Made by a program: the position numbers and the translations under genes. DNA of 38,314 nucleotides from Burkholderiales bacterium (GTDB lineage: Bacteria > Pseudomonadota > Gammaproteobacteria > Burkholderiales > Burkholderiaceae_C): assembly GCA_026932235.1 (NCBI GenBank), contig JAIXKR010000141.1, positions 14,273 through 52,586 on the forward strand. The letters run 5' to 3'. The notes below the pieces were generated by a model. It saw only the letters and a list, made by a program, of their open reading frames with translations. It had not been told where the DNA came from and ran no database searches. Shown one piece after another: positions 1-38,314 of this stretch; the first letter of the stretch is position 1, and the number at the start of each line of letters is the position of its first letter.

Positions 1-864
1 GTGCAGGACATCTTCCTCACCGAGACCGCGGCGCTGGCCGACGTCGTGCTGCCGGCTTCGGCCTTCGCCGAGAAGACCGGGACCTACACGAACACCGACC
101 GCACGGTGCAGGTCGGGCGCCAGGCGCTGACGCTGCCGGGCCAGGCGCGGCAGGACCTCTGGTGCATCACCGCGATGGCCGCGCAGCTCGGTCTGGACTG
201 GTCGGGTTACGGCGCCACGCCCAGCGACTGCCGCGACGCGGTCGCGCGCGTGTGGGAGGAAATGCGGCTCGTGATGCCGAGCATCGCCGGCATCTCGTGG
301 GCGCGGCTTGCGCGCGACGGCGCGGTGACCTACCCCTGCAGCGGCGACGACGACCCGGGCCAGCCGGTGGTCTTCACCCAGACCTTCCCGCGTGCCGGCG
401 GCCGCGGGCTCTTCGTGCCCGCCGACATCGTTCCGCCCGACGAGCAGCCCGACGACGACTATCCGATGGTGCTCATCACCGGCCGCCAGCTCGAGCACTG
501 GCACACCGGCAGCATGACGCGGCGCTCGGGTGTGCTCGACGCGATCGAGCCCGATCCGGTGGCCTGGCTGCACCCGGGCGAACTCGAGCGCCTGGGTGTG
601 GCGCGCGGCGGGCTGGTGACGATCGCCTCGCGGCGCGGGCAGGTCAGCCTGTACGCGCGCGCCGACGAGGGCACGCCACCCGGCGCCGTGTTCGTCGCCT
701 TCTGCTGGTACGAGGCCGCGGTGAACAAGCTCACCAACCCGAAGCTCGATCCGATGGGCAAGATCCCCGAGCTCAAGTACTGCGCGGTGCGCATCGGCCC
801 GGGTGGCAAGGTGCCGCTCACCGGCAGTTTCGGCGGCGGGCAGCTGCTCTCGCAGGACGCCTGA
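1..864 (+). CDS. Formate dehydrogenase alpha subunit, C-terminal part (soluble FdsA/FdhF type; 5' end outside window)
   Basis: The 287 codons open at the window edge and end at TGA 862-864. The first codon is GTG, but it is almost certainly internal, because only the last third of a molybdopterin oxidoreductase is present. The opening stretch (LADVVLPASAFAEKTGTYTN, residues 13-32) is the family's conserved segment before the C-terminal molybdopterin-dinucleotide-binding domain. That domain spans about 155-270 and includes LITGRQLEHWHTGSMTRR (158-175) and the final NPKLDPMGKIPELKYCAV. This resembles the cytoplasmic NAD-linked formate dehydrogenase alpha subunit more than the membrane FdnG type found further right. 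The active-site Cys/Sec and the iron-sulfur ligands lie outside the window, so catalytic type cannot be read. No fdsD or fdhD follows directly; the next gene is convergent. Confidence is high for the superfamily and good for formate dehydrogenase. Confidence 0.85.
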   Translation: MQDIFLTETAALADVVLPASAFAEKTGTYTNTDRTVQVGRQALTLPGQARQDLWCITAMAAQLGLDWSGYGATPSDCRDAVARVWEEMRLVMPSIAGISWARLARDGAVTYPCSGDDDPGQPVVFTQTFPRAGGRGLFVPADIVPPDEQPDDDYPMVLITGRQLEHWHTGSMTRRSGVLDAIEPDPVAWLHPGELERLGVARGGLVTIASRRGQVSLYARADEGTPPGAVFVAFCWYEAAVNKLTNPKLDPMGKIPELKYCAVRIGPGGKVPLTGSFGGGQLLSQDA

Positions 865-923
865 ACGCCGATCGCCTGCGCACGGGCAGGTCGATCGATC
901 CGATCTGCATCGTCCCGCCGCGC

Positions 924-940
924 ATCCCGCTTGCCGGGAT
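924..940. terminator. Short hairpin between convergent genes
   Basis: ATCCCG (924-929) and CGGGAT (935-940) form a perfect 6-bp stem with a 5-base loop. It sits in the 86-bp gap between the formate dehydrogenase stop and the convergent lyase stop. There is no T-run, so if it ends transcription it is a weak or factor-assisted site. The remainder of the gap shows nothing else recognisable. Confidence 0.3.
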
Positions 941-950
941 CGCGACCGGC

Positions 951-1823
951 TCAGCCGGCATAGCGCCGTTCCCGCTCGTCCCAATCCGCCTTGCCGACCA
1001 GGCGCTGACGCTCGGCGAACGAGGTCACGAGCGCCGGATCCTCGCGCAGCCCGTGGCCGGCCTTGAGCTGCGACAGTGCCCGAGTCATGCCTGCCAGGGC
1101 CGATTGCAGCGCGGCGTTGGCGTAGAGCACGAAGGCGTAGCCGGCCGCTTCCAGCTCGGCATGCGGCAGCATGGGCGTCTTGCCGCCGAGGACGAGGTTC
1201 ATCAGGAGCGGCCGCGGCAGACGCGCCGGCAGCGCGCGCACGTCGGCGGCGTCGGTCAGCGCCTCGACGAAGAGGAGGTCGGCGCCGGCCTCGGCGTAGC
1301 GCTCGGCGCGCTCGAGCGCATCGGCCACGCCGTGCACCGCCGCGGCATCGGTGCGCGCCATCAGCATCATCCGGCTGTCGGTGCGGGCGTCGGCGGCGGC
1401 GCGGATCTTGTCGACCATCTCCGCCGTCTCGACGACGGCCTTGCCGTCGAAGTGGCCGCAGCGCTTGGGATGGACCTGATCCTCGATCTGGATGCAGTCG
1501 GCGCCGGCGCGCTCGAGCTGGCGCACCGTGTGGTAGGTGTTGAGCGCGTTGCCGAAGCCGGTGTCGGCATCGACGAGGATCGGCAGGCTCACGGCGTCGC
1601 GGATGCGGCGCGTGTGCTCGGCGATCTCGGCCAGGCCGATGAAGCCCTGGTCGGGCAGGCCCAGGCTCATGTTGGTGACGCCGGCACCGCTGACGTAGAC
1701 GGCCTCGAAGCCCAGGTCCTCGATCAGGCGCGCCGACAGCGCATTGAACGCGCCCGGCAGCAGCACCGCGCGCGGTACGCCTACGAGCTGTTGCAAGCGT
1801 GCACGGGAATCACCGGTTGCCAT
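951..1823 (-). CDS. Isocitrate lyase/PEP mutase family carbon-carbon lyase
   Basis: A 290-residue TIM-barrel protein of the isocitrate lyase/PEP mutase superfamily. Visible signatures are VSGAGVTNMSLGLPD (44-58), the metal-binding VDADTGFG (84-91), EDQ (114-116) and the catalytic-cysteine motif KRCGH (120-124). KRCGH marks C-C bond lyases (2-methylisocitrate lyase, dimethylmalate lyase, oxaloacetate-acting members) rather than PEP mutases. The substrate cannot be fixed from sequence. The ATG at 1823 was chosen because similarity begins just after it; an in-frame ATG at 1862 would add 13 unsupported residues. The gene diverges from a tricarboxylate-type transporter across a 217-bp gap, which suggests the transported acid and the lyase substrate may be related (inference). 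It is not close enough to prpB to be named so. Confidence 0.85.
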   Translation of the reverse strand: MATGDSRARLQQLVGVPRAVLLPGAFNALSARLIEDLGFEAVYVSGAGVTNMSLGLPDQGFIGLAEIAEHTRRIRDAVSLPILVDADTGFGNALNTYHTVRQLERAGADCIQIEDQVHPKRCGHFDGKAVVETAEMVDKIRAAADARTDSRMMLMARTDAAAVHGVADALERAERYAEAGADLLFVEALTDAADVRALPARLPRPLLMNLVLGGKTPMLPHAELEAAGYAFVLYANAALQSALAGMTRALSQLKAGHGLREDPALVTSFAERQRLVGKADWDERERRYAG

Positions 1824-2040
1824 GCTGGTCTGTTCCCGCTCGGCAGCTGCCCAAGCGTGCATGTTAGCCAAACGCGAGCCGCCGGACACGCCGGCTCGCG
1901 GCGTTATAACTCGCCCCGTTCGGCGTGCCGCGAATCCCCCATCAGGGAAGAACCCTTGCCGCGCGGCCGCGGATTTGGTGGAGCATGCGCGTGTTCGCGC
2001 ACCCGTTCGCGCATCATTTGGAACCGAGGAGAACCCGATC
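1824..2040. promoter_or_regulatory. Divergent control region with 9-bp inverted repeat and GTTATAAC palindrome
   Basis: This 217-bp gap separates the lyase (leftward) from tctC (rightward). CGCGAGCCG (1873-1881) and CGGCTCGCG (1892-1900) form a perfect 9-bp inverted repeat with a 10-base spacer. Three bases further on, GTTATAAC (1903-1910) is a perfect 8-bp palindrome. It is one of the few AT-rich stretches here and contains a TATAAC that could act as a -10 element. The dyad next to a possible -10 looks like an operator for a regulator controlling both directions. No convincing -35 was found. The regulator is not encoded next to it. Confidence 0.45.
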
Positions 2041-3021
2041 GTGAGAATCAAGCTTTCATTCACCGCGCTGGCGCTGGCGTTCGGTCTTGGCTTGGCACAG
2101 GCAGCACCGCTCGACAAGAGCGAATGCATCGCGCCGGCCAAGCCCGGCGGCGGTTTCGACCTGACCTGCAAGCTGGCGCAGTCCGCGCTGCTCGACGGCA
2201 AGTACGTGAGCACGCCGATGCGCGTGACCTACATGCCCGGCGGCATCGGCGCCGTGGCGATGAACGCGATCGCCGCGCAGCGCCCGGCCGAGGACAACAC
2301 GATCGTCGCGTTCTCGGGCGGCTCGCTGTTCAACATCGCGCAAGGCAAGTTCGGCCGCTACAACGAGAACGACGTGCGTTGGCTCGCCGGCATCGGCACC
2401 GACTACGGTGCACTGATGGTCGCCGAGAGCTCGCCCATCAAGTCGCTCGCCGACCTGGCTGCCGCGATCAAGGCCGACCCGCGAAAGGTCGTCTTCGGCG
2501 CCGGCGGCACCGTCGGCAGCCAGGACTGGATGAAGGCCGCGCTCACCGCCAAGGCCGCGGGGCTCGATCCCAAGGGCATGCGCTTCGTCGCCTTCGAGGG
2601 CGGCGGCGAGGGTCTCACCGCGCTGCAGGGGGGGCACATCCAGGTGCTCTCGGGCGACGCGTCGGAGGCCGAGGAGCACATCAAGGCGGGGGCCAAGATC
2701 CGCGTGCTCGCCGTGCTGGCGGACAAGCGCCTCGAAGGCGGTCTTTCGAGCGTGCCCACCGCGAAGGAACAGGGCATGGACGTCGAGTGGCCGATCATCC
2801 GCGGCTTCTACATGGGGCCCAAGGTGAGCGATGCCGACTACAAGGTCTGGGTCGACACCTTCGCGAAGATGATGAGCACGCCCGCATTCGCGAAGCTGCG
2901 CGCCGAGCGCAGCCTCTACCCGTTCGCGATGACCGGCGCCGAGTTCGACGCCTACGTCAAGAAGCAGGTGGCGGCGTATCGCAAGATCGCAGCCGACGTC
3001 GGGCTGAACGTCGCCAAGTGA
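2041..3021 (+). CDS. tctC: Tripartite tricarboxylate transporter substrate-binding protein (TctC/Bug family)
   Basis: A 326-residue periplasmic solute-binding protein. It starts with GTG at 2041, preceded by a strong ribosome site GAGGAGA (2026-2032). Residues 1 to about 21 are a Sec signal peptide: basic start, a hydrophobic ALALAFGLGLAQA stretch, then cleavage near A21/A22. The mature part has the Bug-family ligand loop PGGGFD (35-40) and the typical two-lobe layout, with GGTVGSQDW near 157-165. Bug proteins capture carboxylates, often dicarboxylic, tricarboxylic or aromatic acids, and pass them to TctAB. The genes for those membrane subunits follow immediately, so this is a true transport partner and not one of the many orphan Bug proteins of Burkholderiales. 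An upstream in-frame ATG at 1744 would lie inside the lyase gene and would bury the signal peptide, so it was not used. Confidence 0.9.
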   Translation: MRIKLSFTALALAFGLGLAQAAPLDKSECIAPAKPGGGFDLTCKLAQSALLDGKYVSTPMRVTYMPGGIGAVAMNAIAAQRPAEDNTIVAFSGGSLFNIAQGKFGRYNENDVRWLAGIGTDYGALMVAESSPIKSLADLAAAIKADPRKVVFGAGGTVGSQDWMKAALTAKAAGLDPKGMRFVAFEGGGEGLTALQGGHIQVLSGDASEAEEHIKAGAKIRVLAVLADKRLEGGLSSVPTAKEQGMDVEWPIIRGFYMGPKVSDADYKVWVDTFAKMMSTPAFAKLRAERSLYPFAMTGAEFDAYVKKQVAAYRKIAADVGLNVAK

Positions 3022-3058
3022 TGCGTCCGGGGCGGGTCGCCTGCCGATCTCGGCGATC

Positions 3059-3083
3059 GATGCCCCCGGGCCGTCGAGGCATC
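3059..3083 (+). other. Inverted repeat between tctC and tctB
   Basis: GATGCC (3059-3064) and GGCATC (3078-3083) can pair across a 13-base loop in the 94-bp tctC-tctB gap. A competing pairing, GAGGC (3076-3080) with GCCTC (3092-3096), is also possible. Hairpins behind a binding-protein gene can stabilise that part of the message, or partly stop transcription, so that more binding protein than permease is made. That role is inferred here. The tctB ribosome site GAGGA (3103-3107) lies after both. Confidence 0.3.
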
Positions 3084-3115
3084 CGCCATCGGCCTCCACG
3101 ACGAGGATCTCGAAC

Positions 3116-3562
3116 ATGAGCGACCGAATTCTGGGCGCCGCCTGCGTGCTGGTCGGCGCCGGCATGGCCTGGGCCGCGCGCGACTACGCGGCACCGATTT
3201 CCTACGAACCCGTGGGGCCGAAGGCCTTCCCGATGCTGCTGGCTGCATTGCTCGCGGCCGGCGGGCTGTGGCTGGTGCTCAAGCCCAGCGCCGACGGCAG
3301 CTGGATCCGGCGCGTGCCGCTCGGCGCGCTGGGATTCGCGGTGCTGGCGGTGTTCGCCTACGCCTTCCTGTTCCAGACGCTGGGCTTCACGCTGGCGACG
3401 GTCGTGATGGCCGTGCCCGTCGGCATGGCTTTCGGCGGCAGCTGGAAGCAGGCGCTGGCCGGCGGCGTCGGCCTGGGCCTGTTGCTCTACCTGGGCTTCG
3501 ACAAGCTGCTCGACGTGGTGCTGCCCTCCGGGGCGCTGGCTTTCATCCTCGGGGGGCGCTGA
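3116..3562 (+). CDS. tctB: Tripartite tricarboxylate transporter small membrane subunit TctB
   Basis: 148 residues, very hydrophobic, with about four membrane segments: roughly 4-22, 37-55, 67-88 and 91-127, the last being one long or two short helices. The segment order and length match the TctB family, the poorly conserved small integral membrane partner of TctA in the tripartite tricarboxylate transporter. ATG at 3116 has GAGGA 8 bases upstream. The stop lies 3 bases before the GTG start of tctA, so the two are translationally coupled. TctB members share little primary sequence, so position between tctC and tctA is a large part of the evidence. It acts in the inner membrane with TctA to import the acid delivered by TctC, driven by an ion gradient. 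Confidence 0.88.
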   Translation: MSDRILGAACVLVGAGMAWAARDYAAPISYEPVGPKAFPMLLAALLAAGGLWLVLKPSADGSWIRRVPLGALGFAVLAVFAYAFLFQTLGFTLATVVMAVPVGMAFGGSWKQALAGGVGLGLLLYLGFDKLLDVVLPSGALAFILGGR

Positions 3563-3565
3563 GCC

Positions 3566-5065
3566 GTGGAGACCATCGAATTCCTGATGTCGGGCTTCGG
3601 TATCGCGCTGACGCCGACCAACCTGATGATGGCCGCGATCGGTGCCCTGGTCGGCACGATCGTCGGCATGCTGCCGGGCCTCGGGCCGATCAACGGCGTT
3701 GCCATCCTGATGCCGCTGGCCTTTGCGCTCAAGCTGCCGCCGGAGACGGCGCTGATCCTGCTGGCTTCGGTCTACCTGGGCTGCGAGTTCGGGGGGCGTA
3801 TCTCGTCCATCCTGCTGAACGTGCCGGGAGACGCCGGGGCGATCATGACGGCGCTGGACGGCTATCCGATGGCCAAGAAGGGCATGGGGGGCGTGGCGCT
3901 CTCGATCTCGGCCTGGTCCTCTTTCATCGGCTCGATCCTGGCGGCATCGGGCTTCGTGCTCTTCGCGCCGATCCTGGCGCGCTGGGCGCTGGCCTTCGGC
4001 CCCGCCGAGTATTTCGCGCTGATGTGCTTTGCGTTTGCCTGCCTGACGGGACTGATGGGTGACCAGCCGTTGAAGGCCGCGCTCGCGGCGGTGATCGGCC
4101 TGGCGCTGGCGACCGTGGGCCTGGACTCCAACTCGGGCGTCTACCGCTTCACCGGTGGCGACGTTCACCTCTCCGACGGCATCCAGTTCATCGTCGTCGT
4201 CATCGGCCTGTTCTCGATCAGCGAAATCCTGCTGATGCTCGAGCAGCACCACGCGGTGGGCGGGATCATTCGCGAGACCGGGCGCGCGCTCTTCAACCTC
4301 AAGGAGATGGCGCAGACCTGGTGGACGACGCTGCGCTCGGCGCTGGTGGGCTTCGTCGTCGGCGTGCTGCCCGGTGCCGGCGCGACGATCGCCAGCGCGA
4401 TGACCTACACGATGGAAAAGCAGATCGCCGGCGACAAGGGCAACTTCGGCGAGGGCGACATCCGCGGCGTCGCCGCGCCCGAGGCCGCCAACAACGCCTC
4501 GGCGATCGGCTCCTTCGTCCCGATGCTGACGCTGGGCGTGCCGGGTTCGGGCACGACCGCGGTGATGATGGGGGCGCTCGCGCTCTACAACATCACGCCG
4601 GGGCCGGCGCTGTTCACGCAGAACGCGGGGCTCGTCTGGAGCCTGATCGCCTCGCTCTTCATCGCCAGCGTGATCCTGCTGGTCATCAATATCCCGCTGG
4701 TCGGGATGTTCACGCGGCTGCTGCAGACGCCGAACTGGCTGCTGGTGCCCGGCATCCTCGCCGTCAGCGCGGTCGGCGTGTACTCGGTGCACGCGACGAC
4801 CTTCGACCTGATGATGATGGCCGTCTTCGGCGTCGTCGGCTATTTCCTGCGCAAGCAGGGCGTGCCGATGGCGCCGCTGATCCTCGGCTTCGTCCTCGGC
4901 GACATGATGGAGCAGAACCTGCGCCGCGCGCTCTCGATCACCGACGGCGAAGTGGGCATCCTCTTCGAGAGCCCGATCTCGATCAGCCTGTGGGTGCTCT
5001 CGGTTCTGATGATCGTCGTGCCGCCGCTGCTGCGCCTGCGCAAGCGGCGCCGCAGCGCGGTCTGA
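3566..5065 (+). CDS. tctA: Tripartite tricarboxylate transporter large membrane subunit TctA
   Basis: 499 residues with many membrane segments, the usual size for TctA. The family's two internally related signatures are present: [10 protein letters not shown] (37-46) and [10 protein letters not shown] further on at about 268-277, which reflects the known inverted duplication of the protein. LNVPGDAGA (84-92) and [16 protein letters not shown] in the second half are also typical. The start codon is GTG at 3566, coupled to tctB by a 3-base gap. TctA forms the translocation channel in the inner membrane; the binding protein and small subunit are encoded directly upstream. The C-terminus is strongly basic (RLRKRRRSA), as expected for a cytoplasmic tail. 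The substrate is unknown. The divergent C-C lyase hints at a di- or tricarboxylate or a methylated derivative. Confidence 0.93.
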
Positions 5066-5073
5066 GCCGATGA

Positions 5074-5095
5074 GCGCATGAGGGACTGCATGCGC
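5074..5095 (+). terminator. Hairpin after tctA
   Basis: GCGCATG (5074-5080) and CATGCGC (5089-5095) form a perfect 7-bp stem with an 8-base loop, 8 bases after the tctA stop and 38 bases before the next start. No T-run follows. It may mark the 3' end of the tctCBA message, although the next gene is on the same strand. Confidence 0.35.
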
Positions 5096-5133
5096 AGGCC
5101 GATGCCGCCGGACGCGGCATGCAGGGTGCAGCG

Positions 5134-6174
5134 ATGAGCCCGCCTGGAATCGACCTGCGCTCGGACACCGTGACGCGCCCCACCGCGGCCATGCGCGCAG
5201 CCATGGCTGCCGCCCCGGTCGGCGACGACCAGTACGGCGAGGACCCGAGCACCAACCGCCTGCAGGCGCGCGTGGCCGAGCTGCTGGGCAAGGAGGCGGC
5301 GCTGTGGCTGCCCAGTGGCACCATGGGCAACCAGATCGCGCTGCTGGTGCTGACGCAGCGCGGCGACGAGGTCATCGCCGCGCGCGAAAGCCATGCCGCG
5401 TGGCACGAGGTCGGCGGTGCTGCCGCGAATGCCGGTGTGCAGATCGTCGAAATCGGGCGGGGCGGCGTCTTCGGCGCCGACGAGCTGGAGGCCGCGATCA
5501 AGCCGTCGGGTCTGCCGGTGTTTCCGCGCACGACGCTGCTGGAGATCGAGAACACGCACAACCGCGCCGGCGGCATCGTCGTGCCGCAGCCGCGTGTGGT
5601 GCAGCTCTGTGCCGTGGCGAAGGCGCGCGGGCTTTCCACCTTTCTCGACGGCGCACGCCTGTGGAACGCGCATGTGGCCAGCGGCGTCGCGCCGCACGAA
5701 ATGGCGGCGCCCTTCGATCTCGTCTCGGTCGCCTTCAGCAAGGGCCTGGGCGCGCCCGGCGGCTCGGTGCTCGCCGGGCGCAAGGACTTGATCGCGTCGG
5801 CCGATCGTCACCGCCGACGGCTTGGCGGTGCGATGCGCCAGAACGGCATCTTCGCGGCCGCCGCGCTGCACGGTCTGGACCATCACCTCACGCGCCTGGC
5901 CGACGACCACGCCAACGCGCGCCTGCTCGCCGAGCGGCTCGTCGCCGCCACCCCGGTCGTGCTGGACCTGGCGACGGTACAGACCAACATCGTCGTCTTC
6001 CAGCTGCCGCCGACGCTCCCCGACGCGGCCACGGTGGTGGCTCAAGCGCGCGCGCAAGGCGTGCTGATCAGCGCCTTCGGCCCGCGCACGGTGCGCGCGG
6101 TGACGCACCTGGACGTCGACCGCGCGCAGTGCGAGCGCGCGGCCCGGGTGCTCGTCGAGCTGCTCTCGCGCTGA
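5134..6174 (+). CDS. ltaE: Low-specificity L-threonine aldolase
   Basis: 346 residues of a PLP fold-type I enzyme of the beta-eliminating/threonine aldolase family. It opens with the hallmark [12 protein letters not shown] (6-17) and [10 protein letters not shown] (31-40). The Schiff-base lysine is K203 in [12 protein letters not shown], and the PLP-aspartate lies in [11 protein letters not shown]. These enzymes split L-threonine or allo-threonine into glycine and acetaldehyde in the cytoplasm. ATG at 5134 was chosen because homology starts right after it; an ATG at 5119 would add five residues. It lies on the same strand as tctA, 68 bases downstream with a hairpin between, so co-transcription is possible but not shown. 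Active-site residues look intact. Confidence 0.92.
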
Positions 6175-6194
6175 TCCGCCGCGCTGCGGCGGAT
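6174..6194. terminator. Strong hairpin between convergent ltaE and aminotransferase
   Basis: ATCCGCCGC (6174-6182) and GCGGCGGAT (6186-6194) form a perfect 9-bp, mostly GC stem with a GCT loop. It begins on the last base of the ltaE stop, in the 46-bp gap between two convergent genes. It is followed by TCTCG on the plus side and has only a short pyrimidine run, so it would work as a bidirectional but not classical terminator. Confidence 0.55.
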
Positions 6195-6220
6195 TCTCGA
6201 GCGCTTTCTCAGGCGCTTGA

Positions 6221-7582
6221 TCAGGCGGTTTCTTCGAGCGTCTCGCCCAGCGCCGAGACGAGGCTGTCGAGCTCCTCCTTCGTGCTGATGAAGGGCGGCG
6301 CGAGCTGGATCGTGTCGCCGCCATAGCGCACGTAGAAGCCCTTGCGGTACATCGCCATCGCGACCTCGAAGGGGCGGCGCGCCGGCTCGCCGGGCGCGGC
6401 GGCGATCGTGAAGCCGGCGGCCAGACCGAAGTTGCGGATGTCGACGACGTGCTTCGTGCCCTTCAGGCCGTGCACCGCGGCCTCGAAGGGCTGCGCGAGT
6501 TCGCGCACCCGCTGCACCGCGTTCTCCTGCTCGAGCAGCTTCAGCGCCTCGATGCCCGCGGCGCAGGCCACCGGGTGCGCCGAGTAGGTGTAGCCGTGCG
6601 GGAACTCGAGCATGTACTCGGGCCCGCCCTGCGCGATGAAGGTGTCGTGGATGTCCTGGCGCACGACGACGCCGCCCAGCGGCTGCGCGCCGTTGGTCAC
6701 CTGCTTGGCGAAGTTGAGCAGGTCCGGCGTGACGCCGAAGACCTCGGACCCGGTCCAGCCGCCGGCGCGGCCGAAGCCGGTGATGACCTCGTCGAAGATC
6801 AGCAGGATGTCGTGCTTGGTGCAGATCTCGCGCAGGCGCTGCAGGTAGCCCTGCGGCGGGATGATCACGCCGGCCGAGCCGCTGAAGGGCTCGACGATCA
6901 CCGCGGCGATGTTCGACGCGTCGTGCAGGTTGATCAGCTCGACCAGCTCGTCGGCGAGCGCCGCGCCGTGAGGCCCGTCGGCCGGCGGCATGCCGCGATG
7001 GAAGCTCCCTGACGGCGGCTGCGTGTGCGGCAGGTGGTCGGCTTCGATGCCCTGGCCGAAGGTCTTGCGGTTGCCGACCATGCCGCCGACCGAGACGCCG
7101 CCGAAGTTGACGCCATGGTAGCCCTTGGCGCGGCCGACGAGTCGCGTCTTGCTCGCCTGGCCGCGCGCGCGCCAGTAGGCGCGGGCGATCTTCAGCGAGG
7201 TGTCGGCGGCCTCGGAGCCCGAGCTGGTGAAGAAGACGCGGTTGAGTCCCGCGGGCATGCGCTCGACGATGAGGTTGGCGAGCTCGAAGGACAGCGGGTG
7301 TCCGAACTGGAACGCGGGCGAGTAGTCCAGCGTCGCCGCCTGGCGGCCGATGGCCTCGGCGATCTCGCGCCGGCCGTGGCCCAGGCCCGAACACCACAGG
7401 CCCGAGAGCCCGTCGAAGACGCGGCGGCCGTCGTGCGTGGTGTAGTAGACACCTTCACCGCCGACGATCAGCCGCGGGTTGGCCTTGAATTCACGGTTGC
7501 CGGTGAAGGGCATCCAGTGCGCGGCGAGCCAGGCGGCGTCGGTGCGCGGCGGGTTCAGGGTCCAATGTTCATGCGCGTTCAT
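6221..7582 (-). CDS. Class III omega-aminotransferase (beta-alanine:pyruvate type)
   Basis: 453 residues of the class III aminotransferase family. The start region WMPFTGNREFKANPR, the PLP-phosphate site TSSGSEAADTSLKIA, the aspartate in LLIFDEVITGFGR and the Schiff-base lysine K293 in NFAKQVTNGAQPLGG match omega-amino-acid:pyruvate aminotransferases of the BauA/AptA kind. They move an amino group from beta-alanine or other omega-amines to pyruvate. Exact amine specificity cannot be read. ATG at 7582 is supported by GGAGAA just upstream on the minus strand; a further upstream in-frame start would add a basic, low-complexity extension typical of GC-rich noise. It is convergent with ltaE and divergent from fdhD. 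It probably works in amine or pyrimidine/beta-alanine breakdown and has no clear link to its neighbours. Confidence 0.88.
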   Translation of the reverse strand: MNAHEHWTLNPPRTDAAWLAAHWMPFTGNREFKANPRLIVGGEGVYYTTHDGRRVFDGLSGLWCSGLGHGRREIAEAIGRQAATLDYSPAFQFGHPLSFELANLIVERMPAGLNRVFFTSSGSEAADTSLKIARAYWRARGQASKTRLVGRAKGYHGVNFGGVSVGGMVGNRKTFGQGIEADHLPHTQPPSGSFHRGMPPADGPHGAALADELVELINLHDASNIAAVIVEPFSGSAGVIIPPQGYLQRLREICTKHDILLIFDEVITGFGRAGGWTGSEVFGVTPDLLNFAKQVTNGAQPLGGVVVRQDIHDTFIAQGGPEYMLEFPHGYTYSAHPVACAAGIEALKLLEQENAVQRVRELAQPFEAAVHGLKGTKHVVDIRNFGLAAGFTIAAAPGEPARRPFEVAMAMYRKGFYVRYGGDTIQLAPPFISTKEELDSLVSALGETLEETA

Positions 7583-7897
7583 GGTGGTTCTCCGTGGGCG
7601 AGGGCGCTGCCTTGCCCGGCAGCCGCGGGCCGGGAGCGCAGGTCGCCCCGGCGTAGACGGCCAAGTATGCGCGCATCGCCCCTTTCGCGTCTCGCCCACG
7701 CGCGTGTCGCGGTCGCGTGCGCGGACTCCACCGACGCGAGCGCGATTCGTTGCGCGCGACCCCATCGCCATGCCGGCATTGATCATCGGCCCGGCCGCGT
7801 GGTCTGCCCCTGTCTACACTCATGATCCCGGGGGCGTGCGAATCGACGCCCCGAACGGGCGCGAGCCCATCCTCCCCGCTTCTTTTCCCTGCGCCGC
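7583..7897. promoter_or_regulatory. 315-bp divergent gap upstream of fdhD, with an inverted repeat at 7831-7852
   Basis: No convincing gene lies between the aminotransferase start and fdhD. The part nearer fdhD holds a possible -10, TACACT (7815-7820), with no matching -35. Eleven bases after it comes a perfect 7-bp inverted repeat, GGGGCGT (7831-7837) and ACGCCCC (7846-7852), with an 8-base spacer. It lies 45 bases before the fdhD ATG, so it could be an operator or a leader hairpin for the formate dehydrogenase/selenium transcript. The left two thirds show only GC-rich sequence with no clear signal. Confidence 0.35.
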
Positions 7898-8833
7898 ATG
7901 TCCTCGCACGCTCGACCCTGGTGGCTGGAACCGCCCGCGGATGCCGAGGCCGCAGCGCAGGCGGGGCCGGCAAGCCGGCTGCCGCAACTCTCCGAGGCCA
8001 CCGTCTCGCCGCTGCACGAGATCGAGATCCTGGACGAGTACGGCGAGCGGCGGCGCATCTTCATTCCGCTCGAGCGTCCGCTGACGCTCTACGTCGACCG
8101 TCGCGAGCTCGTGACGCTGATGACGCTGGGGGCGCGGCCCGAGCTGCTGGTGCTGGGCTACCTGCTCAACCAGGGGATCGTCCAGGACGTGCACTCGATC
8201 GCCTCGGTCCAGGTCGACTGGGACGTCGGCGCCGCGGCCGTCTTGACGCGTGCCGGCGTCACCGACATCGAGGCGCGCACCGCGCATCGCGTGGTCACCA
8301 CCGGCTGCGGCCAGGGCACGGTCTACGGCGAACTGCTGTCGCGGCTCGAGGGGCTTGCGCTGCCGCCGCCGGCGCAGGCGCGCATCCGCCAGTCGACGCT
8401 GCGCGCGCTGCTGGAGGTCATACGCGCACAGGACAGCATCCACCGCCGCGCGGGCTCGGTGCACGGCTGCGCGCTCTTTCGCGGCGCCGAGCTGCTGGCA
8501 TTCGTCGAGGACGTGGGCCGGCACAACGCCGTCGACACCATTGCCGGCTGGATGGCGCTGCACGAAGTCCGCGGCGGCGACAAGGTTTTCTACACCACGG
8601 GGCGCCTGACGAGCGAGATGGTGATGAAGGCCGCGCACATGGGCATTCCGATCGTCGTCTCGCGCAACGGCGTCACGCAGATGGGCCACGCCCTGGCCAG
8701 CCGGCTGGGCATGACGCTCTTCGGTCGTGCGGCGAACCGGCATTTCCTCTGCTACAGCGGCTTCGAGCGCTTCGACGCCGAGCCGCTGCCGCCGAGCCCG
8801 ACGATGCGCGTGGTCGCAGGCGGCGATGGCTGA
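7898..8833 (+). CDS. fdhD: Formate dehydrogenase sulfurtransferase FdhD
   Basis: 311 residues. FdhD carries sulfur from the cysteine desulfurase IscS to the bis-MGD cofactor, and formate dehydrogenases are inactive without it. Diagnostic stretches are [12 protein letters not shown] (134-145), [25 protein letters not shown], the C-terminal [23 protein letters not shown] and [16 protein letters not shown]. The classic CxxC of E. coli FdhD is reduced to C137-G-Q-G here: the first cysteine remains and the second is absent. The gene opens the long formate dehydrogenase/selenium transcription unit, and its last 8 bases overlap mobA. The ATG at 7898 has no strong ribosome site but is the first in-frame ATG. 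The first ~35 residues are low-complexity and variable. Confidence 0.93.
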
Positions 8834-9467
8834 ACGAACGCCCGCACCCGCTGCGACGGCGGCGCGGGCGGCCGTGCTGCCGCGCGCCCAGGTCACCGGC
8901 CTCGTGCTGGCTGGCGGCCGCGGCAGCCGCATGGGCGGAATCGACAAGGGTCTGCAGCCCTTCGAAGGCCGGGCGCTGGTGCAGCATGCGCTGGAGCGCC
9001 TGGCGCCCCAGGTTGGCGCGATCGGCGTCAACGCCAACCGCAACCTCGAGGCCTACGCGGCGATGGGAGTGCCGGTCTGGCCCGACCCGCTCGCCGACTA
9101 CCCGGGCCCGCTGGCGGGCTTTCTCGCGGGGCTCGAGCAGTGCGCCACGCCCTGGCTCGTCACCGTGCCCTGCGATTCGCCGCGCCTGCCGACGGACCTC
9201 GTGCAGCGCCTGGCCGCAGCGGCGCTGCAGGCCGACGCCGAACTCGCCGTCGCGGCGATCGAGGAGGACGGCGCGCTGCGCGAACAGCCGGTGTTCTGCC
9301 TGCTGCAGCGCACGCTCGCGCCGCGCCTGCGGGCCTTCCTGCAGGAGGGCGGTCGCAAGATCGACCGCTGGACCGGGCAGCAGCGCGGCGTGACGGTGTG
9401 CTTCGACGACGCCGCCGCGTTCTTCAACGCCAACACGCTCGACGACCTGCGCGCAGCGCCGTCCTGA
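8826..9467 (+). CDS. mobA: Molybdenum cofactor guanylyltransferase MobA
   Basis: 213 residues of the MobA nucleotidyltransferase family. The GTP-binding loop [11 protein letters not shown] (28-38) is followed by [15 protein letters not shown], and the metal/nucleotide segment [10 protein letters not shown] is present. MobA joins GMP from GTP to molybdopterin to give the guanine dinucleotide cofactor that formate dehydrogenases need. The ATG at 8826 overlaps the fdhD stop by 8 bases, which shows tight coupling and places the start; an in-frame upstream ATG at 8727 would lie deep inside fdhD. The first ~20 residues are Ala/Pro-rich and precede the domain. Position directly before the formate dehydrogenase subunit genes fits a dedicated cofactor supply for this enzyme. 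Confidence 0.93.
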
Positions 9468-9625
9468 GGGAGCGGCGTCGTGGCCGTCGCGCGACGCGCG
9501 GCAGGAGGCTGCGGGCATACCCTGTTGTCCCGCAGGGGTGCGTGGGCAAGACTTGGCTTCGCGTGCGGCGTGACCGCCATCAACGGCAACCCTTTGCCCG
9601 GGACGCCGGGCCGGAGGCAAATTCG
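9468..9625 (+). promoter_or_regulatory. Leader of the Sec-type formate dehydrogenase operon, two dyads
   Basis: The 158-bp gap between mobA and the alpha subunit is the largest within the locus. CGTCGCGCGACG (9485-9496) is a perfect 12-bp palindrome. CTGCGGG (9509-9515) and CCCGCAG (9529-9535) form a perfect 7-bp inverted repeat across 13 bases. Either could be a mobA terminator hairpin or an operator for a separate promoter. I looked for a sigma-54 GG/GC pair with correct spacing and did not find one. The ribosome site GGAGG is at 9613-9617. Confidence 0.4.
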
Positions 9626-12600
9626 ATGGACATGAACCGGAGGCAGTTCTTCCGGGTCAGCAGCGCGGGGCTCGTCGGCTCCAGTCTGGTCGCGATGGGC
9701 TTTTCGCCCGCCGCCGCCCTGGCCGAGACGCGCAACTACAAGCTGGCCCGTTCGACCGTGGCGCGCAGTACCTGTCCGTACTGCTCGGTGAGCTGCGGCG
9801 TGCTGATCTACTCGCTCGGCGACCGGGCGAAGAACGTCACGCCCAAGGTCATCCACGTCGAGGGCGACCCCGACCATCCGGTGAGCCGCGGCACGCTGTG
9901 CCCCAAGGGCGCCGGGGTGATCGACATGATCAACGCGCCCACGCGCGTCAAGTACCCCGAAGTGCGCGAGGCCGGGTCCAAGGAGTGGAAGCGCATCTCC
10001 TGGGACGAGGCGCTGACGCGCATCGCCACGCACATGAAGGCCGACCGCGATGCCAACTTCGTCGAGAAGAACGCGTCCGGAACCACGGTCAACCGCTGGC
10101 CGACCACGAGCTTCCTGATGTGCAGCTCGTCGTCCAACGAATCCAGCTACCTGGCGGTCAAGGTTGCGCGCGGCCTTGGCATGGTGGGGATCGATACACA
10201 AGCACGCGTCTGACACGCGCCGACGGTGTCCAGTCTGGGCCCGACTTTCGGTCGCGGAGCGATGACCAACTCGTGGAACGACATCAAGAATGCCGATCTG
10301 ATCCTCGTCATGGGCGGCAATGCCGCCGAGGCCCACCCGGTGGGCTTCAAGTGGGTGGTCGAGGCCATGCAGCACCGCAAGGCGCGGCTGATCTCGGTCG
10401 ATCCGCGTTTCAACCGCACCTCGTCGATGGCGGATCTCTACGCGCCGATCCGCAACGGCACCGACATCGCCTTCCTGGGCGGCGTCATCAACTGGCTGCT
10501 CTCCAACGACAAGATCCACCACGACTACGTCAAGTTCAACACCGACGCCACCTTCCTCACCAAGCCGGACTTCAAGTTCGAGAACGGCCTCTTCAGCGGC
10601 TATGACGAGGCCAGGCGCAAGTACGACAAGTCGACCTGGGGCTACCAGCTCGATGACAACGGCTACGTCAGGGTCGACGACAGCATGCAGGATCCGCTGT
10701 GCGTGTACCAGCAGCTGAAGAAGCACTACAGCCGCTACACGCCGGAGATGGTGAACCGCATCTGCGGCACGCCGCAGGACAAGTTCCTGAAGATCTGCGA
10801 GATGCTGGGCGAGATGTCGGCGCCCGACAAGACGAGCACCATCCTCTACGCGCTGGGCTGGACGCAGCACACCGTGGGCAGCCAGAACATCCGCACGATG
10901 GCGATGATCCAGTTGCTGCTGGGCAACATGGGGCGGCCCGGCGGCGGCGTGAACGCGCTGCGCGGCCACTCCAACGTGCAGGGCGTGACCGACATGAACG
11001 CCTATGCCGAGGTGTTCTCGGGCTATCTCGCCGCGCCGACGGACGGCGATCCAGAGTACGCCGCCTTCCTGGCCAAGCGCACCCCCAAGCCGCTGCGCCC
11101 GAACCAGTTCAACTACTGGAGCAACTTCCCGCGCTTCTGGGTCAGCCTGATGAAGTCCTACTTCGGCGCCGCGGCGAAGCCGGAGAACAACTTCTGCTAC
11201 GACTGGGTCCCCAAGCTCGAGGGCGGCTTCGACGTCATGCACATCTTCGAGCTCATGCACCAGGGCAAGATGAACGGTTTCATCTGCCAGGGCTTCAATC
11301 CGCTGGGCTCGGTGCCGAACAAGAACAAGCTCTCGGCGGCGCTCTCCAAGCTCAAGTACCTGGTGAGCATCGACCCGCTGGAGACCGAGACGAGCGAGTT
11401 CTGGCAGAACTACGGGCCCTTCAACGACGTCAAGCCCGAGAGCATCCAGACCGAGGTCTTCCGCCTGCCCTCGGCCTGCTTCGCCGAGGAGGAGGGCAGC
11501 TTCACCAACTCCAGCCGCGTCGCCATCTGGAAGGAGAAGGCGATCGATCCGCCGGGCGAGGCGATCGTCGACTCCGAGATCGTTGCGCGCCTGTTCGTGC
11601 GCCTGCGCGCGATGTACGCCAAGGACGGCGGCAAGTTCCCCGATCCCATCGCCGCGATGGCCTGGGACTACGTGCAGCCCGAAGCGCCGACGGCCGCGGA
11701 GTTGCTGCGCGAAGTCAACGGCCGCGCCATCGGCGACGTGCTCGCGCCGCCGGACCCGAAGGATCCGAACGCGCCGCGCGCGGTGCTCGTGAAGGCCGGT
11801 CAGCAGGTGCCGGGCTTCGCGATGCTGCGCGACGACGGCTCGACCTCGTGCGGCAACTGGCTGTACTCGGGCTGCTGGACCGAGGCCGGCAACATGACCG
11901 CGCGGCGCGACCTCTCCGACCCGACGGGCTGGGGCGTCTATCCGAACTTCGGCTTCTCGTGGCCGGCCAACCGGCGCATCCTCTACAACCGTGCCAGCGC
12001 CGACAAGGACGGCAAGCCCTGGGCGCCGAACAAGAAGTACGAGTACTGGAACGGCAAGGTCTGGACCGGCGCCGACGTGCCCGACATGCGTCCGAACGCG
12101 GCGCCCGAGGAGAACGTCGGCTCCTTCATCATGACCCCCGAGGGCGTGGCGCGGCTGCACGCCGTGGGCATGGCCGATGGGCCCTTCCCCGAGCACTACG
12201 AGCCCTTCGAGACGCCGATCGGCGTGAACCCGCTCCACCCGGACAACCCGAAGGCGCTGAGCAATCCGGCGGCGAGGGTGTTCAAGAGCGACATGGATGC
12301 CTTCGGCAAGAAGGAGGAGTTCCCGTACGCGGCGACCACCTACCGGCTGACCGAGCATTTCCACTACTGGAGCAAGCACGCCAGGCTGAACGCGATCGTG
12401 CAACCCGAGGCCTTCGTCGAGATCAGCGAGGAGCTGGCCAAGGAGAAGGGCCTGAAGCACGGCGACAGCGTGAAGGTCAGCAGCAACCGCGGCCACGTCG
12501 TGACCAAGGTGGTGGTGACCAAGCGCATCAAGCCCTGGGACGTGAACGGGCAGAAGGTGCACCTGGTGGGCATCCCCTTCCACTGGGGCTTCAAGGGGCA

Positions 12601-12706
12601 GACGAAGATCGGCTACCTCTCGAACACCCTGGCGCCCTTCGTCGGCGACGCCAACTCCCAGACGCCCGAATTCAAGGCGTTCCTCGTCAACCTCGAGAAG
12701 GTGTAG
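9626..12706 (+). CDS. fdnG: Selenocysteine-containing formate dehydrogenase alpha subunit (FdnG/FdoG type, periplasmic)
   Basis: One gene of 1026 residues, read through an in-frame TGA at 10211-10213 (codon 196). It oxidises formate to CO2 at a Mo-bis-MGD centre. A Tat signal begins MNRRQFFR (3-10). Cys50, Cys53, Cys57 and Cys92 bind a 4Fe-4S cluster. The TGA falls exactly where the family has selenocysteine: TQARV precedes it and HAPTVSSLGPTFGRGAMTN follows, as in E. coli FdnG, where Sec is also residue 196 (from memory). The reading frame then stays open to TAG 12704-12706, with strong family sequence to the end. A SECIS-like hairpin lies just after the TGA, and selA, selB and selC follow in the same unit. 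Start ATG 9626 has GGAGG 8 bases upstream. fdnG and fdoG cannot be told apart; the symbol marks the type only. Confidence 0.96.
10211..10254 (+). promoter_or_regulatory. Selenocysteine UGA codon and bacterial SECIS hairpin
   Basis: The UGA (10211-10213) is followed by a hairpin of the bacterial SECIS layout. The upper stem GUCCA (10228-10232) pairs with UGGGC (10236-10240), including one G-U pair, around a GUC loop (10233-10235). Below it lies a bulged U (10227), then CGG (10224-10226) with CCG (10241-10243). CCGA (10220-10223) can pair with UCGG (10248-10251) across an internal loop. The GUC loop and bulged U are the features SelB recognises in E. coli fdhF and fdnG. SelB bound here brings Sec-tRNA to the UGA instead of release factor. 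Confidence 0.9.
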
Positions 12707-12709
12707 GCC

Positions 12710-13585
12710 ATGTCCAGTCTGCAATCACAGGACGTGGTCGCACGCTCGGCCACGACGACACCGACGCCGCAGGCGCGTTCGCACGTGCCGCAGGTCGCCA
12801 AGCTCATCGACGAGTCCAAGTGCATCGGCTGCAAGGCCTGCCAGGTCGCGTGCATGGAGTGGAACGACCTGCGCGACGAGGTGGGCAGCAACCTCGGCGT
12901 CTACGACAACCCGAGCGACCTCACCCCCCAGAGCTGGACGGTGATGAGGTTCTTCGAGGTCGAGCCCAAGGACGGCAGCCTCGAGTGGCTGATCCGCAAG
13001 GACGGCTGCATGCATTGCGAGGACCCGGGCTGTCTCAAGGCCTGTCCCTCGCCGGGGGCGATCGTCAAGTACGCCAACGGCATCGTCGACTTCATCAGCG
13101 AGCATTGCATCGGCTGCGGCTACTGCATCAAGGGCTGCCCCTTCGACATCCCGCGCATCAGCGCCACGGACAACAAGGCCTACAAGTGCACCTTGTGTTC
13201 GGACCGCGTCGGCATCGGCCTCGAGCCCGCCTGCGTGAAGACCTGTCCCACGGGTGCGATCACCTTCGGTCCCAAGGACGACATGGTCGCCTACGCCAAC
13301 CAGCGCGCGGGTGAGCTGAAGGAGCGGGGCTTCGTCAACGCCGGGCTCTACAACCCGGCGGGTGTCGGCGGAACGCACGTCATGTACGTGCTCAAGCACG
13401 CCGACCGCCCAGAGCTCGAGGAACTGCCCGCCAACCCGAGCATCAGCCCGATGGTCTCGCTCTGGAAGGGCATCGCCAAGCCGCTGGCGCTGGCCGGCAT
13501 GATCGGCGCCGCGCTGGTGGGCTTCCTGCACTACGTCAAGGTCGGCCCCATCGAGGAAGGCGTCGACGAGAAGGAGGATGCGTGA
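12710..13585 (+). CDS. fdnH: Formate dehydrogenase iron-sulfur beta subunit (FdnH/FdoH type)
   Basis: 291 residues with four cysteine groups for four 4Fe-4S clusters: [37 protein letters not shown] and [20 protein letters not shown]. This is the ferredoxin-like wire that carries electrons from the alpha-subunit molybdenum site to heme in the gamma subunit. One C-terminal membrane segment (about 252-272, [18 protein letters not shown]) anchors it and is followed by an acidic tail. There is no signal peptide; in E. coli this subunit crosses the membrane together with the Tat-signal-bearing alpha subunit. ATG at 12710 is 3 bases after the alpha stop, and the stop overlaps the next start as TGATG. 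The first 25 residues are variable and Thr/Ser-rich. Confidence 0.95.
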
Positions 13586-14205
13586 TGGCTCGGCTGCTCC
13601 ACCGCTACAACGACAGCGAACGCCTCAACCATTGGGTCGTCGCGATCCTGTTCTTCTGCGCCGGTCTCTCGGGCCTGGCCTTGTTCCACCCGAGTCTGTT
13701 CTTCCTCAGCAACCTCTTCGGCGGCGGCCCGTGGACGCGCATCCTGCATCCCTTCCTGGGCGTGCTCATGGCCTTGAGCTTCCTCGGGCTGTTCGTGCGC
13801 TTCTGGAGCCACAACCTCGGCGCCGAGTCGGACAAGGCCTGGAACGACAACATGGGCAAGCTGCTGCGCGGCGACAAGAGCGGCATGCCGCCGGTCGGTC
13901 GCTACAACCCTGGCCAGAAGCGCGTGTTCTGGCTCATGGTTGCGAGCCTGTTCGTGCTCGTGCTCACCGGCATCACCTTCTGGCGGCCGTGGTTCGCACC
14001 CTACTTCTCGATCGAGATCATGCGCGTGGCCGTCGTGCTGCACGCAATCGCGGCGATGGTGCTGGTGATCACCGTCACGGTTCATATCTATGCCGCGATC
14101 TGGGTCAAGGGGACGATGCGTGCGATGACGCGCGGCACCGTATCAGAATCCTGGGCGCGCAAGAACCATGCGCTGTGGTACCAGGAGATGAAGCAGGGCA
14201 AGTAG
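13585..14205 (+). CDS. fdnI: Formate dehydrogenase cytochrome b556 gamma subunit (FdnI/FdoI type)
   Basis: 206 residues with four membrane helices, roughly 15-37, 53-75, 113-132 and 148-172. His16 (RLNHW), His55 (RILHP), His153 (VVLHA) and His167 (TVHIY) lie at the positions of the heme ligands of E. coli FdnI with a constant offset of two residues (from memory), so two b hemes are expected. The subunit passes electrons from the beta subunit to quinone in the inner membrane. The preferred start is ATG 13585, overlapping the beta stop by one base, with AAGGAGG at 13571-13577; a GTG at 13582 is also in frame. It is the last structural gene of the enzyme, followed 15 bases on by fdhE. Confidence 0.94.
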   Translation: MARLLHRYNDSERLNHWVVAILFFCAGLSGLALFHPSLFFLSNLFGGGPWTRILHPFLGVLMALSFLGLFVRFWSHNLGAESDKAWNDNMGKLLRGDKSGMPPVGRYNPGQKRVFWLMVASLFVLVLTGITFWRPWFAPYFSIEIMRVAVVLHAIAAMVLVITVTVHIYAAIWVKGTMRAMTRGTVSESWARKNHALWYQEMKQGK

Positions 14206-14220
14206 CGCCCTGTGGATGCG

Positions 14221-15300
14221 ATGAGCGAAAGCCACCGACCGCGAATCCTGTCCTCCGAAGCCATTGCCGCCGCCGGTGACGGCGGCGGCATCGGTGCGCG
14301 GCCGGCGCTCATCTGGCCCGAGCGCGCCAGCGTCTTCGCCCAGCGGCAGATGCGCTTGCGCCAGCTTGCGCAAGGCCATGCGATGGGCGATTTCCTGCGC
14401 TTCATGTCGGATCTCGCCCAGGTGCAGCAGGCGGCCCTGCAGGAGGGTTCCGGCGAATCGCTGCCGGACCTGCCTTTGCCCGACGCCGCAGCGCTCGAAC
14501 GCGCGCAGCAGGTCGGACTGCCGCCGCTTCCTGCGGCCGACTGGCCGCGCGATGCGGCCTGGCGCGCATCGCTGCGCGCGATGGTGAAGGCGCTGCGCCG
14601 CTGTGAAGCGCCGGAGGGCGTGCGCGCCGCGCTCGATGCCGTCGAACGGTCGAGCGACGACGACCTCGAGCGCCAGGCCGACTGCCTGCTCACCGGCGTC
14701 ATGCACGGCGTCGACCTGGCGACTGCGCCGCTCGTCGCCGCCGCGCTGCAGGTGCACTGGACGCGCCTTGCGCTCGGACTGCAGGCGAGCGGCTGGACGC
14801 CGCCGCCGGCGGCCCTCGGTGCGGCGACGGACGGCTCGGCACTGACCGCCGCCGACGCCGGAAGCTGCCCCTGCTGCGGCAGCCGCCCGACGGCGAGCCT
14901 CACGCGCAGCACCGGCGGCGCCAGTGGGCAGCGCGTGCTGCACTGCAGCCTGTGCAGCGTGCAGTGGCCACTGCCGCGCATCCAGTGCACGCGCTGCATG
15001 GCCACCGAGCGCGTGTACTACCAGTCGCTCGAACTCGCGCAGGCCGGCGCCGAGGAGGACGAAGGGCGCGCGGCGCAGGCGGCGGTGCAGGCCGAGTGCT
15101 GCAGCGACTGCGGCCACTACCTGAAGATCATGCACCGCGACCGCGATGCCTTCGTCGATGCGGTCGCCGACGACTTGGCGACCTTGACGCTGGACCTGCT
15201 GGTTTCCGAGGCCGGACTGCAGCGCCACGGCGTCAACCTGATGCTGCTCTTCGGCGAACCGGGTCCCGTACCCGAAGCCTCGCTCGCGGACGATCGATGA
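14221..15300 (+). CDS. fdhE: Formate dehydrogenase accessory protein FdhE
   Basis: 359 residues. The C-terminal half carries four CxxC pairs: CPCC, CSLC, CTRC and CSDC. These are the metal-binding knuckles of FdhE, which binds the formate dehydrogenase catalytic subunit and is needed for activity of the membrane-bound enzymes. The segment HCSLCSVQWPLPRIQC is especially diagnostic. The N-terminal helical half (about 1-190) is less conserved. ATG 14221 was chosen; an in-frame GTG at 14212 would add three residues. It follows the gamma subunit by 15 bases and precedes selA by 34 bases on the same strand, so maturation and selenocysteine genes appear to share one transcript. Confidence 0.93.
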   Translation: MSESHRPRILSSEAIAAAGDGGGIGARPALIWPERASVFAQRQMRLRQLAQGHAMGDFLRFMSDLAQVQQAALQEGSGESLPDLPLPDAAALERAQQVGLPPLPAADWPRDAAWRASLRAMVKALRRCEAPEGVRAALDAVERSSDDDLERQADCLLTGVMHGVDLATAPLVAAALQVHWTRLALGLQASGWTPPPAALGAATDGSALTAADAGSCPCCGSRPTASLTRSTGGASGQRVLHCSLCSVQWPLPRIQCTRCMATERVYYQSLELAQAGAEEDEGRAAQAAVQAECCSDCGHYLKIMHRDRDAFVDAVADDLATLTLDLLVSEAGLQRHGVNLMLLFGEPGPVPEASLADDR

Positions 15301-15334
15301 GCCGCGGCCCGCGCCCACGCCCAAGGGTGCCCGC

Positions 15335-16789
15335 GTGAGCGCGCGGCCCGCCGAATCCGTCGTCGACGGTTCCAAGGCCAGCCCCAAGGAACTGCCCTCG
15401 ATCGACTTCGTGCTGCGCGACGCGCGCGTGCAAGCCTTGCTGGCCGAGCATGGCCACACCCTGGTCGCGGCGCAGGCGCGTGCGCTGCTCGAGGCGCTGC
15501 GCGAGCGCGCGCGGCTGGGGCAGCTGCCTCGGGAGGAGCTCGCGACCGATTCCCTGCAAGCGGCGCTGCGCGAGCGCGTCGAGCAGCGCCTGCGCCCGCG
15601 CCTGCAGCGCGTGCTCAACCTCAGCGGCACGGTGATCCACACCAACCTCGGCCGCGCCCTGCTTGCCGAGGCCGCGCTGCAGCAACTGCTGCAGACGATG
15701 AGCGGCCCGAACAACCTCGAGTTCGACCTCGCGCGCGGCGGCCGCGGCGACCGCGACGAGCTGGTCGAGGACCTGCTGCAGACCCTCACCGGCGCCGAAG
15801 CGGCGACCGTCGTCAACAACAACGCCGCCGCGGTGCTGCTCACCGTCGCGGCGCTGGCGCGGGGGCGCGAGGTCGTCGTCTCGCGCGGCGAGCTGGTGGA
15901 GATCGGCGGCGCGTTTCGCATGCCCGACGTGATGGCGGCTGCGGGGGCGACGCTCGTCGAGGTCGGCACGACCAATCGCACGCACGCGCGCGACTATGCG
16001 CAGGCCGTCAACGCCCGCACGGCGCTCCTGATGAAGGTGCACACGAGCAACTACGCGCTGCAAGGCTTCACGAGCAGCGTCGGCGAGGCCGAGATCGCGT
16101 CGATCGCGCACGAGCATGGCCTGCCGATGGCCACCGACCTCGGCAGCGGCGCGCTCGTCGACCTGCAGGACTATGGCTTGCCGCACGAGCCGACGCCGCG
16201 AGAGAAGATCGCCGCCGGCTGCGACGTCGTCAGCTTCAGCGGCGACAAGCTGCTCGGCGGCCCGCAGGCCGGGCTCATCGTCGGCAGCCGGGCGGCGATC
16301 GAGCGCATCCGCCGCACGCCGATGAAGCGCGCGCTGCGACTGGGCAAGCTGACGCTGGCCGCGCTCGAGGCGACGCTGCGCCTCTACCTGCGGCCGGAGC
16401 GCCTGGCGCAGGACCTGCCGACGCTGCGCCTGCTGACCCGGCCTGCAGCCGCCATCCGCGCGCTCGCGGAGCAACTGGCGCCGGCGCTGGGCGAAGCGCT
16501 GGCGCCGCGCTTTGGCGTCGAGGCGCTTGACCTGCTCGGGCAGATCGGCTCGGGTTCGCTGCCGGTCGACCGCCTGCCCTCCGCGGGCCTGGCGATCGCG
16601 CCGCGGCAGAACAAGGGCAGGGGCCGCGCGCTCGACGAGCTCGCGGGTGCGCTGCGCGCGCTGCCGCTGCCGGTCATCGGCCGCATCGCCGAGGACCGGC
16701 TGCTGCTGGACCTGCGCTGCCTGGAGGATGGACGCGACGTGCATGCCTTCATCGACCAGTTGCCGCGGCTGCGGCAGGCCCTGGCATGA
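15335..16789 (+). CDS. selA: L-seryl-tRNA(Sec) selenium transferase SelA
   Basis: 484 residues of a PLP enzyme that converts seryl-tRNA(Sec) to selenocysteyl-tRNA(Sec) using selenophosphate. Family stretches include [55 protein letters not shown] and the PLP lysine K305 in [14 protein letters not shown]. It opens with GTG at 15335; residues 1-20 are variable and the family sequence begins near PSIDFVLRD (21-29). Its TGA overlaps the selB start as ATGA. It depends on selenophosphate from SelD, which is not encoded in this window. The tRNA substrate is encoded about 2 kb downstream, and the selenoprotein that uses the product lies upstream in the same unit. Confidence 0.97.
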
Positions 16790-18711
16790 TCGTCGGCACC
16801 GCGGGCCACATCGACCACGGCAAGACGACGCTGGTGCGCGCGCTCACCGGCGTCGATACCGACCGCCTGCCGCAGGAGAAGCAGCGCGGCATCAGCATCG
16901 AGCTCGGCTACGCCTACCTGCCGGTTCCGGGCGACGGCGATCGCATCGGCTTCATCGACGTCCCCGGCCACGAGCGTCTGGTGCACACCATGCTCGCGGG
17001 CGCCAGCGGCATCGACTTCGCGCTGCTGCTGGTGGCGGCCGACGATGGGCCGATGCCGCAGACGCGGGAGCACCTTGCCATCCTCTCGCTGCTGGGCGTG
17101 GCGCAAGGGGCGGTGGCGATCACCAAGGTCGACCGCGTCGATACCGCGCGGCTGGATGCGGTGCGGGTCGAGGTGCAGGCCTTGCTGGCGGGCTCGACGC
17201 TGCAGCATGCGCCCATCGTGCCCGTGTCCGCGCTCGACGGGCAAGGCTTGGCCGATCTGCGCGGGCTGCTGCTCGACGCGGCGCGCGCGCAGGCCGCGCG
17301 CGGCGGCGGTGGGGCGCTGGCGCGGATCGCGGTCGATCGCAGCTTCACGCTCGCGGGAATCGGCACGGTCGCCACCGGCACGGTGCACGCGGGTGCGGTG
17401 GCGGTGGGCGACGAGATGCAGCTCGTTCCCGGCGGCGCGCGCGCGCGGGTGCGCAGCGTGCATGCGCAGAACCGCCCGGTGAACGAGGCCTTGGCCGGCC
17501 AGCGTACGGCGCTGAACCTGCCGGCGCTGGCGCGCGAACAGGTCCAGCGCGGGCAGTGGCTGGTGGCCCCGGCCGTGGCCTTGCAGACGACGCGCATCGA
17601 CGTACAGCTCACGCTCTGGCACGGCGAGGCGCGCGCGCTGCGCAGCGGCACGCCGGTGCACGTGCACCTGGGCGCGGCCGACGTGCTCGGCAGCGTCGCC
17701 GTGCTCGATGCGGGCGATGCGCTCGTCCCCGGCGGTCAGGGCCTGGTGCAGCTCGTGCTGCAGCAACCGCTGGGCGCCTGGTGGGGTGACCGCGTCGTGC
17801 TGCGCGACGCCTCGGCCTCGCGCACGCTGGCCGGCGGCGTCGTGCTCGACCCGTTCGCGCCGGCGCGCTACCGGCGCACGCCGCAGCGGCTGGCCGAAAT
17901 CGACGCCTTGCGGCAACCCGAGCTCGAGACGCGTGCCCGGGCGCTGCTGGCGCTCGCGCCGCAGGGCGTGGACTTGTGGCGACTGGCGCAGGCCGCGGGA
18001 ATCGATCCGCAGCGATTCGCGCCCGAGTTGCCCGAAGGAACGCTTCAGGCGCGCACGTCGGGGCAGTACGCGGCGCTGGGCGCGGCGCACGTCGATGCCG
18101 CGCAGGCGCAGCTGCTCGGCGTGCTCGGCGCCTTTCACGAGCGCCACCCCGACGACGCCGGCCCCGACGCCGCGCGACTGCGCCGCCTGGCCCTGCCGCG
18201 GCTGCCGCAGCCGCTTTGGCGCGCGCTGCTCGAACGCCTGCTGCGGCAGGCGCGGCTGGCGCAGAGCGGCGCCTTCCTGCACCTGCCCGAGCATGGCGTG
18301 CGGCTTTCGGCGACCGAGCAGCGCCTGGCGCAGAAGGTCGCGCCGCGGCTGGCCGAGGCCGGCTTCGACGGCGCGTGGGTGCGCGACCTCGCGCGCGATG
18401 CGGGCGAGAGCGAGCCGCTGCTGCGCACCACGCTCGCGCGCCTGGCGCAGCGTGGCGAATTGCATCAAGTGGTGAAAGACCTCTACTACCCGCAGGCCGC
18501 CATTGCCAGACTCGCGGGCATCGTGCGTACGGTGGCGCAGACCAACGCGGACGAAGTGACGGCCGCGCGCTTTCGCGACGCGACGCAGCTCGGCCGCAAG
18601 CGTGCGATCCAGTTGCTCGAGTATTTCGACCGCATCGGTCTGCTGCGGCGCGTCGGCGACGTGCACCGCCTGCGCAGCGACAGTTCGTTGTTCGTGGAGA
18701 CGCCGACATGA
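16786..18711 (+). CDS. selB: Selenocysteine-specific elongation factor SelB
   Basis: 641 residues. The N-terminal GTPase shows G1 GHIDHGKTT (7-15), G3 DVPGHE (58-63) and G4 TKVD (113-116), then EF-Tu-like domains 2 and 3. The C-terminal ~270 residues form the winged-helix region that binds the SECIS hairpin; the last part ([15 protein letters not shown] to RVGDVHRL) is the typical ending. SelB carries Sec-tRNA(Sec) to the ribosome stalled at UGA before a SECIS. Its start overlaps the selA stop by 4 bases (ATGA). Its stop is 33 bases before selC. Length is slightly above the E. coli protein (614, from memory), with extra residues in Ala/Arg-rich linkers. Confidence 0.97.
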
Positions 18712-18744
18712 GCGCGGGGCTCGCGCCGCCGCGGCGACGATCCT

Positions 18745-18840
18745 GGAGGGGGAACGATCCTGGTGGGTCGGCCGGGCTTCAAACCCGGTGGGTGGCGCCA
18801 TGCGCCGCCGGGTGGGTTCGACTCCCATCCCCCTCCGCCA
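18745..18840 (+). tRNA. selC: Selenocysteine tRNA, anticodon UCA
   Basis: A 96-base tRNA-Sec. The 8-bp acceptor stem pairs GGAGGGGG (18745-18752) with CCCCCTCC (18829-18836), and GCCA is encoded (18837-18840). The 6-bp D stem is CGATCC with GGGTCG around TGGT. The anticodon stem CCGGG/CCCGG holds loop CTTCAAA (18777-18783), with anticodon TCA at 18779-18781. A long variable arm (GGTGGCGC/GCGCCGCC, 8 bp with one G-U) is followed by a T arm with GGTTCGACTCC. The 8-bp acceptor, 6-bp D stem and long variable arm set it apart from serine tRNAs. It lies between selB and the GcvH-like gene on the same strand. Confidence 0.97.
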
Positions 18841-18871
18841 CCGGTCCTGCGACACGGATGGCCGCGCCGCG

Positions 18872-19300
18872 ATGAACGAAGCGATCGAGGCGCCGCCCGA
18901 ACTCCACTACCTGATCGAGCATCAGGTCTGGGCGCGGCTGCACGCGGACGGCAGCGCCACCGTCGGCATCACCGCGCTGGGCATCCGGCTCTCGGGCGAG
19001 ATCTACATGGCGCGGCCCAAGGGCGTGGGCGTGGCGGTGGCGCAGGGCGGCTCGATCGGGGTCGTGGAGCTCGCGAAGTCCATCGTCTCGGTGAAGTCGC
19101 CGCTCACCGGCACCGTGCTCGAAGTCAACCCGGCGCTGGCCGAGCGGCCCCAGCTGGTGCACCAGGATCCCTACGGGCGCGGCTGGCTGGCCCGTCTTCG
19201 CCCCGCCGACTTCGCGCGCGACGCCGCACAGCTGGTGCACGGCGACGCCGTCGCCGCGGCCATGCGCGAGCACGCGCGCCGCCATGCCGACGAACGCTGA
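18872..19300 (+). CDS. GcvH-like lipoyl-domain protein behind selC
   Basis: 142 residues with the glycine cleavage H-protein fold. Recognisable are the opening LHYLIEHQVWARLHADGSAT, VGIT (31-34), GVVELAKSIVSVKSP (63-77) with K69 at the lipoyl-lysine position, LTGTVLEVNPAL, and HQDPYGRGWL near the end. The centre differs from ordinary GcvH: where classical proteins have a GDIVFVELP-like segment, this one reads LSGEIYMARPKGVG (40-53). No gcvT or gcvP is nearby. It starts 31 bases after tRNA-Sec in the same direction, so it probably shares the sel/fdh transcript. H-proteins carry aminomethyl groups or reducing equivalents on lipoate; the partner here is unknown. ATG 18872 was chosen because homology starts about 10 residues later. 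Fold call is firm, function is open. Confidence 0.85.
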   Translation: MNEAIEAPPELHYLIEHQVWARLHADGSATVGITALGIRLSGEIYMARPKGVGVAVAQGGSIGVVELAKSIVSVKSPLTGTVLEVNPALAERPQLVHQDPYGRGWLARLRPADFARDAAQLVHGDAVAAAMREHARRHADER

Positions 19301-19333
19301 CGCGATCGCCCGCGCGAGGTTCGGGGCAAAGGC

Positions 19334-20881
19334 TTACGCCGCCATCTCGCCGTAGTTCTGCAGCCACCAGGCCGCGACGCGCTCGCGCGCCTCGGGCGCA
19401 TAGTGCAGGCCGAGCTTGCTGCGCCGCCACAGCACGTCGTCGGCGCTGCGTGCCCATTCGGCGTCGTGCAGATGGCGCAGTTCGCCTTCGTGCAACCCGG
19501 GTGCCACCTCCGCGCCCAGTTCGGTGCCCAGCAGCAGGGCCACGCGCGCGCCGTAGGCGTGCACCCAGCGCCGGCGCATCGCCGGCGGCAGGCTCGGATG
19601 CCGGCGCGCGAGCTCGGCGTCGAAGCGCAGGATGTCCTCGTCGGGGCGGGTGAGCCGCGGCAGCAGGCTGCGCAGGTCGCCACCGGGGAGGAAGGCGGTG
19701 TCGCTCCAGCGGCTGGCGCGCCAGCCCAGGGGCTGGCCGAGCAGGTCGGCGGCTTCCTGCGCGAGCACGCGGAAGGTGGTGATCTTGCCGCCCCAGACGT
19801 TGAGCAGCGGCGCGCCGCCCTGCGTGTTGAGGACGAGCTGGTAGTCGCGCGTGACCGCCGCCGGGTTGCCGGACTCGTCCTCGAGCAGCGGCCGCACGCC
19901 GGCGTAGCGCCAGACGACGTCGGCGGGCGTGACCGGGCGCAGGAAGTAGCGGCTGGCCTGCGCGCACAGGTAGCGCACCTCGTCGTCGCTGGCGTCGATG
20001 CGTTCCAGGCCGCCTTCGTGCTCCACGTCGGTGGTGCCGATGAGGGTGAAGTGCTGCTGGTAGGGGATGGCGAAGATGATGCGCCGATCCGGGTTCTGGA
20101 AGAGGTAGGCGTGCTCGTGCGCGAAGAGGCGCGGCACGACGATGTGGCTGCCGCGCACCAGGCGCAGCGAGCGTGCGTGCGGCAGGTGCACGCGTTCGTC
20201 GAGGAAGTGCGCGGCCCAGGGCCCGGTGGCATTGACGAGGGCGCGCGCGCGCACCGTCCGCGGCGCGCCGCCGCGCGGGGCGAGTGTCACCGTCCAGCCC
20301 TGGGCGTCGCGCTGCGCCTGCGTGCAGGCACAGCGGGTGAGGATGCGCGCGCCGCGCGCCGCGGCGTCGACCGCGCACAGCACGACGAGCCGCGCATCGT
20401 CGACGCGGCCGTCGCTGTAGACGAAAGCGCGCGTCAGGTGCGGCTGCAGCGGCGCGCCGGCCTCGTGCCGGCGCAGCGCGACGGTGCGCGAGTCGGGCAG
20501 CCATTCGCGGCGCGCGAGGTGGTCGTAGAGGAAGAGCCCGGCGCGGATCATCCACGCCGGGCGCATCGAGGGGTCGTGCGGCATGACGAAGGACAGCGGC
20601 CCCATGATGTGCGGCGCGCTGCGCAGCAGGCGCTCGCGCTCTGCCAGCGCCTTGCGCACGAGGCCGAACTCGTAGTACTCGAGGTAGCGCAGCCCGCCGT
20701 GGATCAGCTTGGTGCTCGCCGACGAGGTGTGCTGCGCGAGATCGTGCTGCTCGACCAGCACGACCGAGAGGCCGCGACCGGCGAGCTCGCGCGCGATGCC
20801 GGCGCCATTGATGCCGCCGCCGACCACGAGCACGTCACAGCGGCGGTCGGCGGCAGCGTCGTGGGCGGGCGCGGTGGGCAA
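19334..20881 (-). CDS. glpD: Glycerol-3-phosphate dehydrogenase (FAD-dependent, quinone-linked)
   Basis: 515 residues. The FAD-binding loop DVLVVGGGINGAGIAREL (16-33) is followed by LIHGGLRYLEYYEFGLVRKAL, PHDPSMRPAWMIRAGLFLYD, LVNATGPWA, TLIGTTDVEHEG, WRYAGVRPL and WGGKITTFR, all diagnostic for aerobic GlpD. It oxidises sn-glycerol-3-phosphate to dihydroxyacetone phosphate at the membrane surface and feeds electrons to quinone. The start is TTG at 20881, chosen because AAGGAG lies 5 bases upstream on the minus strand and the FAD domain begins soon after; no in-frame ATG is suitably placed. It converges on the GcvH-like gene, with 33 bases between stops. No other glycerol genes are adjacent. 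Confidence 0.95.
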   Translation of the reverse strand: MPTAPAHDAAADRRCDVLVVGGGINGAGIARELAGRGLSVVLVEQHDLAQHTSSASTKLIHGGLRYLEYYEFGLVRKALAERERLLRSAPHIMGPLSFVMPHDPSMRPAWMIRAGLFLYDHLARREWLPDSRTVALRRHEAGAPLQPHLTRAFVYSDGRVDDARLVVLCAVDAAARGARILTRCACTQAQRDAQGWTVTLAPRGGAPRTVRARALVNATGPWAAHFLDERVHLPHARSLRLVRGSHIVVPRLFAHEHAYLFQNPDRRIIFAIPYQQHFTLIGTTDVEHEGGLERIDASDDEVRYLCAQASRYFLRPVTPADVVWRYAGVRPLLEDESGNPAAVTRDYQLVLNTQGGAPLLNVWGGKITTFRVLAQEAADLLGQPLGWRASRWSDTAFLPGGDLRSLLPRLTRPDEDILRFDAELARRHPSLPPAMRRRWVHAYGARVALLLGTELGAEVAPGLHEGELRHLHDAEWARSADDVLWRRSKLGLHYAPEARERVAAWWLQNYGEMAA

Positions 20882-21022
20882 ACGGGCTCCTTGACCGTGG
20901 ATGTGCGGCAGCGCCTGGCGGCTTGGCCGGATTCTCGTTCATGCCCAGCGTCGGCGTGCACGCGCTAAGCTGGCGGCCGGTTCATCCTGCACCGTGGGCG
21001 CTCTCGTGATCACGCCGTCGCC
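20882..21022. promoter_or_regulatory. Divergent gap glpD / DsrE-like gene
   Basis: This 141-bp region must hold the promoters for both genes. The glpD ribosome site (AAGGAG on the minus strand, 20887-20892) is clear. CGTGATCACG (21005-21014) is a perfect 10-bp palindrome 8 bases before the DsrE-like ATG, in the position of an operator or ribosome-site mask. No confident -35/-10 pair was found. Confidence 0.3.
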
Positions 21023-21418
21023 ATGAGCTTCGAAGCCGATTCGCTGGCCGGCGTGGCGCTGCTGCTGTGGTCGGCCGACCCGTCCGCGCCCGAGCGTCTG
21101 GCCACGCCCTTTTTTCACGCTGCGGCGGCCGCGGCGATGGACGTGCCGGTGGAGATCTACTTCACGGCCGGCAGCGTGCGCCTGCTCGTGCCGGGCGTGG
21201 CGGACGCGCTGCGCGCTTCGCCGCGGGTGCAGAAGAGCATCGGCGAGCATCTGCGCGAGGCGGTAACGCATGGCGCGGTGCTGCTGGCCTGCTCCGACGC
21301 GCTGCACGCACAGGGCATCGATGCCGCGCAGCTGATCCCGCAGTGCACGCGCCGCGGCGGCGCGGTGCAGTTCATGGCCCGCGCCTGCGATCCGCGCTGG
21401 CGTACGCTGGTGTTCTGA
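21023..21418 (+). CDS. DsrE/DsrF-like small protein
   Basis: 131 residues resembling the DsrE/TusD sulfur-relay fold: an N-terminal strand GVALLLWSADP, VPVEIYFTAGSVRLL (41-55) and VLLACSDALHAQGI (87-100), where Cys90 sits at the usual sulfur-carrying position of the family. Further cysteines are at 108 and 122. Family members shuttle persulfide sulfur or act as small regulators; many are uncharacterised. No TusBCE, rhodanese or other sulfur gene is adjacent, so a role cannot be given. ATG 21023 follows a palindrome in the upstream gap. The stop is 3 bases from the convergent Mpo1-like gene. Confidence is moderate on family and low on function. Confidence 0.65.
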   Translation: MSFEADSLAGVALLLWSADPSAPERLATPFFHAAAAAAMDVPVEIYFTAGSVRLLVPGVADALRASPRVQKSIGEHLREAVTHGAVLLACSDALHAQGIDAAQLIPQCTRRGGAVQFMARACDPRWRTLVF

Positions 21419-21421
21419 GGC

Positions 21422-21961
21422 TCAGGCCGGATGCGCGAGGTTGCGCAGCACGGTCGGGCCGGCGCGGCGTTCGACCTCGCCGGCCAGCGCCCTGAAGGGG
21501 CCCAGCGACGCCAGCATCTCGAGCGCGACGAACATCGGGCCGATCGCGAGCGCGCCGGGATCGCCGAGGAAGGCGGGCCGGCGCCCTTCGTAGTAATGGC
21601 CCACGAACTGCAGGGTCCAGCCGAGCACGAACAAGCCCAGTCCCCAGGCGAGCCAGGTCCCCGTGCCCCCCGCTGGCAGGCCATGCGCCAGCAGAACCAG
21701 CAGCGCCACGCCCGTGCTCACCGCCAGACCCAGCAGCAGCAGGCCGCGGGTGAGATACCACAGCGCCAACGGCACCAGTGCGACCCATGCCGGCGAGAGC
21801 ACGAGGCCGCCGAGCGTGAAGGACGGCCGCGACAGCAGCACCGCCAGCGCCAGCACGATCATCGGCACGCCGACGAAGTGGGTGAGGATGTTGCGCCGGT
21901 CGCGGTGGTAGCGCGCGTACCGCACCAGCAACTCGAGGGCGTGAAGGCGGGAAGTGGGCAT
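21422..21961 (-). CDS. Mpo1-like (DUF962) membrane protein
   Basis: 179 residues. The N-terminal motif [16 protein letters not shown] (17-32) and the later [15 protein letters not shown] are the two histidine-containing signatures of the DUF962/Mpo1 family, with three to four membrane helices between and after them. The yeast member Mpo1 is an iron-dependent dioxygenase acting on 2-hydroxy fatty acids; the bacterial role is not established. ATG 21961 starts [12 protein letters not shown]; longer in-frame extensions would run into dcd's promoter region and are basic low-complexity noise. The gene converges with the DsrE-like gene (3 bases between stops) and diverges from dcd. Confidence 0.85.
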
Positions 21962-22058
21962 CGCAGCGCGGGATTCGGTGGCGGGGGGTCGAGTGTGGCC
22001 CATCCTAGCGCGGATGCGCGCTTGTGGCCGCGGGAGCCCATGGCATGCGCGGGGCGGG

Positions 22059-22067
22059 TGGAATAAT
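22059..22067 (+). promoter_or_regulatory. Extended -10 promoter candidate for dcd
   Basis: TGGAATAAT at 22059-22067 matches the extended -10 consensus TGnTATAAT with one mismatch, and is the most AT-rich spot in the 157-bp gap between the Mpo1-like gene and dcd. It would give a leader of about 45 bases. No -35 at the right spacing is visible, which fits an extended -10 promoter. The rest of the gap shows no other signal. Confidence 0.45.
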
Positions 22068-22118
22068 GCCGCGATCCCGGCCCCGGCGGCCGCCACCCGC
22101 GACGCGAGAGCAGCCTGC

Positions 22119-22688
22119 ATGACGATCAAGAGCGACCGATGGATCCGCCGCATGGCCGAGCAGCATCGCATGATCGAGCCCTTCGAGCCCGGGCAGGTGC
22201 GGCACGCCGCTGATGGCCGGCGCATCGTCAGCTACGGCACCAGCAGCTACGGTTACGACATCCGCTGCGCGAGCGAGTTCAAGGTCTTCACCAACATCCA
22301 CAGCACGGTCGTCGACCCGAAGAACTTCGACGAGAAGAGCTTCGTCGACATCCAGGCCGACGTCTGCATCATTCCGCCGAACAGCTTCGCGCTCGCGCGC
22401 ACGGTCGAGTACTTCCGCATCCCGCGCAACGTGCTCACCATCTGCCTGGGCAAGAGCACCTACGCGCGCTGCGGCATCATCGTCAACGTCACGCCGTTCG
22501 AGCCCGAATGGGAGGGCTACGTGACGCTCGAGTTCAGCAACACGACGCCGCTGCCGGCGAAGATCTACGCTGGCGAAGGCTGCGCGCAGGTTTTGTTCTT
22601 CGAGAGCGACGAGGTCTGCGAGACGAGCTACAAGGACCGCGGCGGCAAGTACCAGGGCCAGCGTGGCGTCACGCTGCCCAAGACATGA
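22119..22688 (+). CDS. dcd: dCTP deaminase
   Basis: 189 residues, the normal size for the dCTP deaminase trimer subunit. [13 protein letters not shown] (38-50), [20 protein letters not shown] (110-129) and [17 protein letters not shown] (130-146) are the core of the family; E132 in the WEG stretch is the expected catalytic glutamate. The C-terminal [11 protein letters not shown] closes over the nucleotide. The enzyme turns dCTP into dUTP for thymidylate synthesis. The KSTYARCG variant of the substrate loop is what I expect for beta- and alphaproteobacterial enzymes rather than the E. coli type. The gene stands alone, 35 bases ahead of the ypfJ-like gene on the same strand, and is probably co-transcribed with it. 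Confidence 0.96.
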
Positions 22689-22723
22689 GATCCTGAAGCA
22701 CGCGAAGTCCAGGAGGGCAGGCG

Positions 22724-23611
22724 ATGAAGTGGGAAGGCCAGGAGCAGAGCCGCAACGTCGAGGATCGTCGCAGCGGCGGCATGGGCGGCGTGCCGCGGCT
22801 CGGCGGCCGGCGCGGCCTGGGGCTGGGTTCGATCGTCATCGCGCTCGTCGTCGGCTGGATCTTCGGCATCAACCCGCTCACGGTGCTTGGCCTGATGGGT
22901 GGCATGGGTGGCGAGAGCGGCTCTGCCGAAGTGGCGCAGCAGGCGCCGGCACAGTCGCCGCCGGCGGGCGATCGTGCCGCAGCCTTCGTCTCCACGGTGC
23001 TGCGCGACACCGAACTGGTCTGGGGGCGCCAGTTCGGCGCGCAGGGCCAGGCTTATCAGGAGCCGCGCCTGGTGCTCTTCCGCGGTGCCATTCCCTCGGC
23101 CTGCGGCATGGGCCAGTCGGCGATGGGGCCGTTCTACTGCCCGGGCGACCGCAAGGTCTATCTCGACCTCGAGTTCTTCGACACGCTGCAGAGGCAGCTC
23201 GGTGCGCCGGGCGAGTTCGCGCAGGCCTACGTGATCGCGCACGAGGTCGGCCACCACGTGCAGAACCTGCTGGGCATCACCGAGAAGGTCGACGGCATGC
23301 GCGGGCGGGTCTCGGAGGTGCAGATGAACGCGCTCTCGGTGCGCGTGGAGCTGCAGGCCGACTGCCTCGCCGGCGTCTGGGCGCACGACAGCCAGGCCGG
23401 CAAGGGCTGGCTCGAGCGCGGTGACATCGAGTCGGCGCTCAACGCCGCCTCGCGCATCGGCGACGACACGCTGCAGCGCGAGGCTGGCGCCCGCGTGCGC
23501 CCGGAGAGCTTCACGCACGGCAGCAGCGCGCAGCGCATGCGCTGGTTCCAGCGCGGCTTCGAGCAGGGGCAGGTCGGCGCCTGCGACACCTTCCAGGCGC
23601 GGGATCTCTGA
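22724..23611 (+). CDS. ypfJ: Putative neutral zinc metallopeptidase (YpfJ family)
   Basis: 295 residues. The N-terminus reads MKWEGQEQSRNVEDRR and is followed by one membrane segment (about 37-58, GSIVIALVVGWIFGINPLTVLGL) and a periplasmic domain. The zinc motif HEVGHH (173-178, in VIAHEVGHHVQN) and the downstream ELQADC (209-214) define the YpfJ/KPN_02809 family of putative neutral metallopeptidases. GSSAQRMRWFQRGFEQG near the C-terminus is also typical. Substrates are unknown. ATG 22724 has AGGAGGG (22711-22717) 6 bases upstream. It lies directly downstream of dcd and converges with pdxH 19 bases on. Catalytic residues appear intact. Confidence 0.9.
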   Translation: MKWEGQEQSRNVEDRRSGGMGGVPRLGGRRGLGLGSIVIALVVGWIFGINPLTVLGLMGGMGGESGSAEVAQQAPAQSPPAGDRAAAFVSTVLRDTELVWGRQFGAQGQAYQEPRLVLFRGAIPSACGMGQSAMGPFYCPGDRKVYLDLEFFDTLQRQLGAPGEFAQAYVIAHEVGHHVQNLLGITEKVDGMRGRVSEVQMNALSVRVELQADCLAGVWAHDSQAGKGWLERGDIESALNAASRIGDDTLQREAGARVRPESFTHGSSAQRMRWFQRGFEQGQVGACDTFQARDL

Positions 23612-23630
23612 GTTTGCGCCGCGGCGGGCC

Positions 23631-24266
23631 TCAGGGCGCCAGGCGTTCGCGCAGCCAGCGGCCCTGGTCGTCGCGGCGGTAGTGCAGGCGGTCGTGCAGG
23701 CGGCTCTTGCGGCCCTGCCAGAACTCCCAGCGCTCGGGCACGAGGCGGAAGCCGCCCCAGTGCGGCGGCCGCGGCGGTGAGAGCAGGAACTGCGCGCCGT
23801 ACCTGGCGGCGTTGGCCACCAGCACCGCGCGCGACTCGATGACCCGGCTCTGCGGCGAGGCCCAGGCGCCGATGCGCGAATCGAGCGGACGGCTGGCGAA
23901 GTAGGCGTCGGATTCGGCCGCGCTCGTCTTCTCGACGCGGCCCTCGATGCGTACCACGCGCTCGAGCTCGACCCAGTGGAACTGCAGCGCGGCGAAGGGG
24001 CAGTGCGCGATCTCCTGGCCCTTGCGGCTCTCGTAGTTGGTGTACCAGACGAGGCCGCGCGCATCGACGCCCTTGACGAGCACGATGCGCGTCGAGGGCC
24101 GGCCGTCGGCGCCGACGGTGGCCAGCGTCATCGCCGTCGGCTCGGGCAGCCTGGCGTCCAGCGCCTGCTGCATCCAGGTCTCGAACTGCAGCAGCGGGTC
24201 GGCCGGCGAAGTGCTTTCGTCGAGCGCATCGCGCTCGTAGCTCTTGCGAAGGGCGGCGAGGTCCAT
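23631..24266 (-). CDS. pdxH: Pyridoxine/pyridoxamine 5'-phosphate oxidase
   Basis: 211 residues, standard PdxH length. The opening [12 protein letters not shown], the FMN-binding region [39 protein letters not shown] and the C-terminal [24 protein letters not shown] are all diagnostic. It uses FMN and oxygen to make pyridoxal 5'-phosphate, the cofactor of several enzymes in this window (SelA, threonine aldolase, the aminotransferase). ATG 24266 was chosen; an in-frame ATG at 24290 would give an 8-residue extension. TATACT on the minus strand (24278-24273) is a good -10 but lies so close to ATG 24266 that the transcript would be nearly leaderless. The gene converges with ypfJ and diverges from the MocA-like gene. 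Confidence 0.96.
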
Positions 24267-24438
24267 GCGTCCAGTATAGAAAGCCGCCATGCGGCCCGGC
24301 GCGACCCTTACGTGGAAGGCCGTAAGTGAAGCCCCCACCTTGCCCGCGCCCCGGACGCGGTCCATTCTCGCGCCGCAGCGACCCCCATTTCGGGGGGTTG
24401 GACGAGATCTCGTCATCTTCCGACGCCAGGGACGGGCA
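24267..24438. promoter_or_regulatory. pdxH/MocA-like divergent gap with a series of inverted repeats
   Basis: This 172-bp gap holds four separate dyads. CTTACG/CGTAAG (24307-24312, 24321-24326) has an 8-base spacer. GGAC/GTCC (24353-24356, 24360-24363) has a 3-base spacer. CCCCC/GGGGG (24382-24386, 24392-24396) forms a hairpin around ATTTC. GACGAGATCTCGTC (24401-24414) is a perfect 14-bp palindrome ending 24 bases before the MocA-like ATG. The first looks like an operator, and the last two could fold in the leader of the rightward message. No known riboswitch was recognised. Confidence 0.4.
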
Positions 24439-25047
24439 ATGAGGCAGCGCCCCACCATCGTGGTGCTGGCCGCGGGCCGGAGCAGCCGCTTCGGCGGCGC
24501 CGCGCACAAGCTCGAGCAAGCGCTCGCGGCATCGACCGTGCTCGGCACCACGCTGGCGCGCGTGATCGCCTCGGGATTGCCGTTCATCGTCGTCACCACG
24601 GAGCGGCTGCTTCCGCTGGTGCTGGCCGAAGTGGCGCGGCGCGACGTGCTCGTCCTCTCCGACGAGGAGGCGCAGCGCGGCGTGGGGCACAGCATCGCCG
24701 CGGCCGTGGCGGAACGGCCCGACGCGGCCGGCTGGCTGGTGCTGCCGGGGGACATGCCGCTCGTCAGCACCGCCAGCATCCAGGCCGTGGCGCAAGCGCT
24801 GCAGGGACATCCGGTGGCGTATCCGCAGTATCGGGGGCGTCGCGGCCACCCGGTCGGGTTCGACGCCGAACTCTTCTCCGAACTGGTTGCGCTCGACGGC
24901 GACGAAGGTGCGCGCCGCATCGTCGCGCGCTATCCGGCGCATGCGGTGGAGGTCGACGACGCCGGCGTGCTCCTGGACATCGACACGCCCGAGGACCTGG
25001 CGCGGGCGCGCGGCGATGGCCAGCTGCCGACTCGGCGCGTGGCCTGA
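24439..25047 (+). CDS. MocA/MobA-like nucleotidyltransferase (molybdenum cofactor cytidylyltransferase type)
   Basis: 202 residues of the NTP-transferase family. The nucleotide loop [11 protein letters not shown] (10-20) is followed by HKLEQ, with the metal-binding [17 protein letters not shown] and LDIDTPEDL near the end. This pattern fits MocA-type enzymes, which attach CMP to molybdopterin for xanthine-dehydrogenase-family enzymes, as opposed to the MobA at 8826. The lysine after the loop is offset compared with typical MocA, so the specificity is uncertain. No xanthine or carbon monoxide dehydrogenase genes are next to it. ATG 24439 begins the domain. Its TGA is immediately followed, with no gap, by the convergent chaC stop. 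Confidence 0.75.
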
Positions 25048-25635
25048 TCAGCCGCGTTCGAGCAGGCCTTCGCGCCGCAGCAGGCGCATCACGCGCTCGA
25101 TCTCACGGTCGCGCAGGCCGTGCCGGCGCAGCGCGATGGCGGTCTCGACGAGGTAGTCCAGCGTGCGGCCGCAGCGTCCGCTGGCGTGGCGCATGACGTC
25201 GAGCAGTTCCTCGTCGGTCAGCGGCGGGGCGCAAGCCTCGCTGTGCCGGTCCAGCGTGAAGGACAAGGCCTGCACGACGCCCTGCGGCGTTCGGCAGGGC
25301 AGCCAGCGCGGGTCGTAGACGGCCATCGGCATTTCACGCGCCCACAGGCGTTCGAATTCCTCCTGCGCCGCTTCGCGGCGAACGCGGTAGACGACCCCGC
25401 GGCAACTGCCGCCGGACAGCAGGGCGAACACCAGGCCAGGGCGTTCCGGGCTGCCGCGGTTGACGCGCGAGCGCAGGCGCAGCGCCCGGTGCCAGCCGTG
25501 CACGCGCGCAGGGCGGCGCTCCTGCGCGTCGAACTCCGGACGCCAGATCAGCGAGCCGTAGGCGAACACCCAGTGCTCGCTGCAGCCGGCCCACGCCAGG
25601 CGTGTGCGTTCGTGGAGCAGGGCGGGGTCGTGCAT
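25048..25635 (-). CDS. chaC: ChaC-like gamma-glutamylcyclotransferase
   Basis: 195 residues. FAYGSLIW (24-31) is the substrate-binding signature, followed by RVHGWHRALRL, RGSPERPGLVFAL and GGSCRGVVYRV; E101 in LWAREMP is the expected catalytic glutamate. ChaC proteins cleave the gamma-glutamyl unit of glutathione to 5-oxoproline and Cys-Gly in the cytoplasm. The C-terminal SGRCGRTLDYLVETAIALRR is also family-typical. It is the last gene of the minus-strand run that starts at moxR, 22 bases after the DUF3617 gene, and its stop abuts the MocA-like stop. ATG 25635 starts MHDPALLHERT. Confidence 0.9.
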   Translation of the reverse strand: MHDPALLHERTRLAWAGCSEHWVFAYGSLIWRPEFDAQERRPARVHGWHRALRLRSRVNRGSPERPGLVFALLSGGSCRGVVYRVRREAAQEEFERLWAREMPMAVYDPRWLPCRTPQGVVQALSFTLDRHSEACAPPLTDEELLDVMRHASGRCGRTLDYLVETAIALRRHGLRDREIERVMRLLRREGLLERG

Positions 25636-25657
25636 GGGCGCGAAGGCGCGCCGCGGC

Positions 25658-26212
25658 TCAGCGCTCGGGCAGGGGTTTGAGCTTGCCGCAGTCGGCGGAG
25701 ATCCAGCGCGACTGCTGGTCGATGGTCATGCGCTCGACCCGGCCCTTGCCGACCGTCGTCTCGCTCGTCATGTGCGAGGTGTAGGCCTTGTCGCCCTGGA
25801 ACTTGATCTCGCCCTCGCCGCGGCCGGCCGGATCGGTGCACACGAAGGCGAAGCGCATGGTCGAGCCGCGGCGCTGAAAGCGCTCGAACCGGCATTGGCT
25901 GTCGAGTTCCATCGGCGGCACGTCGCGCTCGGCCTGTTCCTTGCTGACGCAGATGCGCACGGTCGGCATGCCCTTGGAGACGTCCATGCCCATCCCCTGG
26001 CGTGCCAACACCTCTTCCATCATCTTGCGCTGCTCGGGGGGCAGTTGCGCCATCTGCTTCTGCATCTCGGCCATCTGCTGCTGCAACTTGCCGTCCCCGC
26101 TGCTCATGTTCGAGCGGATCTCCCACAGCCCGGGTGCGATCTTCTGCGCGTGAACGGGCAGCAGCGCCGCGGCGCCCATGCAGGCCAGGACCAGGACTCG
26201 AACGATTCGCAT
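25658..26212 (-). CDS. DUF3617 secreted protein
   Basis: 184 residues. A signal peptide (1 to about 22, MRIVRVLVLACMGAAALLPV then HAQ) precedes the DUF3617 signature start KIAPGLWEIRSNM. A Met/Gln/Glu-rich helical segment (about 41-72) interrupts the domain. The rest contains CRFERFQRRGSTMRFAFVC and MTSETTVGKGRVERMTIDQQ, typical of the family. It should be periplasmic. Three cysteines (88, 107, 124) precede a fourth near the end (DCGK), so disulfides are possible. Function of the family is unknown. It lies 49 bases after gloA and 22 bases before chaC on the same strand. Confidence 0.85.
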   Translation of the reverse strand: MRIVRVLVLACMGAAALLPVHAQKIAPGLWEIRSNMSSGDGKLQQQMAEMQKQMAQLPPEQRKMMEEVLARQGMGMDVSKGMPTVRICVSKEQAERDVPPMELDSQCRFERFQRRGSTMRFAFVCTDPAGRGEGEIKFQGDKAYTSHMTSETTVGKGRVERMTIDQQSRWISADCGKLKPLPER

Positions 26213-26261
26213 CGGGGTCTCTCCAGTTCTCGGGGTGCGGGGACTCGCGCCGTGGCGCCGC

Positions 26262-26660
26262 CTAGGAGGCGCGCTCGATGAGCTCGATCTTGTAGCCGTC
26301 GGGATCGGTGATGAAGGCGATCATCGTCGTGCCGCCCTTCACCGGGCCGGGCTCGCGCGTGATCGCGCCGCCCAGGGCCGCGGCCTTCTCGCGCACCGCG
26401 GCGCAGGTGGCGGCGACGTCGGGCACGCCGATGGCGAGGTGGCCGAAGGCCGTGCCCAGCTCGTAGCGATCGACGCCGTGGTTGTAGGTCAACTCGATCT
26501 CCGCATGCTCGGGGTTGCTGCCGTAGCCGACGAAGGCGAGGTCGTAGCCCTGGTCGGGGCGCTGCGTCGTGCGCAGCAGTTGCATGCCAAGCACCTGAGT
26601 GTAGAAGTCGATCGAGCGCTGCAGGTCGCCCACGCGGATCATGGTGTGAAGGAATTGCAT
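26262..26660 (-). CDS. gloA: Lactoylglutathione lyase (glyoxalase I)
   Basis: 132 residues of the glyoxalase I family. The metal ligands are visible: H5 in FLHTMIRV, E56 in AEIELTYN, H74 in FGHLAIGV and E126 in YKIELIE. The pattern matches the nickel-type bacterial enzyme. It isomerises the methylglyoxal-glutathione adduct to S-lactoylglutathione. Its place in a run with chaC, another glutathione enzyme, may be a mild functional link (inference). ATG 26660 is 16 bases after the mltB stop, and the stop codon is TAG at 26264-26262. Confidence 0.95.
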
Positions 26661-26676
26661 CGAGGCCTCGTGCCGT

Positions 26677-27798
26677 TCATCGGGGTTGCGGAAAGAGCGA
26701 CGCTGCCGGGTCCGCGCCCGTCGTCGTCGCCTCGTGGGCGGCCGAGACGGCCTGGCCGAGCGCGATCACCGCGCGCGCGTAGTAGCTCGAGCGGTTGTAG
26801 CGCGTGAGGACGTAGAAGTTCTGCGTTCCGGCCACGTGGCTCGGTGCGGCCGCGCCGTTGTGCACTTCGACGAGCGCCAGCGGCCCGTCGAAGCCGGCCG
26901 CCGCCGGCGCCAGCTCCGCACCCAGCTCGTGCATGTCCTGCGCGCTGAAGCGGGGCTCGATGTCGGGTGCCAACAGCGTCGCGCGCGCGACGGCGTCGTC
27001 CGGCGGCCGGACCTCGAAGTGCGTCGGCATGCCGCGCTGCCAGCCATGCTGCTGCAGGAAGTGCGCGACGCTGCCGATCGCGTCCGCGACGCTGTGCCGC
27101 AGGTCGATGTGGCCGTCGCCATCGAAGTCGACCGCGTGGCGGTTGATGCTGCCGGGCATGAACTGCGGCCAGCCGATCGCGCCGGCGTAGGAGCCGCGGA
27201 GCGTGTCGGCGCGCAGCCCCTCGCGGTGCGCGAGCGCCAGCAGCTCCTCCAGCTCGTCGCGGAAGAAGGCGCTGCGATCGCTGCGCCCGCGCGGAAAGTC
27301 GAAGGCCAGCGTGGCGAGCGCGTCGATGACGCGAAAGCCGCCCATCATGCGGCCGTAGAAGGTCTCCACGCCGATGATGCCGACGACGATCTCCGGCGGC
27401 ACGCCGTAGATCCGCTCCGCGCGCTGCAGCAGGTCCCCGTGCCGCGCACGGAACCGCACGCCGGCCTCGATGCGGCGCGGCTCGACGAAGCGGTCGCGGT
27501 AGGCGGTCCAGTTCTTCGGCGTTCCCGCCGGCGGCGGCATGATGAGCTCGGTCACGCGCGTGAGCCGCCTGGCATCGGCGAGTTGATCACGCACCCAGTG
27601 CGGATCCCAGCCGCGGCGGGCGGCGGCCTCGGCGGCGAAGCGCAGGACGTCCTGCCGGGTGCGATAGGACGGGCTCGCCGCGGCCTTATCGTGCTGCAGG
27701 CGCACGCGCCCGCCCGGGGACGCGTTGGCCGCGGCGTCGGCGGCGCCGATGAGCCCGAGCGCCCCGACAAGGGCGATGATCGCGCCGATCGTTCGCAT
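26677..27798 (-). CDS. mltB: Lytic murein transglycosylase B
   Basis: 373 residues. An N-terminal hydrophobic signal ([20 protein letters not shown]) has no lipobox cysteine, so this is a soluble periplasmic or membrane-anchored form, unlike the lipoprotein MltB of E. coli. The catalytic glutamate is E145 in [37 protein letters not shown] and the C-terminal [15 protein letters not shown] are the standard GH103 motifs. It cleaves glycan strands of peptidoglycan to 1,6-anhydro products. ATG 27798 was chosen at the start of the signal; upstream in-frame sequence is unsupported. It follows the transglutaminase-domain gene by 66 bases and precedes gloA by 16 bases. Confidence 0.93.
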
Positions 27799-27864
27799 GA
27801 GCGGATTATCGACAGCGCACGCAGCGTTGGAACGCAGCGACGCTCGGGTCGGCGGCGTGCGCAC

Positions 27865-29910
27865 TCACGTCGCGGCTGCCTGTGCCGCCAGGCGCGAGAA
27901 GGCACGCCACCATGAACGCAGCGCGAGCTTGCCCGCGCTGCCGCCGGCGGCGTAGCGCGCACGATCGAGCGCCTCCAGCTGCGCGGCCAGTTCGCTCCCG
28001 CGTGCGCCGAGTTCCGCGCGCACCGCGGCCGCGCGCGTGCGCGGCGGGTCGTGCGCAGCCACCTCCACCCCGAGCCGGAGCAGGGCCGCAGCGACGCGGC
28101 GCTGCAGGCGTTGCCAGGGGTCCTGGCGATGGCGATCCCATAGCGCCCAGGCCGCGGCGGCGAGGCTGATCGAGCACAGCAGGCCGATCAGGAGGTAGAC
28201 GAGATCGAGCGCGTCGGGCGCGCGCACACCCAGCCGCTGCAGCAGGCCGAGCTGCGTCGTGCGCGAGTAGTTCAGAACCCACTGGTTCCAGCGGTTGTTC
28301 ATCGCCTCCCAGAACCGGCGCATCTGTTGCGCCAGCGCCGGATTGACGGTGGTCAGCGCCTGGTCGACCAGGCCGCGCGCCGGTTGCAGGTTGCGGCTGG
28401 TGCGGATGCGTTCGGGTGCCACCGCTGCCGTGGGATCGGCGCGCACCCAGCCGCGGCCCGATTGCCAATACTCGGCCCAGGCGTGCGCGTGGCTCTGGCG
28501 TACGACGTGGAAGCCGTCCAGCGGCACCGGATCGGTGCCCTGGTAGCCGGTGACGATGCGGGCCGGAACGCCCATCGCGCGCATCATGACGACGAAGGCG
28601 GCGGCGAAATGCTCGCAGAAGCCCAGGCGGCGGTCGAACCAGAACTCGTCGACGGCATCGCGGCCGTAGCTGCCGGGTTCCAGGGTGTAGAAGAATTCCT
28701 GCTCGCGCACATGCGCGAGCAGCAGCTCGGCGAGCGTCGCGGCGTCGGCCTGCGCCGCTTCGGGCCGCTGGCGCAGCGCGCGTGCCCAGGCCAGGCTGCG
28801 CGGATTGAAGCCCGCGGGCAAGGCCACGGCATCCTGCAGCCCCGGGATCGGGGCGCGCGGACCGTGGCGGAACTCGGGGAAGGCCACGGCGCGCACGCGC
28901 ACGCGATCGACGAGCGGCCGGTCGGTCTGCCACTGCGCGTCGGCGCGCAGCACGGCCTGGTAGCCCTCGGGCTGCGGGGCGGTGTCCGCGGCGTCGGGCG
29001 TCATCTCGAGCATCGGCAGCAGGGCCAGCCGGCTGGGCTCGATCGTCAGTTCGTAGGGTACGCCCGGGCCCAGCACCTGCAGTTGCGCGCGCGGGCGCTC
29101 CGGCAGCGGGAAGCTCGAGATCCCGCGCGTCCACTCGCGGCCGTCGAAGCGGGAGAGCACCGGGCCGCGGAAGTACAACTGCTCGCCGCTCGGCACCGGG
29201 CCGAAGAAGCGCACGCGCATGGCGATGCTGTCGTCGTTGGCGATCGAGGCCACGCCGCCCAGCGTCATCGAACCCGACAGGCCGGTGCGTCCGGCGGCAT
29301 CCTGCGGCATTCCCCACAGCGGCGCCACGCGAGGAAAGAGCGCAAACAGCAGCGCCATCAGCGGCAGGCCGAGCAGGGCGGAGCGCCCCGCGAGCAGGCC
29401 CGCGTGCAGCAGCCGCGGCCGCCCCACCGGCATGTGGGCGAGCACCAGCGCGGTGAGCAAGCCCCAGACCGAGACCAGCATCGACAGCGCCACCAGCAGC
29501 GACTGCGAGTAGAGGAAGTTGGTGAGCACGAGGAAGAAGCCGAGGAAGAAGATGACGAGCGCGTCGCGACGCGCGCGCAGTTCGAGCGTCTTCAAGGCCA
29601 TCAGCACGACGAGCAGCGTGACGCCGGCCTCGCGTCCGAGCAGCGTGCGCTCGCTCCACAGCGTGAGAGCGATCGCCGCCGCGAGCACCAGGCCCACCAT
29701 CCAGCGCGGCGGCAGCACCGCGCCGCGCAACGCCAGGCGCCCTCGCCACAGCAGGATGGCCAGCGCCATCGCGGTGCACCATGCCGGCAGGTGGGCGAAG
29801 TGCGGCAGCATGGTCCAGCCGATGACGGCAAGCTGGAACAGCGTGTCGCGCGCGTCGCGCGGCAGCCGCTCCCAGGGCGGCCGCGTGCCGGTGATTCGGC
29901 TCAAGCCCAT
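27865..29910 (-). CDS. TgpA-type membrane transglutaminase-like protein (DUF3488)
   Basis: 681 residues. The first ~180 residues form a bundle of membrane helices (DUF3488/TgpA_N). A periplasmic domain follows with the transglutaminase triad: C432 in GFCEHFAAAF, H476 in AHAWAEYW and D492 in VRADPTAAV. Another membrane segment (about 557-580, LVYLLIGLLCSISLAAAAWAL) and a C-terminal DUF4129-like tail end the protein. TgpA of Pseudomonas is essential there, with an unknown periplasmic role probably in the envelope. The ATG at 29910 overlaps the DUF58 gene by 10 bases, which fixes the start. The gene sits in the widespread moxR-DUF58-tgpA order and is followed by mltB. Confidence 0.93.
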   Translation of the reverse strand: MGLSRITGTRPPWERLPRDARDTLFQLAVIGWTMLPHFAHLPAWCTAMALAILLWRGRLALRGAVLPPRWMVGLVLAAAIALTLWSERTLLGREAGVTLLVVLMALKTLELRARRDALVIFFLGFFLVLTNFLYSQSLLVALSMLVSVWGLLTALVLAHMPVGRPRLLHAGLLAGRSALLGLPLMALLFALFPRVAPLWGMPQDAAGRTGLSGSMTLGGVASIANDDSIAMRVRFFGPVPSGEQLYFRGPVLSRFDGREWTRGISSFPLPERPRAQLQVLGPGVPYELTIEPSRLALLPMLEMTPDAADTAPQPEGYQAVLRADAQWQTDRPLVDRVRVRAVAFPEFRHGPRAPIPGLQDAVALPAGFNPRSLAWARALRQRPEAAQADAATLAELLLAHVREQEFFYTLEPGSYGRDAVDEFWFDRRLGFCEHFAAAFVVMMRAMGVPARIVTGYQGTDPVPLDGFHVVRQSHAHAWAEYWQSGRGWVRADPTAAVAPERIRTSRNLQPARGLVDQALTTVNPALAQQMRRFWEAMNNRWNQWVLNYSRTTQLGLLQRLGVRAPDALDLVYLLIGLLCSISLAAAAWALWDRHRQDPWQRLQRRVAAALLRLGVEVAAHDPPRTRAAAVRAELGARGSELAAQLEALDRARYAAGGSAGKLALRSWWRAFSRLAAQAAAT

Positions 29911-30860
29911 AGCGCCAGCGCCTGCAAGGCCGCGCGGCGCTGCGCTTCGCCGCGGCCGCTGTGCAGTTCGCGTCCGGGCAGGCTCAGCGCGAACGCGTGC
30001 CCCTGGCGGTCGGCCTCGAGGACCCAGGCCGCCAGCCGCGCGATGCGCTGCTCGACGTCGTCGCCGCGCGTGGCGTTCCAGTCCAGCGTCAGTTCGCGTG
30101 CGGCCTGGCCGGCGCTGTCGCGGCTCACCAACTCACCGCTGCGCGCGACCTTCTTCCACAGCACCTGGCGCAGGCCGTCCCCACGTCGCCAGGCGCGCAC
30201 GCCGTCGAACTCGGCGCCGCTGCTGCCCGGCCGCGTCGGCGCGGCCGGCTCGTCCCCCTGCGCGCCGGTCGGCGGCAGCGCCGGCGCCGGGCTCTCGGGG
30301 CGCGGCCAGGCGAGCACGGTGGCCGCGGGCCGCCACAGTGTCCAGGCGCGAAAGAGGCCGAAGGGGAACAGCGTCTCCACCACCAGCAGCGGCACCGGGT
30401 GCAGCCCCCGCCGTGGCGGCACGATCGAGACGTGCGCGCTCGCCTGGCCCTGCGCGGGCACGTCGATCCAGACGAAGCTCGGGCCATGCGCGCCGCGATC
30501 CTCGAAGTGCAGGCCGACGCCGTGGCGGACGCCGCCGCGATTGGTGAAGACGATCTCGAGCAGCGCAGCGTCGCCGGCGAAGACCGCGGGTGCGGGCCGC
30601 AGGTGCAGCGTCAGGCCGCGCAGCGTGCCGTGCGTGAGGTGCATCGACACCAACCCCGCGCCCGCGAGCAGGAAGGACAGCGCGTAGCCGAGGTTGAGCT
30701 GGTAGTTGATCGAGGCCAGCAGCATCAGCACGAGCGTGAGCGCGAAGATGAAGCCCGCGCGCGTGGGCAGGATGTAGATGTTGCGCTGCGTCAGCTTCCA
30801 GGTGTGGCGCGCCGGCACGCGCGCCAGCCACCACTGCCGCAATCGCCTGCGCAAGGCCAT
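29901..30860 (-). CDS. DUF58 domain protein
   Basis: 319 residues. Two membrane segments near the N-terminus (about 34-53 and 58-77) are followed by a soluble part with a DUF58-type core: FPFGLFRAWTLW, then EFDGVRAWRRGDGLRQVLWKKVARSGELVSRD, the family signature. DUF58 proteins are related to von Willebrand A domains and accompany MoxR ATPases; they are thought to be assembly or chaperone partners. The stop overlaps the start of the transglutaminase-like gene by 10 bases, and the start is 7 bases after the moxR stop, so all three are one tight unit. ATG 30860 is preceded by no obvious alternative. Confidence 0.9.
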   Translation of the reverse strand: MALRRRLRQWWLARVPARHTWKLTQRNIYILPTRAGFIFALTLVLMLLASINYQLNLGYALSFLLAGAGLVSMHLTHGTLRGLTLHLRPAPAVFAGDAALLEIVFTNRGGVRHGVGLHFEDRGAHGPSFVWIDVPAQGQASAHVSIVPPRRGLHPVPLLVVETLFPFGLFRAWTLWRPAATVLAWPRPESPAPALPPTGAQGDEPAAPTRPGSSGAEFDGVRAWRRGDGLRQVLWKKVARSGELVSRDSAGQAARELTLDWNATRGDDVEQRIARLAAWVLEADRQGHAFALSLPGRELHSGRGEAQRRAALQALALWA

Positions 30861-30867
30861 CGTGTGC

Positions 30868-31794
30868 TCAGGGAATGGGAACGGCCTCGACCAGCGCGCG
30901 CACCTGCTCGATCGGGCCGCGGCCCGAGCCCGGAAGCGGCACCAGGCGATGCGCGATGGCCTGAGGCAGGATGGCCTGGACGTCGTCGGGCGAGACGTAG
31001 TCGCGCCCGGACATGAGCGCCCGCGCCTTGGCCACGCGCAGGACCGCGATTCCCGCGCGCGGGCTCAGCCCGTCGACGAACCACTGCCCCGAGCGCGTGG
31101 CCGCGATCAGCGCCTGCAGGTAGTCCAGGAGCGGGTCGGAGGCATGCACCTGCAGCACCTGCGCCTGCGCAGCCTGCAGTTGCCCGGGCTGCATCACCGG
31201 CCGCAGCCGCGCGCTCGCCTGGCGGCGGTCCGCGCCGGCCAGCAGCGCGCGTTCGGCGGCGCGGTCGGGGTAGCCCAGCGTGATGCGCAGCAGGAAGCGG
31301 TCCAGCTGCGACTCCGGCAGCGGGTAGGTGCCGAGCTGGTCGCTCGGGTTCTGCGTGGCGATGACGAAGAAGGGCTCGGGCAGCGTGCGCGTCTCGTTGT
31401 CGACGCTCACCTGGTGCTCCTCCATCGCTTCGAGCAAGGCGCTCTGCGTCTTCGGGCCGGCACGGTTGATCTCGTCGGCGAGCAACACCTGGGTGAAGAG
31501 CGGGCCGGGGTGGAAGACGAAGCGTTCGGTGGCGCGCTCGAAAACGCTCACGCCGACGAGGTCGCTTGGCATCAGGTCGGCGGTGAACTGCACGCGCAAG
31601 AAGCGCAGGCCCAGCGAAATCGCCAGCGAATGGGCCAGCGTCGTCTTGCCGACACCCGGGACGTCCTCGATCAGCAGGTGGCCGCCGGCCAGCAGGCAGG
31701 CCACGCAATCCTCGATCTGCGGGCGCTTGCCCACGATGATCGTGCTAATCTGGTCGACGAGGCCGGCGAGCTGGTGCACGGTGTGGGATGGCAT
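30868..31794 (-). CDS. MoxR-family AAA ATPase
   Basis: 308 residues. Walker A PGVGKTT (46-52), Walker B LLADEIN (104-110), sensor region FFVIATQNPSDQLGTYPLPE and the C-terminal lid with SPRAGIAVLRVAKARALM are standard MoxR features. These ATPases act as chaperones that mature or insert partner complexes, here presumably with the DUF58 and transglutaminase-like proteins. It is the first gene of a seven-gene minus-strand run that ends at chaC. ATG 31794 was chosen; the reading frame stays open far upstream, but that part lies antisense to the HDAC-like gene and is not real. It diverges from that gene over 42 bases. Confidence 0.95.
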   Translation of the reverse strand: MPSHTVHQLAGLVDQISTIIVGKRPQIEDCVACLLAGGHLLIEDVPGVGKTTLAHSLAISLGLRFLRVQFTADLMPSDLVGVSVFERATERFVFHPGPLFTQVLLADEINRAGPKTQSALLEAMEEHQVSVDNETRTLPEPFFVIATQNPSDQLGTYPLPESQLDRFLLRITLGYPDRAAERALLAGADRRQASARLRPVMQPGQLQAAQAQVLQVHASDPLLDYLQALIAATRSGQWFVDGLSPRAGIAVLRVAKARALMSGRDYVSPDDVQAILPQAIAHRLVPLPGSGRGPIEQVRALVEAVPIP

Positions 31795-31836
31795 GGCCGG
31801 CGACCATAGCGGAAAACGCGCGCGCGCAATCGATCG

Positions 31837-32772
31837 ATGACGACCCTCTTCTACAGCCATCCGGACTGTCGCTTGCACGACATGGGCGAAGGGCATCCGG
31901 AGTGCCCGCAGCGCCTGGATGCGATCTCCGATCACCTGTTGGCCACCGGGCTGGACATCATGCTGCAGCACGAGGACGCCCCGCTGGCCACGCTCGAGCA
32001 GCTCCAGCGCGCGCACAGCGCGGGCTACGTGCTGCAGCTCAGGGATTTGCTCGAGCAGGTGCGTGACGGCGGCGAGCCGCGCGCGCTCGATCCCGACACC
32101 ATCGCGGCCCCGGGCACCTGGCAGGCGGCGCTGCGCGCGGCCGGCGCGGCGGTGGCGGCCACCGACGAGGTCATCGCCGGGCGTGCTAGCAACGCCTTCT
32201 GCGCCGTGCGCCCGCCGGGGCACCACGCCACGCGCGACGAGACGATGGGCTTCTGCTTCTTCAACAACGTCGCCGTGGCCGCGCGCCACGCGCTCGACGT
32301 CCATGGCCTGCAGCGCGTGGCGATCATCGACTTCGACGTGCACCACGGCAACGGCACCGAGGACATCGTCGCAGGCGACGAGCGCATCCTCATGTGCAGC
32401 TTCTTCCAGCATCCGCTGTACCCGCACAGCGGCGCCGTGCCCAAGGGCACGAACATGATCAACGTGCCGGTCGCGCCGTACACGCGCGGGCCCGAGCTGC
32501 GCCAGACGATCGAGGCGATGTGGTGGCCGCGGCTGGACGAGTTCCGCCCGCAGATGGTCTTCGTCTCCGCGGGCTTCGATGCGCACCGCGAGGACGATCT
32601 CGGCCAGCTCGGCCTCGTCGAGGCCGACTACGAGTGGATCACGCGGCGGCTGGTCGACGTCGCCGCGCGCCATGCCGGCGGGCGCCTCGTGTCGTGCCTG
32701 GAAGGCGGCTACGCGCTCAGCGCCCTGGCGCGCAGCGTGGCGGCGCACTTGCGCGTGCTCGCCGACGCCTGA
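31837..32772 (+). CDS. Histone-deacetylase-family amidohydrolase
   Basis: 311 residues of the class II HDAC/acetoin utilisation/acetylpolyamine amidohydrolase superfamily. The general acid-base histidines H129 and H130 lie in RPPGHHAT, the zinc ligands are in DFDVHHGNGTED (165-176), and the third ligand is in SAGFDAHRED. GFCFFNNVAVAA and LEGGY are also typical. In bacteria such enzymes deacetylate small amides, polyamines or proteins; the substrate here is not known. A class I fumarase and an acetyl-CoA synthetase follow, and Acs is itself controlled by lysine acetylation in many bacteria, so a protein-deacetylase role is conceivable but unproven. The frame opens with ATG 31837, without a strong ribosome site. 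Confidence 0.93.
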   Translation: MTTLFYSHPDCRLHDMGEGHPECPQRLDAISDHLLATGLDIMLQHEDAPLATLEQLQRAHSAGYVLQLRDLLEQVRDGGEPRALDPDTIAAPGTWQAALRAAGAAVAATDEVIAGRASNAFCAVRPPGHHATRDETMGFCFFNNVAVAARHALDVHGLQRVAIIDFDVHHGNGTEDIVAGDERILMCSFFQHPLYPHSGAVPKGTNMINVPVAPYTRGPELRQTIEAMWWPRLDEFRPQMVFVSAGFDAHREDDLGQLGLVEADYEWITRRLVDVAARHAGGRLVSCLEGGYALSALARSVAAHLRVLADA

Positions 32773-32812
32773 TCGCGAAGACGCGACGCAGGCCGCAGCC
32801 GTCCCCCGCGGC

Positions 32813-34360
32813 TCAGGCCTTGGCCTTGGAGACGGCGACGGCCGCCGTCGCGCCGATCTTCGCCTGCCAGGCCCTGGGGCCGCTCTCGTGCACGTTGCTG
32901 CCCGTGCTGTCGACGGCCACCGTCACCGGCATGTCCTTGACCTCGAACTCGTAGATCGCCTCCATGCCGAGGTCGGCGAAGGCCACCACCTTGGCCGCCT
33001 TGATCGCCTTGGCCACGAGGTAGGCCGCGCCACCCACGGCCATCAGGTAGGCGCTGCGGTTGTCCTTGATGGCCTCGATGGCCGCGGGGCCGCGCTCGCT
33101 CTTGCCGACCATCGCGATCAGGCCGGTCTTCTCCAGCATCATTCGCGTGAACTTGTCCATGCGCGTGGCGGTGGTCGGGCCCGCCGGGCCGACGACTTCG
33201 TCGCGCACCGGATCCACCGGGCCGACGTAATAGATGACGCGATGGGTGAAGTCCACGGGCAGCGGCTCGCCCTTGGAGAGCAGGTCCTGGATGCGCTTGT
33301 GCGCCGCGTCGCGCCCCGTGAGCAGCCGGCCCGACAGCAGCAGCGTCTGTCCGGGCTTCCAGCTCGCGACCTCGTCGGGCGTGAGCGTGTCCAGGTTCAC
33401 CGTGCGGCTCTTGTTGTAGTCGGGCGCCCAGTGCACGTCGGGCCACAGGTCCAGGCTCGGCGGCTCGAGGTAGGCCGGCCCCGAGCCGTCTAGCACGACG
33501 TGCGCGTGCCGCGTCGCGGCGCAGTTCGGGATCATCGCGATCGGCTTGCTCGCCGCGTGCGTCGGGAAGGTCTTGATCTTCACGTCGAGCACGGTCGTGA
33601 GCCCCCCCAGGCCTTGCGCCCCGATGCCCAGCGCGTTGACCTTCTCGTAGAGCTCGATGCGCAATTCCTCGAGCTTGTCCCCGGGCCCGCGCTGCAGCAG
33701 CTCGTGCATGTCGAGGTCGTCCATCAGGGACTCCTTGGCCATCAGCACCGCCTTCTCCGCGGTGCCGCCGACGCCGATGCCGAGCATCCCCGGCGGGCAC
33801 CAGCCGGCGCCCATCGTGGGCACCGTCTTCAGCACCCATTCGACGATGTCGTCGCTCGGGTTGAGCATCGCCATCTTCGACTTGTTCTCGCTGCCGCCGC
33901 CCTTGGCCGCCACCGTGACGTCGACGGTGTTTCCCGGCACGAGTTCGACGTGCAGCACCGCGGGCGTGTTGTCGCGGGTGTTGCTGCGCGCGAAGAGCGG
34001 GTCGCTGAGCACGCTGGCGCGCAGGACGTTGTCGGCGTTCAGGTAGCCGCGGCGCACGCCCTCGTCGACGACTGCCTGCACGCCGTTCTCGAAGCCGTCG
34101 CCGAAGCGCACGTCCAGGCCGACCTTGAGGAAGACGTTGACGATGCCGGTGTCCTGGCAGATCGGGCGGTGCCCCTCGGCGCACATCCTCGAATTGGTGA
34201 GGATCTGTGCGATCGCGTCCTTGGCCGCGGGGCTTTGCTCGCGCTCGTAGGCGCGCGCCAGGTGCGCGATGAAGTCCGCCGGATGGTAGTAGCTGATGTA
34301 CTGCAGCGCCGCGGCGATGGACTCGACCAGGTCGGCGGCGCGGAGGGTGGTGGTGCTCAT
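32813..34360 (-). CDS. fumA: Class I fumarate hydratase (iron-sulfur)
   Basis: 515 residues of the single-chain FumA/B-type fumarase. RPICQDTGIVNVF, SENKSKMAMLNPSD, GWCPPGMLGIGVGGTAEKA and NCAATRHAHVVLDGSGPA hold the cluster cysteines and active-site residues. The C-terminal beta-domain follows with YYVGPVDPVRDEVVGPAGPT, TATRMDKFTRMML and GKSERGP. It hydrates fumarate to L-malate in the TCA cycle using an oxygen-sensitive 4Fe-4S cluster. ATG 34360 begins MSTTTLRAAD; upstream in-frame sequence is Arg-rich noise. It converges with the HDAC-like gene and diverges from acs across 299 bases. The symbol indicates the class; other naming schemes exist in betaproteobacteria. Confidence 0.93.
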   Translation of the reverse strand: MSTTTLRAADLVESIAAALQYISYYHPADFIAHLARAYEREQSPAAKDAIAQILTNSRMCAEGHRPICQDTGIVNVFLKVGLDVRFGDGFENGVQAVVDEGVRRGYLNADNVLRASVLSDPLFARSNTRDNTPAVLHVELVPGNTVDVTVAAKGGGSENKSKMAMLNPSDDIVEWVLKTVPTMGAGWCPPGMLGIGVGGTAEKAVLMAKESLMDDLDMHELLQRGPGDKLEELRIELYEKVNALGIGAQGLGGLTTVLDVKIKTFPTHAASKPIAMIPNCAATRHAHVVLDGSGPAYLEPPSLDLWPDVHWAPDYNKSRTVNLDTLTPDEVASWKPGQTLLLSGRLLTGRDAAHKRIQDLLSKGEPLPVDFTHRVIYYVGPVDPVRDEVVGPAGPTTATRMDKFTRMMLEKTGLIAMVGKSERGPAAIEAIKDNRSAYLMAVGGAAYLVAKAIKAAKVVAFADLGMEAIYEFEVKDMPVTVAVDSTGSNVHESGPRAWQAKIGATAAVAVSKAKA

Positions 34361-34659
34361 GGGGAAGGGCTCCGGGATGCTGCGCGCGCGGTGCGACCTT
34401 CGCGGCAGCCGCCGCGTGTGCAGCGGCGAATGGCGCGGTGCGCTGCGGGGTTTCGATTCGTGCGAAGATCGTCGGCGAGGGCTCGTGCGATCGTCGGCGT
34501 TGATTCTAGGCGCCCAGCGTCGGTACGTCGGCGATGCGCGCAGCCGCCTGGTGCGGGCGTGTTCGGTCGCGGCGTCAGGCGGTGGTAAGAGCTCCAACCT
34601 ACCTTTGCGGCCGGTCGGAACCGGACTCCGACCTCAACCCAGGAATCCAGGAGACACGC
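34361..34659. promoter_or_regulatory. fumA/acs divergent gap with direct repeats and leader hairpin
   Basis: The 299-bp region has no plausible gene. GATCGTCGGCG occurs at 34467-34477 and again at 34489-34499, within longer imperfect copies beginning TCGTGCG (22-base period), and a third partial CGTCGGCG lies about 35 bases on. Such helically phased repeats suggest binding of a regulator. Near acs, GGTCGGA (34613-34619) and TCCGACC (34627-34633) form a perfect 7-bp hairpin with a 7-base loop. The acs ribosome site AGGAG is at 34649-34653. No clear -35/-10 pair was found. Confidence 0.4.
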
Positions 34660-36642
34660 ATGTCCAGCGCCGAAGCACCGACCGAAACCAAGATGTATCC
34701 CCCGCCTGCAGCCATCGTTTCCGCGGCCCACATCTCCGGGCAGGCCGCCTACGACGCACTGGTCAAGGAAGCCGAAACCGACTACGAGGGCTACTGGGGG
34801 CGTCTGGCGCGCGAGTTCCTGAGCTGGAAGACGCCGTTCACGAAGGTGCTGGACAGCTCGAACGCGCCCTTCTTCAAGTGGTTCGAGGACGGCACCCTCA
34901 ACGTCTCCTACAACTGCCTCGACCGCAACGTCGAGCGTGGCCTGGGCGGGAAGACCGCCATCATCTTCGAAGCCGACGACGGCAAGGTGACCAAGGTCAG
35001 CTACGCCGAGCTGCTGGCGACGGTCTGCCGCTACGCCAACGCGCTCAAGTCGCGCGGCGTGAAGAAGGGCGACCGCGTCGTCATCTACATGCCGATGAGC
35101 ATCGAGGGCGTGGCCGCGATGCAGGCCTGTGCGCGCCTGGGCGTGACGCACTCGGTCGTCTTCGGCGGCTTCAGCGCGCAAAGCCTTCACGACCGCATCC
35201 AGGATGCCGGTGCGGTGATGGTCATCACCGCCGACGAGCAGGTGCGCGGCGGCAAGCACATCCCGCTGAAGCCGATCGTCGACGAGGCGATCGCGATGGG
35301 CGGCTGCGAGAGCGTGCGCGACGTCGTCGTCTACCGCCGCACCGGCGGCAAGATCGCCTGGGACGATTCGCGCGACCGCTGGCTGCACGACCTCCTGGCC
35401 GGACAAGGCACGAGCTGCGAGCCCGAGTGGGTCAGCGCCGAGCACCCGCTCTTCCTGCTCTACACCAGCGGCTCCACCGGCAAGCCCAAGGGTGTGCAGC
35501 ACAGCAGCGGCGGCTACCTGCTGCAGTGCGCGCTCAGCACCAGGTGGAGCTTCGACCTCAAGGACGACGAAGTCTTCTGGTGCACGGCCGACATCGGCTG
35601 GGTCACGGGCCACAGCTACATCACCTACGGCCCGCTGGCGCTGGGCGTGACGGAGGTCGTCTTCGAGGGCGTTCCGACCTACCCGGACGCGGGCCGCTTC
35701 TGGAAGATGATCCAGGACCACAAGGTCAACGTCTTCTACACCGCGCCGACGGCGATCCGCAGCCTCATCAAGGCCGCCGAGAGCAACGAGGCCGTGCACC
35801 CGAAGCGCTACGACCTGTCGAGCCTGCGCATCCTGGGTTCGGTCGGCGAGCCGATCAACCCGGCGGCCTGGGAGTGGTACCACGCCAACGTCGGCGGCGG
35901 CCGCTGCCCGATCGTGGACACCTGGTGGCAGACCGAGACCGGTGCGCACATGATCAACCCGCTGCCTGGCGTGACGACGCTGGTTCCGGGTTCGTGCACG
36001 CTGCCGCTGCCGGGTATCCAGGCGGCGGTCGTCGACGAGACCGGCGCCGAAGTCGCCTGGGGGCAGGGTGGCATCCTGGTCGTCAAGAAGCCCTGGCCGA
36101 GCATGATCCGCACGATCTGGGGTGACCCCGACCGCTACACCAAGACCTACTTCCCGGACGACTTCAAGGGCAAGCTCTACCTGGCGGGCGACGGCGCGGT
36201 GCGCGACGCGAAGACCGGCTACTTCACGATCACCGGACGGGTCGACGACGTGCTCAACGTCAGCGGCCACCGCATGGGGACGATGGAGATCGAGTCGGCG
36301 CTGGTCAGCCATACCGAGCTGGTTGCCGAGGCGGCGGTCGTCGGCCGCCCCGACGAGACCACGGGCGAGGCGATCTGCGCCTTCGTCGTGCTGAAGCGCT
36401 CGCGCCCGACCGGTGAAGAGGCGAAGAAGATCGCCAACGACTTGCGCAACTGGGTCGCCAAGGAGATCGGTCCGATCGCCAAGCCCAAGGACATCCGCTT
36501 CGGCGAGAACCTGCCCAAGACACGCAGTGGCAAGATCATGCGGCGCCTGCTGCGCAGCATCGCCAAGGGCGAGTCCATCACGCAGGACACCTCGACGCTG
36601 GAGAACCCGGCCATCCTGGATCAGCTGGCGCAGTCGAACTGA
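34660..36642 (+). CDS. acs: Acetyl-CoA synthetase (AMP-forming)
   Basis: 660 residues, the expected length for Acs. The P-loop [26 protein letters not shown] and the hinge [15 protein letters not shown] are diagnostic of the acyl-adenylate-forming family. K625 in [11 protein letters not shown] is the catalytic lysine that bacteria acetylate to switch Acs off. The N-terminal ~80 residues carry the acetyl-CoA synthetase cap ([20 protein letters not shown]). It makes acetyl-CoA from acetate, ATP and CoA. Propionyl-CoA synthetase is the nearest alternative; length and active-site sequence favour Acs. ATG 34660 has AGGAG six bases upstream. The downstream Trp-rich gene follows on the same strand after 39 bases. 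Confidence 0.95.
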
Positions 36643-36681
36643 TCCGGAAACGAGGAGAGTGCGCAAGAGGGGGCCCGGACC

Positions 36682-36957
36682 ATGCCGCTCGTCGCTGTTG
36701 GAGTCCTCCTCCTCGTGCTCAAGCTGCTCGAGGTCGATCCGGTTGCCGGCTGGTCGTGGCTGTGGATCCTCGCGCCATTCGGCCTCGCCGTGGCGTGGTG
36801 GGTCTACGCCGATTCGACCGGCGTCACGCAGCGCCGGGCGATCAGGCGCATGGAAGAGCGCAAGGTCGCGCGCCGCGAGCGCGACATCGAGGCCCTGGGA
36901 ATGAGCGTGCGCGGCGACCGCAGCAAGCGCGGTCGCGCCGCGGGCAAGGGTCGATAG
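36682..36957 (+). CDS. Small Trp-rich membrane protein (TIGR04438 type)
   Basis: 91 residues. Two close membrane segments (about 4-19 and 24-43) contain the tryptophan cluster VAGWSWLWILAPFGLAVAWW. A conserved-looking tail TQRRAIRRMEERKVARRERD follows, then a basic end. This matches the small Trp-rich protein family seen mainly in Burkholderiales (TIGR04438, from memory). Function is unknown; the charged, helical tail should be cytoplasmic. ATG 36682 is preceded by a purine-rich GAGGGGG. It stands between acs and the convergent ilvD and may be co-transcribed with acs. Confidence 0.82.
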   Translation: MPLVAVGVLLLVLKLLEVDPVAGWSWLWILAPFGLAVAWWVYADSTGVTQRRAIRRMEERKVARRERDIEALGMSVRGDRSKRGRAAGKGR

Positions 36958-36966
36958 GGCGGCGGC

Positions 36967-36990
36967 GCCCGCCCTGCCGCGGCAGCGGGC
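36967..36990. terminator. GC-rich hairpin between Trp-rich gene and ilvD
   Basis: The 24-base element GCCCG..CTGCC-GC-GGCAG..CGGGC folds into a long GC stem: CTGCCGCGGCAG is itself a perfect palindrome, flanked by pairing GCCCG and CGGGC with one bulged C. It fills most of the 34-bp gap between two convergent stops, where a bidirectional terminator is expected. There is no T-run. Confidence 0.5.
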
Positions 36991-36991
36991 C

Positions 36992-38314
36992 TCAGAAGCA
37001 GTCGAGCACCGCGCCGCCGCTGGCGCTGCAGGCGTTGCGCGCGAACTTCGCGAGCACGCCGCGGGTGTAGCGCGGCGCAGGCTGAGTCCAGGCGGCGCGG
37101 CGGCGCGCCAGTTCGGCATCGTCGACGTGCAGTTGCAGCAGCAATCGGTGCGCGTCGATGGTGATGGAGTCGCCTTCGTGCACGAGGGCGATCGTGCCGC
37201 CCTCGTAGGCCTCCGGCGCGACGTGGCCGACCACCATGCCCCAGGTGCCGCCGCTGAAGCGGCCGTCGGTGATCAGGCCCACGCTCTCGCCCAGGCCCTG
37301 GCCGATGAGCGCGCCGGTGGGCGCGAGCATCTCGGGCATGCCCGGGCCGCCCTTGGGGCCGAGGTAGCGCAGCACCATGACGTCGCCGGGCTTGATCTTG
37401 CCGGCCATGATGGCTTCGAGCGCGCTCTGCTCGTCGTCGAAGACGCGCGCCGGGCCGGTGATGACGGGGTTCTTCAGCCCGGTGATCTTGGCCACCGCGC
37501 CTTCGGTCGAGAGGTTGCCCTTCAGGATGGCCAGGTGGCCTTGCGCGTAGAGCGGGTCGCTGGCCTTGCGGATGACCTTGTTGCCGGCCTGCAGCGGCGG
37601 CACGTCGGCCAGGTTCTCGGCCACCGTCTTGCCGGTGATGGTCATGCAGTCGCCGTGCAGCAGGCCGGCGTCCAGCAGCTCGCGCATCACCAGCGGAATG
37701 CCGCCGGCCCGGTGCAGGTCGATCGCCAGGTAGTGGCCGCTGGGTTTGAGGTCGCAGAGCACGGGCACCTTCTTGCGCACGCGCTCGAAGTCGTCGATCG
37801 TCCACTCGACGCCGGCCGCGTGCGCGATCGCCAGGTAGTGCAGCACCGCGTTCGTGCTGCCGCCGATGGCCATGATCACGGCCACCGCGTTCTCGATCGA
37901 CTTGCGCGTGACGATGTCGCGCGGCTTGAGGTCCTTCTTCACGGCCTCGACGACGACCTGCGCGGCGCGCTCGAGCAGGCCCTCGATCTCGTGCTCGACG
38001 TTGGCCATCGTCGAGGCATGCGGCAGCGAGAGACCCAGCGCCTCGAACGAGGAACTCATCGTGTTGGCGGTGTACATGCCGCCACAGCTGCCGCTGCCGG
38101 GGATCGCCAGGCACTCGACCGAGCAGAAGTCCTCCTTGCTCATGTTCCCGGCGGTGTACTGGCCCACGGCCTCGAACACGCTCACGATGTTCAGGTCCTG
38201 CCCCTTGTAGTGGCCGGGTAGGATGGTGCCGCCGTAGATGAAGACCGAGGGCACGTTGGCGCGCAGCATGCCCATCATGCCGCCGGGCATGTTCTTGTCG
38301 CAGCCGCCGATGAC
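36992..38314 (-). CDS. ilvD: Dihydroxy-acid dehydratase, C-terminal part (start outside window)
   Basis: The reading frame is open from the right window edge to TGA at 36994-36992, about 440 residues; perhaps 120-130 N-terminal residues are missing. The first visible codons read [10 protein letters not shown], the cluster/active-site motif of Ilv[47 protein letters not shown] and the C-terminal domain follow. The enzyme dehydrates 2,3-dihydroxy-isovalerate and 2,3-dihydroxy-3-methylvalerate in branched-chain amino acid synthesis and carries an iron-sulfur cluster. The visible motifs fit IlvD rather than the sugar-acid dehydratases Edd or YjhG. It converges with the small Trp-rich gene over a GC hairpin. 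Confidence 0.95.

Follow-up and report, generated by a model that had tools for sequence, protein, structure and literature searches.

The window analysed here, a stretch of 38,314 nucleotides of Burkholderiales DNA, comes from a draft genome bin (169 contigs, 81% complete, 5.8% contaminated). Between positions 7898 and 19300 it carries fdhD, mobA, fdnG, fdnH, fdnI, fdhE, selA, selB, selC and a GcvH-like gene (GcvHl), all on the forward strand and either overlapping or closely spaced, the widest gap being the 158 bp from mobA to fdnG (Table 1). The alpha, beta and gamma subunits each score over their NCBIfam cut-off, identifying the enzyme as a formate dehydrogenase-N. The fdhD gene is divergent, with 123-128 bits against NCBIfam models, under their cut-offs; a second FdhD of the genome, on contig C84, scores over cut-off with 213 bits.

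Table 1. Features of the selenocysteine formate dehydrogenase locus and its neighbours, in window coordinates.
Feature	Coordinates	Strand	Evidence and remarks
fdhD, divergent FdhD-NarQ family sulfurtransferase	7898..8833	+	Pfam FdhD-NarQ 247 bits (cut-off 27); neighbouring gene that is not constant in the block
mobA, molybdenum cofactor guanylyltransferase	8826..9467	+	NCBIfam 224 bits (cut-off 152), scanned from 8829; neighbour
fdnG, formate dehydrogenase-N alpha subunit, predicted Sec at codon 196	9626..12706	+	NCBIfam 1446 bits (cut-off 814)
SECIS element	10208..10266	+	Rfam SECIS_3 70.6 bits (gathering 63)
fdnH, beta subunit	12710..13585	+	NCBIfam 438 bits (cut-off 335)
fdnI, gamma subunit (cytochrome b556)	13582..14205	+	NCBIfam TIGR01583 182 bits (cut-off 116)
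fdhE, formate dehydrogenase accessory protein	14221..15300	+	NCBIfam 215 bits (cut-off 188)
selA	15335..16789	+	NCBIfam 587 bits (cut-off 268)
selB	16786..18711	+	NCBIfam 462 bits (cut-off 242)
selC, tRNA-Sec	18744..18840	+	ARAGORN; Rfam 83 bits (gathering 47)
GcvHl, GcvH-like carrier, lipoylation lysine K69	18872..19300	+	Pfam GCV_H 99.6 bits; model pLDDT 94
glpD, glycerol-3-phosphate dehydrogenase, not a module member	19334..20881	-	NCBIfam 712 bits
DsrE-family protein, partner of GcvHl, C90	21023..21418	+	Pfam DsrE 30.5 bits (cut-off 22.7); model pLDDT 95.7

The in-frame TGA of fdnG (10211-10213) is spanned by a SECIS_3 match, the sole SECIS match at the gathering threshold within the window, and selD is found on another contig of the same genome (G000:C116:48982-49911, 417 bits). 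Together with SelA, SelB and tRNA-Sec, all over cut-off, these features make up the selenocysteine (Sec) trait by sequence. The original prediction had described ten tightly packed genes on one strand, a TGA at codon 196 of fdnG as the only UGA-Sec client in the window, and a selD gene missing from the window that the genome should encode elsewhere; all of this is borne out. The energy of the SECIS hairpin was dropped as evidence, its folding energy being unremarkable (z = -0.59). A selenouridine synthase adjoining selD was also discarded as a candidate: two overlapping frames lie downstream of selD, neither with an NCBIfam match. A second Sec formate dehydrogenase block, perhaps a contamination, lies on another contig of the same bin.

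Among 150 genomes of the same order, SelB was over cut-off in 44, SelD in 113 and FdnG in 36. Of the 150, 31 have FdnG with an internal TGA (one a partial match, one split); all 31 belong to the 44 SelB genomes, and six more genomes have only stop-free FdnG. Thirteen of the 44 SelB genomes are without TGA-type FdnG; since the SelD match has an internal TGA in eight of these 13, SelD is likely the Sec client there. We then fetched stretches of up to 20 kb, ending at contig ends, around 45 of the 46 places with SelB over cut-off (all but the window's own). fdnG is present in 23 of these 45 stretches, each time with a stop codon at the Sec position; this reading scores a stop without codon identity, TGA being named in the search of the 150 genomes. 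At one locus (L057) there is a weaker second FdnG match with Cys at the Sec position. A gene of about 400 aa near the sel genes in some loci, considered as a cysteine desulfurase, is in fact a transglutaminase-type protein.

Our trees are quick searches. In that of SelB, the window groups with L209, of the same family, and with L066, of family f12 (support 98), and L050 and L054, of the window's own family, are placed in another clade; this pattern is consistent with lateral transfer. SelB relatives are also carried by 93 of 72,556 plasmid records, 46 of them typed conjugative. The one plasmid opened, from Paracoccus and typed non-mobilizable, has the order fdxH, FDH gamma, fdhE, selA, selB. 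We take Pseudomonas aeruginosa to have the same order of block genes. A transferable unit of selA-selB-selC and fdhA, with selD evolving apart, was described in Alpha- and Betaproteobacteria and Pseudomonadales (Zhang et al., 2006; PMC1794560), and in the portion of that report available to us it resembles the window in its clustered genes, in fdhA as the only selenoprotein, in transfer as a block and in the separate selD. The portable unit of the original prediction is thus in keeping with the confinement of TGA-type FdnG to SelB genomes, the SelB tree and the plasmids, all speaking for joint gain and loss, but it is not new, having been described already in 2006. Nor are the sel genes and fdnG inseparable: they part in the SelB genomes without TGA-type FdnG, and eight of the best 80 loci examined below have fdn and no sel genes in the stretch.

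The outer limits of the unit also differ from those first proposed. FdhD and MobA, originally counted as parts of the block, were each seen at a 60-bit threshold in at least 2 of the 45 SelB stretches, where they lie on the opposite strand; a conserved fdhD-mobA upstream unit was therefore rejected. At the 3' end the unit had been drawn too short, as GcvHl is accompanied by a DsrE-family gene. The latter lies outside the 7898-19300 interval.

Structure prediction gives GcvHl a GCV_H-type fold in which K69 lies in the hairpin turn, and both E66 and K69 are invariant in 80/80 sequences. It nevertheless scores below both NCBIfam GcvH cut-offs (97.7 vs 117 and 82.8 vs 115.85 bits), and the window genome has a separate GcvH, 33% identical to it. 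In a tree of 58 proteins, which took in 23 of the 79 GcvHl proteins from genome contigs, canonical GcvH form one clade (support 100) and Hdr-labelled carriers another (support 89); the sel/fdn-linked GcvHl need 2 label changes, compatible with one origin. Among the Hdr-labelled loci of this tree, L193 alone was checked with Pfam; L190-L192 and L194 have genes in common with L193, and L210-L214 are labelled by similarity only. The window GcvHl contains no cysteine and 54 of the 79 others have fewer than two. Judged by its sequence, the carrier is neither a canonical GcvH nor, by signature cysteines, an LbpA, the lipoylated sulfur carrier discussed below.

The DsrE-family partner has an invariant cysteine, C90 (81/81), placed after strand 86-89, and the best solved-structure matches of its model are DsrE/DsrF-type proteins. 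DsrE is its only Pfam domain, with no SirA-like domain and no NCBIfam match. We built a profile from the window protein and seven proteins of the SelB stretches. This profile matches 47 of the 150 genomes, where the eight sel-linked proteins occupy the top eight places (179-202 bits, the next at 153), a rank that is partly by construction as the profile derives from those same eight. Top-scoring DsrE proteins are found in 8 of the 44 SelB genomes and in none of the 106 others (Fisher p 3e-5, uncorrected for kinship). Linkage to sel genes is not common to all DsrE relatives: in 12 genomes with relatives of 145-153 bits, the stretches have no GcvHl or SelB match. One of these 12 (L188) has weak FdnH/FdnI-like matches, at 31% and 28%. 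Across 397 genomes of the phylum, the profile at 1e-20 matches nine, exceeding 180 bits only in the window genome and in G344, with the rest at 110 or less. A plasmid-borne pair was also rejected, as DsrE has no match in the same 72,556 plasmid records, though they include SelB relatives.

The pair is closely tied to the block. GcvHl follows selB/selC in 7 of the 45 SelB stretches, and in all seven DsrE comes directly after it. In G344, which is outside the profile set, one contig carries fdnG-fdnH-fdnI-fdhE-selA-selB-selC-GcvHl-DsrE in a row. We then scanned 84,980 species genomes and analysed the best 80 of 121 DsrE relatives; many are near-duplicates, and the 80 loci are related and non-independent, with L172 (G081) and apparently L140 (G135) already in the first set. 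Among these best 80 loci, GcvHl is present in 79, the exception (L129) having its DsrE start 82 bases from the contig end. SelB is found in 67 and at least one of the fdn genes or fdhE in 63; 75 have sel or fdn. Counted by stretch content, 55 of the best 80 have both sel and fdn, 12 sel alone, 8 fdn alone and 5 neither (L129, L133, L137, L160 and L175). Four of these five have the pair about 2 kb or less from a contig end; L133, with unrelated genes over 2.4 kb to one side of the pair and 10 kb to the other, has no sel or fdn.

The gap between GcvHl and DsrE exceeds 250 bases in 4 of the 79 loci, L140 and three with an intervening glpD (L098, L099 and L107), which is the arrangement of the window as well. 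The pair is on the strand opposite selB, and still near it, in 6 of 67 loci. In L066 and L107, selA is missing between fdhE and selB and the linkage of the pair persists. Several SelB lineages carry the pair (5 label changes on the SelB tree). Wherever the FdnG Sec position is readable in pair loci (32/32), including 6 of the 8 loci with fdn alone, its codon is a stop. One locus, L156, has selD, selA, selB and selC with the pair and no fdn match in 20 kb. The pair is not essential to the Sec trait, since 36 of the 44 SelB genomes are without it.

Two known systems resemble the pair. In sulfur oxidisers, sulfur handling for the sHdr complex falls to DsrE3 and the lipoylated LbpA (PMC12423496; PMC6067878), and according to the accessible part of these sources the likeness extends to the pairing of a GcvH-like lipoyl carrier with a neighbouring DsrE-type transferase and to the lipoyl lysine, strictly conserved in LbpA and kept here. 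LbpA has two conserved cysteines near its ends (PMC6067878, in the part available), whereas the window GcvHl has none and belongs to a separate tree group. No Hdr-type gene is among the genes annotated at 3116-23611 of the window. At L193, Hdr-type Fe-S, CCG and flavin proteins are followed by GcvH-like, DsrE and GcvH-like genes and then by radical SAM genes. Its GcvH-like and DsrE genes are homologous to the Sec-linked pair, which is an arrangement related to that of L193 with the oxidising enzyme replaced by Sec genes.

The second system is YedF, whose DsrE domain is linked with selenium genes by Lin et al. (2015; PMC5322559, in the part available), who also cite a tie to Se-dependent formate dehydrogenase in Campylobacter. 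Their candidates for new selenium genes are YedE, YedF, DUF3343 and a LysR-type regulator. YedF/FdhU (TIGR03527) thus shares with our protein a DsrE domain linked to selenium genes, but it has a SirA domain, absent here, where the partner is of lipoyl type instead. At 1e-10, TIGR03527 matched nothing in the 44 SelB genomes, and none of 14 control genomes scored over cut-off either.

From the observed genes, their linkage and conserved residues, together with the predicted folds, we infer a mobile Sec formate dehydrogenase-N block with a conserved GcvHl/DsrE pair acting as a chalcogen relay, a reading to which we assign a probability of roughly 45%. The block would be chromosomal and laterally mobile, comprising fdnGHI, FdhE and its own selA, selB and selC, with selD supplied from elsewhere in the genome. 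The conserved extra pair of this lineage consists of GcvHl with its lipoylation lysine and DsrE with its invariant cysteine. In the cytoplasm, C90 of DsrE would take selenium as perselenide, or sulfur as persulfide, and exchange it with the lipoyl arm of GcvHl; the chalcogen would then be used by SelD. In its mode of action such a relay would resemble DsrE3/LbpA, the carriers of sHdr sulfur oxidation. The pair would serve the Sec/formate dehydrogenase trait as chalcogen carriers, with selenium delivery as the likeliest role.

The choice of selenium over sulfur as cargo is the least certain step. Selenium is favoured because L156 has sel genes and the pair without an fdn match, and because every readable partner has the Sec position. 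Confidence in the relay reading as a whole is slightly lowered by the L133 exception and by the YedF search, which lacked a positive control. A more doubtful proposal is that, in bacteria with a Sec formate dehydrogenase, the lipoyl carrier and the DsrE-type transferase are dedicated to passing selenium on to SelD, with lipoate as selenium shuttle and one offshoot of the sulfur-oxidation carriers recruited for Sec synthesis.

Alternatively, the pair may carry sulfur and feed the FdhD-dependent sulfuration of the molybdenum cofactor during formate dehydrogenase maturation, which we consider unlikely. This role is favoured by the 8 of the best 80 loci in which the pair lies beside fdnGHI-fdhE with no sel genes in the stretch, and the DsrE and LbpA relatives are sulfur carriers in the accessible part of the literature (PMC12423496; PMC6067878). 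However, the six readable cases among those eight loci all have FdnG of the stop-codon type, L156 couples the pair to selD-selA-selB-selC with no fdn match in 20 kb, and the eight pair genomes include none of the six in which FdnG is stop-free only, although such cases are few.

It is less probable still that the pair is a passenger, picked up by the block and retained through chance or operon inertia. The many SelB genomes that do without the pair would fit such a history, as would the non-independence of related loci, but the linkage outlasts inversion, the absence of selA and even the absence of all sel genes from the stretch, and the pair occurs on several SelB lineages with its key residues invariant. 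Least probable is a role of GcvHl in one-carbon metabolism or glycine cleavage, as a carrier that connects C1 units from glycine to formate and lies by chance near formate dehydrogenase: the GCV_H domain, the lipoyl lysine and the C1 nature of formate suit it, but the sub-cut-off scores, the separate GcvH, the tree position and the residue conservation led us to reject a stray glycine-cleavage gene, and the fixed partner is DsrE, with no GcvP, GcvT or other gcv gene named among the annotated block genes. Canonical GcvH and GcvHl have in common the fold and the lipoyl lysine.

The operon of Zhang et al. (2006; PMC1794560) is presented, in the portion available to us, with no mention of the GcvHl/DsrE pair found in the window, and the open-licence literature searched, as far as its accessible text goes, yielded no report of the pair with selenium, Sec or formate dehydrogenase. 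Within that literature, the pair at the 3' end of the block looks to be an undescribed part. According to a 2026 review (PMC13188914, in the part available), it is incompletely elucidated which form of selenium SelD uses in vivo and which system donates it. With the pair held beside Sec/formate dehydrogenase genes in many Burkholderiales records, this donor question would become open to gene deletion, and a carrier pair of this kind would widen the known roles of lipoate.

The pair-bearing records are mostly bins and isolates of Burkholderiales and Rhodocyclales. Closest to the window among the best 80 loci is that of Rubrivivax sp. SCN 71-131 (L098), whose FdnG matches at 96% over the part in the stretch. 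Several records bear a Bordetella label, and our guess is that these are misnamed environmental bins.

The sulfide-dehydrogenase (FCSD)-like flavoprotein gene is found in 21 of the 80 loci carrying the pair of GcvH-like carrier and DsrE-family genes (the best 80 of 121 DsrE relatives, from 84,980 species genomes), mostly in the interval between selA and selB, and is absent from the window. A transglutaminase-type gene lies amid the sel genes in loci L061, L073, L086, L100, L130, L139, L144 and L172. Two of the transglutaminase-type proteins scanned have a Tat-signal match.

The genome bin of the window (G000) holds another Sec formate dehydrogenase block, L086, in which selB is truncated by the contig end. 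The GC content of L086 is 63%, compared with 70.5% for the window and 71-73% for two further stretches, and this block is possibly a contamination of the bin. Two FdhD genes were identified in the same genome; the one by the block is the divergent one, and the other scores above the NCBIfam cut-off.

Features by location
Feature	Location	Detail
fdhD by the block	window 7898-8833	
Second fdhD	G000:C84:33427-34143	
glpD	window 19334-20881	between GcvH-like gene and DsrE gene
L086	G000:C112:1-12441	fdnG, fdnH, fdnI, fdhE, selA, sulfide-dehydrogenase-like flavoprotein gene, transglutaminase-type gene, selB
FCSD-like gene, example loci		L105, L111, L117, L164, L170

Besides the window, glpD separates the two members of the pair in L098, L099 and L107, and lies downstream of the DsrE gene in L100. 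The DsrE gene is directly followed by mobA in L164, L166, L168, L170, L174 and L177. The interval between fdhE and selB lacks selA in L107 and in L066, whose contig is likely identical to that of L140; the genome of L066 (G135) encodes a second SelB on a different contig, with selA adjoining.

The SelD matches of ten genomes (G005, G011, G045, G054, G059, G088, G097, G101, G125 and G135) contain one internal TGA; in these ten, SelD is probably a selenoprotein in its own right.
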